Of a stretch of DNA of 64,000 bases, positions 1 to 64,000 are shown in pieces. Source of the DNA: Nitrospira japonica (lineage in GTDB: Bacteria > Nitrospirota > Thermodesulfovibrionia > UBA6902). The translations under genes and the position numbers were made by a program. The stretch lies in the NCBI GenBank assembly GCA_020723105.1, contig DYJL01000009.1, positions 1 through 64,000 of the forward strand, given 5' to 3'. The notes beneath the pieces were generated by a model. That model was not told where the DNA came from. It worked only from the letters and a program-made list of their open reading frames with translations, and searched no databases. Numbering within the stretch: position 1 is the stretch's first letter; each line of letters opens with the position of its first letter.

Positions 1-6
1 CATACC

Positions 7-56
7 GGACATTCTTATTTTGGTGGTTTAGGACATTATCATTTTGGTATTACACA
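7..56. mobile_element. Probable end of an insertion sequence lying outside the window
   Basis: Two 18-nt direct repeats, at 7-24 and 31-48, both of the form GGACATTnTnATTTTGGT and spaced 24 bp apart, are followed by a possible terminal ACA near 56. Paired GGACATT-type repeats ending in TGT/ACA resemble the multiple transposase-binding repeats at the ends of IS21-like elements. No transposase lies in the window, so the element would extend to the left. Family assignment is tentative. Confidence 0.4.
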
Positions 57-125
57 CTCTTCACATCCTGTCAATTCCCTGATCCTGAAGAAAGCCGTTC
101 ATTGCAATGTAATAATCTTCTTTGA

Positions 126-155
126 TTGAAAAACGCTTTTATTGTTTGGTATAGT
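126..155 (+). promoter_or_regulatory. Predicted sigma70-type promoter of pyrE
   Basis: TTGAAA at 126-131 and TATAGT at 150-155 are separated by 18 bp. The -10 box ends 8 nt before the pyrE ATG, so the expected transcription start is within about 2 nt of the start codon. There is no Shine-Dalgarno sequence between them. This predicts a leaderless or near-leaderless mRNA. Confidence 0.55.
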
Positions 156-163
156 TCATAGCC

Positions 164-733
164 ATGGACGATTTAAAAAGAGAACTTATTCAAATAATAC
201 GGGAGCGGTCTTTCCAGTATAGCAATGAGCCCATATTTAAACTTTCTTCCGGCGCCGTAAGCAATTTCTACTTTAATTTAAAAAAAACAACGCAAGCCCC
301 TGACGGCATGCACCTTGTAGGTAGAATCATTTTCGAAAAGATTAAAGAACTTGGCTTGCATCCGGACGCAATTGGCGGGCTTACTCTTGGAGCAGATCCC
401 ATTGCTTATGCCGTTGCCATGCACTCCTTTATTGCAAAAGAACCTATTCGGGCTATTGTAATAAGAAAAGAACCAAAACAGTATGGGCTTAAACTTCCAA
501 TAGAAGGAGACGTTACAGCTGGAGATCATGTTGTCATTGTGGATGATGTAGTAACTACAGGCAGTTCTACGATAAAGGCAATAACTACCGCAAAAGAAAA
601 CGGTCTGATTATTGATGCAGTGATTATCCTCTTAGACCGTTGTGAACAAAACGGCAGACAGAACATTGAAGCTCTGGGATATCCAGTCTATAATATTCTG
701 ACACTGCACGATTTTATTCCTGCGAACAATTAA
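164..733 (+). CDS. pyrE: Orotate phosphoribosyltransferase
   Basis: Cytoplasmic enzyme of de novo pyrimidine synthesis that joins orotate to PRPP to give OMP. The 189-residue protein has the type I phosphoribosyltransferase PRPP loop at residues 122-136 (VVIVDDVVTTGSS) and the lysine/glycine-rich catalytic loop RKEPKQYG at 101-108. Length is normal for the short OPRT class. The ATG at 164 has no ribosome-binding site but sits just after a good promoter. The gene stands alone, with no other pyrimidine gene nearby. Confidence 0.93.
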   Translation: MDDLKRELIQIIRERSFQYSNEPIFKLSSGAVSNFYFNLKKTTQAPDGMHLVGRIIFEKIKELGLHPDAIGGLTLGADPIAYAVAMHSFIAKEPIRAIVIRKEPKQYGLKLPIEGDVTAGDHVVIVDDVVTTGSSTIKAITTAKENGLIIDAVIILLDRCEQNGRQNIEALGYPVYNILTLHDFIPANN

Positions 734-758
734 TATCCGCTAAGATCTTTTGAAAATT

Positions 759-866
759 TTATGTTGCTCCGCATTTTGGGTTTCCCTGCTTTGAAAAGCT
801 CAATATATAAACCCAGAATCCGCCGAGCACAAACAGCACCAGCAGTCCAATCAGCGCAAATAACAA
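759..866 (-). CDS. Small single-span membrane protein (35 aa), hypothetical
   Basis: A short minus-strand frame starting at a TTG (864-866), preceded by a strong AGGAGG Shine-Dalgarno at 8 nt spacing. It encodes 35 residues: a hydrophobic helix (about residues 2-24, rich in Leu, Val, Gly and Phe) and a short polar tail ending KCGAT. The topology resembles tiny accessory subunits of respiratory enzymes, but no family is recognised. The strong ribosome-binding site is the main argument that it is real. Confidence 0.45.
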   Translation of the reverse strand: MLFALIGLLVLFVLGGFWVYILSFSKQGNPKCGAT

Positions 867-1044
867 TTTACTCACCTCCTCTTTATATTTTATAGCCAAG
901 ACTATTCATAAAGCCGGACAACCAATTGACTGAGCATTGATATTTGCATAATTGTGCAAATAGGCAATAAAAATGTCAATTTAAAATTCCTGTTTAAATT
1001 ATAAAAATTTCTAATGGTATGCTGTGAGGATTGTATTAGCACAC

Positions 1045-1142
1045 ATCATTCATAAATCTGGAGGAAGTGTGGCTCTCCGCCCCAGCGGATTCGCCGAGGA
1101 GGAGAGTCGTGCTTCCTCCATTGCAAAATTTATAAATTATTG
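1045..1142. mobile_element. MITE-like element, copy A (short form)
   Basis: About 98 bp bounded by inverted arms. The left arm runs ATTCATAAATCTGGAGGAAG and on into GTGTGGCTCTCC; the right arm is the near-complement GGAGAGTCGTGCTTCCTCCA followed by a TTTATAAATTAT end. A GC-rich centre can form an inner hairpin. The same left arm recurs at 47166 and the same arm style at 11265-11292. It contains no gene. The rest of the 733-1186 gap holds only the small frame at 759-866. Confidence 0.6.
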
Positions 1143-1185
1143 TCAAAATTTAACCTGAATTCACAGATAACAAGGAGTATGACTT

Positions 1186-1980
1186 TTGAAAGCAGGCTTT
1201 TACCAATTTAACCCCTCGTTTGGCAATAAAGAAAAAAATATCGGAGCAGTAACATCCGCTATAACCAATGTTCATATGGACCTTCTTGTTTTACCCGAGT
1301 TTTTTGCAACAGGATATCAATTTGTTCATCGTGATGAAGTTGCAAAGCTTGCTGAGACTGTTCCAGATGGATACACAACAAAAGCACTCTCAGAACTATC
1401 GCGCAAAAAAAATATCTACATTGTTGCCGGACTTCCCGAACTGTATGAAGATAAATTTTATAATTCGGCTATTCTTACAGGTCCCGAGGGCTTCATTGGC
1501 ACTTACCGCAAGACCCATCTTTTCTTCGAAGAAAACCTCTATTTTGCACCTGGTGATACAGGTTTCAAAGTCTGGGATACAGAGATAGGACATATTGGAA
1601 TTATGATATGTTTTGACTGGCTCTTTCCAGAAGCCATGAGAACGCTCGCGCTCTCAGGCGCAGATATTGTTGCACATCCGTCAAATCTCGTTCTCCCTTT
1701 CTGTCCGGATGCCATGCCTGTCAGATGCCTTGAAAACAGGGTGTTTGCAATAACAGCCAACCGGACAGGAATAGAGAATAGAAAAAAAGGAGCAGCTCTC
1801 AAATTTATCGGCAAAAGCGAAATCGTTTCGCCAAATGGCGAAATTTTAGTGCGGGCGACTGAAGATCAGGAAACCCTTGTGATAAGAGAAATTGACCTGA
1901 GAGCTGCACGGGATAAAACGTTAAATCCCTTTAATGATCTCTTTAAAGACAGGAGAACTGAGCATTATAAGATTGTTTGA
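1186..1980 (+). CDS. Carbon-nitrogen hydrolase (nitrilase superfamily amidase)
   Basis: 264 residues with the complete nitrilase-superfamily triad: Glu38 (LPEFFATGY), Lys109 (YRKTHLF) and Cys142 (MICFDWLFPEA). These enzymes hydrolyse amides or N-carbamoyl compounds in the cytoplasm; candidate substrates include omega-amides and N-carbamoylputrescine, but the sequence does not decide. The start is TTG at 1186, set by the AAGGAG at about 1172-1177; a nearby ATG at 1179 is out of frame. The gene stands alone, preceded by MITE copy A. Confidence 0.85.
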   Translation: MKAGFYQFNPSFGNKEKNIGAVTSAITNVHMDLLVLPEFFATGYQFVHRDEVAKLAETVPDGYTTKALSELSRKKNIYIVAGLPELYEDKFYNSAILTGPEGFIGTYRKTHLFFEENLYFAPGDTGFKVWDTEIGHIGIMICFDWLFPEAMRTLALSGADIVAHPSNLVLPFCPDAMPVRCLENRVFAITANRTGIENRKKGAALKFIGKSEIVSPNGEILVRATEDQETLVIREIDLRAARDKTLNPFNDLFKDRRTEHYKIV

Positions 1981-2031
1981 AAAAATCATACAAATGTATA
2001 CATAAAGTATTCAATCAGTATAATTTTTTTC

Positions 2032-2059
2032 TTGCATTTTAAATTCCTGATGTTATAAT
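2032..2059 (+). promoter_or_regulatory. Predicted promoter of scpA
   Basis: TTGCAT at 2032-2037 and a perfect TATAAT at 2054-2059, 16 bp apart. The scpA ATG follows 8 nt after the -10 box with no Shine-Dalgarno, so the transcript should begin at or within about 2 nt of the start codon. Confidence 0.6.
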
Positions 2060-2067
2060 ATTGACCA

Positions 2068-2919
2068 ATGCCAGAGGTATTGGAAACCGAATTATCTCAG
2101 AATGAAACTCAAAAGCAGGATGGCTCGGGAGCAGGTACAAATCCCGAACCTGACACCCTGAATAATTTTCATTTTAAGCTGCCAGTTTTTGAAGGACCCC
2201 TTGACCTGCTTCTCCACTTAATAAAAGAAAACAAGATAGACATATATGATATTCCCATCATTGATATAACTCAGCAGTATATAAAATACCTTGAGCTGAT
2301 GAAAGAGCTGAATCTTGAAATTGCCGGTGAATTTCTTGTGATGGCCGCAACCCTTATCCATATAAAATCAAAAATGCTCCTCCCCCCCGATGAAGAGGAA
2401 AATAAAACGCCCGAAGAAGATCCGAGAACTGAGCTTGTTCAAAGACTTCTTGAATATCAGGCATATAAAGAGTCTTCTAATTTTTTGAGAAAACAGGAAG
2501 ATGTATGGAAAAACATTTTTCAGAAAAATATGCCTGATAGGGATGCTTTTGCTTTGGAGCCGGAGCCGTTACTCTTCGAAGCAAATGTCTTTGACCTTAT
2601 CACCGCCTTTAAGAAACTGCTTGAAAAAACACCGGCACAAGCCATAGAGATCACGAGAGAAACACTGACTGTGTCAGACCGGATAAATTTTATCATGGAA
2701 CAAATAGAAAATGAAGACGGGGTTAGATTCGAAGACCTTTTTACAGAAGATTATTCACGAGTTACGCTCATTGTAACATTTCTTGCTTTGCTCGAAATTA
2801 TCAGGCTGGGCCTGGTAAAGACATATCAGGAAAAGATGTTTGGAGCAATCTGGATTATCAATCCACAAAAACAAAATAATGCTGCATCATCCGAAGCAGC
2901 TCTGGAAGTTTTATCCTGA
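2068..2919 (+). CDS. scpA: Segregation and condensation protein A (kleisin)
   Basis: Kleisin subunit of the SMC-ScpA-ScpB condensin, which bridges SMC heads in chromosome compaction. The 283-residue protein carries the ScpA signature beginning LPVFEGPLDLLLHLIKENKI (about residues 34-53), followed by the N-terminal helical bundle and a C-terminal winged-helix region. The first 30 residues are a polar, variable extension. scpB is not adjacent. The 3' end overlaps the convergent HEAT-repeat gene by 9 nt. Confidence 0.92.
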   Translation: MPEVLETELSQNETQKQDGSGAGTNPEPDTLNNFHFKLPVFEGPLDLLLHLIKENKIDIYDIPIIDITQQYIKYLELMKELNLEIAGEFLVMAATLIHIKSKMLLPPDEEENKTPEEDPRTELVQRLLEYQAYKESSNFLRKQEDVWKNIFQKNMPDRDAFALEPEPLLFEANVFDLITAFKKLLEKTPAQAIEITRETLTVSDRINFIMEQIENEDGVRFEDLFTEDYSRVTLIVTFLALLEIIRLGLVKTYQEKMFGAIWIINPQKQNNAASSEAALEVLS

Positions 2920-3309
2920 AGCTGATTTATCTCCGCTTTTTATTGCTGCAATCGAATCTGCTACTGCCTCTCTTACAAGACTCTGCTCATCATCCACGGC
3001 CTCTGATAGAAAAGGCAGCGCATCCCCATGTCCTATGATCCCAAGCAAATAGGCTGCATCACCGCGAATAGTGGGATTAGGGTCTTTAAGCGCTTCTGCA
3101 ATACGGGGGATTGAATCCTGCATGCTATTAACTTCTTCTGCCATAAGTGTTTCGACAAGGGCAACTGTGCCAATCCGGACCCTGCTCCTCTCGTCTCTGA
3201 GCATATCTACAATCATTGGATACAAACTTTTATCATGCCTGAACATATCTACAATATTTTCAAGAAATCCATTTTCCATATAGTCAGATATCATTTTTAT
3301 CATAGGCAT
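2911..3309 (-). CDS. HEAT-repeat protein
   Basis: 132-residue helical protein with at least two HEAT/PBS-lyase-type repeats (for example the VRIGTVALVETLMAEE and PTIRGDAAYLLGIIGHGDA segments). Such proteins are usually interaction scaffolds. It starts 34 nt downstream of selD on the same strand, so it is probably co-transcribed with it. A link to selenium metabolism would be inference from position only. Its end overlaps the convergent scpA. Confidence 0.75.
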   Translation of the reverse strand: MPMIKMISDYMENGFLENIVDMFRHDKSLYPMIVDMLRDERSRVRIGTVALVETLMAEEVNSMQDSIPRIAEALKDPNPTIRGDAAYLLGIIGHGDALPFLSEAVDDEQSLVREAVADSIAAIKSGDKSASG

Positions 3310-3343
3310 GAATTCAATTCTGCAAACGAGGGACTGAAAAATA

Positions 3344-4369
3344 TCACTCTATTACAATCTTCCCTTTTCCCTTTTGTACTTCTCCAATAATCCAGTAAGA
3401 CATTTTTTCTTTTTTTGCAACGTTATCAAATTTTTTCAATCCTTTTGACGGAAGCGCAATGAGCAGGCCGCCGGATGTTTGCGGATCAGACAGGATAAGC
3501 TGTGCCTCTTTGGGAAAGTTTACAGGAAATATTACATCCCTGCTGCAAAAAACAAAATTCCTGTGCGCCCCCTTTGGCGCCAGACCCAATGCTGCATATT
3601 TTCTTACGCCCTTCATCAAGGGCACCTTATCATAGGAAATCACAAGGTCTGCTCCTGAGCTTTTTGCTATATTTAATCCGTGTCCCAACAAACCAAACCC
3701 AGTAACATCGGTTGCAGACTGTGCTCCACACATGACAGCAGCTTTTGATGCCGTCTTATTAAGTTTCAGCATTGACGCAACAACCTCTTTCAAAGCATGA
3801 TTTTTCAGCTTGCCGCGTTTATATGCAGAAGTAATAATACCTGTACCGAGAGGTTTTGTGAGAATAAGGATATCTCCTGGTGAAGCCCCATCTGTCTTTA
3901 AAATTGTTTTTGTTTCAATTATGCCTGTTACTGCAAGACCAAATTTAAACTCATTATCTTCAATGCTGTGTCCGCCGATAAGACAAGCGCCTGCTTCTTC
4001 GAGTTTATCAATACAGCCTTTTAAGAGTTTTTTAATTACCAAAGAGCTGAAATCACAGGACGCAAAACCCAATATGGCAAGGGCTGTAAGAGGTATTCCC
4101 CCCATAGCATATACATCGCTTACCGCATTTGCAGCGCATATAGCTCCAAATGTATAAGGGTCGTCAACAATAGGGGTAATAACATCTACAGTTTCAACTA
4201 ACAGCGTGTTATTGTATCGGAATATGCCCGCATCGTCACCGGGGCCTACCACAACATTTTTGTTTTTACATCTGTAGATATCCGCTAATATCTCCGATAG
4301 GTCCGCCGGACCTAACTTTGCCGCTCAACCGCCTGCTTTTACTTTTTCTGTAAGCTTGATGTTTTTCAT
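3344..4369 (-). CDS. selD: Selenide, water dikinase (Sec-containing)
   Basis: Makes selenophosphate from selenide and ATP, the selenium donor for Sec-tRNA and selenouridine. Reading from the ATG at 4367-4369 gives 341 residues with an in-frame TGA (4325-4327) as codon 15, in the context GGU-AAK. The TGA occupies the known catalytic Cys/Sec position and is followed by the catalytic Lys18. Downstream come the GPGDDAGIF nucleotide-binding motif (about 42-50) and the GGHSIEDNEFKFGL segment typical of SelD. Starting at the internal ATG (4252) would lose the active site. No selA, selB or tRNA-Sec lies in the window, so the rest of the pathway must be elsewhere. Confidence 0.95.
4298..4314 (-). promoter_or_regulatory. 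Candidate SECIS hairpin in selD
   Basis: Starting 10 nt after the selD TGA, the mRNA can form a perfect 7-bp stem, TAGGTCC/GGACCTA, with a GGC loop. Bacterial SECIS elements lie just downstream of the UGA inside the coding sequence. Position and strength fit, though the loop is shorter than in the E. coli fdhF element. Confidence 0.5.
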
Positions 4370-4522
4370 AAGAATTTATATTACTGAAATATCTTTGGCA
4401 TGTCAAAGAATCGCCTTTTGTCATGATAAATATAACGGTATTGACAAAACAACTGACAAAAATTGACTTTAGCTCTGGCTTTATGTTAAAAAATATGTCT
4501 ATTTTAGTAAGAGGAGGCTATT

Positions 4523-4828
4523 ATGTTTGCAATAATAGAAACAGGTGGAAAACAGTACAGGGTCTCTGAGGGAGACACGTTAAAGATAGAAAAAATTGGA
4601 GAAGGTGAAACTGTTACCTTTGATAAGGTCCTGATGATTTCAGAGGGTGATAAGATCTCGGTGGGAAACCCTTTCCTTTCATCAGCAAAAGTTACTGCTG
4701 ATGTTGTTGGTACTGGCAAGGGAGAAAAGGTCCTTGTATTTAAAATGAGGCCGAGGAAGAACTACAGAAAGATCAGGGGGCACAGACAGCCTTATACTGC
4801 AGTCAAAATTAAAAGCATACAGGCTTAA
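4523..4828 (+). CDS. rplU: Large ribosomal subunit protein bL21
   Basis: 101-residue ribosomal protein beginning MFAIIETGGKQYRVSEGD, the classic L21 N-terminus, and ending with the RNA-binding KMRPRKNYRKIRGHRQPYT segment. It binds 23S rRNA. AGAGGAGG lies 7-10 nt before the ATG. It heads the usual rplU-rpmA-obgE-proB order. Confidence 0.98.
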   Translation: MFAIIETGGKQYRVSEGDTLKIEKIGEGETVTFDKVLMISEGDKISVGNPFLSSAKVTADVVGTGKGEKVLVFKMRPRKNYRKIRGHRQPYTAVKIKSIQA

Positions 4829-4854
4829 TAAATATTGTTTGGAGGATATAACAA

Positions 4855-5121
4855 ATGGCTCATAAAAAAGGTGTCGGCAGTACAAGGAATGGCCGTGAGA
4901 GTCATTCACAGCGACTTGGTGTAAAAAGATACGGCGGACAGCTCGTAAAGGCCGGCAATATACTTGTCAGGCAGAGAGGCACCAAATTCCATCCGGGGCT
5001 TAATGTCGGTAAGGGCAGCGATGATACGCTTTTTGCCAAAATCAGTGGCATTATAAAATTTGAGCGTAAAGGAAAAGACAGGCAACAGATAAGCGTTTAT
5101 CCAGCACCAGGAAGCGCCTAA
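4855..5121 (+). CDS. rpmA: Large ribosomal subunit protein bL27
   Basis: 88-residue L27 starting [20 protein letters not shown] and containing the conserved [15 protein letters not shown] loop. Its N-terminal tail reaches the peptidyl-transferase centre. No N-terminal cleavage extension of the Firmicutes type is present. GGAGG precedes the start, 26 nt after rplU, so the two genes form one transcript. Confidence 0.98.
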
Positions 5122-5150
5122 AAGCGAAAGGTGTCAATAATACTATCAGG

Positions 5151-5176
5151 AGGCGGAGTTACTTCCGCCTTTTTTA
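5151..5176 (+). terminator. Rho-independent terminator after rpmA
   Basis: A 7-bp stem AGGCGGA/TCCGCCT with a 6-nt loop is followed by a run of Ts (5170-5176). It lies between rpmA and obgE and probably ends or attenuates the ribosomal-protein transcript. Confidence 0.8.
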
Positions 5177-5190
5177 TTTTGCAATAACCA

Positions 5191-6198
5191 ATGCAATTCA
5201 TTGATCAGGTAAAAGTTTATGTAAAGGCCGGGGACGGCGGCAGAGGCTGCATAAGTTTCAGGCGGGAAAAATATGTCCCCAAAGGTGGTCCTAACGGAGG
5301 GGATGGCGGCAGAGGCGGACATATAATTTTTAGAGCCGTAAGAGACCTGAATACTCTCCTGGACATTAAATACCAGCAGCAATATAATGCAGAACGGGGA
5401 CAACATGGGATGGGGAAAGATATGCATGGCAAAAATGGTGAAGATATGGTTATCCCCGTGCCAATTGGTACTGTTATTAAAGATATTGAGACAGAAGAAG
5501 TCCTTTCCGATCTTATAACCGACGGGCAGGAATTTATTGCAGCACAAGGCGGCAGGGGAGGCCTCGGCAATACACATTTCAAAACCGCTACGAGACAGGC
5601 CCCCAGGTTTGCACAACCCGGCGAACCAGGAGGAGAGAGAACTCTCTTACTGGAACTGAAACTGCTTGCAGATGTTGGCTTAATAGGGCTGCCTAACGCC
5701 GGCAAGTCCACATTGATTTCCATTCTCTCTGCGGCAAAACCCAGGATTGCGGATTATCCTTTTACGACCCTTGTACCTGTACTTGGGGTCGTCAAACATG
5801 AAGATTTCAAAAGCGTTGTGATCGCTGACATTCCCGGTTTGATAGAAGGTGCGCATAAAGGCGTGGGTTTAGGCTTCCAGTTTTTACGACATGTGGAAAG
5901 AACATCCATTCTCCTTCATCTTGTAGATATATCAGAAATGGCAGAGGGCGACCCTGTTGAAAATTTTGAAAAAATTAACAAAGAACTTGAATTATACAGT
6001 CCGGAGCTTATGGAAAAACCCATGGCTGTAGCGGGAACAAAGCTGGATATCAAAGGCAATGGGAAAAGGCTTGACAGACTCGTCAGATATTGTAAAAATA
6101 AAGGCTGTGATTTCTTCCCAATATGCGCCGTTACTGGCAAAGGGATAAGAGAACTAATGATATATCTTGGAAAGAAAGTGGAGAAACTGAAGTTGTGA
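5191..6198 (+). CDS. obgE: Obg-family GTPase
   Basis: Ribosome-assembly and stress GTPase that associates with the 50S subunit. 335 residues: glycine-rich Obg domain (about 1-158) with repeated GGDGG/GGRGG turns, then the G domain with P-loop GLPNAGKST (166-174), DIPGLIEGA as G3 and GTKLD as G4. It lacks the longer C-terminal extension of some homologues. No clear ribosome-binding site precedes the ATG. Its last codon overlaps the proB start (GTGA). Confidence 0.95.
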   Translation: MQFIDQVKVYVKAGDGGRGCISFRREKYVPKGGPNGGDGGRGGHIIFRAVRDLNTLLDIKYQQQYNAERGQHGMGKDMHGKNGEDMVIPVPIGTVIKDIETEEVLSDLITDGQEFIAAQGGRGGLGNTHFKTATRQAPRFAQPGEPGGERTLLLELKLLADVGLIGLPNAGKSTLISILSAAKPRIADYPFTTLVPVLGVVKHEDFKSVVIADIPGLIEGAHKGVGLGFQFLRHVERTSILLHLVDISEMAEGDPVENFEKINKELELYSPELMEKPMAVAGTKLDIKGNGKRLDRLVRYCKNKGCDFFPICAVTGKGIRELMIYLGKKVEKLKL

Positions 6199-7289
6199 AA
6201 CGTCTTGTCATAAAAATAGGAAGCAGCATCCTTGCATCTGCGGAGCGGGGGCTGAATACAGAGCGGCTACATGCGCTGACAAAAGATATTTCCGAAGTCG
6301 TTGATAAAGGATACAACGTTGTCATAGTATCTTCGGGCGCGGTTGCCGCAGGCCTCAAAAAACTCGGGCTGAAGGAAAAACCTAAAGACATAAAGCTCAA
6401 ACAGGCTGCTGCTGCAATAGGGCAATCAAGTCTGATGTGGGCCTATGAGCAGAACTTTGCAGCTTTTCACAAAAAGGTTGCGCAGGTGCTGCTTACAAAA
6501 GATGACATCTCCAACCGTCAGAGATATATCAATGCAAAAAATACATTGTTCACCCTTCTGAGTTATGATGTAATTCCCGTAATTAATGAAAATGACCCCG
6601 TTGCTGTTGATGAGATAAAATTTGGTGACAATGACATGCTTGCCGCACTTGTAGCGAGTCTTGTCGAGGCAGACATGCTAATTATTCTCTCTGATGTGGA
6701 AGGGCTTTATACGAAGCCCCCTGAACATAAAGGTGCTGAACTCATAGAATGTGTTGATGAGATAACTCCTGATATTGAAAAAATCGCTGGAAGTGCAGGA
6801 AGCGCTGTCAGTACAGGCGGGATGTATTCAAAGATTTTAGCGGCAAAACAGGCAATAAGTTACGGAATTCCCGTGATAATCATGAGCGGGAAAAAAAGCG
6901 GACAGATCACGCGTTTTATTCATGGTGCTAAAGCAGGGACTTATTTTGCACCAAACGCACAGAGGCTTCCCCTGAAAAAGGGCTGGATAGCCTACGGAGT
7001 AAAATCAAAAGGCGCTGTTTACCTCGATGACGGCGCGGTGAAGGCCCTGACCGCACAAGGGAAAAGTCTCCTCCCATCGGGGATTGTTAGAATAGAGGGA
7101 CATTTCGACGTAGGAGCTTACGTAAACTGCATAAATAAAGAAGGACGAAAAATCGCCAAAGGTTTGACCAACTATTCCTCAAAAGACCTTGAACAGATAA
7201 GGGGCAGGAAGACATCAGAGATCGAAAAGATTCTGGGCTATAAATATTCTGACGAAGTAATTCACAGAAATAACCTGGTGCTGATGTAA
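6195..7289 (+). CDS. proB: Glutamate 5-kinase
   Basis: First enzyme of proline synthesis, phosphorylating glutamate. 364 residues from the GTG at 6195, which overlaps the obgE stop codon. The amino-acid-kinase domain begins KRLVIKIGSSIL and includes IVSSGAVAAGLK and NENDPVAVDEIKFGDND. The C-terminal PUA domain (about residues 275-360) contains LLPSGIVRIEGHFDVGAYV. An upstream start would extend far into obgE and is rejected. proA is not adjacent. Confidence 0.94.
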   Translation: MKRLVIKIGSSILASAERGLNTERLHALTKDISEVVDKGYNVVIVSSGAVAAGLKKLGLKEKPKDIKLKQAAAAIGQSSLMWAYEQNFAAFHKKVAQVLLTKDDISNRQRYINAKNTLFTLLSYDVIPVINENDPVAVDEIKFGDNDMLAALVASLVEADMLIILSDVEGLYTKPPEHKGAELIECVDEITPDIEKIAGSAGSAVSTGGMYSKILAAKQAISYGIPVIIMSGKKSGQITRFIHGAKAGTYFAPNAQRLPLKKGWIAYGVKSKGAVYLDDGAVKALTAQGKSLLPSGIVRIEGHFDVGAYVNCINKEGRKIAKGLTNYSSKDLEQIRGRKTSEIEKILGYKYSDEVIHRNNLVLM

Positions 7290-7327
7290 GTTGTTAGTTT
7301 TTAGTCTAACAACCAACAACTAAAAAC
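7289..7327. repeat. Low-complexity inverted repeat (GTTAGTTTTTAG family)
   Basis: Words GTTGTTAGTTTTTAG and AACAACTAAAAACT are arranged as both tandem and inverted copies, forming a hairpin between proB and uvrC. The same family recurs at 18893-18945 and 29604-29644. Confidence 0.6.
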
Positions 7328-7333
7328 TATAAT
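7328..7333 (+). promoter_or_regulatory. -10 box of uvrC
   Basis: A perfect TATAAT ends 6 nt before the uvrC ATG. No Shine-Dalgarno is present, so transcription should start at the A of the ATG. No convincing -35 box is visible, since that area is repeat sequence. Confidence 0.45.
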
Positions 7334-7339
7334 CACGGT

Positions 7340-9181
7340 ATGGACTTACAGAAGAAACTCGCTCAGGTACCCTCTTCTCCCGGCATCTACATTATGAAAG
7401 ACGCCAGAGAAAAGGTGCTTTATGTAGGTAAGGCCCTGAATCTCAAAAACAGACTGAGGTCGTATTTTCAAAAATCTGCTTCCGTGGATGCACGGAAATC
7501 AAAGATGATCGGGGAAGTCAGGACCTTTGAATTTATCGTCACAAAAAACGAGCTCGAGGCTCTCGTGCTTGAAGCAAATTTTATTAAAAGAGTTAAACCT
7601 CGTTACAACATAATCCTCAGAGATGATAAAAATTATCCGTATCTGAAACTCGCCCTCAATGAAGAGTGGCCCAGACTTGAGGTGGCAAGGAGAATCACAA
7701 AAGACGGGGCCCTTTATTTTGGCCCTTATGTCCCTGCCGGAATTATGTGGGAAATGCTGAAATTTATCCGGCGCAATTTTCCCATCCGCATATGCAGATA
7801 CAATCTTGACAAACCGTTCAGGCCCTGTGTCCGGTATCAGATGGGAAAATGTCTGGCCCCGTGCGCTGAGTCTTTGAGAATGCCGTCAGACCGTGACAAA
7901 TATATGGAGATCGTCAACGAAGTAAGATCCTTCATTCAGGGAGAAAAAAAAGAACTCCTTTCAAACCTTCAGGCGCGCATGCAAAAACTCTCCGACGAAC
8001 TGCAATTTGAAGAAGCAGCAAGAATAAGAGACCGGCTAAAGGCGCTGGAGAAAGCATGGGAATCACAGCGTGTTATAGCACCTGAGCTCGGAGATGCGGA
8101 TGTCATAGGAATCTACAGAGGAGAACAGGAAGTATCTGTATTCATACTCTTTATACGAAATGGCATGGTCACCGGCCAGAAAGATTTCTTTCTAAGAAAG
8201 GTTGGCCATATCAGGATTGAAGAGGTTGTTATAAGCTTTATAGAACAGTTTTATTCAAAAGAAATGCTGCTGCCTCCAAGGATAATCCTTCCTTTAAAAA
8301 TAAAACTATCAACCCAGCAAAAGTGGCTGAGCAAAAAAAGAGGAGATACTGTTGAGCTTGATTACGTGAAGAATGAACTTGAAGCCAGGCTGCTGAAGAT
8401 GGCTGACGATAATGCCTTCTATTCGTTCGGCAGGCATAAGGAAACAAAAATTGATGAGACCCTTTTAAAAATAAAAGACCTCCTTAGTCTAAAGAAAGTG
8501 CCGTCAAGGATCGGGGCCCTTGACGTATCAAATATTTCCGGTTCGGAAGCTGTCGGCGCATTGATCATCCATGAAAACGGGAAGTTCGCAAAAGATGATT
8601 ACAGGTTATTCAGGATCAAAACTGTTAAAGGCATTGATGATTTTGCCATGATAGGTGAAGTAGCCGGCAGATATCTTAATAATATTTCCGATGATGAAAG
8701 CAAATTGCCGAAGTTGCTTATTATTGATGGAGGCAGAGGACAACTTGAGTCCGCATTGGATGCCATGAAACCTTTTGATCTCACGGTTGAAGTCGCTGCC
8801 CTTGCAAAGGCAAAGGAACGGCGAAGCACAGAAAAATTGTCAGGAGTCCGCACAGATGTGGACCGGATTTACCTCCCCGGCAAAAGGGCCCCTATATATC
8901 TGGAACCTCTTCTTGAAACAACACACCTGCTTCAGAAAATACGCGACGAAGCTCATCGCTTTGCTATTACTTATCATAAAAAACTCCGCTCAAAGAGAAT
9001 CCTTGAATCACCACTTGAGAGAATTAAAGGTATAGGTAAAACAAGGAGACTTGCGCTTCTGAGGCATTTCGGCAGCATAGATGCAATAAGAAAAGCTTCG
9101 GTGGATGAGATAGCATCATTAAAGGGAATGAACAGAAAGGTTGCAAAAGTGGTAAAGGAATCTCTTGGACCATACCGATAA
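7340..9181 (+). CDS. uvrC: Excinuclease ABC subunit C
   Basis: Makes both incisions in nucleotide excision repair together with UvrAB. 613 residues in standard order: GIY-YIG nuclease domain from about residue 13 (GIYIMKDAREKVLYVGKA), cysteine-containing middle region (CPR-like PCVRYQMGKCLAPC), UVR motif LQFEEAARIRDRLKAL, RNase-H-like endonuclease domain with LDVSNISGSEAVGALI, and C-terminal helix-hairpin-helix pair (IKGIGKTRRLALLRHFGS). Full length. Confidence 0.97.
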   Translation: MDLQKKLAQVPSSPGIYIMKDAREKVLYVGKALNLKNRLRSYFQKSASVDARKSKMIGEVRTFEFIVTKNELEALVLEANFIKRVKPRYNIILRDDKNYPYLKLALNEEWPRLEVARRITKDGALYFGPYVPAGIMWEMLKFIRRNFPIRICRYNLDKPFRPCVRYQMGKCLAPCAESLRMPSDRDKYMEIVNEVRSFIQGEKKELLSNLQARMQKLSDELQFEEAARIRDRLKALEKAWESQRVIAPELGDADVIGIYRGEQEVSVFILFIRNGMVTGQKDFFLRKVGHIRIEEVVISFIEQFYSKEMLLPPRIILPLKIKLSTQQKWLSKKRGDTVELDYVKNELEARLLKMADDNAFYSFGRHKETKIDETLLKIKDLLSLKKVPSRIGALDVSNISGSEAVGALIIHENGKFAKDDYRLFRIKTVKGIDDFAMIGEVAGRYLNNISDDESKLPKLLIIDGGRGQLESALDAMKPFDLTVEVAALAKAKERRSTEKLSGVRTDVDRIYLPGKRAPIYLEPLLETTHLLQKIRDEAHRFAITYHKKLRSKRILESPLERIKGIGKTRRLALLRHFGSIDAIRKASVDEIASLKGMNRKVAKVVKESLGPYR

Positions 9182-9214
9182 TTATATCCTGTTGTTCTTT
9201 TTGTATAATTAATT

Positions 9215-10171
9215 GTGCTTTCAATCGGAAATGTAACTGTTACTTCACCCCTCGTCCTGTCCCCAATGGCAGGGATAAGCAATCTGCCCTTCCGCCTGCT
9301 TAACAGGTCCTTCGGCTGCAGACTTGCATTCACCGAAATGATAAGTGCCAGATCGCTGGTTCATAAAAGTAAAAACACTTTGAAGATGCTTGCCACAACT
9401 GCGGATGACAGACCATTGGGGGTACAGATTCTTGGAGGAGACCCCGACATCATCAAAAGAGCGCTTGAAATTGTATCAGAGTATTCTTTTGATCTCGTAG
9501 ATTTCAACGCCGCATGTCCGGTAAACAAGGTTATATCGAGGGGAGAAGGCGCCGGACTGCTCAGAGAACCTGTGAAGCTGCAAAAACTCATAAAGGTAAT
9601 CGTCAACAATACCACGGCCCCCGTCACAATCAAGATACGCTCTGGCTGGGACGAAACATCCGTCAATGCAATAGACCTGGCGCTTCGCGCAGAGGATGAA
9701 GGAGTAAAAGGAATTTTCATACACGGCAGGACCAGAGCGCAAGGATATAGCGGAACAGTGGACTACAACATAATAAAGAAAGTAAAAAGCCTCCTGAAAA
9801 TACCTGTGATAGCAAGCGGTGATGCTCTGACGCCAGTTCTCATCAAAAAGATGTTTGATCAGACCGGTTGCGATGGTGTAGCTGTTGCAAGAGGCGCTCT
9901 CGGCAATCCCTGGATATGGACAAAGACGGCTGAACATTTAAAAAGCGGTGACATGTCATGCCGTTGCGATGTTGATGAAATAGTGCAAATTATGAAAAAA
10001 CATCTTGCATTGAATATAGAATTTCACGGGGAGGAGACCGGCGTCATACTCTTCAGGAAATTCTTTGCCTGGTATGCAAAAGGAATTGCAGTAAAGGAAT
10101 TAAAACGCAAGGCCTTTGGCGCAAGTACCCAGGATGAGATGCTGCAATTGATAAAAAAGATTTCCTCCTAA
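9215..10171 (+). CDS. dusB: tRNA-dihydrouridine synthase
   Basis: FMN enzyme that reduces uridine in the tRNA D-loop. 318-residue Dus TIM barrel beginning GNVTVTSPLVLSPMAGIS, with the catalytic-cysteine segment FNAACPVNKV and FMN/phosphate-binding IFIHGRTRAQGYSG and VAVARGALGNPWIW. The start is GTG at 9215, only 5 nt after a perfect TATAAT (9204-9209), with no Shine-Dalgarno. This again suggests a leaderless message. Confidence 0.92.
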   Translation: MLSIGNVTVTSPLVLSPMAGISNLPFRLLNRSFGCRLAFTEMISARSLVHKSKNTLKMLATTADDRPLGVQILGGDPDIIKRALEIVSEYSFDLVDFNAACPVNKVISRGEGAGLLREPVKLQKLIKVIVNNTTAPVTIKIRSGWDETSVNAIDLALRAEDEGVKGIFIHGRTRAQGYSGTVDYNIIKKVKSLLKIPVIASGDALTPVLIKKMFDQTGCDGVAVARGALGNPWIWTKTAEHLKSGDMSCRCDVDEIVQIMKKHLALNIEFHGEETGVILFRKFFAWYAKGIAVKELKRKAFGASTQDEMLQLIKKISS

Positions 10172-10225
10172 GCCGGATTATCGCATATTTTTTTGTTTTG
10201 TTCATACATATATGATAATATGTTG

Positions 10226-10253
10226 TTGACATTAGAAATCTAATCCAGATAAT
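10226..10253 (+). promoter_or_regulatory. Predicted promoter of khpA
   Basis: Consensus TTGACA at 10226-10231 and GATAAT at 10248-10253, spaced 16 bp. It lies about 57 nt before the khpA ATG, leaving an ordinary leader with a GGAGGG ribosome-binding site, unlike the leaderless starts elsewhere in the window. Confidence 0.6.
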
Positions 10254-10309
10254 ACTCAGACTTTTAATTCTGGTAGCTGATAAATAACCCGGCTGCAAAT
10301 GGAGGGAAA

Positions 10310-10540
10310 ATGAAATCACTGGTTGAACTGATGGCAAAGTCTCTAGTAGATAAACCGGAAGAAGTTTCGGTAAGCGAGGTAGATGGTGAGAGAACGGTTG
10401 TCTTTGAATTGCGTGTTGCTAAAACCGATGTCGGCAAAGTTATCGGCAAACAGGGCAATACAGCACAGGCACTGAGAACCATACTGAGTTCTATAGGCAC
10501 TAAACTCGGCAAGCGTTTTGTCCTTGAGATACTGGATTAG
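10310..10540 (+). CDS. khpA: KH-domain RNA-binding protein
   Basis: 76-residue single-KH protein of the KhpA/YlqC family with the RNA-binding GxxG loop in [19 protein letters not shown] (about residues 44-62). In other bacteria it acts with a KhpB/Jag partner on RNA linked to cell division and translation. ATGGAGGG precedes the ATG. rpsP/rimM/trmD, frequent neighbours elsewhere, are absent here. Confidence 0.85.
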
Positions 10541-10654
10541 AACAAACGTATTACATAACATTATTGTAGAAGGAAGCTGTATTGGCAGTTGACTTTTTAG
10601 AATTAAAGATGTCATTATTGATACGAAGTTTTAGGAGTTTTTGACACAAGCAAT

Positions 10655-10687
10655 GCCGCAAAGACTTTAAACTTTGCGGCTTTTTTA
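10655..10687 (+). terminator. Rho-independent terminator after khpA
   Basis: 9-bp stem GCCGCAAAG/CTTTGCGGC (10655-10663 and 10672-10680), 8-nt loop and a T6 tail. A strong intrinsic terminator ahead of the cold-shock gene. Confidence 0.85.
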
Positions 10688-10741
10688 TTACACGTTGAAT
10701 TCTTGGAAATTCAACCTACTAACTAAGGAGGAAATGTCTGT

Positions 10742-10945
10742 ATGGCAAAGGGAAAAGTAAAATGGTTCAATGAGTCCAAAGGGTTTGGTTTTATAACCCA
10801 GGATGACGGCGGAAGCGATGTATTTGCGCACTATTCAGAAATTAAAGGCGATGGGTTTAAGAGCCTCGCTGAAGGTGATGCCGTAAGCTTTGACGTTGTT
10901 CAGGGTGATAAGGGCCTTAAGGCAATAAATATCGTAAAACTGTAA
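10742..10945 (+). CDS. Cold-shock domain protein
   Basis: 67-residue OB-fold RNA/DNA chaperone with RNP1 KGFGFI and RNP2 DVFAHYS motifs, starting [15 protein letters not shown] strong AAGGAGG ribosome-binding site lies 10 nt upstream. Single-gene unit between two terminator hairpins. Which paralogue (CspA, CspC, CspE and so on) cannot be told from the sequence. Confidence 0.93.
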
Positions 10946-10954
10946 ATACAGCAA

Positions 10955-10979
10955 GCAGGCGCTGGCAACCAGCGCCTGC
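10955..10979 (+). terminator. Hairpin after cold-shock gene
   Basis: Perfect 11-bp stem GCAGGCGCTGG/CCAGCGCCTGC with a CAA loop just after the stop codon. The following sequence is not a clean T tract, so it could be a terminator or an mRNA-stabilising hairpin. Confidence 0.6.
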
Positions 10980-11103
10980 CTCTCTAACAAACTGCCAACA
11001 CGGTTCCTTCCTTCGCAAGACTTGCATGTCTTATAATGATTTGGCCTTCTATTCAACAATTCTTTATAATAGTCAATCCGTAAAATATGTTATTAATCTG
11101 GAC

Positions 11104-11292
11104 TAACCCTGATTATTCATAAATTTTATTTGGAGCAAGCTACGGTTCAAAAACATCTTGAATGCGATGGATTTTTTGAATCTTAAATATTGAATCTTGA
11201 ATTTACAGAATGCCTTTTTTCTGTTTTCGCTAAGGTATCGCTCAATATGTTTTTTCACCATACTTGCTCCAAGTTTATGAATAATGTAGATT
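11104..11292 (-). mobile_element. MITE-like element, copy B (long form)
   Basis: About 190 bp with terminal inverted repeats: ATTATTCATAAA followed by TTGGAGCAAG at the left (11111-11136), and the complementary CTTGCTCCAAGTTTATGAAT near 11264-11283. Read on the minus strand, its interior matches the copy at 47166-47300 (shared CATATTG.GCGATACCTTAG core). A 65-codon frame on the minus strand covers it, but the second copy does not keep a matching complete frame, so no gene is called. It fills most of the 10945-11306 gap. Confidence 0.65.
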
Positions 11293-11305
11293 ATAGGCAA
11301 GGGCC

Positions 11306-12361
11306 ATGATTAATGAGAAAAGCATAAAACTGTATATTAAAAATCTCTTCAATGTTAAAACGGAACATGTTCACATAAAAAAACTCGGCGCAGGGGTGCA
11401 GGGCGCAGGATTCCTTATAGAAGTGCAAACACCGGAGGGGTTAAGATCATATGTCATAAAAGGCCTCTTTCCCGAAGGGCTTGAGCATGATTATCCCTCT
11501 GACAGAGCAGGTGTATTCCTCCTGGATCTTGACGAGTTTAAAAATCTGCCAAAGCATGTAAAGGCAATTGATGTGCTTGCTGAAATGCAGGACGGCTTCA
11601 TAAAATCCATCGGCGGCGGCAAAGAATATTACCTTCTGATGGAAAAGGCTGACGGCAGGCATTATTTCCATGACCTGTCAACATTTGCAGCAAAAGAAAA
11701 ACTTGAGAAAACTGATATTGCAAAAATAGAGATAATGGTTTCATATCTTGCAGATATCCATTATGTTAAAAAAAAATCCCTGCCTCTTTACTGGAGAAAG
11801 ATCCGCGACACCATCGGACACGGCGAGTGCCTGATGGGAGTATTTGATACGTATCCCGATGGAATAATGAGTTATGAAGAAATGGCTGATATTGAAAAAA
11901 AATGTGTGGACTGGAGGGTGAGGTTAAAGCCAAAGTCTGACAGGCTCTGTCAGATACACGGTGATTTTCATCCCGGGAATATATGGTTTAAAGAAGAGGG
12001 TACAGATTTCATCCTCTTAGACCGCAGCCGCGGGCCCTGGGGTGATGCTGCAGATGATATAACGGCCTTGACAATAAACTACATCTTTTTCTCAATCAAT
12101 TATTACGGCAAGGTGCAAGGGGTTTATCTGGAAGCCCTGAAATTGTTTTATGATGAATATATAAATAAGACAGGAGATGCAGAATTGCCTCAAATTGTGG
12201 CCCCCTTTTATGCCTTCAGGGGAGCAGTAGTGGCCAACCCTGTTTTTTATCCTGATGTAACACCGGAAAACAGGAGAAAGATTTTTAATTTTGTGCATAG
12301 CATTTTGAATGATGACTCATTTAAAATTGATAAGGTAAATGAGTATATAAAAAAGACATGA
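11306..12361 (+). CDS. Phosphotransferase (aminoglycoside phosphotransferase/choline kinase fold)
   Basis: 351-residue protein-kinase-like small-molecule kinase. The catalytic loop IHGDFHPGNIWF (HxDxxxxN) and the metal-binding LLDRSRGPWGDAADDI segment are visible in the C-terminal half; the N-lobe has the VIKG lysine. The substrate is unknown and antibiotic resistance should not be assumed. It overlaps the next gene by 4 nt (ATGA), so the pair is translationally coupled, suggesting a kinase and phosphatase acting on related sugars, inositols or sugar phosphates. Confidence 0.75.
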   Translation: MINEKSIKLYIKNLFNVKTEHVHIKKLGAGVQGAGFLIEVQTPEGLRSYVIKGLFPEGLEHDYPSDRAGVFLLDLDEFKNLPKHVKAIDVLAEMQDGFIKSIGGGKEYYLLMEKADGRHYFHDLSTFAAKEKLEKTDIAKIEIMVSYLADIHYVKKKSLPLYWRKIRDTIGHGECLMGVFDTYPDGIMSYEEMADIEKKCVDWRVRLKPKSDRLCQIHGDFHPGNIWFKEEGTDFILLDRSRGPWGDAADDITALTINYIFFSINYYGKVQGVYLEALKLFYDEYINKTGDAELPQIVAPFYAFRGAVVANPVFYPDVTPENRRKIFNFVHSILNDDSFKIDKVNEYIKKT

Positions 12362-13161
12362 ATATTCAAGCCCTGAAAAAAATCGGTAAACGCCTGAGAA
12401 AAGAAATTCTTTCCCACCTGGAAGAACTGCGTGATGGTGCGCCGATAGGTAAGGGCGCCAGCGGTGATATCACTCATCCAATTGACAAAAAAGCTGAAGA
12501 CATAGTTATTGAAGAAGCAGAAAAACTGAATATCCCGCTTACCATTATTTCGGAAGAATGTGGATTAAGAGCTATAAAGGGGGGTGGGCTTAAAATTTTA
12601 CTGGACCCAATTGACGGAAGCAGAAATGCATTGAGTGGGATTCCCATGTTTTCTACCTCAATAGCTGTCATAGATGGAGAAACGATAGGTAATACCATAA
12701 CAGGTTATATAGTTAATCTGATAAACGGGGACGAATTTTGGGCCATAAGAGGAGGGGGCAGTTTTTTCAATGGGACACTAATAAAGACCCGGCGGGATAA
12801 TGCCTTTAAAGTTATCGCCTATGAAGCACAGACTCCAAAAACAGATATACCAAAAATTATCCCTCTTCTGTCATTGTTTCGCAGGGCCAGATGTTTTGGC
12901 TCCACAGCGCTCGACATGGCTTTTCTTGCCCAGGGCGCTGTCAGCATGTTTGTTGTGCCTTCCCACTCAAGAAGTTTTGACTTTGCAGCAGGATATCTGC
13001 TGATAAAAGAAGCGGGTGGCATTGTTACAGACCTTAATGGCAAAAGCATTGATCATATTGAGACAGGGATTAAAAAAACAACTTCTATCCTTTCCGCAGC
13101 AAATAAGGAATTACACAATAAGGCCTTAGCCGTGCTGAAAAAACCTGGGTCAGGGTTTTAG
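12358..13161 (+). CDS. Inositol monophosphatase family protein
   Basis: 267 residues of the Mg-dependent IMPase/FBPase superfamily with the metal motif DPIDGSRN, the upstream EE pair (SEECG), and the C-terminal GSTALDM and SFDFAAGYLLIKEAGG segments (the usual WD.AAG has Phe in place of Trp). Substrate could be inositol phosphate, fructose bisphosphate or PAP. Coupled to the upstream phosphotransferase. Converges on the NuoG-like gene with a 3-nt gap. Confidence 0.82.
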   Translation: MNIQALKKIGKRLRKEILSHLEELRDGAPIGKGASGDITHPIDKKAEDIVIEEAEKLNIPLTIISEECGLRAIKGGGLKILLDPIDGSRNALSGIPMFSTSIAVIDGETIGNTITGYIVNLINGDEFWAIRGGGSFFNGTLIKTRRDNAFKVIAYEAQTPKTDIPKIIPLLSLFRRARCFGSTALDMAFLAQGAVSMFVVPSHSRSFDFAAGYLLIKEAGGIVTDLNGKSIDHIETGIKKTTSILSAANKELHNKALAVLKKPGSGF

Positions 13162-13164
13162 CCC

Positions 13165-15630
13165 TTACTTCATTGCTTCGACATTCACGGCCACTATGGG
13201 ACACTCTCCGTTTGATGAAATATGTGTGAGAGCGTGGATCTTTGCATGCGGGAAATGAGCCGGTACAAAGACCGTACCTTCCGGGACTGCATCAGAATAT
13301 TTTGCCTTAAGAAAGACAGCTCCCTGCATGGAAGACAGCTTTACATGACTGTTGGTTATAATGCCGCGCTTTTTGGCGTCTTCTTCATTTATTTCAAGCA
13401 GTGCTTCAGAAATGACAAGGTCCAGGGATTTCGAGCTTGTTGACATGCTGCCAGAATGCTGAAGGACGTCACGAATTACAAGTTTGAAAGGATAATTTTC
13501 ACTTAAGGCTTCTCCTGTTTTGTATTCGACAGGACTAAAAGATTTCTTTCTGTCCGACGACACTTTTTCAACTAAAAAGGCCTTAATTCCCTCCTGGATA
13601 GTCTCAAGATTTTTTACCCCTAATTCCTCTCCCATGGCCAATGCAAGATTCTTAAATATCATCCAGTCCGGTACGGACTCTCCTGTCGGGTCCGCCACTT
13701 TAAAAACTTTTTGCAACTGGCCCTCAGTATTTGTGAAAGTGCCGTCTTTTTCTCCCCAGCTTGATGCAGGCAAAACAACGTTTGCAAGCTTTGCAGTTTC
13801 TGTGAGGAAAATGTCCTGTACCACCAGAAAGTTTAATGACTTTAATTTCTTTACTACATTTGCACTGTCAGGGAAAGTAACGGCGGGATCTTCTCCCATA
13901 ATATATAATGCATTAAGGGGGCTGCTCTCGCTGTACAGCATTTCTGTAATTCCCAGGCCCAACGATTGGTCCAGAGGCCTGACGCCCATATGATAGAGCC
14001 CATAAGTATTTGAGAATTCGGCAGGAATCTGGAGGGCCTCATGATCATCACCAAGAAGATTGATCAGGTTTGCAGCCGCAAGAACATGGTCCATACCTTT
14101 TGTGTTTTCTGAAGCGCTCACAGAAAGGGAAACCATTCTGCTTTTTGCATTCGCAATTGTTTCTGCTGCTGCAATAATTTCATTTTCCGGTATCCCTGTA
14201 ATCATTGAGACCTTTCCGGGAGTATAATTTTCAAGCGCTGCTTTAAGCTTGTTGAAGTCAGACACTTTTATCTCAGCTTCTTTATCAAAGAGACCTTTAT
14301 CAATAATTACCTTCATTAATCCGTTCAGAAAAGCGACACCTGTTCCATCTTTAAGCCTGAGCCACTGAGTGCTGTGGCGCGTCAGTTTTGTCTCTCTTGA
14401 ATCTGCAACAATAAGTTTTGAACCTTCCCTTTTTGCCTGCAGAATATTCAGCCCGAACACAGGATGTGTTACGCTCAGGTCTGATTCAATAACCAGAAGG
14501 GCCTCTTTCCCGAGAGGGGCTTTCAGGTTTATGGAATGGCTTCTCTCACCAAAGACATTTTCCCAGGCTTTTTGAACTTTTCCGTAACCAAATGCCGCAG
14601 AGGAATCAATATTCTCAGTGCCGACAATTTTTCTCATGAATTTCTGCAGGATGTAGTTGTCTTCATTTGTGCATCTTGGCGAACCGATTGCACCGATTGC
14701 ATGGGCCCCGTGAGCTTTTATAATGGCTTTGATATTTTGTGAAATATAGGTCAGAGCCTCGTCCCATGATACGGGGACAAACTCATCATCCTGTTTTATC
14801 AAGGGACGCCGGAGGCGTTTTTCACTGTAAATATAATCAATGCCAAATCTGCCTCTTCCGCAGAGGTTCCCATCGTTTACCCCTTTGCCTTCTATTCCCC
14901 TTGATCTTAAAATTTTCCCCTCTCTCAATCCAAGGGTGAGCGTGCAGCCAACACTGCAAAACGGACATATTGTGTCTTTATCTTCGAGGAACCAGGACCT
15001 AGCAGTAAATTTATACGGCTTGCTGATAATTGCGCCTGTGGGGCAAACATCCAGGCACTGCCCGCAGTAATCACATTCAAGTATTTCACCAAAGGCCGGC
15101 TGAACAACCGTAGGGAAGCCCCTTCCGATCAGCCCGAGAGCCGCCCGGCCCTGATGTTCTGCGCAAATCCTGACACATTTCCCGCAGAGAATGCAGCGTC
15201 TTGATGTCAGCTCAATCAACGGGCCTCGGACATCAGGCGGGGCAGCCTTTCTGTGTCTTAAAAAACGCGCTTCTGGTTTACCAAAGGCATATGCAAGGTC
15301 CTGCAGATCACATTCGCCTGCCTTGTCGCATTCCGGACAATCAAGAGGGTGGTGGACCAGGAGCAGTTCAATTGCGGTCTGGCGGAGTTTTTTGAGTTTT
15401 GGTGTATCGGTATTAACAACCATTCCCTCTTCTGCAGGAGATGAACATGCTGCAAAAAGCCTTGCCTGTCCCTCAACTTCAACAATGCAAAGCCTGCAGC
15501 CGCCATACGGTCTCAATCTTTTGTCGTAGCAGAGGTTGGGAATATAAATATTGTTTTTCAGCGCAGCCTGCAGTATGGTCTCTCCACGTTGTGCTGAAAT
15601 CTTTTTGCCATTTATCGTAAGGTTAATCAT
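13165..15630 (-). CDS. NuoG/formate-dehydrogenase-like Fe-S molybdopterin-fold subunit
   Basis: 821 residues. The N-terminal 2Fe-2S domain uses C34, C45, C48 and C62. The NuoG-type His-Cys 4Fe-4S site lies around H94/C98/C101/C107, followed by two ferredoxin clusters (C146-C156, C186-C196) and a fifth 4Fe-4S site (C222, C225, C229, C257). The rest is a molybdopterin-oxidoreductase fold. The hydrogenase H-cluster motifs of HydA are absent. The stretch that in formate dehydrogenases holds the Mo-ligating Sec/Cys reads IDSSAAFGYG (341-350) with no Cys, so molybdenum catalysis is doubtful. It overlaps the HydB-like gene by 4 nt and sits where HydA sits in bifurcating hydrogenase operons. Confidence 0.85.
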   Translation of the reverse strand: MINLTINGKKISAQRGETILQAALKNNIYIPNLCYDKRLRPYGGCRLCIVEVEGQARLFAACSSPAEEGMVVNTDTPKLKKLRQTAIELLLVHHPLDCPECDKAGECDLQDLAYAFGKPEARFLRHRKAAPPDVRGPLIELTSRRCILCGKCVRICAEHQGRAALGLIGRGFPTVVQPAFGEILECDYCGQCLDVCPTGAIISKPYKFTARSWFLEDKDTICPFCSVGCTLTLGLREGKILRSRGIEGKGVNDGNLCGRGRFGIDYIYSEKRLRRPLIKQDDEFVPVSWDEALTYISQNIKAIIKAHGAHAIGAIGSPRCTNEDNYILQKFMRKIVGTENIDSSAAFGYGKVQKAWENVFGERSHSINLKAPLGKEALLVIESDLSVTHPVFGLNILQAKREGSKLIVADSRETKLTRHSTQWLRLKDGTGVAFLNGLMKVIIDKGLFDKEAEIKVSDFNKLKAALENYTPGKVSMITGIPENEIIAAAETIANAKSRMVSLSVSASENTKGMDHVLAAANLINLLGDDHEALQIPAEFSNTYGLYHMGVRPLDQSLGLGITEMLYSESSPLNALYIMGEDPAVTFPDSANVVKKLKSLNFLVVQDIFLTETAKLANVVLPASSWGEKDGTFTNTEGQLQKVFKVADPTGESVPDWMIFKNLALAMGEELGVKNLETIQEGIKAFLVEKVSSDRKKSFSPVEYKTGEALSENYPFKLVIRDVLQHSGSMSTSSKSLDLVISEALLEINEEDAKKRGIITNSHVKLSSMQGAVFLKAKYSDAVPEGTVFVPAHFPHAKIHALTHISSNGECPIVAVNVEAMK

Positions 15631-17489
15631 TCTTTTGCTCCCTCAACTTTTCCAGCAAGTTCCGGTATGTCTTTTATATCTTTACATCCTGCCGGGCCTA
15701 TTTTTATAGAACCGAATTTGCATGTATCGTAACACGTCCTGCATTGTATGCAGAGTTCCTGAATAATCCTGTGCGGGACCTTCTTTTCTCCGACAATGGC
15801 CTTCTGCGGACAGGCCCTCAGGCACGCCCCGCAGGCCTTGCACAATTCCTCATTGATATGAAATGAACAGAGGTTCCTGCATATCCCTGCCTTACACCAG
15901 CGCTCTTCGATATGCGATTCGTATTCATCCTGAAAATATCTTATTGTTGACAGTACAGGATTCGGGGCCGTCTGCCCCAGGCCGCAAAGGGATGTCGCAA
16001 TAATATCCCGGCTCAGGTCCTGGAGGGTTTCTATATCACCATCTCTACCTTTACCTTCCGTGATATCGGTAAGCATATCGAGCATAACCCTTGTGCCTAC
16101 TCTGCACGGGGTACATTTCCCGCATGATTCATCAGCGGTGAATTCAAGGAAAAATTTTGCGGTGCTTACCATGCAAGTGTCTTCGTCCATAACGACCATG
16201 CCGCCTGAACCCATGATGGCGCCTGTCTTTACAACATCTTCATATGTGACAGGGATGTCTATATGGCTTTCAGGAATACAACCGCCCGACGGGCCTCCCA
16301 TCTGCACTGATTTGAATTTCTTCTTCTTGTTTTTCATCCCTCCGCCGATATCATAGATAATTGTACGCAGAGGGATACCCATCGGCACCTCAACAAGCCC
16401 TACATTTTTTATATCACCGGTAAGGGCAAATACTTTAGTGCCTGTACTCTTTTCTGTTCCTAATGTCTTGTACCAGTCTGCGCCATGCAGGATAATCGGT
16501 GCAACCTGTGCAAGAGTTTCAACGTTGTTCAATACCGAAGGCTTGTCCCATAATCCTTTGTGCGCCGGAAAAGGCGGCCTGGGCCTTGGCATGCCCCGCT
16601 TGCCTTCAATGGAACGCATCAGCGCTGTTTCCTCCCCGCATACGAATGCACCTGCGCCAAGGTATATTTCAAGGTCAAAGGTAAAACCGCTGTTTAAGAT
16701 ATTCTGCCCCAGAAGGCCTGATTCGTAACATTTATCTATTGCCAGTTGAAGCCGCTTAACAGCAAGGGGGTATTCTGCCCTTACATATATAACGCCCTTG
16801 CTTGCGCCGATGGCCTTTGCACCTATTATCATGCCTTCAATTACAGAGTGCGGGTCTGCCTCCATAACCGACCGGTCCATAAACGCACCCGGATCGCCTT
16901 CATCACCATTACACAGCATGTATTTCTGATCCGCCTGGGACTTTGATGCAAATTCCCATTTAAGTCCCGTCGGAAAACCTGCACCTCCCCTTCCCCTGAT
17001 TCCGGAGTCTTTCATAACTTTTATTATGTCAGCAGAGGTCATTTCAGTGAGGGCCTTTGCAGCAGCAAGGTATCCGTCCCTTGCTATATATTCATCAAGG
17101 CTTTCAGGATCTATTAAACCCTTGTTCCTCAGCACCCTCAAAACCTGATGCTTAAAGAACGGGATTTCGTTCATTTTCGGGATGGATAATTTTTTCTCAG
17201 GCTCCGTATATAACAGTTTCTGATACGGACGCCCTTTCAGAAAATGCTCTTCAACCAGCTTTGGGATTTCATCTACGGTAAGTTTCTGATAAAAAATTCC
17301 TTCAGGGTAAACCAGCATTACAGGCCCTTCCGCACAAAAACCATTACAGCCTGTCAGGACAATTTTTATTTCATTTGCAAGACCCTTCTTTTCAAGCTCT
17401 TCCTGCAATGCAGCCTTCACCTTGGGAGTGCCGCTTGCAACACACCCGGTTCCTGCACACATAAGCAGATTTGCACGAATTTGTTCCAT
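15627..17489 (-). CDS. HydB/NuoF-type NADH-binding flavoprotein subunit
   Basis: 620 residues with the layout of HydB of electron-bifurcating hydrogenases. N-terminal thioredoxin-like 2Fe-2S domain (C11, C16, C48, C52), FMN/NADH domain with GRGGAGFPTGLKWEF, SLBB region, NuoF 4Fe-4S site (SCGKCTPCRVG), and a C-terminal pair of 4Fe-4S ferredoxin sites (CKACGACLRACP, CIQCRTCYDTC) that complex I NuoF lacks. It should oxidise or reduce NAD(H) and pass electrons to the NuoG-like partner. A second, shorter NuoF belongs to complex I at 36006. Confidence 0.9.
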   Translation of the reverse strand: MEQIRANLLMCAGTGCVASGTPKVKAALQEELEKKGLANEIKIVLTGCNGFCAEGPVMLVYPEGIFYQKLTVDEIPKLVEEHFLKGRPYQKLLYTEPEKKLSIPKMNEIPFFKHQVLRVLRNKGLIDPESLDEYIARDGYLAAAKALTEMTSADIIKVMKDSGIRGRGGAGFPTGLKWEFASKSQADQKYMLCNGDEGDPGAFMDRSVMEADPHSVIEGMIIGAKAIGASKGVIYVRAEYPLAVKRLQLAIDKCYESGLLGQNILNSGFTFDLEIYLGAGAFVCGEETALMRSIEGKRGMPRPRPPFPAHKGLWDKPSVLNNVETLAQVAPIILHGADWYKTLGTEKSTGTKVFALTGDIKNVGLVEVPMGIPLRTIIYDIGGGMKNKKKKFKSVQMGGPSGGCIPESHIDIPVTYEDVVKTGAIMGSGGMVVMDEDTCMVSTAKFFLEFTADESCGKCTPCRVGTRVMLDMLTDITEGKGRDGDIETLQDLSRDIIATSLCGLGQTAPNPVLSTIRYFQDEYESHIEERWCKAGICRNLCSFHINEELCKACGACLRACPQKAIVGEKKVPHRIIQELCIQCRTCYDTCKFGSIKIGPAGCKDIKDIPELAGKVEGAKE

Positions 17490-17507
17490 TACAGTCTCCT
17501 ATAATAT

Positions 17508-17592
17508 GGGGCAAGGATTAAGGGATAAGGATTAGTCTCTTACCAATCTTTAAGCCTTATCCCTTGTCCCTTAATCCATAATCCATATCCCT
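17508..17592. repeat. Low-complexity inverted repeat (GGGATTAAGG family)
   Basis: Words such as AAGGATTAAGGGATAAGG on one side and CCTTATCCCTTGTCCC on the other form an imperfect hairpin between the ferredoxin and HydB-like genes. Related words occur at 35384-35440, 50517-50547, 52838-52866 and 57948-57977. Confidence 0.55.
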
Positions 17593-17595
17593 GTT

Positions 17596-17979
17596 TCAGT
17601 ACGTCGTTTCGCTCCCGATTACCAGGGCATATTTTTCCACAGGATTGCCGCCGAGTACATGTTCCTTAAATATCTCCTGCATCTTTTCACTGTTCAGATC
17701 CCCGTATTTAACCGGCGCTTTATTATATATTTCCACAGTCACCATAGGTTCACGGGCACAAAGGCCAGCGCATCCTGAAGTTGTGGTAATTACATCTTCT
17801 ACATGGGCCTTTGTTATCTCATCCAGCAGAGTCGTCATGACTTCCCTCGCCCCTGCCGCAATGCCGCAGGTCCCCATATGGACTGTAATCTTGGCCCTGT
17901 AACCGCCCTCTCTCAGGGCAAATGTAGATTTCTGTTTTTCCTTTATCTTTTTCAGGTCTTCAATGGTTAATCGTGTCAT
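17596..17979 (-). CDS. Thioredoxin-like 2Fe-2S ferredoxin
   Basis: 127 residues with the (2Fe-2S) ferredoxin pattern GTCGIAAGA ... SGCAGLCAREP, matching the free-standing HydB N-terminal-type ferredoxins in bifurcating hydrogenase clusters. It likely shuttles electrons between the receiver-NuoE subunit and the HydB-like flavoprotein. The fourth-ligand arrangement (C..C, C...C) has one Cys fewer visible in the first pair than the HydB N-domain. Confidence 0.8.
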   Translation of the reverse strand: MTRLTIEDLKKIKEKQKSTFALREGGYRAKITVHMGTCGIAAGAREVMTTLLDEITKAHVEDVITTTSGCAGLCAREPMVTVEIYNKAPVKYGDLNSEKMQEIFKEHVLGGNPVEKYALVIGSETTY

Positions 17980-18005
17980 GTTATGCTCCTTATTTTAGTG
18001 ACACT

Positions 18006-18875
18006 TTATTTATACTGCTCAATAATATCCGGCACTTTCTTCGGATTCATTGCTCCATATGTTTCATCGTCTATCACCATGACAGGCGCCAATCCGCACG
18101 CGCCAAGACAGCGGACGGTTTCGAGAGAAAATTTCTTGTCTTCCGTTACTTCACCGACATCAATTTTGAGGTTCTCTTTAATCTTGTTCAGGACTTCTTC
18201 AACTCTCTTGACATAACACGCAGTGCCGAGGCATATCCTGATGTTGTGATCGCCTCTGGGTTTCATGGTAAAAAAAGAATAAAAGGAAACAATGCTGTGG
18301 ATTTCAGCCGGGGTCGTGTTCAGCCCCTTTGCAATACGCTTTTGCACAAGAGGCGGCAGATAGCCAACTATCTCCTGGCAGCGCTGAAGTACCGGGATGG
18401 AGTTGCCTGGCTTATTTTTATACTGATTAATTACCCTATCTATTTCCTGAAGCATCGAGGGCGGAAGTTCTTCTGCTTCCTTCTTGACAACAGGCTGTTT
18501 CCCTCTTACCCATTCAACAGCCCTCTTTGTTACATCCAGCAGCACTGTTGGAGTAAAGGGCTTTGGCACATAATCTATGATTCCAAGATCGAGAGCGTCT
18601 TTAATGGTGTCCTGTGACGGATAACCGGTAATTATTACAATGCCTGCATTAAGTTTTTTTTGTTTAATCCAGCGTATGAGGGTAATCCCGTCCACTTCAG
18701 GCATTTTCAGGTCCGTAAAGACAAGGTCGTAAGAGCGCTGCTCCATCCTGAGTATTGCATCTTTTGCACTCAGGGTACCTTCAACATTATAGCCTTCAGA
18801 CTTAAGGATAGCTTCACAGCTTCTTATAATAATAGGCTCATCGTCAACGACCAGTATTTTTAAATCATCTGCCAT
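18006..18875 (-). CDS. Receiver domain fused to a NuoE-type 2Fe-2S subunit
   Basis: 289 residues. Residues 1-125 are a CheY-like receiver with the acidic pair D11/D12, phospho-acceptor D55 (VFTDLKMP) and K105 (PKPF). Residues about 140-289 are a complete NuoE/HydC subunit: helical bundle and thioredoxin-like 2Fe-2S site with C215, C220, C256 and C260. The single reading frame is uninterrupted, so this is a true fusion. It implies that phosphorelay state and electron transfer are joined in one polypeptide. Upstream: receiver-GcvH gene; downstream: ferredoxin. Confidence 0.9.
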   Translation of the reverse strand: MADDLKILVVDDEPIIIRSCEAILKSEGYNVEGTLSAKDAILRMEQRSYDLVFTDLKMPEVDGITLIRWIKQKKLNAGIVIITGYPSQDTIKDALDLGIIDYVPKPFTPTVLLDVTKRAVEWVRGKQPVVKKEAEELPPSMLQEIDRVINQYKNKPGNSIPVLQRCQEIVGYLPPLVQKRIAKGLNTTPAEIHSIVSFYSFFTMKPRGDHNIRICLGTACYVKRVEEVLNKIKENLKIDVGEVTEDKKFSLETVRCLGACGLAPVMVIDDETYGAMNPKKVPDIIEQYK

Positions 18876-18892
18876 TAAAAGCCTCCATCTGT

Positions 18893-18945
18893 CAGTTGTT
18901 AGGTGGTTGTTGTTAGTTTTTAGACTAACAACTAAAAACTGATTA
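18893..18945. repeat. Low-complexity inverted repeat (GTTAGTTTTTAG family)
   Basis: GTTGTTAGTTTTTAGAC followed by TAACAACTAAAAACTG, between two genes of the same operon. Same family as 7289-7327. Confidence 0.6.
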
Positions 18946-18950
18946 TTAAA

Positions 18951-19718
18951 TTACTCATTGCTTAATGGAAAGACCCTTGCCAGCCACAGCAGCCAGCCCT
19001 CTGATAAATGTTCTTTCAGCAGCGCCACCATAACGTCATTTGCTTTCGTGTTCAACTCCCTCAGCTCACCGTTCATTGGCGAAAGCAGTTCGCATCCCTG
19101 ACCACTGCTTGTATAAATCCTTGCAAAAGGTTTTCCGGCTTCCAGTTTATCAATATCTTTCATAAATTCAACATACATGAGGTTACCTGACAACATCCAG
19201 TATCTGAGATCGCATCCAACTTCCCATAAACCGTCCTGAACTGGCCTGGCCCAGGTCCCTTCCTTATAGAAAATGACGGGATTCTCATTGTCCCGGAGCG
19301 GAGTAATAGAGCCCCTGAACTCATCAATAAAGGCCTGTTTTAATATCCATCCCCGAGTGTCAAATATCTTTCTTGCAACATTAAGCATGAAGTCAGGGGT
19401 AAATGGTTTTTCAATATATTCAAAGGCCCCAAGTTTCGTAGACTCTTTTGCATCTTCAAGTGTTGGATAACCGGTGATGATGACAACATCGGTTTTAGGC
19501 TTGAGAACCCGGGCCTCTCTGAGCACAACCATTCCGCTTATGTCAGGAAGCCTCACATCCGAGATAAGGAGGTCATAATCTTCTTTTGCCAGTTTGTTGA
19601 GGGCGTCTTCTCCTTTTTCCACAGTTGAGATGTTGTAGCCTTCTGCGCCGAGAATTCTCTTGCAGCTTAAAGTTACAACCGGATCGTCATCGAGTACTAA
19701 AATTCGTCCCTTTTCCAT
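18951..19718 (-). CDS. Response regulator with C-terminal GcvH-like domain
   Basis: 255 residues. The receiver domain (1-125) has D11/D12, phospho-acceptor D54 (ISDVRLPD) and EKPF lysine. From about residue 145 the sequence follows glycine-cleavage H-protein folding cues (GTWARPVQDGLWEVG, LLSPMNGELRELN, GWLLWLARV). The usual lipoylated ES.K turn reads TSSGQGCELLSP, so the lipoyl lysine appears missing. Probably a phosphorylation-controlled docking module for the NADH enzyme. GGGGGCG-type ribosome-binding site upstream. Confidence 0.8.
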   Translation of the reverse strand: MEKGRILVLDDDPVVTLSCKRILGAEGYNISTVEKGEDALNKLAKEDYDLLISDVRLPDISGMVVLREARVLKPKTDVVIITGYPTLEDAKESTKLGAFEYIEKPFTPDFMLNVARKIFDTRGWILKQAFIDEFRGSITPLRDNENPVIFYKEGTWARPVQDGLWEVGCDLRYWMLSGNLMYVEFMKDIDKLEAGKPFARIYTSSGQGCELLSPMNGELRELNTKANDVMVALLKEHLSEGWLLWLARVFPLSNE

Positions 19719-19843
19719 TGCGCCCCCTTCCAGTAACTTCTTACTTACCTTCTGGCTGATACTGAAAAGTCAAAATCGAAATTATGACTCCCTGTTTCTG
19801 TCATTCTCGCCGAGACAGGAATAACAACAGAGACAAAGTTGGG

Positions 19844-20395
19844 CTATTTTAGCATATTATTTGTATTAATTAACCATGTTTTTATATCATCTTTAATAAA
19901 TTTTATTACTTCAGGTGAAGTTATAGGAATCTCGTCCAAATCCTTTTTTATTTCAGCGGTATTCAGGATATATGTGCTGTCGTTTCTTCTGTGTTCAAAG
20001 ATAAAATCAATCTGCGGATGCGAGACAATAAGAACTATAAGGGAGCTTTCAATGTCTCCAAGAGGTTTCCTGTCAATGTGGTCATACTGGAAACAGGCTG
20101 TGATGGTTGTGCCCTTCCCTCTTTCTGTCTTTATGGTTAAATCACCATTACATTCCTTTGCAGACTGGGCCAGCAACGGAATGCCGAGGCCTGTACGCTT
20201 GCATTCTTTTGTGGTAAAGAAAGGATCGTAGACTTTCCTAATCGTTTCTTTATCCATTCCTTTTCCATTGTCGCCGATTTCGACAGATAGAATATTTTCC
20301 CTCGTGTCTTCAACGATTTTTATCCGGATCTCGGATGCGCCGGCATTTATCGAGTTCTCAGCGATATCAAGGATATGTAACGAAAGGTCTTTCAT
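19844..20395 (-). CDS. HATPase_c-only histidine-kinase-like ATPase
   Basis: 183 residues holding only a GHKL ATPase: N-box ILDIAENSINAGA, G1 GDNGKGMD, F-box DPFFTTK and G2 RTGLGIPLL. No dimerisation/phospho-acceptor His domain or sensor domain. The C-terminal 60 residues are unassigned. Such stand-alone ATPases accompany NuoE/HydB genes in hydrogenase clusters. Its ATG lies only 14 nt from the end of the restriction gene, marking the left border of the restriction island. Confidence 0.82.
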   Translation of the reverse strand: MKDLSLHILDIAENSINAGASEIRIKIVEDTRENILSVEIGDNGKGMDKETIRKVYDPFFTTKECKRTGLGIPLLAQSAKECNGDLTIKTERGKGTTITACFQYDHIDRKPLGDIESSLIVLIVSHPQIDFIFEHRRNDSTYILNTAEIKKDLDEIPITSPEVIKFIKDDIKTWLINTNNMLK

Positions 20396-20409
20396 GTGGG
20401 GTTGTTCTT

Positions 20410-23400
20410 CTAATGATGAGCAAAATAGATTTTGTAAATTCCAATTATCCAGCCTGTTAACCCTTTTCTTACCGTGCTGATATCGGTCAGGTCTTTCTCC
20501 TGATGTGCAATATATGTATTTCTGAAATCATATATATTTTTCACGGTATCATATAAATCAGATTCATTAAATTTAGAGAAACACCTTTTTACCGCTTCAA
20601 AAACACCGCCAATCTTGTAATCACCTTGAGAATATTCAAGACAAAACTTTAAAAGTCCTATCGGCATAAGCCCATTCTTAAATACCAATGTCTTTTCAAG
20701 ATTCTTAGCGTTCATTTTCAACCAATCAGTCGTTCCCTTGTTCACACCCCCGTAGTACGGAGTAAAGAAAATTTTCTGTTCAGCAGGAACGGAGGGCATC
20801 AGTGGCAGCAATAAATCACTTATCAGCCCTTTTGCGGATTCATCGAGCGGCCCAAGCAGAGAGGTAAATACCGGGGCAAACGACATCCCCTCCTTTTTCT
20901 CGGTAAATTGAAATAATGTCACAGCCTGTTCAATGGACTTTTTGTATCTTGAAGGTAATTTTTCAAGTTGCGTGGAATTAATAAATTCATCTATGCCGGT
21001 GACCTTCCCCTCAACATATTCACCAAGAGGCAATGATAATTGAGGTTTAATCCTTTCCTTTAACAGCTCAGCAAGTGACGGTTTGCATGTTCTAATTAAA
21101 TCATCTATTTTATTGGAAGTAACACTGCCGAAGATTACTTGCGGAACATACAGGTATTCCCACTTAAGCTTTGCAGCAGATGCAGACTTGCACCATGAAG
21201 CAGCAGCCGTCGCTTTTAAAGGCACATCTATGTCTTCGCGCCCTTTGGTTTCAACAAGCAGACAATTCCCGTCTTTTTTCTTAATGATAAAATCAGGGGT
21301 GTAGAAAGAAAGTCTTCCGGAATTTGACAGATAATCAATGCGAAGAGCCTGTGGTCCGGCATTTTTACAAAAAGATTGAATATCAGGCGCACGGTTTAAA
21401 AACGTGGTCATCATTACTTCAAATTCCCTGTTACACGGCACAAGGTTAAAAGGCGTATTTTCCGCAGGCAATGTTGGACGTGTTTCCGAATGTGTAACCT
21501 GAAACGGTTTCCAGTCGCAGACAGATACAGGTTCATATTGCTGTAAGCGTTCCTCTATATAAGTAGTCTTTGAAAGAATTAGAGGAACAAAAGTCGCTCT
21601 TATATGTTCACGCACATCCGAGTCTGATAGACGGCTGATAAGCTTTTCATCAAATATACTTACTTTTTTCTCAAACAATATCTCTTCAAGAAATGTCTGT
21701 ATCAAAGGCGCAAGAAGCTGATGAGTGCCCCTCAGTGAAGTCTGTCTTTCCAACTCTTCCCGGTAAAACGAAATAGCTCCTACCCAGCTCTCAAGCAGCG
21801 GAAGCTGCACTTTCATCTTCTCAATAATTTCGTTTGTAAATAAATGTCTTCCTTCATAGTCTATTTCAGTCTTTCTAACTTCACCTATTGGTAAGGATGA
21901 GAACCTGGAGAAGGATTTTTTGACATCCTCAATAGAGATGTTCCCAAGTTTGGGAGACCTTTTATATCCTGCGCTTAGGGATGGGATAAGGATATCTAGC
22001 TTTTCTAAATCTTTTAATTTGTCGGGATATATTGTTACTGTCGTTTTCGGTACTTTGTTTATATCTACAACTTCAATCGGCAAGCCTTCCTGGCTCAACT
22101 GGTCTTTATAGAGATTTACAAAAGCTTTGTGTTCAACAACCGTGACAACCTCCGCAGCCTGTCCCGGCGGCGTCATACGTCTGAGTCCTCTGCCGAGTGT
22201 TTGTTCAGGTAAAATGTTTGCCTTGGAACTGTATGGACGGAGCGGGACAATGGTTGTTACGTTCTTTACATCCCAGCCTTCCCGCAGCATTAAGACGGAT
22301 ACAATACATAGATAATGGCTTTTGTTTGAATCAAGTTCTCTTGATAGCTTTCTTAATTCTTTTAAATCTTCATCGCTGATCTCTTTTTCGTTTTCAATGA
22401 ATTCATAATAGACCGTTTCACCTTTGCCCCTCTTTTTAAGTTTGCCTTTAAGCCGTGTGTGGAGGTTAATCGTCTTGCCGTTAAGCTCTTTATAAAGGGA
22501 ATCGGTATTTAGTCTGTTCGCAATCTGACTTGCGGACTCTGTGTCTTCTGTCATGACAAAGAGGAGCGCTTTCTTGCCGCTCTTTTCCCATTCCTCTTTA
22601 GATACAAGCCAGCGGGAATATCCTATCATAAGATGCTGCTGGTACTTGATTGAGTCGTCATCGCTTGTCTGCTCAATGAGCTTCTCTCCCCTGCCGATAA
22701 TGGGTGACTTGACTATCCCTGCATCTACCGCCTCACCAAGGGGCGCATCACAAATAACATGTTTGAAAATATTTCCCTTGTTGTCTTTCGGCGTAGCGGA
22801 GAAATCGAGATGGGCGACAATACCTTCGCCGCCTCTTTTCCTGATTGTATCGTTAAGATATATTATCGCTTCGTTCCATGCGGAATCAGGGTCCCACACA
22901 TGGTGTGCCTCATCATTGAGAACCATGATGCGCTTGTGAGATGTTATACGTTCTCTGAGGGCTTCGCCTGTATCAAGGGCCTTTGCCTTTGATACGGCAG
23001 GCCCCATCCAGTCATATGTCTCGGCATCTTTCTTTCTTTGTCTTTTGCCTGTGTCATATAGACGGTGAATATTTGTCAGGTATAAAGTCCCGCCTGTAAC
23101 CGCTCCTGTTGCATCATCCTGAAGCACGACGGACAAATTCCAGTCTCCTCTCCATGCAACCGGTATCAAAGGGTCTCTGTCGAATATTACGCCGTCGCCG
23201 AAATCTTCCTTCAGTCTTTCAAACACTGTGAGGTTGGGCGCAATCACAACGAAATGCTTTGTCATTGGAGAATAGGATTCTCTGAGGGCGTGGAAATAAC
23301 TCCAGACAATAGCGAGGCTCATTATCTTTGTCTTCCCCGCTCCTGTAGCTACCTTGAATGCATATTTTGCCCACAGGTCTTCTTCGGGGTCTATGCCCAA

Positions 23401-23808
23401 TGCAGCTATCTCTCTGTTATCTCCGCCGAATTCTGATACAATTCCTGAAAGGGTATCAAGTCCGCGCACTTCTCTTAAATAGATAAAAGTTTCTAACGCC
23501 TCTCTCTGGCAGAAATAATATCTGAAGGGCATAACATCGCCGTCAATATTTTTAATCGTGTGGTCTCTGCCGAACCAGTGATAAAGCAGTTCCCGCGTGG
23601 TATCCGAGGCCCCGGCGTAATCCGTGTCTCTCCATTCGGTGACATAATGACGGAGGTTTTGCGCTATGACAATATCGCTCGGCCTTCTTCCCTTTACAAG
23701 TTCGGCAGGCTCGCCCTCTTTCTTTGCCCTGACACGGTGATGTGTCGGCATTTCATGAGGAAGGTATAAAGGCTCAAGGGCGGAGAGGTTTATGATGGGG
23801 CTGGTCAT
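20410..23808 (-). CDS. Type III restriction endonuclease subunit (Res)
   Basis: 1132 residues. N-terminal SF2 helicase with Walker A KVATGAGKTKIMS and DEAHH box, then motif VI region GRGLRR, and a PD-(D/E)xK nuclease core seen as TPDFIIKKKDGNCLLVETKG. The last 150 residues include RNTYIAH, a HEPN-like R-x5-H motif. Together with Mod at 25061 it would cleave DNA with unmethylated inversely oriented sites. Unlike most type III systems, res is separated from mod by four small genes. Confidence 0.88.
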   Translation of the reverse strand: MTSPIINLSALEPLYLPHEMPTHHRVRAKKEGEPAELVKGRRPSDIVIAQNLRHYVTEWRDTDYAGASDTTRELLYHWFGRDHTIKNIDGDVMPFRYYFCQREALETFIYLREVRGLDTLSGIVSEFGGDNREIAALGIDPEEDLWAKYAFKVATGAGKTKIMSLAIVWSYFHALRESYSPMTKHFVVIAPNLTVFERLKEDFGDGVIFDRDPLIPVAWRGDWNLSVVLQDDATGAVTGGTLYLTNIHRLYDTGKRQRKKDAETYDWMGPAVSKAKALDTGEALRERITSHKRIMVLNDEAHHVWDPDSAWNEAIIYLNDTIRKRGGEGIVAHLDFSATPKDNKGNIFKHVICDAPLGEAVDAGIVKSPIIGRGEKLIEQTSDDDSIKYQQHLMIGYSRWLVSKEEWEKSGKKALLFVMTEDTESASQIANRLNTDSLYKELNGKTINLHTRLKGKLKKRGKGETVYYEFIENEKEISDEDLKELRKLSRELDSNKSHYLCIVSVLMLREGWDVKNVTTIVPLRPYSSKANILPEQTLGRGLRRMTPPGQAAEVVTVVEHKAFVNLYKDQLSQEGLPIEVVDINKVPKTTVTIYPDKLKDLEKLDILIPSLSAGYKRSPKLGNISIEDVKKSFSRFSSLPIGEVRKTEIDYEGRHLFTNEIIEKMKVQLPLLESWVGAISFYREELERQTSLRGTHQLLAPLIQTFLEEILFEKKVSIFDEKLISRLSDSDVREHIRATFVPLILSKTTYIEERLQQYEPVSVCDWKPFQVTHSETRPTLPAENTPFNLVPCNREFEVMMTTFLNRAPDIQSFCKNAGPQALRIDYLSNSGRLSFYTPDFIIKKKDGNCLLVETKGREDIDVPLKATAAASWCKSASAAKLKWEYLYVPQVIFGSVTSNKIDDLIRTCKPSLAELLKERIKPQLSLPLGEYVEGKVTGIDEFINSTQLEKLPSRYKKSIEQAVTLFQFTEKKEGMSFAPVFTSLLGPLDESAKGLISDLLLPLMPSVPAEQKIFFTPYYGGVNKGTTDWLKMNAKNLEKTLVFKNGLMPIGLLKFCLEYSQGDYKIGGVFEAVKRCFSKFNESDLYDTVKNIYDFRNTYIAHQEKDLTDISTVRKGLTGWIIGIYKIYFAHH

Positions 23809-23810
23809 TT

Positions 23811-24215
23811 TTATATCTTGCCTTCAAGATATTTCATAACAACGGATTTAATTTTTATCGCAAATTCTATGGCTTCACGCGCCTTTTCTTCAGGAATTTC
23901 ATAGTACAGTTCAGAAGGGTATCTTGCCTCAACCGCATAAATTGACAGGACCTCAATATCTCCAATTTCCGATTCAAGGGTCGGCGCAATATCTTTACAT
24001 AATAAAACAAGGTCTTCAATGGAATGCGTTTTAGGAAAATCTATTTCATGGAATATGAGAAAGCCTTTAATATACTTTTCGGCACATTGTTGAGCATGAA
24101 AACAGACGGTATCATAAGGCGGCTCATCCATCGTCATAGTATATTCAGCGGTCCTGAGATCGTTGTCAGCTTTTTTTAACCATGCGTTTACTGCGGTTAT
24201 CTTATCGTCTTTCAT
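23811..24215 (-). CDS. HEPN-domain protein
   Basis: 134-residue all-helical HEPN protein (WLKKADNDLRTAEYTM, CFHAQQCAEKYIKGFL, EARYPSE). HEPN members paired with an MNT nucleotidyltransferase form toxin-antitoxin-like modules. The start overlaps the nucleotidyltransferase end by 14 nt, and the stop is 2 nt before res. The active Rx4-6H motif of toxic HepT is not obvious here. Confidence 0.85.
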   Translation of the reverse strand: MKDDKITAVNAWLKKADNDLRTAEYTMTMDEPPYDTVCFHAQQCAEKYIKGFLIFHEIDFPKTHSIEDLVLLCKDIAPTLESEIGDIEVLSIYAVEARYPSELYYEIPEEKAREAIEFAIKIKSVVMKYLEGKI

Positions 24216-24519
24216 AGATCACTTTTCCTTTATGAGCAGCAGTATAGATTATGGTTCCCACAATATCCTTGAATCTTTCAAATTCCTGCGGGGTCCTTAC
24301 AATTACATCCTTTGGCACCCCAAGATATTTCAGGGCTTTTCTGATGGGAAGCGCTCTTTCATAGGGTTTCATTTCGGTATCCATTATTACCATCAGGTCA
24401 ATATCGCTGTCCTTTGTAGGCTTCCCATAAGCGTAAGAGCCAAAGAGTATTATTTTTTCAGGATTAAAGTTGTCAGTGACCTTTTTAACTATATTCTTTA
24501 AATAGCTCTCAATATCCAC
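24202..24519 (-). CDS. MNT-type nucleotidyltransferase
   Basis: 105-residue minimal nucleotidyltransferase with the diagnostic GSYAYGKPTKDSDIDLMV motif (GSx10DxD, about residues 27-44). In MntA/HepT pairs the transferase AMPylates the HEPN partner. Translationally coupled to the HEPN gene downstream. Confidence 0.88.
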   Translation of the reverse strand: MDIESYLKNIVKKVTDNFNPEKIILFGSYAYGKPTKDSDIDLMVIMDTEMKPYERALPIRKALKYLGVPKDVIVRTPQEFERFKDIVGTIIYTAAHKGKVIYERR

Positions 24520-24539
24520 ATTCGTTGACCTCCTGTGCT

Positions 24540-24755
24540 TTAAACAATAACAACTTCTAAAGGTATGGACTGAACGTCTTCCGGCTTGTCTTTCTTTAAG
24601 TAATTGATTTTTTCAAACCCGATTATTTCTCCATGCTCATCTTTCTTTACGATAACGCCGTTTCCGACTTCCTCATTGATACAGGGTCTCGGTTTTTCAA
24701 ACCAGACATCGAGTGTATTGCCGACTTTATCAAATGTTATGGTTATCTTTTCCAT
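24540..24755 (-). CDS. DUF2283-family protein
   Basis: 71 residues with the DUF2283 pattern (ITFDKVGNTLDVWF, GEIIGFEKINYLKK). These small proteins usually follow a DUF4258-like partner and are thought to be antitoxins; function is unproven. Overlaps the upstream partner gene by 13 nt. Confidence 0.75.
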   Translation of the reverse strand: MEKITITFDKVGNTLDVWFEKPRPCINEEVGNGVIVKKDEHGEIIGFEKINYLKKDKPEDVQSIPLEVVIV

Positions 24756-25051
24756 ACGTTTTCACCTTCCTTTATCTTGTCAGTTATATATGCTGTTATT
24801 ATAAAGCCATCACCGTTCAAATGTCTCGCCACAACACAAAGGTAATATTTCTCGAAGGGGGAATAATACAAGTAAACATCCCGGTCTTCCGAGCTTCTCC
24901 TGACTTCGACAGGGTCAGACAGACATTTCTTTGCTTCAGCCTCTTTCCCCTCTATTTCAGGATGTTTTAATTTGGTGATAAGTTCCCAATGACTTTTTGT
25001 TGTTCTTACAATTTTACCTAATATTGTTTTAACCTCAAAATAGATTTCCAT
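24743..25051 (-). CDS. DUF4258/barnase-EndoU-like small protein
   Basis: 102 residues. The stretch SHWELITKLKHPEIEGKE followed by DRDVYLYYS and YLCVVARHLNGDGFIITAYI resembles the RelE/barnase-like phage nuclease families that pair with DUF2283. Likely the toxin partner. The assignment is by pattern and gene pairing only. Confidence 0.6.
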   Translation of the reverse strand: MEIYFEVKTILGKIVRTTKSHWELITKLKHPEIEGKEAEAKKCLSDPVEVRRSSEDRDVYLYYSPFEKYYLCVVARHLNGDGFIITAYITDKIKEGENVWKR

Positions 25052-25060
25052 CTTGCCCCC

Positions 25061-27007
25061 TCATATCTCCACTTCCACCGTAATGCTCGTATCACAGCCG
25101 AATATATCAACCACCTTCACGCAGGCTGTGTATTTGCCCTTCTTTGGATACTTGTCGAATTCGTGATTTGAGACGGTGGGAAGCGAGCGGTCTTTTCTTG
25201 TGCGGTATGTCTGCCAGTGATGTTCAAACGGCTGTCCGTCCTGATAGTCAAAGTCCACTGCCCAGAAGTCTATAAAGTCAAACCCGCTCTTTATCGCCCT
25301 TTCCTTCAAGGCGTCGAGTTCCTTGCTCGGAACTTCCGCAAGGGACGGGACAAACTTCTTGAGCTTGATGTCAACAGCCTTCTTAGTTTTCCCCTCTATC
25401 AAGAGGGGATCAAGGGGTGTGTTCCTATTCTTATAAACCACCTCCGCCTCAAGCACCGCAACCTCAAGAAACGGCGGCGGCGTGGTCCTGTTCTTCTCCA
25501 TGATCTCACGGGGAATGGGGATGAGTTTTATTTTGACATCATCAGCATGTTCAATCTCATGACACACAAGCCTCAAGTCCATCTCAAATTCCCACGCAAG
25601 GCAATGAAGCTCCTTTGCGCCTGCTTCTTTAGCAGCCTTTGCAACTGCCTTTAATTCATCCCGTGTAAAGAGTCCGTCAATGCTGTCAACGTGACAAAGT
25701 GCAGAGCCTTTTCTGCCGTGAATGAGCGGAGAGCTTGAGTTTTGCAATACCTCCGCCTTGTAGAACTCAAGCACAACCTTTCGATGCTCCTGATCAGCGC
25801 CTTTCAGCCTCTCCTTTTGCCACCACTGTCTTTCATATCTGCCGAGATTGTAGACATCAAAGGCGCGATACGGCTTGTCTTCTTCATACAGCTTTCTTTG
25901 AAACTCAATCATGCGTTTGCGTGTCGTATGAATGGCGAACCTGCCGAGATCAGACATTATCCATCGTCTGCCAAGCCGTTCCGCAACTGCGCCGGTTGTG
26001 CCGCTTCCGCAAAAGAAATCGGCAACAAGATCGCCTTCGTTAGTGGATGAAAGGATCATACGTTCCAGAAGGGCTTCTGGTTTTTGGGTATTATATCCAG
26101 TCCTTTCTTTAGCTTCCCAATTTATGAAGGGAATATCTGTCCAAAAATCCATTGGTAGCTTACCTTCGTCAAAATACCATCTATATACTTTCCCTGTGGC
26201 TCTATCAGTTTTCTCTTCATATTCACGACCATTCTCATCGATACCAGTTTTCATATGCTTATCTCTTTTACGCGGCATTGGAGATTTGCTTGCATCGAAA
26301 AAATAATTACCTGTTTTGCTATAAAAAAATATCGTATCATGTTTACGTGACCATGTTGATTTACTTTTCCCTGCAGTTTCATAACACCACACAATTTCAT
26401 TTCTATGTTGCTCAGACCCAAAAACCTCGTCTAAAATAAGGCGCAAAAGACTATTTACTCTCCAATCACAGTGAATAAATAAAGCACCTGTCTCACTCAA
26501 CAACTCCTTCATCAAAATCAAGCGTTCATACATCATGTGAAGATATGAATCTGTCCCTTTCCCCCACATATCCCGGTAAGCAACCATCTCAAGGGTTGAC
26601 TGATCTTTGCCGATTGTTTCTTTGCCATCACCGACGGGAATGTTCATGGTGAAATCCGCGCCCACATCAAACGGCGGGTCTATGTATATGAGGTCAATTT
26701 TGCCTTTGAAACCCTTGAGCAGGCTTGCCATGACGAGCTTGTTGTCACCCCAGATGAGCATGTTGCGGAAATCATCTTTGTGCGCCTTCTGCGCGTCAAA
26801 CAATCCTGTCTGACTTAAACGGCTGGCGGGCTCGTCAATGGTCTCGATTTTTTGCATCGGCATAGCGCATCCGGCGATGTCCACCTCGCGCCTGTTGCCG
26901 TACTCGTCATACTTCCCCTCCCACACAAGCTCCGTCTTTCTTTTGCTTAACGGATGAGGATTGTCAGGACCGTATTTGTTGCCATTCTTATTATTCAACT
27001 TGTGCAA
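25061..27007 (-). CDS. Type III DNA-methyltransferase (Mod), adenine-N6
   Basis: 648 residues. Motif IV DPPF at 110-113 precedes motif I (FFCGSGTTGAVAERLG, about 325-340), the beta-class order typical of type III Mod. The target-recognition region lies between and after these. The first 55 residues recur almost unchanged in the fragment at 28231-28389. Starts immediately after the ATPase gene stop codon. Confidence 0.9.
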   Translation of the reverse strand: MHKLNNKNGNKYGPDNPHPLSKRKTELVWEGKYDEYGNRREVDIAGCAMPMQKIETIDEPASRLSQTGLFDAQKAHKDDFRNMLIWGDNKLVMASLLKGFKGKIDLIYIDPPFDVGADFTMNIPVGDGKETIGKDQSTLEMVAYRDMWGKGTDSYLHMMYERLILMKELLSETGALFIHCDWRVNSLLRLILDEVFGSEQHRNEIVWCYETAGKSKSTWSRKHDTIFFYSKTGNYFFDASKSPMPRKRDKHMKTGIDENGREYEEKTDRATGKVYRWYFDEGKLPMDFWTDIPFINWEAKERTGYNTQKPEALLERMILSSTNEGDLVADFFCGSGTTGAVAERLGRRWIMSDLGRFAIHTTRKRMIEFQRKLYEEDKPYRAFDVYNLGRYERQWWQKERLKGADQEHRKVVLEFYKAEVLQNSSSPLIHGRKGSALCHVDSIDGLFTRDELKAVAKAAKEAGAKELHCLAWEFEMDLRLVCHEIEHADDVKIKLIPIPREIMEKNRTTPPPFLEVAVLEAEVVYKNRNTPLDPLLIEGKTKKAVDIKLKKFVPSLAEVPSKELDALKERAIKSGFDFIDFWAVDFDYQDGQPFEHHWQTYRTRKDRSLPTVSNHEFDKYPKKGKYTACVKVVDIFGCDTSITVEVEI

Positions 27008-28201
27008 TTATTTCTTTTCAAGAGATGTAAGACGTATATAAAGCCTTACCAACCGGCTGTTAAATATATATTCCCCTCTTTCATCTCCTGATTTTAAAAC
27101 TTTGAGCTTTTTCATACGTTGAAGGAAATTATTGAATTTTCTCTTTTCAATATCGGAAAGCCCTTCTTCAATTGCACTTTTTTGAAAGGATAAATCAATA
27201 TCCCCTTTACCAAGTTTCGCAAGAATTGAATGGTAATCCTTGCTGCGCAATGCCTTATAAACCTGCTGGTCGACAAATTTTTTCCCGACTTCGTCAGCAG
27301 CGATTAAAACGCCGTTTATCGCATCGTCAGCGCTGACAATATTGTCTTTATCTATCCAGAAAACAACATCGCCGATCATATGCATTATTTTGGGGAATCC
27401 GGCTGAATAATTGCACAATATAGACATGGCATCCGGCTCAACTTTCATATTTACTGAACTGAAAGTTTTATTGAAAAAATCTTCCATTTCATTCTTGCTC
27501 ATAGGCGAGATTTCAACAATATCAAAAATCCTTTCAATCGGCTGATGATGCTGGATCATGTCTTTCCTGCGTTCTTCAACTCCACACAACAATAACATTA
27601 GAGGCAACGGATCAGGGCTAAGCGCATTTTCATCAACCAATGTTTTTATAAAATGCGCAAACTGAGGATTTTTAGAAATACCGTTGATTTCATCAAGTAT
27701 TAACATTACTCCTTTAATCCCATCATCGTTGAGCCGGTTCAGCAATTCACGCAAAAAAGGTAAATAACCGTGGGAAATATTCGGACTGTCTGCTTTCAAA
27801 CTTTCAAAATTAATACTGAATCCTAAAAGGTCTTGTTTGCCGATATACTTGGACAAAAAGTTCCTGAGTTTTTCTGTAATAGTTAATCCATAACTTTGAG
27901 TTCTAATGACAATTTCAACGGTTTTTGCAGCAACATCTTCTAACGATTCAACCCCTCCAAGAAGAATATGCAAACCTAATATATTATTGTTTCTTTCCGC
28001 ATAATATCTCATAAACCCGGCCAGGGAGCTTTTACCAATGCCATATTCACCGGTAAGAAATATCGCCTGCGGCTTTCCTAATTCAACCTGACCTATTGTT
28101 CTTGCAATCCGATGGACTTCATTTATTCTTCCAATAAAAAATTCTGTTGGAACCGGCTGACCGGGATAGAAGGGGCTTTTCCCTTTGCTTATTTCATCCA
28201 T
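27008..28201 (-). CDS. ORC/Cdc6-like AAA ATPase in the restriction island
   Basis: 397 residues with Walker A GEYGIGKSSLAG (about 51-62), Walker B GVMLILDEINGI, and a possible winged-helix C-terminus. The domain style is that of STAND/ORC-type ATP-binding proteins that accompany defence islands. Its role with Mod/Res is unknown; it could be an accessory defence ATPase. It is flanked by direct repeats of the mod 5' end, so it looks like an insertion within a mod gene. Confidence 0.75.
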   Translation of the reverse strand: MDEISKGKSPFYPGQPVPTEFFIGRINEVHRIARTIGQVELGKPQAIFLTGEYGIGKSSLAGFMRYYAERNNNILGLHILLGGVESLEDVAAKTVEIVIRTQSYGLTITEKLRNFLSKYIGKQDLLGFSINFESLKADSPNISHGYLPFLRELLNRLNDDGIKGVMLILDEINGISKNPQFAHFIKTLVDENALSPDPLPLMLLLCGVEERRKDMIQHHQPIERIFDIVEISPMSKNEMEDFFNKTFSSVNMKVEPDAMSILCNYSAGFPKIMHMIGDVVFWIDKDNIVSADDAINGVLIAADEVGKKFVDQQVYKALRSKDYHSILAKLGKGDIDLSFQKSAIEEGLSDIEKRKFNNFLQRMKKLKVLKSGDERGEYIFNSRLVRLYIRLTSLEKK

Positions 28202-28230
28202 AAAACCTCCTGCTCACAATTTTAACATCT

Positions 28231-28389
28231 TTACAGATTTATCTTCTGCATCGGCATGGCGCATCCTGCAATGTCCACCTCACGCCTGTTGCCGTACTCG
28301 TCATACTTCCCCTCCCACACAAGCTCTGTCTTCCGCTTGCTTAACGGATGCGGGTTGTCGGGACCGTATTTGGGGGAACTTTTCGACAT
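28231..28389 (-). pseudogene. Truncated duplicate of the mod 5' end
   Basis: 52 codons from the ATG at 28389 that reproduce the Mod N-terminus (KYGPDNPHPLSKRKTELVWE ... AGCAMPMQKI) and then stop at TAA. About 130 bp of near-identical DNA is shared with 26850-26985, in the same orientation. Either a decapitated older mod or a footprint of the event that placed the ATPase gene here. Confidence 0.85.
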
Positions 28390-28403
28390 GAGGAATTATA
28401 GCA

Positions 28404-28512
28404 GAAAAGGTATTGATTGTTGGAAGGGAAAAACTGGATTCCCGCTCCCCGACTACTGCCTTTGAGGACCGGCTTCGCGGGAATGACATGGAACGCAGGC
28501 TAAAGCCTGCGG
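28404..28512. repeat. Palindromic intergenic repeats at island border
   Basis: GGATTCCCGC ... GCGGGAATGACA and the palindrome CGCAGGCTAAAGCCTGCG (28494-28511) sit between the mod fragment and the PHP gene. Both are of the small REP-like palindrome type common in anaerobic environmental genomes. They mark the right border of the restriction island. Confidence 0.55.
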
Positions 28513-29253
28513 CTACCACTCAACCTTTCTTCCATCAACATTCCCCAACGCCATTTTCATCTCTTCAAGCGTCGGCTGATTCATAATAAAAATTGTCGTT
28601 CTCTGTCCCAAATCTTTAAGATAATGAGAGTCTGATGAAGTAATCCACGCAAGTGATTTATATTCAGCGAAAACAAGTGCTGCCTTTTCCGGGCTGGTAT
28701 TTGGAGAAATTTCAAGCGCATCGAATTTTAAATCCCCGGGTATGAAGCCAAGCTGTGATATGATGCTGAAGGCGTCCCTGTCAATATGTGAGGCCACAGC
28801 TAGTCCGCCGAGTGACTGAATGGTGTTTACAATTTTCTGTGCAGACAATGTCGTAGCTCCTATCAGGAGGCGTTTATTGAAACTCAGCACCTCGTCCTTC
28901 TCATTAACCACAACCTGTTCGCCAAAATATTTCTCATCATTTCTCCCGGGCGCAAGGTTTTTATATATAAGCTCTTGCAACTTCATAATACCCTCGATGT
29001 TATCAAACAGCGCAAGGATATGCGCCTCTTCCAGTGAGGATATCTCCATACCGGCAAGGACAGTAATGTTTGTATTTTCAGCGGCTTTCCGGGCTGCCAT
29101 AACATTCTCTGCTGAATTGTGGTCCGTTATGGCAATTATATCAAGGCCTTTTTTGAGGGCTGTTCTGATGATTGCGGAAGGAGTCATTTCAAGGTCCGCA
29201 CACGGTGAGAGGCATGTGTGAATATGGAGGTCGGCTCTGAATTTTTTCAGCAT
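28513..29253 (-). CDS. PHP-domain phosphoesterase
   Basis: 246 residues with the PHP metal-binding motifs: DLHIHTCLSPC (HxH), ITDHN, ASHIDRD and SSDSHYLKDLG. PHP proteins hydrolyse phosphoesters using two or three metals. This subtype travels with DRTGG and hydrogenase/NADH-module genes, where its substrate is unknown. Shares one base with the upstream DRTGG gene. Confidence 0.85.
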   Translation of the reverse strand: MLKKFRADLHIHTCLSPCADLEMTPSAIIRTALKKGLDIIAITDHNSAENVMAARKAAENTNITVLAGMEISSLEEAHILALFDNIEGIMKLQELIYKNLAPGRNDEKYFGEQVVVNEKDEVLSFNKRLLIGATTLSAQKIVNTIQSLGGLAVASHIDRDAFSIISQLGFIPGDLKFDALEISPNTSPEKAALVFAEYKSLAWITSSDSHYLKDLGQRTTIFIMNQPTLEEMKMALGNVDGRKVEW

Positions 29254-29585
29254 TACGTAAGAAGCTGATAAAGCCTGCCGGCAATTTCAAACGCAGACAG
29301 CGGTGTTGTCATTACAGTAATCTCTTCTTCATCTGCCTTTTTCAGTACTTCTTCCGGCACCTGTCTGCCGCCGATGATAATAATCCCGGCTAAATCTTTC
29401 ATGCTTGCAACAGCCACAATATTTATATGTGCCTGAAGTGTTATCCAGATATGGCCTTCTTTGCTGTTTGCCATCACATCTGAAAGCAGGTCGCTTACAT
29501 AAGCGCCTGTTACGGCGTGCTGCAGGCCGTCTTTATAAGTTTTAACATCTAAGGATAATTTATTTACGATGTCTGAAAGTTTCAT
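29253..29585 (-). CDS. DRTGG-domain protein, copy 1
   Basis: 110 residues of the DRTGG/CBS-linked fold (IIIIGGRQVPEEVLKKADE, TPLSAFEIAGRLYQLL). It is thought to be a small sensory or nucleotide-binding module. A second, diverged copy lies at 30095, separated by an RsbW-like ATPase, as in hydrogenase-associated clusters. Confidence 0.75.
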   Translation of the reverse strand: MKLSDIVNKLSLDVKTYKDGLQHAVTGAYVSDLLSDVMANSKEGHIWITLQAHINIVAVASMKDLAGIIIIGGRQVPEEVLKKADEEEITVMTTPLSAFEIAGRLYQLLT

Positions 29586-29603
29586 GGCTTGCCCCCCTCC
29601 TGC

Positions 29604-29645
29604 ATCGTTAGCTTTTAGTTTTTAGACTAACAATAAATAACTAAA
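29604..29645. repeat. Low-complexity inverted repeat (GTTAGTTTTTAG family)
   Basis: GTTAGCTTTTAGTTTTTAGACTAACAATAAATAACTAAA, between DRTGG copy 1 and the RsbW-like gene; same word family as 7289 and 18893. Confidence 0.5.
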
Positions 29646-29652
29646 TTTTCCT

Positions 29653-30090
29653 TTATGGAAAATTTATAATCATCTCCACTGTGGTCCCTTCCCCGACAAC
29701 AGAGTCAATTTTAAATATATCCGAATTCCTCTTCATATTCGGCAGCCCCATGCCTGCACCCCAGCCCATTTCCCTGGCCCAATCAGGCGCAGTGGAATAG
29801 CCCTCCTGCATTGCCAGCTCAATGTTTTCTATCCCCGGCCCCATATCCACGACCTGAATAGTAATGCTCTGGGGAGTTATGCAATAATGCAGCCAGCCGG
29901 CCGCAGCATATATTATCGCATTCATTTCAGCTTCAAAGGTTGCTATTGCTACGCGCCGGACAATGCCGTCAGGGACGCCAAGTTCTGCAAGTTTCTGTTT
30001 TAATTGAGTAGATGCCTCTCCTGCATGAGTAAAATCTGCTCCGACTAACTGAAAGCTTCCGTCTATAGTCTCTTTGATATTTAATGACAT
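29653..30090 (-). CDS. RsbW-like serine kinase/anti-sigma-type ATPase
   Basis: 145-residue GHKL ATPase with FEAEMNAIIYA (N box) and DMGPGIENIELAMQEGYST ... GAGMGLPNMKR (G boxes). No partner RsbV or sigma factor is nearby. Its conserved position between two DRTGG genes suggests phosphorylation of a cluster component rather than of a sigma-factor pathway. The ATG at 30090 follows the DRTGG stop by 4 nt. Confidence 0.8.
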   Translation of the reverse strand: MSLNIKETIDGSFQLVGADFTHAGEASTQLKQKLAELGVPDGIVRRVAIATFEAEMNAIIYAAAGWLHYCITPQSITIQVVDMGPGIENIELAMQEGYSTAPDWAREMGWGAGMGLPNMKRNSDIFKIDSVVGEGTTVEMIINFP

Positions 30091-30094
30091 CTCT

Positions 30095-30436
30095 TTAGCA
30101 GCCTGTCAATCCTGCCTCGTAGAGTTTCCCAGCGGCTGTATACATGCAAAACCGTGTGCTCAGCAAGGGAATTTTCTTCTTCTGTGCAAACTCAATAATC
30201 TGAGCATCAGGCGTTTTGTTAAAAACAAATGCAATGGCCCTTATGCCCACAATCTCAGCCGTCCTGATTACGGAAAGCTGAGTAAGTCCGGTGATAAGCA
30301 GTGAATCAGGGGCATGATAATAAAGCACGTCGCTCATCAGGTCCGCGCTGCATGCCCTTTGGATATTAAAATCCTCTGTATCTGGCTGGACTATAACCGT
30401 TGCTTCAAGAATTTTTATTATCTCGCTAAGATTCAT
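30095..30436 (-). CDS. DRTGG-domain protein, copy 2
   Basis: 113 residues similar in layout to copy 1 (VYYHAPDSLL-like core, IRAIAFVFNKTPDAQIIEFA, AGKLYEAGL). Overlaps the preceding receiver gene by 4 nt, so it is co-translated with it. Confidence 0.72.
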   Translation of the reverse strand: MNLSEIIKILEATVIVQPDTEDFNIQRACSADLMSDVLYYHAPDSLLITGLTQLSVIRTAEIVGIRAIAFVFNKTPDAQIIEFAQKKKIPLLSTRFCMYTAAGKLYEAGLTGC

Positions 30437-30804
30437 GCTATTTCTGACTTTTCGAAAACCTCTTTGACAGCAGTAAGTAATGTATCAGGAGTAAAGGGTT
30501 TTTCTATAAAATTGTAAGCGCCTAACCTTAAAGCCTGCACAGCAGTCTCAACAGTGCTGTAGCCGGTAATCATCACAACCTTTGTATCAGGCCATATGGC
30601 ATTGATTTTATTCAGGACCTCAATGCCGTCTACATCCGGCATTTTCAGGTCGAGCAGGACAAGGCTGAAAGATTCTTTCTCAAGGATGGAGAGGCCCTCT
30701 CTCCCGCTTGCTGCCAGCTTTACTTCGTATCCTTCGGGACCAAGAGTTCTCTCACAGCTTGTTCTAACAATGGCTTCATCATCTATTACCAGTATTTTTT
30801 TCAT
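30433..30804 (-). CDS. Single-domain response regulator
   Basis: 123-residue CheY-like receiver with no output domain: D8/D9 acidic pair, phospho-acceptor D51 in LVLLDLKMPDVDG and K101 in IEKPFTPD. Likely the phosphorylation target of the haem-binding kinase at 30841 and possibly a relay to the two receiver fusions at 18006 and 18951. Confidence 0.9.
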   Translation of the reverse strand: MKKILVIDDEAIVRTSCERTLGPEGYEVKLAASGREGLSILEKESFSLVLLDLKMPDVDGIEVLNKINAIWPDTKVVMITGYSTVETAVQALRLGAYNFIEKPFTPDTLLTAVKEVFEKSEIA

Positions 30805-30840
30805 TTATAATCCCTGCCAGGCCTGATACCTGAGATAATC

Positions 30841-32439
30841 TTATTTTTCTCCTTCAGTCAGAGGTAGTCTAACAAAAAAACTGGTCCCTTTGCCAACAGC
30901 ACTTTTCACTTTTACATGTCCTCCCAAATGCTTGACAATGCCATGGCTGACAGAGAGTCCAAGTCCTGTGCCTTTGCCGACAGGCTTTGTTGTAAAAAAC
31001 GGTTCAAACAGTTTTGGCATGTCTTCTTCCTTTATTCCATGCCCTTCATCTGTAAATTCTATCTCGATGTACCGTTTGCCGTTTTCCTCTATCTTGCGTG
31101 TCGCAACAGTTATCTGGCCTCGCTCATTCATGGCGTCGGCGGCATTGATGAACATGTTCAGGAATATCTGCTGAAATTGAGACGCATCTCCGACAACAAC
31201 AAGCTGATCTTCGTCCAGCTTAATATTAAATTTGATGTGATGAAATTTCTCCTGGTTCTGGACCAGGAATATGGTACGTTTGATTATGTCGTTTATGCTT
31301 ACCTTTCCCTTTTCAGAAGGCGTGGCGCGGGCAAAGGTCAGGAGGTTTCTGATTATCTTTGAACACCTGTCAGCCTGTTCTATAATAACCGTGAGGTCCT
31401 GCGCTTCGGTACTGTCCGGAGGAAAACGTTTCTTCAGCAGATGCGCAAAGGTCACAACCCCTGTGAGAGGATTGTTTATCTCATGTGCAACCCCCGCAGC
31501 CATCCTGCCCAGGGAAGCAAGTTTCTCTGTCTGTACCAGGTTTGCATGAGTCCTCCGTATTTCTTCCGTCTTTTTTGCAATTTCCATCTCCAGTGTCTGG
31601 GTCCATTTCTCTCTCTGGTCCTGTGCAGTCTTTAAATCTTTAATCATGGAATTGAAGGTCTGCGCCAGAACCCCCATTTCATCTATGGATTTTATGGGGA
31701 CCGAATAATCAAGATTCCCGCCTGCAACTTTTTCCATTCCATGAACAAGATCGCTTACCGGCCTTGAAACTATCTTGTAGATGATTATTCCCAAAAACAA
31801 TGATACAGAAAGGACAAACATTACTACATATGCAGTAAGTGCCAGGCCCTGTCTTAATAAGGCTTCATCAAGAAATGAGAGAGATAGCTGGGCGTCAATA
31901 AATCCGAGTGTTTTTTGATTCTTCTGATGGATATGGCAGGCTGCAGTATAACAGGCCGGCTCATTCGGGATCTCATCAACAATCTGAAGTATTCGGAAGC
32001 CTTTTTCGTTTTTATATACTACCCATTTCTTTTGCCGCGGCAGCAGGTCCGAAGACTTCTCCGGCTCCGTATGACATCCTTTGCATACAATGGATGTTTT
32101 CTCAACAGTCTGCCCTACGTTCTGCTTTTGCGAGCTGAATAAAATATGACCCTTATGATTATAAATACTCACTCTCTGAACACCTTCAGGCCGGCTGAGA
32201 GTTTCAAGCATGCGTTGTGTCTCATCAGGCTGAAAATTAAGCATGCTGTGATGGATGCTCTCTTTTGTAAAATTTACGAAGGACCCGCCGTATCTGATAG
32301 CGATAGCAGTTATATCCTTTTCCTGCTTTGCAAGGATGGCATACCAGAAAATAAGGGTTAGAATTACCATTAATGCGCCGATGGCAATTATAAGTTTTGC
32401 TGCTATGGATTTCTCGGGATTCCTGAAAATATTTTTCAT
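30841..32439 (-). CDS. Membrane histidine kinase with periplasmic haem-binding sensor
   Basis: 532 residues. TM1 about 13-35; periplasmic sensor 36-197 with haem c motif CKGCH (119-123) and a second possible CX4CH site (163-169); TM2 about 198-224; HAMP; coiled coil; HisKA H-box VAHEINNPLTG; HATPase with N, G1, F and G2 boxes (KGTGLGLSVSHG). The haem sensor suggests redox, oxygen or NO sensing. A TATAAT at 32451-32456 on the minus strand lies 11 nt before the ATG with no ribosome-binding site. Confidence 0.9.
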   Translation of the reverse strand: MKNIFRNPEKSIAAKLIIAIGALMVILTLIFWYAILAKQEKDITAIAIRYGGSFVNFTKESIHHSMLNFQPDETQRMLETLSRPEGVQRVSIYNHKGHILFSSQKQNVGQTVEKTSIVCKGCHTEPEKSSDLLPRQKKWVVYKNEKGFRILQIVDEIPNEPACYTAACHIHQKNQKTLGFIDAQLSLSFLDEALLRQGLALTAYVVMFVLSVSLFLGIIIYKIVSRPVSDLVHGMEKVAGGNLDYSVPIKSIDEMGVLAQTFNSMIKDLKTAQDQREKWTQTLEMEIAKKTEEIRRTHANLVQTEKLASLGRMAAGVAHEINNPLTGVVTFAHLLKKRFPPDSTEAQDLTVIIEQADRCSKIIRNLLTFARATPSEKGKVSINDIIKRTIFLVQNQEKFHHIKFNIKLDEDQLVVVGDASQFQQIFLNMFINAADAMNERGQITVATRKIEENGKRYIEIEFTDEGHGIKEEDMPKLFEPFFTTKPVGKGTGLGLSVSHGIVKHLGGHVKVKSAVGKGTSFFVRLPLTEGEK

Positions 32440-32516
32440 AGTGGAAATATATTATAAGAGGCTTTTGATTTTTTTGAAAGAATAATTAAAATAATGCAAC
32501 CATAAACAAGATTAAT

Positions 32517-32546
32517 TTGACACGAAGAGCTGATTTTTTGTATAAA
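32517..32546 (+). promoter_or_regulatory. Predicted promoter of the nuo operon
   Basis: Perfect -35 TTGACA (32517-32522), 18-bp spacer, -10 TATAAA (32541-32546). The nuoA ATG follows 8 nt later with no Shine-Dalgarno, predicting a near-leaderless nuo transcript. It diverges from the kinase promoter. Confidence 0.65.
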
Positions 32547-32554
32547 AAACAACT

Positions 32555-32926
32555 ATGCCAGGAACCTTTGCCCCATCAGATTACTTCCCAGTAGCGCTTA
32601 CTTTTCTATTCGCCGCACTGATTGGCCTGGGCGCATTAATTGTCGGCACTCTTTTAAGGCCGAGAAGACCTTATACACAAAAACTCCTCCCTTATGAATC
32701 CGGCAATCCTCCGGTTGGGGAGCCGAGATATAAATTTTCTGTCAAGTTTTATATCATAGCCATGCTTTTTGTGGTGTTTGATGTTGAAGCAGTTTTTCTC
32801 TATCCATGGGCTGTCGCTTATGATAAACTTGGATTATTTGGTTTTGTTGAGATGATGCTGTTCATATTCATCCTTTTAATCGGTTATATATACGTATGGA
32901 AGAAAGGCGCCTTTGACTGGGAATAG
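32555..32926 (+). CDS. nuoA: NADH-quinone oxidoreductase subunit A
   Basis: 123-residue membrane subunit of complex I with three hydrophobic helices and the conserved YESGNPPVGEPRYKFSVKFY loop and FDVEAVFLYPWAV. First gene of a complete 14-gene operon in canonical order. Confidence 0.97.
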   Translation: MPGTFAPSDYFPVALTFLFAALIGLGALIVGTLLRPRRPYTQKLLPYESGNPPVGEPRYKFSVKFYIIAMLFVVFDVEAVFLYPWAVAYDKLGLFGFVEMMLFIFILLIGYIYVWKKGAFDWE

Positions 32927-32951
32927 TAGCAGGTTCAAATAAGGGAATCAA

Positions 32952-33470
32952 ATGCTTATACATAGTACAGATTTAATAGAGGTTGAAAAGGGGACGAGGA
33001 TAATTCCCGGTGCAAACACCATAATTACTTCCCTTGATAAGCTCGTCAACTGGGGAAGAAAAAACTCTCTCTGGCCCATGACCTTCGGGCTGGCCTGCTG
33101 CGCTATTGAGATGATGGCCACCGGTGCAAGTCATTACGATCTGGATCGTTTTGGCACGGTCTTTCGTGCCTCACCGAGGCAGTCTGATGTCATTGTTATT
33201 GCAGGAACAGTAACGAAGAAAATGGCGCCAGTGGTCCGAAGAGTTTACGACCAGATGCCGGAGCCAAGATATGTGATTTCCATGGGCAGTTGTGCATGTT
33301 CCGGCGGGATATTTGATACTTATTCAGTAGTGCAGGGCTGTGACAGCTTTCTGCCGGTTGATGTTTATGTCCCGGGTTGTCCTCCAAGGCCGGAAGCCCT
33401 AATAGAAGGTATAATTAAGCTGCAGGAGAAAATACAGAAAGAGTATTTCAGATGGAGCCCCTGGAGATGA
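32952..33470 (+). CDS. nuoB: NADH-quinone oxidoreductase subunit B
   Basis: 172-residue subunit holding the N2 4Fe-4S cluster: consecutive cysteines in [19 protein letters not shown] and [13 protein letters not shown]2 passes electrons to the quinone. No N-terminal extension. Confidence 0.97.
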
Positions 33471-33552
33471 AAAAGAGTTCAGAGTTAGGAGTTTTGAGTT
33501 AAGAGTTAATGTAGGGGCGAGGCGGTGCCTCGCCCTAATTTAATAACGGATT
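33471..33552. repeat. Low-complexity repeat and palindrome between nuoB and nuoC
   Basis: Begins with AGAGTTCAGAGTTAGGAG and GAGTTAAGAGTTAATG words, followed by the palindrome GGGCGAGGCGGTGCCTCGCCC (21-nt stem-loop, 9-bp stem). The first family also forms the lolA 5' end; the second is the widespread GGGGCGA...TCGCCC type. Confidence 0.6.
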
Positions 33553-33557
33553 AATGC

Positions 33558-34088
33558 ATGGAACCATTAGAGATAGCGAACAGGATAAGGGACAAATTCC
33601 CGCTTGAAGTTGCAGATATAAAAACCTTCAGGGATCAGGTTTTTGTCAGCGTCAAAAGCGGGAAGATTATTGACATATGCCGCTATCTCTATGAAGACCC
33701 TGATATTTTTATGAATTTCCTGTCGGATTTATGCGGGGTTGACTATCCCGGCAGAACGCACCGGTTTGAGGTCGTTTATAGCCTTTATTCAATTAAACAC
33801 AATCATAGAATAATTTTGAAGGCCTTGATACTGGAAGACAATCCAGCTATTGACAGTGTCGTGCAAATCTGGAGTGGCGCAAACTGGCATGAGAGAGAAG
33901 CCTGCGATATGTATGGAATCGTCTTTAACGGCCATCCTGACTTAAGACGCATATTAATGCCTGATGACTGGGAGGGGTTTCCGCTGAGAAAGGATTACCC
34001 TCTGAAAGGAAGAGAAGACCGCGAGTACAGGGGCCTTGAAGAGTTAAAAGAATTGCATGCTCATGACAGGGATTGGAATATTGGTTAA
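33558..34088 (+). CDS. nuoC: NADH-quinone oxidoreductase subunit C
   Basis: 176-residue peripheral-arm subunit with RFEVVYSLYSIKHNHRI and the C-terminal NWHEREACDMYGIVFNGHPD ... FPLRKDYPL signature. Separate from nuoD, unlike the fused nuoCD of enterobacteria. Confidence 0.95.
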   Translation: MEPLEIANRIRDKFPLEVADIKTFRDQVFVSVKSGKIIDICRYLYEDPDIFMNFLSDLCGVDYPGRTHRFEVVYSLYSIKHNHRIILKALILEDNPAIDSVVQIWSGANWHEREACDMYGIVFNGHPDLRRILMPDDWEGFPLRKDYPLKGREDREYRGLEELKELHAHDRDWNIG

Positions 34089-34158
34089 CACCATAAAGCC
34101 TTAAGCCCTGTTTTAATATTTTCAACAATAATAAAAAATTTCAGACTTAAACTGTTTT

Positions 34159-35376
34159 ATGAAAGATAATAGTAACGGTTCAAATAATCTTAATAATAAC
34201 CGCATTGCAACAAAAGAGCTGACCCTTAATCTGGGCCCCCAGCATCCTGCTACACACGGAGTCCTGCGGTTGGTCTTAGACCTCAACGGTGAGACTATTG
34301 TGAAATGCACGCCTTATATTGGCTATCTTCACAGAGGCGTTGAAAAACTTGCAGAACACCGGAATTATCTGCAGATACTGCCTCTCACCGATCGTCTTGA
34401 TTATATTTCCTCCATGTCAAATAACATAGGTTATTGTGTTGCTGTAGAGAAACTGTTTGGCATAGAACTTCCGGAGAGAACCGAATTTATCCGAACCATT
34501 GCAGGAGAGATGAGCCGCATTGCAAACCATCTTCTCTGGCTTGCAACCCACGCCCTTGACATCGGCGCCATGACTGTCTTTCTTTACTGTTTCAGAGAAA
34601 GAGAAAAGATTCTGGATTTCTTTGAGAGACTTTGCGGCGCCAGACTGACAGTCAGTTATACAAGAGTAGGCGGTCTGAAAAACGATGTGGAGCCTCAATG
34701 GCTGGAAGACCTTTATAAATTTACAGATGAATTTCCAATGAGAATCGAGCAGTATGAAACCCTTATTGACAAAAACCGCATATGGCTGCGCCGCACAAAA
34801 GGAGTTGGCGTAATTTCTGCGGAAGAGGCCCTTAACTGGGGCTTGAGCGGGCCCGCGCTCAGGGGCTCCGGAGTTCCATACGATGTTAGAAAGACCATGC
34901 CGTACGGCGCTTATGATAAGGTGAAATGGGAAGTGCCGACCGGGAAAAACGGGGATGTTTACGACCGGTACCGGGTAAGAATGGAAGAGTTCCGGCAATC
35001 AAATTCAATTATAAGACAATGCATAGAAAAATTGCCGGATGGAGCTATAATGGCTGACGCCCCTAAATTTGTCCTGCCTGCAAAAGACCGGGTGCTCTCT
35101 GATATGGAGCATCTGATACACCATTTTGTGCTTATCACAAAAGGCCCGCAAACTGCGCCTGAGGGTGAACTTTATGTGGCTACCGAGGTTCCAAAAGGGG
35201 AACTGGGATTTTATTTTGTGAGTGACGGGACAGGGAAACCTTACCGCATGAGAGTAAGATCCCCATCCTTTGTGCATGTATCGGCCTTGCCGAAGATCAC
35301 CGAAGGAGAACTTGTCGCAGACGTAATAGCAAATATCGGAAGCATAGATATTGTGCTGGGTGAATGCGACAGGTAA
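34159..35376 (+). CDS. nuoD: NADH-quinone oxidoreductase subunit D
   Basis: 405-residue 49-kDa subunit that forms the quinone pocket with Nuo[18 protein letters not shown] at the start, then [12 protein letters not shown] and a C-terminal end IVLGECDR with the usual D-R finish. The first 15 residues are an Asn-rich extension. Confidence 0.96.
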
Positions 35377-35383
35377 ATAAATC

Positions 35384-35448
35384 AGGGATTAGGGGTTAGG
35401 GATTAGTAAAAAACCGATCCCAACGCCCAACAACTAATCCTCATTTAA
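35384..35448. repeat. Low-complexity repeat between nuoD and nuoE
   Basis: GGGATTAGGGGTTAGGGATT on one side and CCCAACAACTAATCC on the other, an imperfect hairpin; same word family as 17508. Confidence 0.5.
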
Positions 35449-35452
35449 AAAT

Positions 35453-35917
35453 ATGTTTAATGACTCTGTATTAAATGAGATCGAAGGGATTAAAGCGAAA
35501 TATCCGGATCGGAGAAGCGCCCTTCTGCCCTCATTATATATTGCACAAAGGGAGTTTGGCTGGCTGAGTCATGAAGCCATGCAATATGTAGCTAAAACCC
35601 TCAACCTGCCGGAAGCTGAAGTAAGAGGGACCTCTTCCTTTTATGCAATGTTTAAACACCAACCCATAGGACGCCACCTCATACAACTCTGTACAAACGT
35701 TTCATGCATGATTTTGGGAGCTGAAAGGCTGGCAGATATGCTCGTGCAGAAATACGGCCTTCAGCCAAACAGCACATCTCCTGATGGAAGATTTTCTCTT
35801 GTAATAATGGAATGCATCGGGGCTTGCGGCACAGCCCCGGCCATGCTGGTAAATACGGATTTTCATGATAACCTGACAGAGAAAAGGATAGAGGAGATAC
35901 TGGAAGGGTATAAATAG
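35453..35917 (+). CDS. nuoE: NADH-quinone oxidoreductase subunit E
   Basis: 154-residue thioredoxin-like 2Fe-2S subunit (LCTNVSCMILGA, CIGACGTAPAM). It is the plain NuoE, for comparison with the receiver-fused paralogue at 18006. Confidence 0.95.
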   Translation: MFNDSVLNEIEGIKAKYPDRRSALLPSLYIAQREFGWLSHEAMQYVAKTLNLPEAEVRGTSSFYAMFKHQPIGRHLIQLCTNVSCMILGAERLADMLVQKYGLQPNSTSPDGRFSLVIMECIGACGTAPAMLVNTDFHDNLTEKRIEEILEGYK

Positions 35918-36003
35918 TTTTACTGGTTTTATTGGTTGTATTGGTTAAGCAGTTCTCGTTGTTTAACTAATAAAACCAATAGAACCAATTAAACAAATTG
36001 GAC
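35918..36003. repeat. Inverted repeat between nuoE and nuoF
   Basis: TTTTACTGGTTTTATTGGTTGTATTGGTTAA is answered by TTAACTAATAAAACCAATAGAACCAATTAAA, giving a long A/T hairpin of TTATTGGTT words. The same family recurs at 37258-37318. Confidence 0.6.
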
Positions 36004-36005
36004 AT

Positions 36006-37259
36006 TTGGAGCATATGGAAAAAATACTTTTAAAAAATATTGACAATCCGAATTCATCTGATATAGATGAATATATCAAAGCCGGCGGATACAGGAATCT
36101 GTCCAAGGCCCTCAGCATGCAGCCAAAGGATATACTCGAAGAAGTAAAAAAATCCGGGCTCAAGGGCCGAGGCGGCGCAGGTTTTCCAACCGGTATGAAA
36201 TGGAGTTTCGCAATAGCTGATCCCAACCTCCCAAAATATCTGTTATGCAATGCTGATGAAGGGGAGCCTGGCACATTTAAGGACCGGCCGATTCTGGAAA
36301 AGAACCCGCATCTATTAATAGAAGGCATGGTGATTTCGGGCTATGTGCTTGGTTCTGAAAACGGTTATATCTATCTCAGAGGCGAATACCCTCATGCAAA
36401 AGAAATTCTCAATAAGGCCCTGAAACAGGCTTATGAAAAAAACTATCTTGGAGACAACATTCTCGGAAAGGGTATAAAGTTTCACCTTACGGTTTATCAG
36501 GGCGCAGGGGCGTACATTTGCGGTGAAGAAACAGCGCTGATCGAATCCATCGAAGGCAAGAAGGGTCAACCCAGAAATAAACCACCGTTTCCTGTGAATG
36601 TTGGCGCATGGAACAAGCCCACGATAGTGAATAATGTCGAGACCCTTGCCAACTTACCATACATTGTCGAAGTAGGCGGAGAGGCTTATTCAAAAACAGG
36701 AAGTAAAGATTGTTCAGGCCCCAAGCTTTTCAGCGTGAGCGGCTGTGTAAATAATCCAGGAGTGTTTGAACTTCCGATGGGTACAAGTTTAAAGGATATT
36801 ATTTATAAATATGCAGGCGGCATCAGAGGCGGAAAGGCTCTGAAGGCTGTAATCCCGGGAGGCCTTTCAACTCCGGTCCTGCCCGCTGACAGCATAGATT
36901 GTGCAATGGATTTTGTCTCATTGCCAAAAGCAGGCAGCATGCTCGGCTCCGGAGCAGTAATAGTTATGGATGAATCTGTCTGCATGGTGAAAGTAACACA
37001 CCGGGCTTTAAAATTCTTCGAACATGAATCCTGCGGGAAATGCGTGCCATGCAGAGAGGGAACAGAGTGGCTCAGAAAGATTCTGGAGCGCATAGAGGAG
37101 GGGCAAGGACGGGAAGGCGATATAGAACTGCTTTCTGATATTGCCGGAAATGTAGCCGGCAAGACATTTTGTCCCCTCGGAGACGGCGCAGCCGGAGTTG
37201 TTACAGGAATGCTGAAACATTTCAAAGGAGAATTTGAAGAAAAGATTAGAAAGGTTTGA
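36006..37259 (+). CDS. nuoF: NADH-quinone oxidoreductase subunit F
   Basis: 417-residue NADH/FMN subunit: GRGGAGFPTGMKWSFA FMN motif, the NADH-binding loops GAGAYICGEETAL and NNVETLANLPYI, and the 4Fe-4S site ESCGKCVPCREGTEW with a distant Cys. It lacks the C-terminal ferredoxin domains of the paralogue at 15627. Confidence 0.96.
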   Translation: MEHMEKILLKNIDNPNSSDIDEYIKAGGYRNLSKALSMQPKDILEEVKKSGLKGRGGAGFPTGMKWSFAIADPNLPKYLLCNADEGEPGTFKDRPILEKNPHLLIEGMVISGYVLGSENGYIYLRGEYPHAKEILNKALKQAYEKNYLGDNILGKGIKFHLTVYQGAGAYICGEETALIESIEGKKGQPRNKPPFPVNVGAWNKPTIVNNVETLANLPYIVEVGGEAYSKTGSKDCSGPKLFSVSGCVNNPGVFELPMGTSLKDIIYKYAGGIRGGKALKAVIPGGLSTPVLPADSIDCAMDFVSLPKAGSMLGSGAVIVMDESVCMVKVTHRALKFFEHESCGKCVPCREGTEWLRKILERIEEGQGREGDIELLSDIAGNVAGKTFCPLGDGAAGVVTGMLKHFKGEFEEKIRKV

Positions 37260-37320
37260 TTGGTTTTATTAGTTTTATTGGTGTTAACAAATTGAACCAA
37301 TCAGACTAACAAAACTGTTA
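37260..37320. repeat. Inverted repeat between nuoF and nuoG
   Basis: TTGGTTTTATTAGTTTTATTGG ... AACAAATTGAACCAATCAGACTAACAAAAC, same TTATTGGTT family as the nuoE-nuoF gap. Confidence 0.5.
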
Positions 37321-37325
37321 AGAAG

Positions 37326-39890
37326 ATGATAACTCTAACCATAAACGAAAAAGATATAACTCTTGAAAAGCCTGTGACAGTACTTGAGGCTGCGAGAAAA
37401 GCTGGCATAAAAATCCCCACGCTCTGCCATCATGAGGCGTTAAAACCTTTTGGCGGCTGCAGGCTGTGCATTGTTGAAGTTGAGAGAATGCCGAGGCTGC
37501 AAACTGCGTGCACTCTGCTGGCAGCAGACGGCATGGTCGTAAAGACAGAATCTGACACTATATCCAAAGTGCGGCGCGGGATACTGGAATTTCTGCTTAT
37601 CAACCATCCTCTTGATTGCCCCTATTGTGACAAGGCCGGAGAATGTGAACTTCAGGACCTCGTTAATAAATATGGGCCTACAACAGGCAGGTTCAAGGAA
37701 GAAAAAAGAAAGGTCCCGGAAAGCCACAAGGATCAGATTTTTACAAGAAATATGGAAAGGTGCGTGGTATGCACACGCTGCGTGAGAATGTGCAGCGATG
37801 TTCAGGGGGCCTCTGCTATTTCTATTATCGGAAGGGGCAGCCATTCCAAGATGGAGCCTTTCTCGACAGAATCTTTTAAGTGCGAATACTGCGGCAATTG
37901 CCTTACTGTATGCCCGGTGGGCGCCATACTAAGCCGTTTATATATTCACAGTTTCAGGCCGTGGCAGATTGACAAAGAAGTGGAGACCCTCTGCTCGTAT
38001 TGCGGCGTAGGCTGCTCACTTGTTGCGCAGGTAAGGGACGACTCCATAAAACGTGTCATTCCGAAAATCGGACTCGGACTAAATAAAGGGCTCCTCTGTT
38101 CCCGTGGACGCTTTGGATATGAATATATCAATAGCGCTGAGAGGCTCAAGATGCCGTTGGTAAGAAAAAACGGTGAGTTAAAAGAAAGCACATGGAGTGA
38201 AGCCTTAAGCATTGTTGCTGAGAAGATGCTGGAAATCAAAAATACACACGGTGGTCCAGCTATTGCAGGCCTTGCCTCGCCCCGATGTTCCAATGAAGAC
38301 AATTATGTGTTCCAGAAATTTATGCGCCTGGCCTGCGGCACAAATAATATTGATTCAATCTCAAGGACTGGTTTTGCAGCAGCGCAGAAATATTTTGAAG
38401 ACCTGCTGGGCCAGGGGATAACAGCAAACATAATCGAAGGCCTTAGAAATTCAGAGACGATTCTGGTCCTCGGCGGAGACCCTTCTGCAATAAATCCTGT
38501 ACTGGGCCTTGCCATAAGAGAGGCTGCACGCCGGGGAGCCAAAATTACAGTGCTCGGCAATGCAAAAGGGCTTGAGAGATTCAAAACTTTTCAGGTAGTG
38601 CCTTCAGTGTTTAAAGAGGCTGATGTTCTTGAGGCCCTTTTAACTGAGATTTATAACACCAGAGGATTGCGCAATGAAAACCCGGCCCTTGACAGGGGAA
38701 TCCGGACGCTTTGTGAAAAAGCAGCAGCAAAATCTGATATGCAGGAAGTCAGAGATCTCAGGAATATATTATTGGGCAGCGCCTCAACAGCCGTAGTTCT
38801 GGGAATGGATCTGTTGCAACGCAGTGATGGGCACAAAGCGCTCTTTGCTGTTGCAGGGCTTATTTATCTGCTTGAAGCAAGACTTTATCTGCTTTCAGAA
38901 AAACCAAATGAACAGGGAGTTATTGACACCGGTTGCGCTCCGGACCTGCTTCCCGGGGGAAGGCCGTTGGGCATACATGAATTCAGAAGGAAGTTCGAGG
39001 CAGCATGGGACGGCGTTATTCCGGAAAAAGAGGGGCTGACACTTCTGGAAATAATTAACGACGCAAGTGAGAAGAGAATAAAAGCGTTATACATTATGGG
39101 TGAAAACCCTGTTTTTAATCTTCCTGACAAACCTTTTGTAAGAGGCGCCTTAAAGTCTCTTGATTTTATTGTGGTGCAGGATATATTTCTTACCGAAACC
39201 GCAGAGCTTGCAGATGTGGTCCTGCCAGCCCTTGGATGGACTGAGAGGACAGGCACCTATACAAATCTTGAACGGCGTATCCAGCTTCAGCACAAGGCTG
39301 TAGAAACACCTTCGGGCATGGAAGACTGGAAGATAATTTCTGAGATATCCAGTAAGATGGGATACAGAATGAATTACTCAGATTCAAAAGACGTTATGGC
39401 TGAAATAGCAGAGGTCTCTCCGCTTTATCGTGATCTGACCTATCAGGAGATAAGTAAAGGCAACTGCCTCTGGCCTTATAATGGAGAACCTTTGAGAGGC
39501 GAAATAAGCGAAGCTCCTGCTGCAGTTAACATTACAAAGGAATACAAAGATGATTTCTATCTCGCAGTTGAAAAGCCGCTGTTTCATTCAGGCACTCTTT
39601 CAAGAAGGGCTCCGGCCTTGCTTAAAATATATCCGGAGCCGGCTTTGAAGGTTGGTATGGAGACTGCAAAAAAACTTGAGTTAAAGGATGGAGACAGAGT
39701 ACAATTTTTCACACAATACGGCAGTAAAGAGGCCTTTGTCTCTACTGATGAATCTATAAAAGACAACAGGGTTTATTACAGCAATAATTTTAAAAACAAC
39801 GGGGTACTTCACTTAATGTCCTTTAATATGGATAATGTTACAAAAGCGCCCGGCCTCGAGGGGTGCGAGGTAAGGATAAAAAAGATATAG
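37326..39890 (+). CDS. nuoG: NADH-quinone oxidoreductase subunit G
   Basis: 854-residue Fe-S subunit: 2Fe-2S domain (CHHEALKPFGGCRLCIVE), His-Cys 4Fe-4S site, ferredoxin pair (CVVCTRCVRMCSDVQG, CEYCGNCLTVCPVGAI), fifth cluster CSYCGVGCSL with distant Cys, and a molybdopterin-fold body. Closely similar in layout to the 13165 paralogue (ASPRCSNEDNY versus GSPRCTNEDNY). Has no Mo-ligating Cys/Sec in the NIDSISRTGFAAAQ stretch. Confidence 0.95.
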   Translation: MITLTINEKDITLEKPVTVLEAARKAGIKIPTLCHHEALKPFGGCRLCIVEVERMPRLQTACTLLAADGMVVKTESDTISKVRRGILEFLLINHPLDCPYCDKAGECELQDLVNKYGPTTGRFKEEKRKVPESHKDQIFTRNMERCVVCTRCVRMCSDVQGASAISIIGRGSHSKMEPFSTESFKCEYCGNCLTVCPVGAILSRLYIHSFRPWQIDKEVETLCSYCGVGCSLVAQVRDDSIKRVIPKIGLGLNKGLLCSRGRFGYEYINSAERLKMPLVRKNGELKESTWSEALSIVAEKMLEIKNTHGGPAIAGLASPRCSNEDNYVFQKFMRLACGTNNIDSISRTGFAAAQKYFEDLLGQGITANIIEGLRNSETILVLGGDPSAINPVLGLAIREAARRGAKITVLGNAKGLERFKTFQVVPSVFKEADVLEALLTEIYNTRGLRNENPALDRGIRTLCEKAAAKSDMQEVRDLRNILLGSASTAVVLGMDLLQRSDGHKALFAVAGLIYLLEARLYLLSEKPNEQGVIDTGCAPDLLPGGRPLGIHEFRRKFEAAWDGVIPEKEGLTLLEIINDASEKRIKALYIMGENPVFNLPDKPFVRGALKSLDFIVVQDIFLTETAELADVVLPALGWTERTGTYTNLERRIQLQHKAVETPSGMEDWKIISEISSKMGYRMNYSDSKDVMAEIAEVSPLYRDLTYQEISKGNCLWPYNGEPLRGEISEAPAAVNITKEYKDDFYLAVEKPLFHSGTLSRRAPALLKIYPEPALKVGMETAKKLELKDGDRVQFFTQYGSKEAFVSTDESIKDNRVYYSNNFKNNGVLHLMSFNMDNVTKAPGLEGCEVRIKKI

Positions 39891-39899
39891 GTAACAACT

Positions 39900-40871
39900 A
39901 TGAGCGCAATGGAAATGTTCTGGATTTTTATAAAGGTCTTCATAGCAGTCAATGTGCTGATGCTTCATGTGGCTTATGTCGTATATTTTGAGCGGAAGGT
40001 GATCGGCCATATGCAGGCCCGGCTTGGGCCTATGCGTGTAGGCTGGCACGGACTGCTTCAGCCGATAGCAGACGGGATTAAACTTTTCTTCAAGGAAGAC
40101 ATAATTCCTTCAAGCGCGGACAAACCGATTTTCTATATTGCTCCTGTTATAGGAGTAATTGCTGCACTGTCTTCACTTGCAGTGATTCCTTTATGGAAAA
40201 ATTTTTCAATTGCCAATCTTAATATCGGCATCTTATACATACTGGCCCTTTCCTCTGTTGGTTCATTCAGCGTCATTCTTGCAGGCTGGTCGTCAAATTC
40301 AAAATACTCATTCCTTGGAGGCTTGCGCTCTTCAGCACAGGTTATAAGTTATGAGATTGCAATGGGACTGAGCCTTGTAGGGGTCATGATGCTGTCCCGA
40401 AGCGCAAATCTGCACGATATTGTAAAAGCCCAGTCAGAGCACTGGTTTATCTGGTCCCAGCCTGTTGCATTTTTTGTATTCCTCATGGCAGCCATTGCAG
40501 AAACCAACAGGGCGCCGTTTGATTTGCCGGAGGCAGAGACAGAACTCGTTGCAGGCTATGCTACGGAATACAGCGGCATGAGGTTTGGACTATTTTTTAT
40601 GGCTGAGTATGCAGGCATGTTTATTATGTCGGCCCTGGCAACAATATGTTTTTTCGGCGGCTGGAGCGGCCCCACCTACGGGATCCTTGCAAACGTTCCG
40701 GGGCTGGTATGGTTTTTATTAAAGGTCTATGCATTTATATTTTTCTATTTCTGGATAAGAGCGACTCTGCCAAGATACAGATATGACCAACTGATGAGCC
40801 TTGGATGGAAGCTGTTCATCCCGTTGTCCTTGGCAAATATTGTAGTAACGGGGTTAATAAAAATATTATGA
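39900..40871 (+). CDS. nuoH: NADH-quinone oxidoreductase subunit H
   Basis: 323-residue membrane subunit forming part of the quinone channel; conserved ERKVIGHMQARLGPMRVG loop, ETNRAPFDLPEAETELVAGY and YFWIRATLPRYRYDQLM. Overlaps nuoI by 4 nt (ATGA). Confidence 0.97.
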   Translation: MSAMEMFWIFIKVFIAVNVLMLHVAYVVYFERKVIGHMQARLGPMRVGWHGLLQPIADGIKLFFKEDIIPSSADKPIFYIAPVIGVIAALSSLAVIPLWKNFSIANLNIGILYILALSSVGSFSVILAGWSSNSKYSFLGGLRSSAQVISYEIAMGLSLVGVMMLSRSANLHDIVKAQSEHWFIWSQPVAFFVFLMAAIAETNRAPFDLPEAETELVAGYATEYSGMRFGLFFMAEYAGMFIMSALATICFFGGWSGPTYGILANVPGLVWFLLKVYAFIFFYFWIRATLPRYRYDQLMSLGWKLFIPLSLANIVVTGLIKIL

Positions 40872-41416
40872 CTGCTAACGAATTCATAAAAAAGATATTT
40901 TTCATCGAGATCCTCAAAGGGCTGGCCCTTACGTTCAAGCACATGGTCACTCCTGCGGTCACAAGACAATATCCAACAGAAAAAAGAGAACCGTTCCAGG
41001 GCTCCAGAGGCCTTCACGCACTGGTAAGAAACCCTGCGACAGGCCGGGAGAAATGTGTAGGGTGCGGACTTTGTGCAGCCATGTGCCCCTCACAATGCAT
41101 ACATATTTATACGAGCGAGGATGAGTCCCATAAAAAGGTCGTGGACCAATATGAAATCGAGGTATTGAGATGCGTATTCTGTGCCTTGTGTGTAGATGCC
41201 TGTCCTTACGGCGCGGTGGTGCTTACTCCTCACTTCGAATACTCCGGTTACACAAGAGATGAATTTTACTATACAAAAGAACGCCTGCTGGAAAACTGGG
41301 ATAAGTTCATGGCTGGTGACAATGGCGAAACATATCTTGAGAAATTCTGGAGACCAAAGTCTGCGGACTTCGGCATACCTGCAATACCGCAGGCAGAGGA
41401 GAAGATAAAACAATGA
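40868..41416 (+). CDS. nuoI: NADH-quinone oxidoreductase subunit I
   Basis: 182-residue subunit with two 4Fe-4S ferredoxin sites (CVGCGLCAAMCPSQC, CVFCALCVDACPYGA). The ATG at 40868 is chosen because of the ATGA overlap with nuoH. An upstream in-frame start would lie within nuoH. Confidence 0.96.
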   Translation: MTANEFIKKIFFIEILKGLALTFKHMVTPAVTRQYPTEKREPFQGSRGLHALVRNPATGREKCVGCGLCAAMCPSQCIHIYTSEDESHKKVVDQYEIEVLRCVFCALCVDACPYGAVVLTPHFEYSGYTRDEFYYTKERLLENWDKFMAGDNGETYLEKFWRPKSADFGIPAIPQAEEKIKQ

Positions 41417-41928
41417 GCATGCCGCAGGTCTTTTTTGCATATTTCGCAGTCACAATGGTTACCTTGTCAGTGCTTGTAGTGACCCGAAGAAATCCTGTAC
41501 ACAGTGTTCTGTGGATGCTGATCCTGTTTGTTCACATAGCCGGCCTTTATCTTTTCCTGAACGCCGAATTTCTGGCTGCGGTACAGATAATTATATATGC
41601 CGGCGCCATACTTGTACTGTTTCTATTTGTTATCATGCTGCTTAACTTACGAAAAGAGGAAACTGAAAAACGGTTTCAAAAGCAGTGGCCGTTTAGTGTA
41701 GTTGCAGGGATAGTTTTTGCAATATTCCTGGTCCTGATTGTTAAAAACATAGCGGTGCTGGCGCCGTTAGGCCCGTATACAGCAGAGACCATGAAATCTG
41801 AGGGGCATATGATGACTGTAGGTACGGTTTTATATACTGAATTTCTGCTGCCTTTTGAAATAGCTTCATTGGTGCTGCTGGTTGCCATTATAGGCGCCGT
41901 GGTATTGGCGAAGAAGAGGATAGAGTAA
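41413..41928 (+). CDS. nuoJ: NADH-quinone oxidoreductase subunit J
   Basis: 171-residue, five-helix membrane subunit with the pi-bulge helix region [20 protein letters not shown]. Starts within the nuoI stop codon. Confidence 0.95.
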
Positions 41929-41929
41929 C

Positions 41930-42232
41930 ATGGTTCCGTTAAGCTGGTACATTATTCTCAGCGCGCTTACGTTCAGTATCGGCGTGTTTGGTTTTCTCGC
42001 ACGAAGAAATCTGATAATAGTTTTCCTGTCCATTGAATTAATGCTGAACTCGGTAAATATCAGCTTGATTGCCTTCAGTCACTATTTGCAGTCCATGAGA
42101 GGACAGATGCTCGTCTTTTTCATTATCACCGTTGCTGCTGCCGAGGCTGCAATCGGCCTGGCTATTTTGATTGCATTTTACAAAAATAACCCGACAATCA
42201 AGGTGGATGAGATTAATCTGCTGAAAGGGTAA
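41930..42232 (+). CDS. nuoK: NADH-quinone oxidoreductase subunit K
   Basis: 100-residue, three-helix subunit with the two conserved membrane glutamates ([29 protein letters not shown]). One nt separates it from nuoJ. Confidence 0.95.
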
Positions 42233-42241
42233 AAGAAACAT

Positions 42242-44164
42242 ATGCTGAAATATACACTCATACCATTGCTGCCGTTATTATCATTCATAATCAACATCCT
42301 GTTCGGCAGGAATTTCATAAAAGACAAGGCGCACTGGCTTGCTGTGCCAGCGGTCTTCGGCTCATTTGTTCTTGCAGTAAGCGCCTTTATGGATGTGCAA
42401 TCAGGCAACGTCATAAATATAAATATCTATAACTGGATTGTATCGGGCAACTTCAACGTAACTATTGGTTTCCTTATAGATCAACTGACTGCAATAATGC
42501 TTATTGTCGTCACTTCTATAAGCACGCTCATCTTTATTTATTCAATTGGCTATATGCACGGCGACAGCGGATATTACCGGTTCTTCTCCTATTTGAGCCT
42601 GTTTGTATTCTCCATGCTCATACTTGTAATGTCGAACAACTTCCTGCTCCTGTATTTCGGATGGGAGGCTGTCGGGCTGTGTTCTTATTTCCTTATTGGT
42701 TTCTGGTTTCACAAGAAGTCGGCTGCGGATGCCGGCAAGAAGGCCTTTATTGTCAACAGGTTCGGAGACTTTGGTTTTGGTCTCGGAGTGATACTTGTTT
42801 TTCTTACATTTGGAAGCCTCGAATATTTACAGGTCTTTGGAAAGGCAAACAGTGTTATCGGTCAGACAATAAATATCTTCGGATACAATCTGGACCTTAT
42901 CACTGTAATATGTCTTCTGCTGTTTTGCGGCGCTATCGGCAAATCAGCCCAGATGCCGCTGCATGTCTGGCTGCCTGATGCCATGGAAGGCCCCACACCT
43001 GTCTCCGCATTAATACATGCTGCAACAATGGTCACTGCAGGCGTGTTCATGGTTGCACGCTGCAACCCGCTCTTCAGCCTGTCTCACACAGCGATGAATA
43101 CAGTAGCAGTAGTCGGCGGGATAACAGCCATATTTGCAGCTACGATCGGCCTGGTACAAAATGACATAAAACGTGTAATAGCCTATTCCACGGTAAGCCA
43201 GCTCGGTTACATGTTTCTGGCCCTTGGAGTCGGGGCTTATTCTGCGGGCATCTTTCATCTTTATACCCATGCGTATTTCAAGGCCCTACTTTTCCTTGGT
43301 TCAGGAAGCGTCATTCATGCCCTGCATGATGAGCAGAATATGCAAAAAATGGGCGGACTAAAAAAACACATGCCCATCACTTACTGGGTATTCATCCTGG
43401 CTACATTAAGCATTACGGGCATTCCGGGGTTTGCGGGATTTTTCAGCAAGGACGAAATTTTGTATAGGGCCTATCTCGGTGGGGAGGTTGGGAAAGGGCT
43501 TTGGATGCTTGCAACAGTTGCTGCCCTGTTGACCGCATTTTATTCATGGAGGCTGATCTTCCTGACTTTCCACGGCAAGTTCCGGGGCCCTCATGAGCAG
43601 GAGCATCACCTGCACGAATCACCAAAAGTCATAACGGTTCCGCTGATGCTGCTTGCTGTCGGCGCAGTTGCCGCCGGATGGGTCGGCATCCCTCCGCTTC
43701 TCATGGAGCACGGAGACAAAATAGGAGAATTCCTGGCGCCTGTGCTGGGCCATCCACATGGAGAAGGTTCACACTCAGAAGAAATGATGGTTATGGGGAT
43801 GTCTGTACTGGTAGCCCTGGCAGGATGGTATATTGCGTATAAAATGTATGTCAGGAATCCCGAACTGCCGCAGAAAGTCGGCGCAAAGTTTAAGCCTGTT
43901 TATAACCTTCTGTATAACAAATATTACATAGATGAACTTTACAACAGGATATTCGTTCAGCCGACACTTAAATTTTCCGACAAGGTCATTCTCGGTTTCT
44001 TTGATAAATCAATAATTGAAGGCGTTGTAAACGGCGTGCCCAATCTGATCGGCGTATTCAGCAGCAAGTTCAGAAAAATACAGACCGGTCTTTTATCTAA
44101 TTACGGCCTTGTAATGGCTGCAGGCGCTCTGGCAATAATCGGGTACATGCTTTTTCTGAGGTAA
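42242..44164 (+). CDS. nuoL: NADH-quinone oxidoreductase subunit L
   Basis: 640-residue antiporter-like proton-pumping subunit. Shows WEAVGLCSYFLIGFW, MPLHVWLPDAMEGPTPVSAL and the HL/lateral-helix C-terminal extension. Length is typical. Confidence 0.96.
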   Translation: MLKYTLIPLLPLLSFIINILFGRNFIKDKAHWLAVPAVFGSFVLAVSAFMDVQSGNVININIYNWIVSGNFNVTIGFLIDQLTAIMLIVVTSISTLIFIYSIGYMHGDSGYYRFFSYLSLFVFSMLILVMSNNFLLLYFGWEAVGLCSYFLIGFWFHKKSAADAGKKAFIVNRFGDFGFGLGVILVFLTFGSLEYLQVFGKANSVIGQTINIFGYNLDLITVICLLLFCGAIGKSAQMPLHVWLPDAMEGPTPVSALIHAATMVTAGVFMVARCNPLFSLSHTAMNTVAVVGGITAIFAATIGLVQNDIKRVIAYSTVSQLGYMFLALGVGAYSAGIFHLYTHAYFKALLFLGSGSVIHALHDEQNMQKMGGLKKHMPITYWVFILATLSITGIPGFAGFFSKDEILYRAYLGGEVGKGLWMLATVAALLTAFYSWRLIFLTFHGKFRGPHEQEHHLHESPKVITVPLMLLAVGAVAAGWVGIPPLLMEHGDKIGEFLAPVLGHPHGEGSHSEEMMVMGMSVLVALAGWYIAYKMYVRNPELPQKVGAKFKPVYNLLYNKYYIDELYNRIFVQPTLKFSDKVILGFFDKSIIEGVVNGVPNLIGVFSSKFRKIQTGLLSNYGLVMAAGALAIIGYMLFLR

Positions 44165-44167
44165 TGA

Positions 44168-45715
44168 ATGGAAAATGTAATTTTCAATCAACTGAATTAT
44201 CCAATCCTCACTTATACGGTATTCCTGCCTGTGCTGGGCGCCCTGCTCCTTCTGTTTATGAGTAACGCAACACTTATAAGGTGGACTACTCTTGCTGTCA
44301 CCGCTGCAACCTTTGTTATTTCTCTGCCGCTTCTGACAGCCTTTAACAAAAGCACTTACAAGATGCAGTTTGTGGAAAGGCATGAATGGATACCATCATG
44401 GGGGATAAATTATTTTATAGGAATTGACGGCATCAGCATTTTGTTTATCTTTCTCACAACATTACTAAGCATGCTTTGCGTCCTGGTCTCATGGAAGGCA
44501 ATTGAGACAAAGGCCAAGGAGTTTCATATAGCCATCCTTACAATGGAAGCAGGTATGCTGGGTGTATTTGTTGCGCTGGATTTCTTCCTCTTCTATATCT
44601 TCTGGGAAGCGATGCTGATACCGATGTTCCTTTTAATAGGCGTATGGGGCGGCCCGCAGAGGGTTTATGCTGCAATAAAGTTCTTCCTTTATACCCTTGT
44701 TGGAAGCGTGCTTATGCTTGTCGGCATTGTAGTGCTGTATTTTACCGGCGGCAATACACTGGATATTTTAACGCTCAGTGCAATGCAGTATCCTGTCAAA
44801 TTACAGTACTGGCTGTTTATGGCTTTTCTCGCAGCCTTTGCAGTAAAGGTCCCCATGTTTCCCGTTCATACCTGGCTGCCGGATGCACATACAGAAGCGC
44901 CTACCGCAGGCAGTGTCATCCTCGCAGGGGTGCTGATCAAAATGGGGGCTTACGGATTTCTGAGATTTTCCATACCTATGTTCCCTGATGCGACAAAGTT
45001 TTTTATGCAACCCATGCTGATACTGTCTGTTATAGCAATTATATACGGGGCACTGGTCTGTCTGGCCCAGAAAGACTTAAAGAGGCTTATTGCATATTCC
45101 AGCGTCAGTCATATGGGTTTTGTAACGCTCGGCATATTTGCACTTAATTCACAAGGGATGGAAGGCGGAATCCTTCAGATGCTTAATCACGGCATTATTA
45201 CAGGGGCGCTGTTTCTTATGGTAGGGATCATTTATGAAAGAACGCACACGAGGGTTATTGCTGATTACGGCGGGTTTGCAACACTGGTGCCCTGGTTTGC
45301 AGGGCTTTTTATAATACTCACATTTGCCTCCATCGGTCTGCCCGGCACTAATGGTTTCATTGGAGAATTTTTAATATTGTTTGGAGCCTTCAAGGCACAG
45401 AAGCTTTACGGGGCGCTGGCCGCAACAGGAGTTATCCTTGGAGCCGGATATATGTTATGGCTTTATCAGCGGGTCTTCTGGGAAAAGGCAAACCCGGACT
45501 GGACTTCAGCTTCTCATGCTGTGCGGGATTTAAATCTGAGAGAAGTAATCACGTTGCTCCCTCTGTTCATTCTGATTTTCTGGATAGGGTGTTATCCTGA
45601 AACCTTTTTAAGTTATATGCATTCATCAGTAGAACACTTACTTGAAAATATTAACAAGCCCGCTGCTGCTGGGCCGGAAGACCTGATAGCACAGCGCATC
45701 CTGGAGATTTTCTGA
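44168..45715 (+). CDS. nuoM: NADH-quinone oxidoreductase subunit M
   Basis: 515-residue antiporter-like subunit with FYIFWEAMLIPMFLLIG, VKVPMFPVHTWLPDAHTEAP and KDLKRLIAYSSVSHMGF. Shares one base with nuoN. Confidence 0.96.
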   Translation: MENVIFNQLNYPILTYTVFLPVLGALLLLFMSNATLIRWTTLAVTAATFVISLPLLTAFNKSTYKMQFVERHEWIPSWGINYFIGIDGISILFIFLTTLLSMLCVLVSWKAIETKAKEFHIAILTMEAGMLGVFVALDFFLFYIFWEAMLIPMFLLIGVWGGPQRVYAAIKFFLYTLVGSVLMLVGIVVLYFTGGNTLDILTLSAMQYPVKLQYWLFMAFLAAFAVKVPMFPVHTWLPDAHTEAPTAGSVILAGVLIKMGAYGFLRFSIPMFPDATKFFMQPMLILSVIAIIYGALVCLAQKDLKRLIAYSSVSHMGFVTLGIFALNSQGMEGGILQMLNHGIITGALFLMVGIIYERTHTRVIADYGGFATLVPWFAGLFIILTFASIGLPGTNGFIGEFLILFGAFKAQKLYGALAATGVILGAGYMLWLYQRVFWEKANPDWTSASHAVRDLNLREVITLLPLFILIFWIGCYPETFLSYMHSSVEHLLENINKPAAAGPEDLIAQRILEIF

Positions 45716-47160
45716 TGAAGACAGCAAATTATTTAGTTGAGATTACCATGCTCATGCCTGAGCTCACGATGATGTTTATGGCTTTGATACTGCTATTGCT
45801 GGATCTTGTTGTCAAAAAGAAAGAAGTCCTCGCAGGCGTGGGTATTTCCGGAATCCTTGTAGCAATATACGGCACTTATAAGTTGTTTGTATTCACCGAG
45901 CCTCAGAGCGCCTTTGCGGATATGTTTGTGCTGGATGGATATTCCAATTTCTTCAAGCTGATCTTTTATTTCAATATTATCCTGACCATGCTGATTTCCC
46001 TGAAATATATGTCAATAGAAAAGGCCTCTTTCGGAGAATACTATGCACTGCTGCTTTTCTCCACTACCGGCATGATGATAATGGCGTCTGCCTCTGATCT
46101 TATAACCCTGTATCTCGGACTTGAATTGATGGCGCTCTCCACATACATCCTTGCAGGACTTTTAAGGAAACAGCCGCGTTCAAATGAGGCGGCCTTAAAA
46201 TACTTTTTCCTTGGCGCTTTCTCTTCGGCGTTTCTGCTTTATGGAATCTCTCTGACATACGGCCTCACAGGCACAACCAATCTTAAAGGAATAGCCGCTG
46301 CATTACAGACCCTGAATATTCTTGAAAGCCCGGTAGTCTTCCTCGGGCTGATTTTTCTGATAGCTGCATTTGCCTTCAAGGTTGCGCTCGCCCCTTTTCA
46401 TATGTGGGCGCCTGACGTATATGAAGGCGCTCCAACTTCTGTCACTGCATTTATGTCCGTAGGACCCAAGGCCGCAGGCTTTGCAGTCATGGGAAGGGTA
46501 TTATTTGAAGCCTTCGGAGGAATGCATTTACAATGGAACAGCATCCTGATACCTCTGGCCATTATTACAATGGCAGTTGGGAGCATCAGCGCACTTGCAC
46601 AGACTAATATAAAGAGGATGCTTGCTTACAGCTCCATTGCACATGCAGGGTATATGCTGCTTGGAGTTATCGCAGGCACCCCGGGGGGGCTTGCAAGCAT
46701 GGTCAATTATCTGATGATATACATGTTCATGAACATTGGCGCCTTTGCAATAGTTATCATGCTGAGAAGGGAAGGGTTTCAGGGTGAAAATCTTGACGAT
46801 TACACGGGGCTTGCAAAGAGCCATCCGCTGGCCTCCGCATTGATGCTTATCTTTATGTTTTCTTTAACCGGCATTCCGCCGACAGCCGGCTTCATCGGAA
46901 AGTTTTATGTATTTATGGAAGCCATCAATGCCGGCTATACATATCTTGCGGTCATTGCGGTTGTGTTCAGCGTTATTTCGGCCTTCTTTTATTTAAGAGT
47001 TGTTATGAATATGTATATGAAAGATCCAAAAGAAGAAGTAACACTCACTACAACTTCTTCCCTGAATTTAGCTCTTGCAATTACAACGGTAATGGTTATA
47101 CTTATTGGCGTCTTCCCCTCATTCCTGCTTAATTTAGTGAGAACTTCAATTTTGGGCTAA
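45715..47160 (+). CDS. nuoN: NADH-quinone oxidoreductase subunit N
   Basis: 481-residue antiporter-like subunit with LGLELMALSTYILAGL, KVALAPFHMWAPDVYEGAPT and IKRMLAYSSIAHAGYMLLG. Last gene of the complex I operon. No terminator hairpin is evident after it, and MITE copy C follows. Confidence 0.95.
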   Translation: MKTANYLVEITMLMPELTMMFMALILLLLDLVVKKKEVLAGVGISGILVAIYGTYKLFVFTEPQSAFADMFVLDGYSNFFKLIFYFNIILTMLISLKYMSIEKASFGEYYALLLFSTTGMMIMASASDLITLYLGLELMALSTYILAGLLRKQPRSNEAALKYFFLGAFSSAFLLYGISLTYGLTGTTNLKGIAAALQTLNILESPVVFLGLIFLIAAFAFKVALAPFHMWAPDVYEGAPTSVTAFMSVGPKAAGFAVMGRVLFEAFGGMHLQWNSILIPLAIITMAVGSISALAQTNIKRMLAYSSIAHAGYMLLGVIAGTPGGLASMVNYLMIYMFMNIGAFAIVIMLRREGFQGENLDDYTGLAKSHPLASALMLIFMFSLTGIPPTAGFIGKFYVFMEAINAGYTYLAVIAVVFSVISAFFYLRVVMNMYMKDPKEEVTLTTTSSLNLALAITTVMVILIGVFPSFLLNLVRTSILG

Positions 47161-47165
47161 CCCAC

Positions 47166-47300
47166 ATTATTCATAAATCTGGAGGAAGTGTGGCTCAAAA
47201 ACATATTGCGCGATACCTTAGCGACAACAGAACAAATACCCTATGTAAATTTAAGACTCAAAATTCAACATTTAAAAATCTTATCGCTTTCAAGATGAAG
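47166..47300 (+). mobile_element. MITE-like element, copy C (right arm missing)
   Basis: Left arm ATTATTCATAAATCTGGAGG with AAGTGTGGCTC, then an interior matching the minus-strand reading of copy B (AAAACATATTG.GCGATACC, TTCAAGATG). No clear right arm is found before the yedE gene. The rest of the 47160-47414 gap shows no gene. Confidence 0.6.
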
Positions 47301-47413
47301 GGCAGTACTTTTTATTTTACCTTGCCTAAGTTACGTCATTAGAAAAATGTCATTTATGAAAATTCTGAAACAATCTGCCATATCTGATAAAAGATATTAA
47401 ATAAGGAGATGCT

Positions 47414-48634
47414 ATGACTCTTTCTGAATATCTTTATGAAAACTTTTACAGGAAAAACTTTACCAGGACATGGTCCAAATTGCGAGGAGGGGTATTATTG
47501 GCATTTTTAAATATTCTGCTGTTCTTATTCTTAATGCCGATAGGCGGAGTATATCCAGCAATGGCAGACTGGGGCATCTGGTTATACAGGCTTGCAGGAA
47601 TAAATATTCAGCCGCCGTGGGGCACTTTGGAATTGCCGCATTTGAGCATAATAAGTGTGTTGAATTTCGGTTTAATACTGGGTTTTTTTTCATCAGCGCT
47701 CTTAACCAGGCAATTCAAGGTCAGAAAAGATACCATTTCCGGATATGCCCAGGGATTTATCGGAGGGGCGTTCATGGGCATAGGCAGTTTTCTGGCCGGC
47801 GCCTGTATTATAGGCGGTTTTTATTCAGCAATTATGTCCTTATCATTAAGCGGGTTCTATATGATGGCAGGTTTACTTATTGGCGGATATTATGGTGGAA
47901 AAATGTTGATGTGGCAGGGGCGCAAAAAGGCTGAAAAGCTGATAGCTGAAATTAGAATAGTGCCAAAAAGTTCAGTCGGGATTGAGAAAGAATACAAATC
48001 CAGGCAACCAGCAATAGGGATTCTCCTCACGATTATTCTGGTCGCTGCATCTTCAATTTATTTCTTAGCGGGGAAGAATCTACATGGAGGGATAATGCTT
48101 TTTGGCGCGGCCTTTGGCCTTGTCATTCAAAGGTCTGCATTTTGCCTTTGTGGTGCATTCAGAGAAGTGTTTACAACAAAGAAGAATGAAACCATGCGTT
48201 CCCTTATGATCAGTCTTGTAATAGGAGTCATCGGATTTACTATTATTAAGGCAAATGGATTCCGGCCTGCAGATATGTTTGTTCTTCCGGCAGGCTGGCA
48301 CAGCGTTATCGGAGGGGCCCTATTCGGGTTTGGCATGGTCATAACCGGAGGTTGAGCAGTTGGAATTATCGGCAGGTCTGCCGAAGGATATATCAGGCAC
48401 TGGTTTGCAGTTCTTGGAGCCATGCTTGTTGCAGGCTTATGGGTGCCGCTTTACGGTTCCCAGGTTGGAACCGGCAAGCTTTATGGAACACCTGTGTTCC
48501 TGCCCGATAAGTTTGGCTGGGGAGGGGCTTTACTCATCACTTTATCAATTATCATACTTTTTTATTTCTTTATTGCATGGATTGAGTTCAGAAAGAAAAA
48601 GGTCAGAAAGAAAGGGGGTGCAATAAATGGGTGA
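47414..48634 (+). CDS. YeeE/YedE-family transporter, predicted selenoprotein
   Basis: 406 residues when the TGA at 48353-48355 is read as Sec314. The preceding ITGG and following AVGIIGRS-type sequence match the GGC-A-G motif near the C-terminus of YeeE/YedE transporters, where the residue is Cys. Reading on adds two or more hydrophobic helices and ends cleanly at 48634. Multi-pass inner-membrane protein with other conserved Cys (GACIIGG, RSAFCLCGAF). Family members take up thiosulfate (YeeE) or are linked to selenium metabolism (YedE). The stop overlaps the TusA-like gene by 8 nt. AAGGAG precedes the ATG. Confidence 0.88.
48353..48395 (+). promoter_or_regulatory. Candidate SECIS hairpin in yedE
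   Basis: After the TGA, 15 nt lead into a stem that spans TCGGCA-GGTC-TGCCGA. The apical CGGCAGGTCTGCCG has the same AGGTCT loop core as the E. coli fdhF SECIS, where SelB binds, and its distance from the TGA differs by about one nt from fdhF. Strong support for Sec insertion rather than termination. Confidence 0.7.
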
Positions 48635-48860
48635 GCATTTTGAAGTAGATATAAGAAATACGATGTGACCATATCCAAAATATGTAATTCCACAAGTTTT
48701 GGAAAAACTTGCAAACGCAGAAAAAGGCACAGTAGTAGATGTCTTAGTTGACTGTCCATCTGCAATAGATGAAATACCAGGGATATTCAGCGGGGAAGGA
48801 TATACGGTAAATACAACTCAGATTGCCGATGGTGAGTACAGGATAAGGGCGGAAAAATAG
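48627..48860 (+). CDS. TusA/SirA-like protein, predicted selenoprotein
   Basis: 77 residues with TGA (48666-48668) as codon 14 in TM-U-PYPKYVIPQVL, exactly at the first Cys of the CPxP motif that carries persulfide in TusA/YeeD/YedF proteins. A second Cys remains (VDCPSA). Starts inside the end of yedE. In YeeE-YeeD pairs the TusA-like partner receives the chalcogen from the transporter. Here both partners would have Sec at the relay position. Confidence 0.88.
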
Positions 48861-48918
48861 AGCAGATTGTCAGTACTTCCTCATATGTAATACTCTAAAC
48901 TGAGAAGGACAAATAACA

Positions 48919-49602
48919 ATGGGCTATAGAATACTGGCAGTTGATGACGACCGGGACATATTGAAAGTCCTCAAGGCAAACCTCCAGCTTCATGGATATG
49001 AAGTTGATACAGCCGACACATGGACCAGGGCACAAGGGATGATAATTGAAAACCTGCCGGATCTCATACTCCTTGACATGATGCTGCCTGACGGCAACGG
49101 GATAGAGATATGCCGCAATCTGAGAAAAGACCATCTGCAATTACCCATCATAATGCTTACAGCCAGGGACAAGATATCTGATAAAGTCATCGGGCTTGAA
49201 AGCGGCGCTGATGATTATGTAGTAAAGCCCTTTGAAACCCTGGAACTGATTGCAAGGATAAAGGCCTGCCTCAGAAGGGCTGTGCCGCAGGCTGTAAAAG
49301 AAGAGGTGTGCATAGGCCATATTAAAGTTGATTTCAGGAAACACCTTGTTACAGTCTCCGGGAAAAAAATTGATCTTACGCCTAAGGAATATGAATTGTT
49401 ATGTTATTTTATTTCCCACCGCGGGGAGGCTCTAAGCAGAGATACAATAAGAAAGGCTATATGGAAAGGCTCTCAGATTTATTCCTGGAGCCGGGTGATT
49501 GATGTTCATATACAGCATTTGAGACAAAAAATCGAGAAAGACCCTTCAAACCCCAAATACCTTCTCACCGTTTCCGGCGCCGGCTACATGTTTAAGGAAT
49601 AG
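48919..49602 (+). CDS. OmpR/PhoB-family response regulator
   Basis: 227 residues: receiver (1-118) with D9-D11 acidic pocket, phospho-acceptor D53 (LLDMMLPDG) and K103 (VKPFE), then a winged-helix DNA-binding domain (LTPKEYELLCYFISHRGEAL, VIDVHIQHLRQKIEKDP). AGAAGGAC ribosome-binding site. No cognate kinase is adjacent; it may regulate yedE-tusA (58 nt upstream) or the divergent nap remnant, but this is inference. Confidence 0.93.
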   Translation: MGYRILAVDDDRDILKVLKANLQLHGYEVDTADTWTRAQGMIIENLPDLILLDMMLPDGNGIEICRNLRKDHLQLPIIMLTARDKISDKVIGLESGADDYVVKPFETLELIARIKACLRRAVPQAVKEEVCIGHIKVDFRKHLVTVSGKKIDLTPKEYELLCYFISHRGEALSRDTIRKAIWKGSQIYSWSRVIDVHIQHLRQKIEKDPSNPKYLLTVSGAGYMFKE

Positions 49603-49843
49603 GACTCTCTTCATCAGCACCTTCAACGCTGTAGTATGCAAGATGAACATTTCTTACGCCGTTGAGATCCTTCAGTGGTTCAAAGTCATTTTTTATCTGA
49701 GCTATCGTCTCTCTTTCGATAAGGAAAATTATCTTTGCATTATTAACCTCGTTGACCTCTATGTTCCTCATCTTCAGCTCTGCTATAACATTCTCTACAT
49801 CAGTTGAATCGTTTGCTTCAATAAATCCACTTGCAATAACCAT
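49592..49843 (-). CDS. napD: NapD-like chaperone
   Basis: 83-residue NapD-family protein (MVIASGFIEANDSTDVENVI, GVRNVHLAYY), which binds the Tat signal peptide of periplasmic nitrate reductase. The ATG at 49843 has GAGAGG upstream; a longer upstream start would be built from repeat sequence and is rejected. No napA in the window. Overlaps the convergent regulator by 11 nt. Confidence 0.8.
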   Translation of the reverse strand: MVIASGFIEANDSTDVENVIAELKMRNIEVNEVNNAKIIFLIERETIAQIKNDFEPLKDLNGVRNVHLAYYSVEGADEESPIP

Positions 49844-49861
49844 ATTACCTCTCTGTAAAAT

Positions 49862-49916
49862 AGCAATTAGCGTGCAGCATGCAGGTCTACACGCTGCACA
49901 CTGCACGCTATTATTT
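49862..49916. repeat. Low-complexity inverted repeat (GCGTGCAG family)
   Basis: AGCGTGCAGCATGCAGG ... CGCTGCACACTGCACGC forms a hairpin between napD and the nrfA-tail gene. Similar in style to 52781-52812. Confidence 0.5.
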
Positions 49917-49919
49917 TAT

Positions 49920-50320
49920 TTACTTTGCTGCTGTCTTAGCTGCCAGCGCATCATTGATAATCTTTATTCCCTTCTGGGATTCGTCAACAGATCTTGTGAG
50001 CGATTCCCGGGCCATATCAGGATTATGGAAACCGTCAGAGTTTTCAGCAGTCCAGAATTCCCAGAGAATGTGTGCTCTCAGATGATTGTCCTGCGCCTTC
50101 TTGATGGTTTCTTCGTCAAGGCCTGCTTTCTTACCTTCAACTATCTTGTCAATTAAAGCCGATAGCCAGAACTCGTCTCAACCTTTACAGGTTTTTCGGT
50201 CTGCACCATCTTCTTGGTTTGTGCAGTATCCATCTCTGCAGCAGTGCCTGAACAGTAAAATACAACTGTCAGGATGACTGCGACTGTTGCTGTAACCAGC
50301 AGGTAATGCATCTTTTTCAT
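49920..50320 (-). pseudogene. Secreted, haem-less NrfA C-terminal-like protein, frameshifted
   Basis: From the ATG at 50320 a signal-peptide-like stretch (MKKMHYLLVTATVAVIL...) is read. A one-base slip near 50170-50180 moves the frame to DEFWLSALIDKIVEGKKAG ... LRAHILWEFWTAENSDGFHNP, the helical C-terminus of cytochrome c nitrite reductase NrfA, ending at 49920. No CxxCH motif is present in any frame. Length 401 nt is not a multiple of 3. Restoring one base gives a 130-odd-residue secreted NrfA-tail protein. Either a pseudogene or an assembly indel. Confidence 0.75.
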
Positions 50321-50516
50321 TTAAACTTCCCCCTTTTCTTTAGATTTTTTTGAGATTAATAAGATGAATTCCCTCAGAGCAAAACTTCGGAGAATTCTTT
50401 TAATTAAAGATTAGCAGAGTGTTTTGTAAATGTGCAGTTAATGTTTGTTAAGATTGTGTAAATTTCAGCCCGGATTATTCATGGCCAACTCTGTTCCAAT
50501 GGTTGCAGACAAGAAG

Positions 50517-50547
50517 ACAGGGGATAGAGATTAGGGGATAGGGGGTA
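50517..50547. repeat. GGGATTAGG-type low-complexity sequence
   Basis: GGGGATAGAGATTAGGGGATAGGGG in the 50320-50598 gap, which otherwise shows nothing convincing. Confidence 0.4.
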
Positions 50548-50597
50548 AATAAAAAACAAAAAACGGCTTAAGCTGGTCGTTAGAAGCTTTTTGTTAT

Positions 50598-50713
50598 TTA
50601 ATGATTATGGGTATGCTTTTCTTCATTCTTTCTAATGATGTAATATGCAATTAAAATTGCTATAATGCCGCCGCCAAACAGGATAATAGCGCTTTTATAG
50701 TCATGTTATCCAT
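50598..50713 (-). pseudogene. Small membrane protein, frameshifted
   Basis: From ATG 50713 (MDNMT...) the frame closes early, but with a one-base slip after codon 4 it reads YKSAIILFGGGIIAILIAYYI and a charged tail ending EEKHTHNH, stopping at 50598. One TM helix and a His-rich end. Length 116 nt is not a multiple of 3. Third in a run of tiny membrane proteins. Confidence 0.5.
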
Positions 50714-50721
50714 TGTTATTC

Positions 50722-50814
50722 CTAATTGTGTTTCTTTTTCGGTTCGTGTGTAAATGCCCATGCAAAATATATAAAAATTATCCCTATAATTATAGCGCCA
50801 ACAAGTTCAATCAT
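50722..50814 (-). CDS. 30-aa single-span membrane protein
   Basis: Reads MIELVGAIIIGIIFIYFAWA then a basic tail FTHEPKKKHN. One TM helix, positive-inside C-terminus. Its ATG overlaps the end of the upstream gene by 8 nt, so translation is coupled. It resembles tiny subunits of cytochrome oxidases or reductases by topology only. Confidence 0.5.
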   Translation of the reverse strand: MIELVGAIIIGIIFIYFAWAFTHEPKKKHN

Positions 50815-51061
50815 TTATTACCTCCAGTTGCTCTATGTGATTTCTTAATCTATTGTTTAAGACAACGACATAGGAAACAAAGATCGTCTCCGATATGACA
50901 CCTAAGATAAACAATGCTATATTTAATGGATATTGCATGTTTTTATATAATAATCCAACTAATCCGCCTGTCAGTAAAATGATAATTGTTACCGTAATTT
51001 TCAATTTTTCTAAATCGACCTTAAGTTTCTCTTTCATTATTTCCCTGCTGTTATTACCCAT
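50807..51061 (-). CDS. 84-aa two-span membrane protein, hypothetical
   Basis: Short charged N-terminus, TM helices at about 22-40 and 48-68, then a helical tail ending IEQLEVIND. Not recognised. First gene of a small operon of membrane peptides next to a nitrogen-oxide-related remnant. Confidence 0.5.
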   Translation of the reverse strand: MGNNSREIMKEKLKVDLEKLKITVTIIILLTGGLVGLLYKNMQYPLNIALFILGVISETIFVSYVVVLNNRLRNHIEQLEVIND

Positions 51062-51110
51062 GTCCCTGTAATGAAAATAGCAGAATTAAAGCGAATTGTC
51101 AAAACAAAAA

Positions 51111-51140
51111 AAGGCGCCCCGGTTTCCCGGGACGCCTTTT
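51111..51140 (-). terminator. Terminator of the porin gene
   Basis: Read on the minus strand: AAAAGGCGTCCCGGG, loop AAAC, CCGGGGCGCCTTTTTTT. A strong GC stem with one mismatch and a T run, 20 nt after the porin stop codon. Confidence 0.85.
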
Positions 51141-51159
51141 GTAACGTACAGTTAACGTG

Positions 51160-52479
51160 TTAGAACTTTAAGATAACGCCGTGTCTGACTGCGTAAGGAT
51201 TGTCAGGATCTTCGTCTGCACCAACTGCAGCGGCATTCTTGTAAAGATCGCCAGCCCAGAGGTAACCAGCCTCAATATAGTAAACGAGGTTGGTGTCAAT
51301 CTGGTATTCAACTTTAGCATCAAGTTCTACACCGATCTTCTTGGAATCCAGATCGTCTGCATCACTGATTTTCTTGGCAGCCCTTAAATAGTAGAGATCG
51401 CCGCCAACTTTTAAATCAGGATTAACTTTTGTAGAAGCGCCGGCCTTTAAATACATTGTATTTGAAAGACCAGTATTTTTTGTTGCTGCATCTTCTGCGC
51501 CAGGCACTCTGTATTCATAAAGATAGGTGAATTTCTGCTGGTCGCTCAGGAAGTTCTGAAAGCCTTCATTCTTATCGTCTGAGTCAATCTTGTCACCGCT
51601 TCCATAAGCGCCTTCTACAGTAACATTAACATCGCCAGCCTTTGCATCTACACCAAGCAGGACTGCATAGCCTTTGAATTTAATGTCATCTGCTGTGTCA
51701 CTATCTTTCATGCTACCATTCTGAATTTCTACATCACCTCTTACCTTCACACCTGCTACATCTGAGCTGCCTCTTACACCGATGTTCCATAAGTTCAAAC
51801 CTTTTTTATAAGCAGTTGAGGCATTAGAAGATTCTCTGTCACGCCAGTAGGTGACGTCGCCGCTCAGTTTTACCCCGCCCATTGAGGACTCAGCGCCGAG
51901 TATATATGCATCAGCATCATCACTGTTTGCTGTTGCGCCGCCTTCATGGATCTTAAATGTAGAAAGAGATACCTCTGTTCCCTCTGCAGGAGACATCCAG
52001 AAAACTATTCCATCATCACCGAACTTGGTGTGGTCAAAGAACAAGCCATTGCCAAGCGCTGCAAGCATATGTCCTGCCTTAACACCCATACCTGAACCAA
52101 ACTGGTGTGCGATATAACCCTGGCGGAGATATAAAGAGGTGGGCTTGGTATTGTTGCTACCCCATGTATAAGTATCGCCAGATGAACCAGTCTCAAGCTC
52201 TACAAGTCCCATGGTGTTTGGAGATAAGGTTGCCTTAACACTTAATCTTGCTCTCTCATCGTACTTTGCTGATGTGTCAGCGGCTTCCTCAAAGAAATCA
52301 AGGTTCTTTGCATAATCGCCTCTTACTCTTAATTCACCGGCGAGTTCGATCTGGGATTTCCCTGATTTTACAACTGCGGGTGCATATTCATAAGCCTTTG
52401 TTCCGTGCAGTGCAAATGCTGAAAAGGCAAAAGCCATAACGAGCATCACACTTAGTAATACTATTGCTAACTTCTTCAT
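51160..52479 (-). CDS. Outer-membrane beta-barrel porin
   Basis: 439 residues with a classic signal peptide (about 1-23, AFSAFA cleavage site), many alternating beta-strand segments with Gly/Asp-rich turns, and a terminal Phe in HGVILKF, the Bam recognition signature. Strong AGGAGG ribosome-binding site and terminator suggest high expression. Transported substrate unknown. Confidence 0.88.
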   Translation of the reverse strand: MKKLAIVLLSVMLVMAFAFSAFALHGTKAYEYAPAVVKSGKSQIELAGELRVRGDYAKNLDFFEEAADTSAKYDERARLSVKATLSPNTMGLVELETGSSGDTYTWGSNNTKPTSLYLRQGYIAHQFGSGMGVKAGHMLAALGNGLFFDHTKFGDDGIVFWMSPAEGTEVSLSTFKIHEGGATANSDDADAYILGAESSMGGVKLSGDVTYWRDRESSNASTAYKKGLNLWNIGVRGSSDVAGVKVRGDVEIQNGSMKDSDTADDIKFKGYAVLLGVDAKAGDVNVTVEGAYGSGDKIDSDDKNEGFQNFLSDQQKFTYLYEYRVPGAEDAATKNTGLSNTMYLKAGASTKVNPDLKVGGDLYYLRAAKKISDADDLDSKKIGVELDAKVEYQIDTNLVYYIEAGYLWAGDLYKNAAAVGADEDPDNPYAVRHGVILKF

Positions 52480-52587
52480 TCAATTCCTCCTTTTTAAATA
52501 GTTTAAATATTTTATACTAAAACTCCTCTCCCGACCCTTCGGGATACCGGATGATTATTTTTTCTCTCTATCACCCCCTTTTATAAA

Positions 52588-52627
52588 AAAATCCGAAATC
52601 CGAATTTCAAAATACGAAACAAATTCA
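52588..52627. repeat. GAAATTCGAAAT-type low-complexity sequence
   Basis: AAATCCGAAATCCGAATTTC then AAAATACGAAACAAATTC. Same word family as 54757-54850 and the segment inside ftsK at 56193-56250. Confidence 0.55.
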
Positions 52628-52780
52628 TTTGACGTTGCGTGTCCCTGATTCTTAGGTTAAATTTATACCATTACAACCAGTAAATGTCAAGAAACTTGTG
52701 CGTGACATTTATCAACAACAAGTACTAAAACTTACAAAGAACTATTTGTAACAATAAATATATAGCAAATCTTATGCTAA

Positions 52781-52866
52781 TGTAGCGTGTAGCGTATAGC
52801 GTGTAGCGTTTATAAAGAAAAAACAAAGAGTTAGCTTCTCTAACCCCTAATCCCTAATCCCTAACC
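52781..52866. repeat. GTAGCGT and CCCTAATCC low-complexity arrays
   Basis: TAGCGTGTAGCGTATAGCGT (near 52783-52812) then CTAACCCCTAATCCCTAATC (52838-52866). With 52588-52627 these fill most of the 438-nt gap between the porin and the NusG-like gene. No gene is visible there. Confidence 0.55.
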
Positions 52867-52916
52867 ACTGCCTTTAATTGTGTTGTTAATGCAATTGCAG
52901 TGATGTAAAAAAAACA

Positions 52917-53435
52917 CTATATCTTATCTACATCTGATGCATTAATCGTAAGCGCTACGCCCTGACGCAGTACATCTACTGAAAGCACAAGCAGATGTTT
53001 ATCCAGTTTTTCAACAAGGATTCCTTCAATGCCATATAAAGGGCCCTTGATTATGCGTACTCTCTGACCTTCGTTCAGATATGGGTAAGGGTCGAGGGCT
53101 TCTTTGTTTTCTATAAGTTTTTGCAGACATACTATTTGTTCATCTGGTATGGGCGCAGGCTCCCCCGGCAGCGTGCATAATATCCTGACAACGCTCTTGA
53201 CTTTCAGGACATTCAACATGCTTTGGGAATCTTTTGGAATGCGAATAAACAGATAACCCGGGAAGAGAGGAAATGCAATGAGTTTCTTCCTGTCTTTCCA
53301 CTTCCGAAGCCTTTCAACAGCCGGAAGAAAAGCCTCAACGCCTTTGAGCTTCAGTCTCTCAAGGACCTGAAATTCATGACGTGAACGAGTATGGACCGCA
53401 TACCATTTTTTAGGGAATGTATTAGTGTGTTCCAT
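52917..53435 (-). CDS. NusG-like transcription elongation factor (RfaH/UpxY type)
   Basis: 172 residues: NGN domain starting KKWYAVHTRSRHEFQVLERL with PLFPGYLFIRI, and C-terminal KOW motif GQRVRIIKGPLYGIEGILVE. Shorter than the housekeeping NusG neighbourhood (secE/rplK absent), so likely a specialised paralogue controlling long cell-surface or polysaccharide operons. Confidence 0.85.
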   Translation of the reverse strand: MEHTNTFPKKWYAVHTRSRHEFQVLERLKLKGVEAFLPAVERLRKWKDRKKLIAFPLFPGYLFIRIPKDSQSMLNVLKVKSVVRILCTLPGEPAPIPDEQIVCLQKLIENKEALDPYPYLNEGQRVRIIKGPLYGIEGILVEKLDKHLLVLSVDVLRQGVALTINASDVDKI

Positions 53436-53469
53436 ATATTGAAATTTAATGTTTGATTAATTCAGATTG

Positions 53470-53546
53470 GTTTGTCATCCCCGTCGGTAGGGGCAGACCT
53501 ATGTGTCTGCCCTGGTAAAGGGCGAACACACAGGTTCGCCCCTACA
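53470..53546. repeat. Twin palindromes (GGGCAGAC / GGGCGAAC type)
   Basis: GGGCAGACCTATGTGTCTGCCC and GGGCGAACACACAGGTTCGCCC, two back-to-back hairpins in the gap between the NusG-like gene and the 51-aa gene. Same class as the nuoB-nuoC palindrome. Confidence 0.6.
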
Positions 53547-53549
53547 TAA

Positions 53550-53705
53550 TTACGCAGTGGCCTGCGGCGCTGCCTGCTGAGTCTCTTCTCCTTTTTCTTT
53601 ATAAATCTCTGTGATGCTCGTAACCTTTACTCCAGCAGCCTGAAGGGCCTTTTGAATGTCAACGGCTTTTGCGTCCTGAACTTTCAGCATATAATTGATG
53701 TCCAT
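53550..53705 (-). CDS. 51-aa small protein, hypothetical
   Basis: MDINYMLKVQDAKAVDIQKA then an amphipathic segment and an Ala/Gln-rich tail ending QQAAPQATA. GGAGG at about 53711-53716 sets the ATG at 53705; an upstream start would be built from repeat DNA. No family recognised. Confidence 0.6.
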   Translation of the reverse strand: MDINYMLKVQDAKAVDIQKALQAAGVKVTSITEIYKEKGEETQQAAPQATA

Positions 53706-53726
53706 TGTAACCTCCCTTTTATTTTT

Positions 53727-53877
53727 AACCACAGAGACACTGAGACACAAAGAAAGACTTTCTCTGAAAAAAACAAGATCGTCATTCCCGAGGCAGCAAT
53801 CGGGAATGACGGGATTTTCATAAGTATTTATTTTAAATTTTACTCCGTGCCTCTGTGTCTCTTGGTTTGCATTTAAA
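53727..53877. repeat. Nested inverted repeats (ACAGAGACAC outer, CATTCCCG inner)
   Basis: Outer arms AACCACAGAGACACTGAGAC and GTGCCTCTGTGTCTCTTGG enclose the palindrome GTCATTCCCG ... CGGGAATGAC (about 53781-53812). One palindromic repeat type has apparently been inserted inside another. Confidence 0.6.
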
Positions 53878-53903
53878 TTTTAAAAAGTTTATACCAAGCT
53901 AAC

Positions 53904-54722
53904 TTAATTAATCAATTCTGAAATCGGCACCACCATAATTTCGCTATTGTCTTTCAATGTCTTCCGGAGAAACTCCATGGTGTTCTTCCTCGGATGGGCC
54001 AGCAGGATTGCAAAACCTTTCCTGTGTGCAAGGGCCATCAGTTTTTTCCACTGATTTTCTATCTCAGCAGGGGTGTCTCTATCGTCAAGAAATATATCTC
54101 TCGAGAGTGAATATACACCCTGTGTCTTTGCCAGTTGGAAACCAGTTGATTCTGGAGACGTCAGGCTGTCAAGAAAAAATAATTTCCTGTTTTTCAGTTC
54201 TGAAATAAGGACGCGCATTGCACGTTCATCCTGAGTAAACGCAGACCCCATGTGATTGCTTACCCCCTGAGCGTGCGCAATGGAATCAATATCTTTATTG
54301 AGAGTGTCAGAGATTTCCTTATCAGTCATCCAGATATACAAACCGCCTTCACCAAGTTTGTAGGATTTTTCTGCTTCCATCGGTATATGGGCTATAATGT
54401 CATGTCCGAGTTTATGCCCCTCTTCTGCAATCCATGATGAGTAGGTCTGCTGAGGAAGGATGGAAAGTGTGATGCGGGCTTTTAAATTAAAGACTTCTTT
54501 TGCCGCATCCTTATTCGGGCCCAGGTCGTCAATAACAATTGCCACTTTTGGTTTGGAGGGTTCAGGCAAAACCGTTTCGGCTTTTTTGTCTGGTTTTGTT
54601 ATGCGAGGAGGGGCCTTCGGCTTCTTTTCTTTTCCGAATTCTTCGTAAAGGGAGAAAATTGCGACGATGATAAAAAGAAGAATGAGAATGAAGTGATGTT
54701 TACCTTTTTTTGATTTGCGCAA
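53904..54722 (-). CDS. Divergent polysaccharide deacetylase (YibQ/DUF610 family)
   Basis: 272 residues. N-terminal membrane anchor (FILILLFIIVAIFSLY, about 12-27), proline/lysine-rich linker, then the NodB-like barrel (AIVIDDLGPN, GHDIIAHIPMEAE, HMGSAFTQDERAM, GFAILLAHPR). Periplasmic. Often near envelope genes; exact substrate unknown. Confidence 0.85.
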   Translation of the reverse strand: MRKSKKGKHHFILILLFIIVAIFSLYEEFGKEKKPKAPPRITKPDKKAETVLPEPSKPKVAIVIDDLGPNKDAAKEVFNLKARITLSILPQQTYSSWIAEEGHKLGHDIIAHIPMEAEKSYKLGEGGLYIWMTDKEISDTLNKDIDSIAHAQGVSNHMGSAFTQDERAMRVLISELKNRKLFFLDSLTSPESTGFQLAKTQGVYSLSRDIFLDDRDTPAEIENQWKKLMALAHRKGFAILLAHPRKNTMEFLRKTLKDNSEIMVVPISELIN

Positions 54723-54756
54723 AGTTTTGCTCCTGACGACTTAATAATCCTGATTT

Positions 54757-54850
54757 CAAAAAATCCGAAGCTCGAAACACGAAATTCGAAACAAATACAA
54801 ATGACCGAAACTCCGGGTTTCGTATTTCGATATTCGGATTTCGAATTTGG
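54757..54850. repeat. GAAATTCGAAAC-type inverted low-complexity sequence
   Basis: CCGAAGCTCGAAACACGAAA on one side and GGGTTTCGTATTTCGATATT on the other form a long imperfect hairpin in the deacetylase-lolA gap. Confidence 0.6.
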
Positions 54851-54853
54851 TTT

Positions 54854-55543
54854 TCACTGGCTCATGTCAAATACTTCCGCTCCTTCAGGCGGCGTAAATA
54901 CAAAAAGGGCGTTGTCAAGGCCGGGATTATTCTCCACATCAAGGAGTTCAATAGTAATGACATTTCCATATATATCTGAAACCTTGAGCATTTTTATTGG
55001 AAATTTCCTTTGTGCGGTCCTGACAATTATTTCACGGACTGCGCCTGATGATTTCCTGGGCTTGAGACTTAACTTGTCCTCATCTATAAGCGCTATTTCA
55101 AAATCGGCAGCAAGATTGTCGAAACTGTTTAACAGCGCAATAGGAATTTGAGAATAAGCCTCCTTGCTGAATTTTGATTTAAGGGCCTGATTGCGTGATT
55201 TTTTGTATATCCACGTATCATTGCCGGTTATAAAGATCTTTTCATCCCTTGGCGCTTTATAGGACCACATGATGCGGTCAGGTTTTTTCATGAAAAATGT
55301 TCCTGAATATATTTCCGTCTTTTCAAGATCCTTAAGATAGCTGGTCTGATTAAAAGTTCCTTTGAGGTCTTTTATCTCGGAGAATTTCTTTTGCAGGTCC
55401 TTGACAATGTCGTCAACGGTTGCAGCGTAAACAAGAGTGAAGAGTGAAGAGTGAAGAGTTAGGAGTAACAAGAAGAAAATAAAAAACTTCTTAACCCCTA
55501 TTATCTGACTCCTGACTCTTAACTCCTGACTCTTAACTCTCAT
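54854..55543 (-). CDS. lolA: Outer-membrane lipoprotein carrier LolA
   Basis: 229-residue periplasmic chaperone that ferries lipoproteins to LolB: DDIVKDLQKKFSEIKDLKGTF at the mature start, FFMKKPDRIMWSYKAP and the PKFPIKML-like strand set. The ATG at 55543 is fixed by GGAGG and the ATGA overlap with ftsK. The signal peptide (residues 1-40) is encoded by low-complexity inverted repeats. The mature domain is normal. Confidence 0.85.
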   Translation of the reverse strand: MRVKSQELRVRSQIIGVKKFFIFFLLLLTLHSSLFTLVYAATVDDIVKDLQKKFSEIKDLKGTFNQTSYLKDLEKTEIYSGTFFMKKPDRIMWSYKAPRDEKIFITGNDTWIYKKSRNQALKSKFSKEAYSQIPIALLNSFDNLAADFEIALIDEDKLSLKPRKSSGAVREIIVRTAQRKFPIKMLKVSDIYGNVITIELLDVENNPGLDNALFVFTPPEGAEVFDMSQ

Positions 55544-57705
55544 TTCTTCCTCCAAAGTATTTCCCTCGGCTTTCCTGCTTCACCGGGAGGGCTGACTATG
55601 CCATCTTCTTCAAGCATTTCCATAATCCTTGCTGCGCGATTGTATCCGATTTTCATCCTGCGCTGTATATATGAAATTGTCGCCTGTCCCGTGGAAAGAA
55701 CTATGTCCTTTGCCTGCTGATAGAACTCATCCCGGTCATCGAGACTTTTTTCCTCCTGTGATTCGATTGAAATTTCTTCAAACAATGTGTAATCGGGTCC
55801 ACCCTGGGCCCTTATGAAATCAACAACATTCTTTATCTCTTCTTCACTTACATAGGCGCCGTGAATTCTCTTTATCTTTTTGCCGGGACTGACAAAAAGC
55901 ATGTCGCCCTTGCCCAGCAATTGATCTGCTCCGTATGTATCGAGGATTATCCTTGAGTCCAGCTTCGACGACACCTGAAAGGAAATTCTGGATGGGAAGT
56001 TGGCCTTGATTATTCCCGTGATAACATCAACCGAAGGTCTTTGTGTTGCAAGGATTAAATGTATGCCGGCAGCGCGCGCCATCTGTGCCAGACGCGCAAT
56101 AGAATCCTCCACCTCATGCCCGGATGCAAACATGAGGTCTGCAAGTTCGTCAATGAAAATAACGATATATGGAAGTGGTTCCTTCTCGGCAATTTCGGAA
56201 TTCGAATTTCGGGTTTCGATATTTTTGTTATAGGCCTCGATATTTCTTGCTCCTGATTCTGCAAGAAGCCTGTATCTTCTTTCCATCTCAAAGACAAGCA
56301 TCTTCAGGGCATTTGAAGCTTCCTTCGGTAAAGTGATAACGGGCATGAGCAAATGGGGAATTTCCGAGTATGCGGAAAGCTCCAGCATCTTGGGGTCTAT
56401 CATGAGCATCTTAACCTCTTGGGGAGTGGCTCTGTAAAGAAGACTCAGCACGATGCTGTTCATTCCCACGCTTTTGCCTGAACCAGTCGCTCCCGCAATA
56501 AGCAGGTGCGGCATCTTGCTCAGATCAGCAGTGAGCGGAATTCCAAAGATGTCTTTGCCGAGTGCAATAGTTAGTTTTGAAGGACTCTTCCTGAATGCAT
56601 CGGAAACGATCAGGTCTTTCAGAAAGACATCTTCCCTCTCCTGATTAGGCACTTCTATCCCGAGTGTGGATCTGCCGTGTATCGGTGCAATGCGGATGCT
56701 GTGGGCCTTCATGGCCATGGTCAGGTCTTCTGAAAGTGACATGATTTTGTTTATCTTGATACCCGGGGCCGGTTCAAACTCAAACATCGTTACTATAGGC
56801 CCTGGCGATACGTATGTGATTTTCCCTTCGATTGAATAGTCCTGAAGTTTTTTCTCAAGCAGTTCGGACTGCTGCAATAATTCTTCCTTTGTCGGTCTGG
56901 CTTTCGACGGGGAAGAGTCCTTTAAAAGATCAATACCCGGAAGCACATAAGCACCGCTGAATTTTGTTTTTTTAACCGGTTGCTGCATTGGCGCAGTTTC
57001 TTCCGGCGGTGCAAGCGGAAGCAATTCCTGGATAGCAGGTATTGCCAGTTCCTCTGCCGGTTCTGCTACTTCCGGCTGATTCAATATTTCTGTAGCTATG
57101 TCATCTGTCTTTATCTGCGGCTGTTCCTTCTCCGTCTCTTTCACTTTTCCTTTATCTTTCTCTCTTGCCTTCGCAAGGGCCTGCGCACTGAAAAGGACCT
57201 TGCTCTTTGTCTTTCTCGCAAGATCAGCAACGGAGAACTGGATAATATACATCAGGGAAATAAGCGTTAAGGTTCCAAATAGCAGCAGAGAACCGAGCGA
57301 TGAGATGATTCTATTTGTGAATTCCGTAATCAAAACTCCTGCAGCGCCTCCGGAAGGGCCGCTGAAAAGAAGTGTGAGAAGTGACGAGGAGGACATTGTC
57401 AAAATACCTATTGCGATAAAAAGCATAAGCGGTCTTTGATTTGCCGCCCAGCCAAAAACTTTTCTTACTCCATAGAGCAGAAAGACAACAGGCACTATAT
57501 AAGAAGAAAGACCGATACTCTGAAGAAGTATCTCTGACAGATTGGCTCCAAAACGTCCAAGCCAGTTTTTCAGTTCGTAAGTATTATGAGTGAAAAGGGA
57601 TTGATCCCAGGGATTATGGCTTAAGAGGCTGATAACTATAACAAGGCCTGTAACAATAGTGAGGATGCCGATAATCTCATCTTTTATCCTGCCCTCCTGC
57701 TCCAT
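55540..57705 (-). CDS. ftsK: DNA translocase FtsK/SpoIIIE
   Basis: 721 residues. Four or so N-terminal TM helices (about 8-160), a short Glu/Pro-rich linker (200-255), then the RecA-like motor with Walker A LIAGATGSGKSVGMNS and Walker B VIFIDELADLM, and the C-terminal gamma winged helix (ATISYIQRRMKIGYNRAARI). It clears chromosome dimers at the septum. A low-complexity insert adds NIETRNSNSEI in a loop before the Walker B strand. The start at 57705 avoids an unlikely leader. Confidence 0.93.
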   Translation of the reverse strand: MEQEGRIKDEIIGILTIVTGLVIVISLLSHNPWDQSLFTHNTYELKNWLGRFGANLSEILLQSIGLSSYIVPVVFLLYGVRKVFGWAANQRPLMLFIAIGILTMSSSSLLTLLFSGPSGGAAGVLITEFTNRIISSLGSLLLFGTLTLISLMYIIQFSVADLARKTKSKVLFSAQALAKAREKDKGKVKETEKEQPQIKTDDIATEILNQPEVAEPAEELAIPAIQELLPLAPPEETAPMQQPVKKTKFSGAYVLPGIDLLKDSSPSKARPTKEELLQQSELLEKKLQDYSIEGKITYVSPGPIVTMFEFEPAPGIKINKIMSLSEDLTMAMKAHSIRIAPIHGRSTLGIEVPNQEREDVFLKDLIVSDAFRKSPSKLTIALGKDIFGIPLTADLSKMPHLLIAGATGSGKSVGMNSIVLSLLYRATPQEVKMLMIDPKMLELSAYSEIPHLLMPVITLPKEASNALKMLVFEMERRYRLLAESGARNIEAYNKNIETRNSNSEIAEKEPLPYIVIFIDELADLMFASGHEVEDSIARLAQMARAAGIHLILATQRPSVDVITGIIKANFPSRISFQVSSKLDSRIILDTYGADQLLGKGDMLFVSPGKKIKRIHGAYVSEEEIKNVVDFIRAQGGPDYTLFEEISIESQEEKSLDDRDEFYQQAKDIVLSTGQATISYIQRRMKIGYNRAARIMEMLEEDGIVSPPGEAGKPREILWRKK

Positions 57706-57790
57706 ATTGCCAATATGATAACAAAAGTCAGTAAAAAACAGTAATAACATATGGAATTTTGATATACTCTATATAATTTAATCTGTACCT

Positions 57791-57836
57791 TGAGGAAGTG
57801 TGGCTACGTCCTTTATAAAATTTATGTTATTAATCA
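57791..57836 (+). mobile_element. MITE remnant, copy D
   Basis: TGAGGAAGTGTGGCTAC followed by TTTATAAAATTTATGTTATT: the left-arm core and an end-like A/T run with the centre lost. Only these elements plus CCCTAATCCC words (57948-57977) occupy the 57705-58076 gap. Confidence 0.5.
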
Positions 57837-57947
57837 TTAAATGTTTAATCTCTCTTGGCAGCTATGGCAGACTGTTTCAGAATTTCTATAATCGACAAAC
57901 TACATATTACATTTTTGCTCCAAACTGTTTTTCTTGTTTCTTCTTAT

Positions 57948-57977
57948 CTAATCCCTACTCCCTACCCCCTAATCCCT
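57948..57977. repeat. CCCTAATCC-type low-complexity sequence
   Basis: CTAATCCCTACTCCCTACCC then CCTAATCCC, upstream of hemB. Confidence 0.45.
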
Positions 57978-58075
57978 TTTCAAAGGTGTCGTATAGAAAT
58001 TCTTTCACAGCCCCCCATAGCTGCATAGTATTCACCATGAATAATCTGAATTATTAATATTGAAAGGAGACCGAC

Positions 58076-59050
58076 ATGGCTTTCCCGATTCACAGGCCGC
58101 GCAGGCTAAGACTCAATAAAACTATCAGAAATATGGTAAGAGAAACCCTTCTTACCCCCAATGATTTTATATACCCGCTCTTTGTCACTTTCGGCAAGGG
58201 GGTTAAAAAGAAAATATCCTCCATGCCCGGATGTTTTCAGATGTCAGTGGATGAAATTGTCAAAGAAGCACAGAGCGCTTACAAGCTTGGCATTCCCGCT
58301 ATCATTCTCTTCGGCATCCCGGAACACAAGGATGAAAAGGGCACGGAAGCATATAATCCAAAAGGTGTTGTACAGAAAGCAATCAAGGCGATAAAAGACA
58401 AAGTTCCGGACCTCGTCGTAATCACAGATGTCTGTATGTGCGAGTATATGAGCCACGGTCACTGCGGCATCGTAAAGAAAGGACAAATATTAAATGACCC
58501 CACACTCGAGCTTCTTGCAAAGGAAGCTTTATCGCATGCCCGAGCCGGCGCTGACATAGTTGCGCCGTCTGACATGATGGACGGGCGCATCATGGCAATA
58601 AGAGACCTTCTTGATGCAAACGGTTTTAAAGACATGCCGATAATCAGTTATGCAGCAAAATACTCCTCTGCATTTTACGGGCCCTTCAGAGAGGCTGCTG
58701 AATCAACTCCTTCTTTTGGAGACAGAAAATCTTACCAGATGGATCCGGCAAACAGGAGAGAGGCCCTGAAGGAAGTCGCTCTCGATATAGAAGAAGGAGC
58801 AGATATTGTAATGGTGAAACCTGCATTGTCATATATGGATATAATTTCTGATGTGAAAGACACCTTCGACGTCCCTGTTGCAGCATATAACGTGAGTGGA
58901 GAATACTCAATGGTCAAGGCTGCAGCAAAGATGGGATGGATAGATGAGAAAAAAGTCATGATGGAAATACTAACTTCTCTGAAACGCGCAGGCGCAGATA
59001 TGATACTCACGTATCATGCAATGGAGGCAGCGAAGGAACTGGAAAAATAA
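58076..59050 (+). CDS. hemB: Delta-aminolevulinic acid dehydratase (porphobilinogen synthase)
   Basis: 324-residue enzyme joining two ALA to porphobilinogen for haem, sirohaem and cobamides. Catalytic lysines lie in [16 protein letters not shown] and [11 protein letters not shown]; the metal-binding loop [14 protein letters not shown] has the Cys-rich zinc-type pattern. AGGAG precedes the ATG. The next gene starts right after its stop codon, so the two are co-transcribed. Confidence 0.95.
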
Positions 59051-60931
59051 ATGGAACTCTCTCTTACTTCCGGTAAAAAGATAGCATGTGCGGCTGACAC
59101 CTCCATTCTTGAAGCCCTCAAGAAAGCCGGCATTTACCTCACCTCTTCCTGTGGAGGCAAGGGCACGTGCGGCAAGTGCAAGGTGCTTGTAAAATCCGGC
59201 AATGTTATTTCCAAATCCAGGATTAAACTCTCTCAGGATGAAATAGACAAAGGCTATGTCCTGGCCTGCAAAACCTTCCCTGCTGAAGATGTCATTATGG
59301 ACATACCGAAGGAATCAATGCTTGTAGTTGAAGGCCAGGTCGTCACCGGAAAATCAAAAGACCTGCTTGCACTTCTGCATTCAACAGGCACAGCCATAGA
59401 CCCTCTTACAGGAAGGATTGTCCTTGCTCTTCCGCTGCCGACACTCGATGACAACATAAGCGATCTGGAAAGGCTAAGGCGTGAACTCATGTCAAAAGGC
59501 ATGGGCTGCCTGAGGGTCCCTTTCAGATTTACGCAGGACCTCGCAAAAATCGTGAGGAAGGAAAACTGGCAGGTCACTCTCTGCACCATCCATACGGAGG
59601 ACTGCGAAGAAATCATACGCATCACACCGGGCCACAAAAAAACTCCGCAGTATGGAGTTGCAGTGGATATCGGCACAACAACTGTTGTCGTATTCCTTAT
59701 TGATCTGACAACCGGACATCTCGCAGATGTGGCCTCAACATACAACTCGCAAATACGCTTTGGCGACGACGTCATTACAAGGATTGTCCACGCCACTGAA
59801 CACAATAAGCTGAAGGAATTAAATCATGCAGTCGTGTCTGACATCAATACTGCACTAGTAGCAATAAGAAAGGCCCATCATATTGACGTAGAATCCATAG
59901 ACTGTTTTGTGGTTGCAGGCAATACGACAATGACGCATCTTTTTCTTGGATTAGACCCGGAGGCCATCCGGGAAGAGCCGTATATCCCGACTGCAAACAC
60001 ATTTCCCCTCGCATTTGCCGGGGAGCTGGGACTGAAGGCAAATCCCAATATCCCTGTATATGCATTTCCCTGTGTAGCAAGTTATGTAGGCGGAGATATT
60101 GTAGCCGGAGTGCTCGCAACCCAGCTTCACAAAAAACAGGAACTCTGCATCTTCATTGACATAGGAACTAACGGCGAGATAGTTATAGGAAATTCTGAAT
60201 GGCTCGTATCAGCGGCCTGTTCCGCCGGTCCCTGCTTTGAAGGAAGCGGCATCAAATGCGGAATGAGGGCTACAGAGGGGGCCATTGAGAACGTAACCAT
60301 CAACCGTGAAACGCTTGATGTTGAGATTAAAATAATAGGCGATAACGACACCAAACCGATTGGCATATGCGGCTCCGGAATGATTGACGCAATTGCAGAA
60401 ATGTTCCTCGCCAGAATAATTGACCCAAAAGGAAAGCTGCAGAAGGAAGCGTCAAGCAGAGTAAGAGAAGGCGAAGACAGCCTGGAATTCGTAATTTATT
60501 CCGGCGAAGGAAGGGACCTCGTGCTTACAGAGCCGGATATAGAAAATATCATCAGAGCCAAGGCCGCAATATATGCCGGCTTCTCCACCCTTTTGAAAGA
60601 AGTGGGATTTACATTTAATGACATACAAAAGGTTTACATTGCAGGCGGTTTCGGCAAATTTCTCGATATAGAAAAAGCCGTCATGTTAGGGATGCTTCCG
60701 GAGCTGGCAAAAGAGAAATTCCAATACATGGGCAACACGTCCGTCACAGGGGCATATCTCTGTCTGCTTTCCAGAAATCTGCGCTCAGAGGCAGAAGAAA
60801 TTGCAAGGCGGATGACCTATGTTGAACTTTCTGTCTCCAGTTCATTTATGAATGAGTATATCTCCGGGCTCTTTATACCGCATACAAATATTGACGCCTT
60901 CCCAGGTGTAAAGAAGCTGATGGAAAAATAA
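59051..60931 (+). CDS. ASKHA-domain 2Fe-2S protein (corrinoid activation, RamA-like)
   Basis: 626 residues: N-terminal 2Fe-2S ferredoxin (SSCGGKGTCGKCKVLVKSG ... LACKT), linker, then a DUF4445/ASKHA ATPase domain beginning YGVAVDIGTTTVVVFLIDL with FIDIGTNGEIVIGN. These proteins reductively reactivate Co(II) corrinoids for methyltransferases or dehalogenases. No corrinoid methyltransferase is in the window. The link to hemB (tetrapyrrole supply) is suggestive. Confidence 0.88.
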   Translation: MELSLTSGKKIACAADTSILEALKKAGIYLTSSCGGKGTCGKCKVLVKSGNVISKSRIKLSQDEIDKGYVLACKTFPAEDVIMDIPKESMLVVEGQVVTGKSKDLLALLHSTGTAIDPLTGRIVLALPLPTLDDNISDLERLRRELMSKGMGCLRVPFRFTQDLAKIVRKENWQVTLCTIHTEDCEEIIRITPGHKKTPQYGVAVDIGTTTVVVFLIDLTTGHLADVASTYNSQIRFGDDVITRIVHATEHNKLKELNHAVVSDINTALVAIRKAHHIDVESIDCFVVAGNTTMTHLFLGLDPEAIREEPYIPTANTFPLAFAGELGLKANPNIPVYAFPCVASYVGGDIVAGVLATQLHKKQELCIFIDIGTNGEIVIGNSEWLVSAACSAGPCFEGSGIKCGMRATEGAIENVTINRETLDVEIKIIGDNDTKPIGICGSGMIDAIAEMFLARIIDPKGKLQKEASSRVREGEDSLEFVIYSGEGRDLVLTEPDIENIIRAKAAIYAGFSTLLKEVGFTFNDIQKVYIAGGFGKFLDIEKAVMLGMLPELAKEKFQYMGNTSVTGAYLCLLSRNLRSEAEEIARRMTYVELSVSSSFMNEYISGLFIPHTNIDAFPGVKKLMEK

Positions 60932-60952
60932 GGCGACAACAGAAGCGCCGGG

Positions 60953-62467
60953 CTATACCACTTTAAAAGTCGATATTCTGTCCCTTAATTTCCCCTCTAC
61001 TTCTGTAAGCTCCGATACGAGCTTGATCGTTTCCTCGGAGGATTCATGGGTATTTTTTGCGATCACCGATACATGCTGTATATTAGTGGCAATCTCATCG
61101 GACGCAGCAGACTGCTCCTCTACAGCCGCGGCAATCTGTATTATCAGGTCATTGACTTTAGTTACATTTGTCATAACTTCATCAAAGGATTGATTGACGT
61201 TGGACATTGAGACAACTGCCGACTGGGAACTTTTTTGTATGTCCTCTATTATTGATTTTATCTCCGCGCTTGCCTTCGTGGTCCTTTCAGCAAGTTTCCT
61301 TACTTCCTCCGCCACCACAGCAAAACCCTTCCCGTGCTCGCCTGCGTTGGCGGCCTCAATCGCCGCGTTTACCGCAAGCAGATCGGTCTTATTGGCTATA
61401 TCATTTATGAAGCTTATGACCTCACCGATCTTTGCGCTCTTTTCGCTCTGTTCATAGATCGTATTTGTTGTCTCCTTTACGACCCCCCTGCTTTCATTCA
61501 CTATAGTGTTAGCCTGTTTCGACAACTCGCTTGCATTGGCTGCCGACCTCGCTATCTCTGAGATGGTGGCCGTCATCTCTTCCGCAGCGGCGGCCACAGC
61601 CATGGCCTGAGATACCTGTTCCTGCACTTCATGTCCGGTCTGTCCGCTCTGGGCAGAGAGCGACGAGCCGATAGCGGAAAGCTCCGCCACGGCATTTGAC
61701 ACCTGTTTTATTAAACCGCGCACTCCGTCACAGGCCTTTCTTATTCCTTCGGCAAGCACGCCGACTTCATCTTTGTCGACACAGTCGATCGTCACCGTAA
61801 AATCCCCGGACGATATCTTTTCCATCTTTTCCGTCAGATGGCATACCGGTTTGAGTCTGTAATTCAGTATCAGCAGAATGAGACCACTCCCTGATAATAA
61901 ACCCAGAATTCCAAGACCCATATAAAGGCGCTGGGTGGTTTTGATTTTATTCAGGGACTCTGTTATAGGCACCTTTACGCTTATTGCTCCCAGAACAGTT
62001 CCTTCTCTTACATTATGGCAACCCAGACAGTTTTTGCCCATATGATTTGACTTTGCCATATATGGAAATATCCCGCGAACATACTCTCCATCAAAGACTA
62101 TCTTCTCTTGAGCTTTATCTATGACCTCTCTTTCAGCAGCATCTTTTGAATATTCGTCGACAGACGCTTTTCCGAAGTCTTTATCGAGAGTCTCGGCCCT
62201 TATAATCCGTACATCGGCCGCATAAGACATCTGGTCTATGAATAATCTTTTGCCTGTTTTAAAATCTCCATTAAGCATCATTGTAGTCATGGCATTTAAA
62301 ACCGTATCTCTGTATCCTTTAAATGTTGTATTTACTACTTCATCGAGCACTATACTCTTTGTCCTGCTTGTTGTTATAATACTGGAAATTATTATCATTA
62401 CAGATAACATCACAATTAAAGGGATTATAATCTTCCACTTCAGGGATATGTCTTTTAAATTCATCAT
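60953..62467 (-). CDS. Methyl-accepting chemotaxis protein with haem-binding sensor
   Basis: 504 residues from the ATG at 62467 (AGGAGG 5 nt upstream; a second ATG follows at once). TM1 about 12-32; periplasmic domain with haem c motif CLGCH (147-151); TM2 about 185-207; HAMP; long coiled-coil signalling domain with the tip [30 protein letters not shown]. Likely redox, oxygen or NO taxis. Confidence 0.9.
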
Positions 62468-62538
62468 ATATTCCTCCTGGTCTATTTTTGTATTGCCGAT
62501 AATATTTACGTTCTTATTGCAATAATCCTGAACTTCAT

Positions 62539-64000
62539 TTACCAACGATTTTTCATTATTTCTTCTACATCGATCAGGAATGTGATCCTGTTGTTGAATA
62601 TGGCAGAGCCGGAAACACCGTTTAATATCTTATCGGCCTCTTTATTAACAGATGGCTCCGGCAACTTCTTTATCCCCAACAGGCGTCCGACAAGGAGCCC
62701 TGCCTCCCTTCCGTTATCAGTCAGCACTACCATGTAATATTGATCAAATTCCATTTGAGCAGTGACGGCTGTAATAGAAGGGATAGTAGTTAGAGGGGTT
62801 ATCCTGCCCCTGTATTGTATCATCAACCTTTCGCCGATCTCCTCTATATCCGTTTTATGTATGATCTCTATTTCTTTTATCTTTCTCGCCGGAATGGCAT
62901 ACTGCTCTTTATCGAAGTTGTCCACTAAAACAACATTGATGGCTGTTGCTTCTGCCTGTATCGCATCTTTATTTGCCGCGCTTTCAGCGTCTAACTGTCT
63001 CTCCGCCGTCTTTGACAATTTCATTAATGCGTCCACGTCTAATATAAAAGTAATCGAACCGTCTCCCAATATGGTGGCTCCGGACAAACCATATGGCTCG
63101 GTAATGCCCGCAAGACAGTCAAGGGGTTTTATAACGACCTCTTCCTGCCCGGATGTTTTATCAACTACCAGCCCCATCCTGAGCACGCCGTGCTTAATTA
63201 CTACAATGATAACTTCTGCATCATTTTCATATTTGTGCGGAAGGTTAAACAGCTCGGACAATAAGACAAGCGGCATCAATTCATCCCTCATTCTGAATAC
63301 CCTGTTGCCCCTCAGCATCTCTATCTCGCCGTATTTTATCCTGTGTGTTTCAAGTACATTTGACAGCGGTACAGTGTACCTTTGATCGGCTATGCTCACT
63401 ATAAGGGTATCGAGAATAGCCAGCGTCAGAGGTATCTTCAGCTTTATTTCGGTGCCTTCATGAAGCTCGGAATCTATTACAATCTGTCCCCTTAGTTTTT
63501 CGATATTGGTCTTTACAACATCCATGCCGACCCCCCTGCCCGATGTTTCGGATACTGCTTTTGCAGTTGAAAAACCCGGGGCGAAGATAAAATCAAAGAG
63601 GGTCTGTTTTGAGAGTTTACTTGCCTCTGTTTCACTGATCATCTTTTTTTCAATTGCCTTTTTCTTCACAGCTTCAATATCAATGCCCCGACCGTCGTCT
63701 TCTATGCTGATAACGACATAGTTGCCTTCATAATATGCCTTCAGGTCAATGCGCCCCGCCTTTTGCTTGCCTGACTTTTCCCTTTCATCCGGCGATTCAA
63801 TGCCGTGGTCCGCTGAATTTCTGATTATATGAGTCAGCGGGTCCCCTATGCCTTCTACAATATTTTTATCAATCTCCGTATCATCACCTGTTATGAAAAG
63901 TTCTATCTCTTTATTCATTTTTTTTGCAATGTCCCTGACTACCCGGCGGAACTTGTTAAACACTGTTGAAATGGGCATCATCCTGGTCTTCATTACTGCT
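62539..64000 (-). CDS. cheA: Chemotaxis histidine kinase CheA (partial, C-terminal part)
   Basis: At least 484 residues read from the window edge, continuing beyond it: the frame is open through [13 protein letters not shown], an internal CheA segment. HATPase boxes include [19 protein letters not shown] and [11 protein letters not shown] CheW-like domain (about 190-320) is followed by a second CheW-like domain (about 350-480), so the kinase carries two adaptor modules. The start, Hpt and dimerisation domains are off-window. Confidence 0.9.

Follow-up and report, generated by a model that had tools for sequence, protein, structure and literature searches.

Predicted selenocysteine forms of a YeeE/YedE-family sulfur transporter and its TusA-like partner carrier in a deep-subsurface bacterium

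We identified in a deep-subsurface bacterium predicted selenocysteine (Sec) forms of a membrane sulfur transporter and of its partner sulfur carrier, in both of which Sec replaces a key cysteine. The two genes lie in a 64,000-nucleotide stretch of contig DYJL01000009.1 (assembly GCA_020723105.1), which was analysed as a whole and is referred to here as the window. The features of the pair, all on the forward strand, are as follows.

47403..47408, forward: Shine-Dalgarno-like AAGGAG 5' of the transporter gene, located by sequence
47414..48634, forward: YeeE/YedE-family transporter gene matching PF04143, 406 aa with the TGA at 48353 read as Sec
48353..48355, forward: putative Sec-UGA of the transporter, codon 314, in GG-U-AVG; corresponds to Cys91 of S. 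thermophila YeeE (phmmer alignment to 6leo/8k1r)
48369..48384, forward: predicted SECIS hairpin of the transporter, TCGGCA-GGTC-TGCCGA, loop 19 nt past the UGA
48627..48860, forward: TusA-family sulfur-carrier gene matching PF01206, 77 aa with the TGA at 48666 read as Sec
48666..48668, forward: putative Sec-UGA of the carrier, codon 14, in U-PYP, at the first position of the CPxP motif
48693..48711, forward: predicted SECIS hairpin of the carrier, CAAGTTTT-GGA-AAAACTTG, loop 32 nt past the UGA

The genes overlap by 8 bp, each is preceded by a Shine-Dalgarno-like sequence, and each frame contains one internal TGA. The terminal stop of the transporter, at 48632, is a TGA as well; we read it as a true stop and not as Sec, because the frame beyond it is nonsense and the sister loci terminate there or close by. 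The window's frames were scanned for other single-TGA readthroughs, the credibility of which was judged by eye, and apart from yeeE and tusA only selD was credible.

The family assignment of both proteins was clear. The transporter scored 152 bits against PF04143 (Pfam cut-off 27) and holds the relay residues C131, C244 and U314, and the carrier scored 43.3 bits against PF01206 (Pfam cut-off 28.6), with its CPxP motif reading UPYP. In Foldseek searches the best matches of the transporter were all YeeE structures. The best structure for the carrier was E. coli YedF (1je3). The AlphaFold model of the transporter, predicted from an alignment in which the E. coli row was left out, was of moderate quality (pLDDT 78.6; TM about 0.45-0.55 to YeeE). 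In NCBIfam no selenoprotein model matched the carrier, and plasmid records contained nothing beyond YedE relatives of about 27% identity.

The initial annotation had predicted both proteins to be selenoproteins with their TGAs in conserved Cys columns, and alignments to YeeE, YedF and YeeD bore this out. In the phmmer alignment with S. thermophila YeeE, Cys131 of the transporter corresponded to Cys293, Sec314 to Cys91 and Cys244 to Cys22. Sec14 of the carrier matched the CPxP cysteines of E. coli YedF (1je3) and T. maritima TM0983 and Cys17 of StYeeD. Residue 314 occupies an invariant column among 21 aligned family members; the 17 sequences of the clade all encode it by TGA, and the outgroups that were read, including E. 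coli YedE, have TGC. The transporter orthologues, 84-92% identical, have TGA at the same codon, and the carrier TGA is kept in four orthologues (that of the window and three found) and also in another subfamily with an identity of about 41%. In both genes an in-frame UGA thus takes the place of a conserved cysteine that homologues retain, which is a criterion for bacterial selenoprotein genes. The same TGA was also seen in further YeeE-like proteins, 45-51% identical (L100:8578-9747 on the reverse strand, L071, L072, L045, L047, L043 and L044), and no adjoining tusA was found at these seven loci. The third relay Cys is replaced by Gly in L043, L044 and L070.

The initial annotation had noted that family-like sequence continues beyond both TGAs. 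Strong purifying selection acts on the DNA 3' of each. For the transporter, dN/dS 3' of the TGA was about 0.05-0.17 (0.05-0.08 for the two nearest orthologues) and similar to that of the part 5' of the TGA; for the carrier it was about 0.02-0.15 against its orthologues.

SECIS elements were called by an explicit hairpin criterion combined with the background of all TGAs and with silent-site conservation, since minimum free energy folding alone gave inconsistent hairpins at several sites. In both genes a hairpin with a G in its apical loop was found just 3' of the UGA. In the transporter hairpin the core GCAGGUCUGC of E. coli fdhF recurs at a nearly equal distance from the UGA: the core GCAGGTCTGC is identical in the two, and its offset is 19 here versus 18, one base closer to the UGA, in fdhF. 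In the carrier, the nine codons of the hairpin (codons 21-29) are identical in all four orthologues, silent sites included (shuffle P = 0.0003), whereas 43 of the 63 codons 3' of the TGA vary among them and 20 of 63 are unchanged; the synonymous divergence of these orthologues from the window gene ranges from 0.24 to 1.75. As to background, 1.7% of the window's TGAs have an equally strong hairpin after them, and GGTC-loop hairpins with a stem of at least 4 bp follow 11 of 2503. Four more distantly related transporters (L096, L067, L068 and L070) had no hairpin by the ungapped criterion, although GGTC is present at the same place. Rfam at gathering thresholds gave no matches in the window.

The machinery for Sec insertion is complete in this genome. 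The initial annotation had named selA, selB and tRNA-Sec as the genes on whose presence its prediction hung, and all three were found above their cut-offs (selA at 623 bits and selB at 344 bits, both over curated cut-offs, and tRNA-Sec at 74.5 bits against a cut-off of 47). The fourth component, selD, lies in the window about 43 kb from the pair and was identified by its sequence motif; at 4327 on the reverse strand it contains a TGA of the Sec type (KAGGUAAKL). A formate dehydrogenase-like ORF with a TGA in ...CARVUHAPT... (L099:2513-5743) adjoins a second yeeE-tusA-dsrE operon of the same genome.

The standard code ends both frames at the TGA, and the pair might then be a truncated pseudogene or a set of separate short ORFs, with the TGAs being ordinary stops, sequencing errors or signs of decay. 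However, independent assemblies and 17 transporter relatives have TGA at the same codon, dN/dS past the TGAs is about 0.02-0.17, the hairpins are conserved, and the Sec machinery is complete. The ordinary-stop reading is already contradicted by these data, and we consider it highly improbable; the computational evidence shows both genes to be read through their UGA.

By alignment, the predicted Sec residues fall on defined steps of a known sulfur relay. In StYeeE-YeeD sulfur is passed from Cys293 to Cys91, then to Cys22 and finally to Cys17 of YeeD (PMC11073785), and Cys91 and Cys293 of StYeeE are indispensable (PMC11582611). Sec would thus occupy the second and the fourth position, with Cys244 as the third between them. 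The initial annotation had proposed a direct Sec-to-Sec relay; this is unlikely, because the third position (Cys22 of StYeeE, Cys244 here) is still a cysteine that falls between Sec314 and Sec14.

The window pair is flanked by nuoN about 250 bp upstream and by a PhoB/OmpR-type regulator downstream, and it stands alone, with no arsR, dsrEFH or SQR gene nearby. In several sister loci arsR precedes yeeE, and an arsR remnant was sought 5' of the window pair (47161-47413), where none was found. The genes that together mark a YTD or dsrEFH type II cluster (yedE, tusA, dsrE and two further dsr-like genes) are represented in the window by the pair only, and they are all present at a second locus of the same genome (C6, L099) and in the sister genome L064.

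The second locus carries another pair with a TGA in both genes, the transporter being 66% identical with the same TGA and the carrier 41% identical. It is preceded by ArsR-type regulators, and the genes follow in the order yeeE, tusA (U-I-P-P), dsrE (TGA), a DsrF-like gene, a DsrH-like gene, an SQR/FCC-like flavoprotein gene and a gene for another DsrE-family protein; the arrangement at L097 of DeMMO2_3 is the same. The DsrE-like protein of this operon (L099:8110-8463) has its in-frame TGA in a U-G-G-C motif. The sister genomes came from the subsurface sites DeMMO and SURF. The array arsR-dsrE(Sec)-dsrF-dsrH-yeeE(Sec)-tusA(Sec)-SQR-tauE in L064 includes the window pair's orthologue, at L096 of SURF_45 the order is arsR-yeeE(Sec)-tusA(Sec)-SQR-like, and L065 of DeMMO2_3 has arsR-yeeE-tusA and neither dsr nor SQR neighbours. 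Of the five both-TGA pairs besides that of the window, four have sulfur genes (dsrE/F/H or SQR) as neighbours. The second Sec carrier (L099:7859-8089, L097:3635-3868) is without the first proline of the motif, having U-I-P-P versus C-P-x-P. The ArsR protein of C6 resembles BigR with a score below the cut-off, and the best model for the operon flavoproteins, also below its cut-off, was a type III SQR selenoprotein model; these flavoproteins have no in-frame TGA.

Across 230 genomes of the class there are more than 100 dsrE loci of this type, each with one in-frame TGA. At the 12 Sec-dsrE loci opened across the class dsrF and dsrH come next, arsR is usually before and an SQR-like gene usually after, and no yeeE or tusA of the window kind was detectable in any of the 12. 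Sec in DsrE is thus common in the class, and the Sec-YeeE and Sec-TusA pair looks like a genus-level addition joined to the dsrE operon.

Two accounts of the pair other than sulfane-sulfur transfer into the DSR pathway were weighed. The pair could be a selenium importing and trafficking system resembling YedE/YedF or FdhT/FdhU, in which Sec would relay selenium for selenophosphate synthesis and the importer Sec would provide a selenium-dependent feedback. The top-scoring curated models for both proteins are indeed named for selenium metabolism (YedE/FdhT, NF033796, 138.7 bits; YedF, NF008242, 39.9 bits), YedE co-occurs with SelD (PMC5322559), and selD is found in the same window. However, both scores are far below the cut-offs (350 and 79, respectively), the deletion of yedE in M. 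maripaludis gave no clear selenium phenotype (PMC11097638), most of the other both-TGA pairs lie beside dsrE/F/H or SQR, and the neighbours of the related Sec dsrE are sulfur genes throughout the class. We therefore regard this account as unlikely, and on the best reading selenium import is not the main role of the pair. The initial annotation had offered selenium uptake and reactive sulfur transfer as alternatives: the former is possible in view of the nearest models, whereas the sister operons favour the transfer of sulfane sulfur.

Alternatively, the pair could import thiosulfate for assimilation in the manner of TsuA-TsuB, with Sec giving a gain in rate and with no link to DSR. This is the role of the solved homologue StYeeE-YeeD (PMC11073785), and the window pair does not adjoin dsr genes. 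Yet the TsuA models NF052577 and NF041049 scored only 93 and 82 bits against cut-offs of 400 and 645, and SQR and dsrEFH adjoin the sister pairs, which makes this account quite improbable.

We propose instead that the pair is probably a two-protein module for the import and hand-off of sulfane sulfur, in which Sec replaces an essential thiol of both partners. Most likely the transporter would move sulfane sulfur inward via Cys131, Sec314 and Cys244, in the form of thiosulfate, polysulfide or HS-. The cytoplasmic TusA-like carrier would make contact with the transporter and take the sulfur on Sec14 as a selenosulfide (Se-S), and would then hand it to cytoplasmic sulfur metabolism, probably to a Sec-containing DsrEFH type II complex encoded at another place in the genome, from which the sulfur could move onward to the DSR pathway. 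A selenolate is a better nucleophile and a better leaving group than a thiolate, and the hand-off by a selenol carrier would therefore be faster. The proposal that the pair imports sulfane sulfur and loads a selenol carrier is made by analogy with published work on DsrEFH type II and YTD clusters: the genes for DsrEFH type II accompany yeeE and tusA, Cys67 of DsrE accepts sulfur from TusA in vitro, and DsrC then receives it from DsrEFH (PMC13293266). The YTD cluster has been put forward as a candidate marker for sulfur disproportionation (PMC12998232, PMC9751629), although a cable-bacteria paper disputes this. In favour of the sulfane-sulfur module we counted the homologous pairs in dsrE(Sec)-dsrF-dsrH-SQR operons, the class-wide arsR-dsrE(Sec)-dsrFH-SQR operon and the dsrA of this genome (540 bits); against it we counted the lack of dsr neighbours at the window pair and the selenium-named, below-cut-off top models. 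More tentatively, three successive Sec proteins (YeeE, TusA and DsrE) may relay sulfane sulfur between selenium sites into the DSR pathway, with one Cys between the first two.

Parts of this system have precedents. Sec-YeeE and DsrE-like UxxC proteins are already listed as selenoprotein families (PMC9312934, PMC13188914). The listed YeeE/YedE selenoprotein (PF04143, WP_012471001.1) is of the same family and likewise has Sec directly after a conserved Gly (GU); its motif is GUxSG versus GGUAVG here, the Sec column is presumably equal, and the lists name no partner. Neither the 2022 nor the 2026 selenoproteome list contains TusA/SirA (PF01206) or a paired or triple-Sec relay, searches of the open-access literature found no Sec-TusA, and the main texts of the 2016 and 2008 selenium surveys mention neither YeeE nor SirA. 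The initial annotation had taken Sec-containing SirA-like proteins as known and knew of no pair with Sec in both partners. The pairing is indeed absent from the lists searched; however, the SirA-like selenoproteins are in neither of them, and for this reason the carrier looks newer than had been thought. Thus, relative to the sources searched, the Sec carrier and the pairing of the two Sec proteins appear to be new, and Sec-YeeE is known.

The closest functional parallel is S. thermophila YeeE-YeeD (TsuA-TsuB; PDB 8k1r/8j4c), likewise a transporter with a TusA-like partner. All four relay positions are conserved between the two systems (C293=C131, C91=U314, C22=C244, C17=U14), but here Sec is at two of them, the halves of the transporter are swapped, and identity in the structural alignment is 16-17%. 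E. coli YedE-YedF and FdhT-FdhU resemble the window pair in half order, in the full-length YedE alignment and in the overlap of the genes, and the carrier is closest to YedF; E. coli YedE and YedF, however, carry Cys, the window proteins score below the family cut-offs, and the sister operons have other neighbours. With the YTD cluster or yeeE-tusA-dsrEFH type II (PMC13293266, PMC12998232) the sister loci share yeeE, tusA, dsrE, dsrF and dsrH, plus SQR; they differ in having Sec in YeeE, TusA and DsrE, and the window copy is without dsrEFH. Neither of these two papers mentions selenium. The Tso and SAO operons cited in PMC13188914 likewise each group multiple selenoproteins that serve a single pathway, and judging by the names given there their protein families differ from those of the window pair. 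Standard annotation truncates the Sec forms of YeeE and TusA described here, as well as DsrE in many Thermodesulfovibrionia, and surveys of YTD and DsrEFH type II clusters may therefore miss or misread them. Our findings extend TusA, a widespread carrier, by a predicted Sec form and point to Sec spread through successive members of one sulfur-transfer pathway, and they offer a testable case in which the cell's cost of Sec would be met by sulfane-sulfur (Se-S) hand-off, beyond redox catalysis alone.

Follow-up and report, generated by a model that had tools for sequence, protein, structure and literature searches.

A probable SECIS hairpin in a yedE gene of a Thermodesulfovibrionia genome, and predicted selenocysteine in its TusA-like neighbor

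The hairpin that follows an in-frame TGA codon of the yeeE/yedE gene studied here (yedE1) is very probably a bacterial SECIS element, one that would be read by SelB for the insertion of selenocysteine (Sec) at residue 314. The gene lies in a 64,000-nucleotide stretch of DNA, referred to below as the window. Taken by itself, the hairpin is ordinary: SECIS elements and Sec-containing YeeE/YedE proteins are already known. Less expected is that the neighboring gene, tusA1, is a Sec gene as well, and that a sister cluster in the same genome reads yedE(Sec)-tusA(Sec)-dsrE(Sec).

The TGA codon of yedE1 and its hairpin

The features of yedE1 are as follows.

47414-48634, + strand: yedE1, encoding a membrane protein of the YeeE/YedE family (Sulf_transp, PF04143) if translated past the TGA at 48353
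48353-48355, + strand: predicted Sec codon of yedE1, TGA = U314; invariant Cys in Cys-YedE, and Cys91 in Spirochaeta thermophila YeeE/TsuA
48369-48384, + strand: probable SECIS upper hairpin of yedE1, UCGGCA-GGUC-UGCCGA, apical loop at 48375-48378, 19 nt after the TGA

The translated gene passes the gathering score of PF04143 (152.1 bits vs. a cut-off of 27), and its stop, the TGA at 48632-48634, overlaps the start of tusA1. Two points liken it to FdhT/YedE (NF033796): this is its best NCBIfam match, and a second yedE copy of the genome (paralogue 2) adjoins a Sec formate dehydrogenase gene. As assignments, we rejected both NF033796 (138.7 bits vs. a curated cut-off of 350) and YedE TIGR04112 (24.1 bits vs. 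200).

Across 230 genomes searched within the class, 18 yedE genes have TGA in this position; they are spread over nine genomes and, being kin, do not amount to 18 independent cases. The present genome holds three of them, on C88, C6 and C25, with the Sec motif GUAVG in yedE1 (the window copy) and GUVSG in paralogue 3. Cys replaces the TGA in 8 near homologues and in 67 distant ones, the latter from the other records whose match spans this position, and the codon at the site is TGC or TGT in all of the Cys forms. An assembly error or an isolated nonsense mutation can be dismissed, since the TGA is kept in 18 genes of nine genomes, and at a Cys position. When 395 genomes were drawn from the phylum, TGA forms appeared only in the family to which this genome belongs. 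Those relatives that have named records are MAGs assigned to Nitrospirae/Thermodesulfovibrionia, and subsurface or groundwater samples yielded several of them; deep-subsurface sites with relatives include SURF/DeMMO.

Could the TGA nonetheless be a true stop, in a pseudogene or a truncated YedE, or stand for an amino acid other than Sec? Table 11 does treat TGA as a stop, and termination there would still leave a 313-residue product. However, the approximately 92 C-terminal residues past the codon are conserved in the 18 genes with ordinary synonymous variation; the site is Cys, never Trp, in all homologues without TGA; and both selD and yedE1 end in TGA in an organism that possesses the Sec machinery (see below). 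We regard these alternatives as highly improbable.

A sequence-only reading of the window had placed GGTCT 19 nt past the TGA, on top of a CGGC/GCCG stem, and had likened it to the SECIS of E. coli fdhF. Indeed, GGTCT occupies 48375-48379, flanked by CGGC (48370-48373) and GCCG (48380-48383). RNAfold returned a 6-bp stem (TCGGCA/TGCCGA) closing a GGTC tetraloop, at -8.8 kcal/mol: a stable fold of the kind on which that reading depended. The hairpin conforms to every rule for bacterial SECIS elements restated in PMC13188914 (loop of 3–9 nt, stem of at least 4 bp, G at loop position 1 or 2, spacing of 16–37 nt, MFE of -7.5 kcal/mol or lower) and does not differ from that consensus, making it an ordinary member; yedE1 likewise shows the in-frame TGA with Cys in homologues that the bSECIS criteria call for. 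As a discriminator of Sec genes we rejected the structural rule, as about half of the distant Cys-yedE homologues (32/67) also pass it. At gathering thresholds, Rfam gave no match anywhere in the 64-kb window.

The resemblance to fdhF proved to extend further than had been claimed. The spacing was confirmed as similar: AGGTCT lies 17 nt from the TGA in fdhF vs. 18 in yedE1, and GGTC begins 18 nt (fdhF; L051, RefSeq genome) or 19 nt (yedE1) past it. The two genes have an identical 10-mer, GCAGGTCTGC, longer than the match first noticed, and RNAfold gave fdhF the same GGTC loop, closed as in yedE1 by an A-U pair. Given this 10-mer, E. coli SelB may accept the yedE1 loop as well. In fdhF, a different gene (for formate dehydrogenase H), a U bulges out beneath the loop and a lower stem is added, unlike the unbroken 6-bp stem of yedE1. 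The codon phases also differ (GCA GGT CTG C in fdhF, GGC AGG TCT GCC in yedE); therefore, protein homology does not account for the shared stretch. The 10-nt identity and the nearly equal spacing might still be taken as signs that the SECIS itself was inherited from a common ancestor or transferred. Yet the genes are unrelated and differ in phase, close yedE paralogues have CGGTCN and another stem register, the fdhA genes of this same genome build GGUC from codons other than those of yedE, and no graded intermediates between the fdhF and yedE hairpins were seen. Such descent or transfer is thus exceedingly unlikely.

Conservation of the loop and choice of codons

All 18 Sec yedE genes have GGTC at nucleotides 20–23 after the TGA; the 67 distant Cys forms never do. 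Sec homologues devoid of a similar hairpin would have counted against the sequence-only reading; among those found, none lacked the GGUC loop. The full AGGTCT is limited to the orthologues of yedE1 (L017-L019), and the remaining Sec yedE genes have CGGTCN. The proposal that a SelB recognition element is conserved in this organism is therefore supported for the GGUC core and not for the exact hexamer, which a survey of the other Sec genes of the genome likewise confined to the yedE1 orthologue group. Because the conserved core is GGUC only, the exact hexamer match to fdhF was partly the luck of an Arg codon.

The stems vary more than the loop. In the yedE1 group the arms are UCGGCA/UGCCGA; elsewhere they are CUC-N-GGC/GCC-GAG, or an unbroken CUUUGGC/GCCGAAG in L042 and L043. 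In most sister yedE genes one nucleotide, as a rule U, bulges out three base pairs beneath the loop, and the hairpin of L025 is weak (-5.9 in a 24-nt window). The same loop is thus closed by stems in different register: the loop holds its place and the stem changes around it.

How much of this would the protein sequence impose anyway? A TGA followed after 16–37 nt by a GGTC loop closed by at least 5 bp occurred 5 times in the window, vs. 5.7 ± 3.3 expected. Covariation gave no help: the stem of the yedE hairpin had no two-sided changes, its tally was not above that of shuffles, and its pairs hardly vary under the coding constraint. With lone TGA + GGTC hairpins at chance level and covariation absent, the case for a SECIS rests on the gene, codon choice and conservation.

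Codon choice bears on the notion that the hairpin is incidental, i.e., that the R-S-A-E-G motif alone yields GGTC and a stem while Sec is decoded via some other downstream structure. It is true that 27% of synonymous recodings contain GGTC and that Cys homologues often have hairpins of like energy. However, when 15 codons of yedE1 were recoded synonymously 20,000 times, merely 0.2% of the recodings gave a GGTC-loop hairpin as stable as the observed one, and the figure was 0.2–1.5% across four different yedE paralogues or orthologues. Residues 321–329, the hairpin codons, show the least synonymous variation in the whole gene. Ala323 is GCC in 18/18 Sec yedE genes, though GCC makes up 24% of Ala codons, and Arg321 is CGG in 15/18, though CGG makes up 10% of Arg codons. 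Finally, in near Cys homologues that have W-R-T/S-A-E-G, the letters are AGGAC or AGGTC and a matching stem is missing (L032 has the GGTC letters). We consider an incidental hairpin very unlikely, and favor a SECIS whose loop letters would be set by codon choice, namely AGG/CGG-TCN for Arg-Ser and GCC for Ala. The RNA signal would thus be embedded in the conserved R-S-A-E-G motif.

Selenocysteine decoding and the other Sec genes

The organism decodes Sec. Its genome contains a tRNA-Sec (74.5 bits), SelB (343.6 bits vs. a cut-off of 242) and, directly upstream of SelB, SelA (judged from the translated sequence beside selB), along with a SelD that is itself a selenoprotein:

3344-4369, - strand: selD (selenide water dikinase), with a Sec codon of its own, TGA at 4327-4325
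4298-4314, - strand: predicted SECIS of selD, UAGGUCC-GGC-GGACCUA, loop 17 nt after the TGA

Across the family, 25 Sec selD genes retain the GGC loop, and two of these have GGCCC in the 5' arm. In two relatives (G221:C8:4547-9372 and G224:C360:604-4134), an additional, divergent tRNA-Sec lies near an additional Sec selD that is divergent too, as if two Sec-decoding systems were present.

The mechanism of Sec insertion by SelB and SECIS is known from E. coli. SelB of the present genome aligns with E. coli SelB (5lzb) over residues 6–621, a span indicating that the C-terminal, SECIS-binding part is present. By analogy, SelB with Sec-tRNA(Sec) would bind the GGUC apical loop of yedE1 via its C-terminal winged-helix domain as the ribosome nears the TGA, and Sec would be delivered at U314 instead of termination.

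The sequence-only reading had suggested folding the region after each TGA. Among the nine Sec genes examined, six have the GGUC loop: two fdhA, three yedE and tusA2, a TusA-like gene downstream of yedE2. GGUC is not used in selD (GGC), tusA1 (GGA) and dsrE (GUGC), whose loops have GG or GU. If all of these are SelB targets, SelB here must tolerate more than GGUC. The two formate dehydrogenase hairpins, GUUGCC-GGUC-UGGCAAC and GUAGCC-GGUC-UGGCUGC (L131 and L132; G000:C6 and C86), lie 18 nt after the TGA, and resemble the Moorella fdhA SECIS that was crystallized with SelB. The tusA2 hairpin is CUCCAU-GGUC-AUGGAG. In dsrE, the loop is CGUGCA, or GUGC in L058. A GGUC loop for SelB is thus kept across unrelated genes of one genome regardless of codon phase, with the stem register free. 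Sec genes beyond the window were looked for family by family; FlpD/MvhD of this genome was also checked for Sec and is not a Sec gene.

The TusA-like neighbor and a candidate selenocysteine relay

The gene that overlaps the end of yedE1 has these features.

48627-48860, + strand: tusA1, gene for a TusA/SirA-like small protein (PF01206), read through the TGA at 48666-48668
48666-48668, + strand: predicted Sec codon of tusA1, U14; UPYP replaces CPxP at the catalytic cysteine
48693-48711, + strand: putative SECIS of tusA1, CAAGUUUU-GGA-AAAACUUG, loop 32 nt after the TGA

Its product passes the gathering score of PF01206 (43.3 bits vs. 28.6), and the TGA is kept in 4 orthologues, from four genomes of the genus. 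The putative SECIS is weak (-5.2 kcal/mol), and the global fold (-9.5 kcal/mol) pairs other bases. We prefer the GGA hairpin solely because of the block of conserved codons in which it sits: nine codons without change among 4 species, while 46 of the gene's 69 degenerate codons do vary (invariant block, P = 1.4e-5; longest-run permutation, P = 0.0009). No tusA was found in viral contigs.

The sister cluster (L049 1492-2096 on G000:C6, also L055-L058) runs Sec fdhA, yedE2(Sec), tusA2(Sec), a dsrE-like gene (Sec), DsrE/F-like, DsrH-like and Pyr_redox_2. TusA2 was rejected as a member of PF01206 (24.7 bits vs. 28.6; motif UIPP) and is called TusA-like only; it was not seen in some relatives. The TGA of dsrE, within the motif UGGC, is kept in five genomes. 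For the Pyr_redox_2 gene, the best NCBIfam match was NF049943, "SQR, selenoprotein subtype"; a fragment scored 46.5 bits against this model, well short of its cut-off.

What might these proteins do? Cys293, Cys91 and Cys22 of Spirochaeta thermophila YeeE have been described as the cysteine path of thiosulfate, and the catalytic cysteine of its partner, YeeD, sits in a CPxP motif (PMC11073785). Our alignment to that YeeE, from which the residue numbers derive, equates U314 with Cys91, C131 with Cys293 and C244 with Cys22. With U314 at Cys91 and the UPYP of tusA1 at CPxP, Sec would occupy two of the four path positions in the window pair: in the YeeE/YedE transporter it would take the middle cysteine of the path, and tusA1 would supply a TusA-like partner with Sec at the catalytic CPxP cysteine. 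Judging by these sequences, the products of yedE1 and tusA1 probably import and pass on sulfur or selenium species.

Neither YedE nor DsrE is new as a selenoprotein. Sec YeeE/YedE (PF04143, GUxSG, WP_012471001.1) is listed in PMC13188914 and PMC9312934, and Sec-DsrE (UxxC) in the 2026 catalogue PMC13188914. The present proteins belong to the same Pfam family as WP_012471001.1 and have Sec at the same G-U-x-x-G site; they differ in that three Sec paralogues occur in one genome, of a Thermodesulfovibrionia clade, and in that the window copy reads GUAVG where the listed motif is GUxSG. TusA, SirA, PF01206 and COG0425 have no entry in PMC13188914, TusA and SirA are absent from the deep-Sep paper (PMC12013277), and NCBIfam has no matching Sec-TusA model. 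Sec-TusA may therefore be a new selenoprotein family, with a prior account possible in Haft and Tolstoy 2025 or Haft 2022. The gene order around paralogue 2, yedE-tusA-dsrE-dsrF-dsrH-Pyr_redox, is like that of the YTD cluster, or yeeE-tusA-dsrEFH type II (PMC13293266). In contrast to that cluster, yedE, tusA and dsrE here carry in-frame TGA codons; selenium is unmentioned in PMC13293266.

Adjacent Sec genes thus sit at successive steps of a relay that is elsewhere cysteine-based (YeeE-TusA-DsrE). We lean, by a slight degree, toward the reading that in this Thermodesulfovibrionia family the whole chalcogen relay has turned to Sec, comprising YedE (the Cys91 site), a TusA-like acceptor (CPxP) and the DsrE-like carrier of the sister cluster (UGGC), with Sec-TusA as a new family. 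If so, YedE-TusA-DsrE would form a Sec-based sulfur- or selenium-transfer chain, and the question of why selenium is used in the relay, be it for reactivity, selenium selectivity or reversibility, becomes testable.

At the position of C244, the g7 and g10 genomes have a residue other than Cys. In the Sec-YedE proteins L022-L024, from two other genera, the equivalent of Cys22 is lost and Sec is kept.
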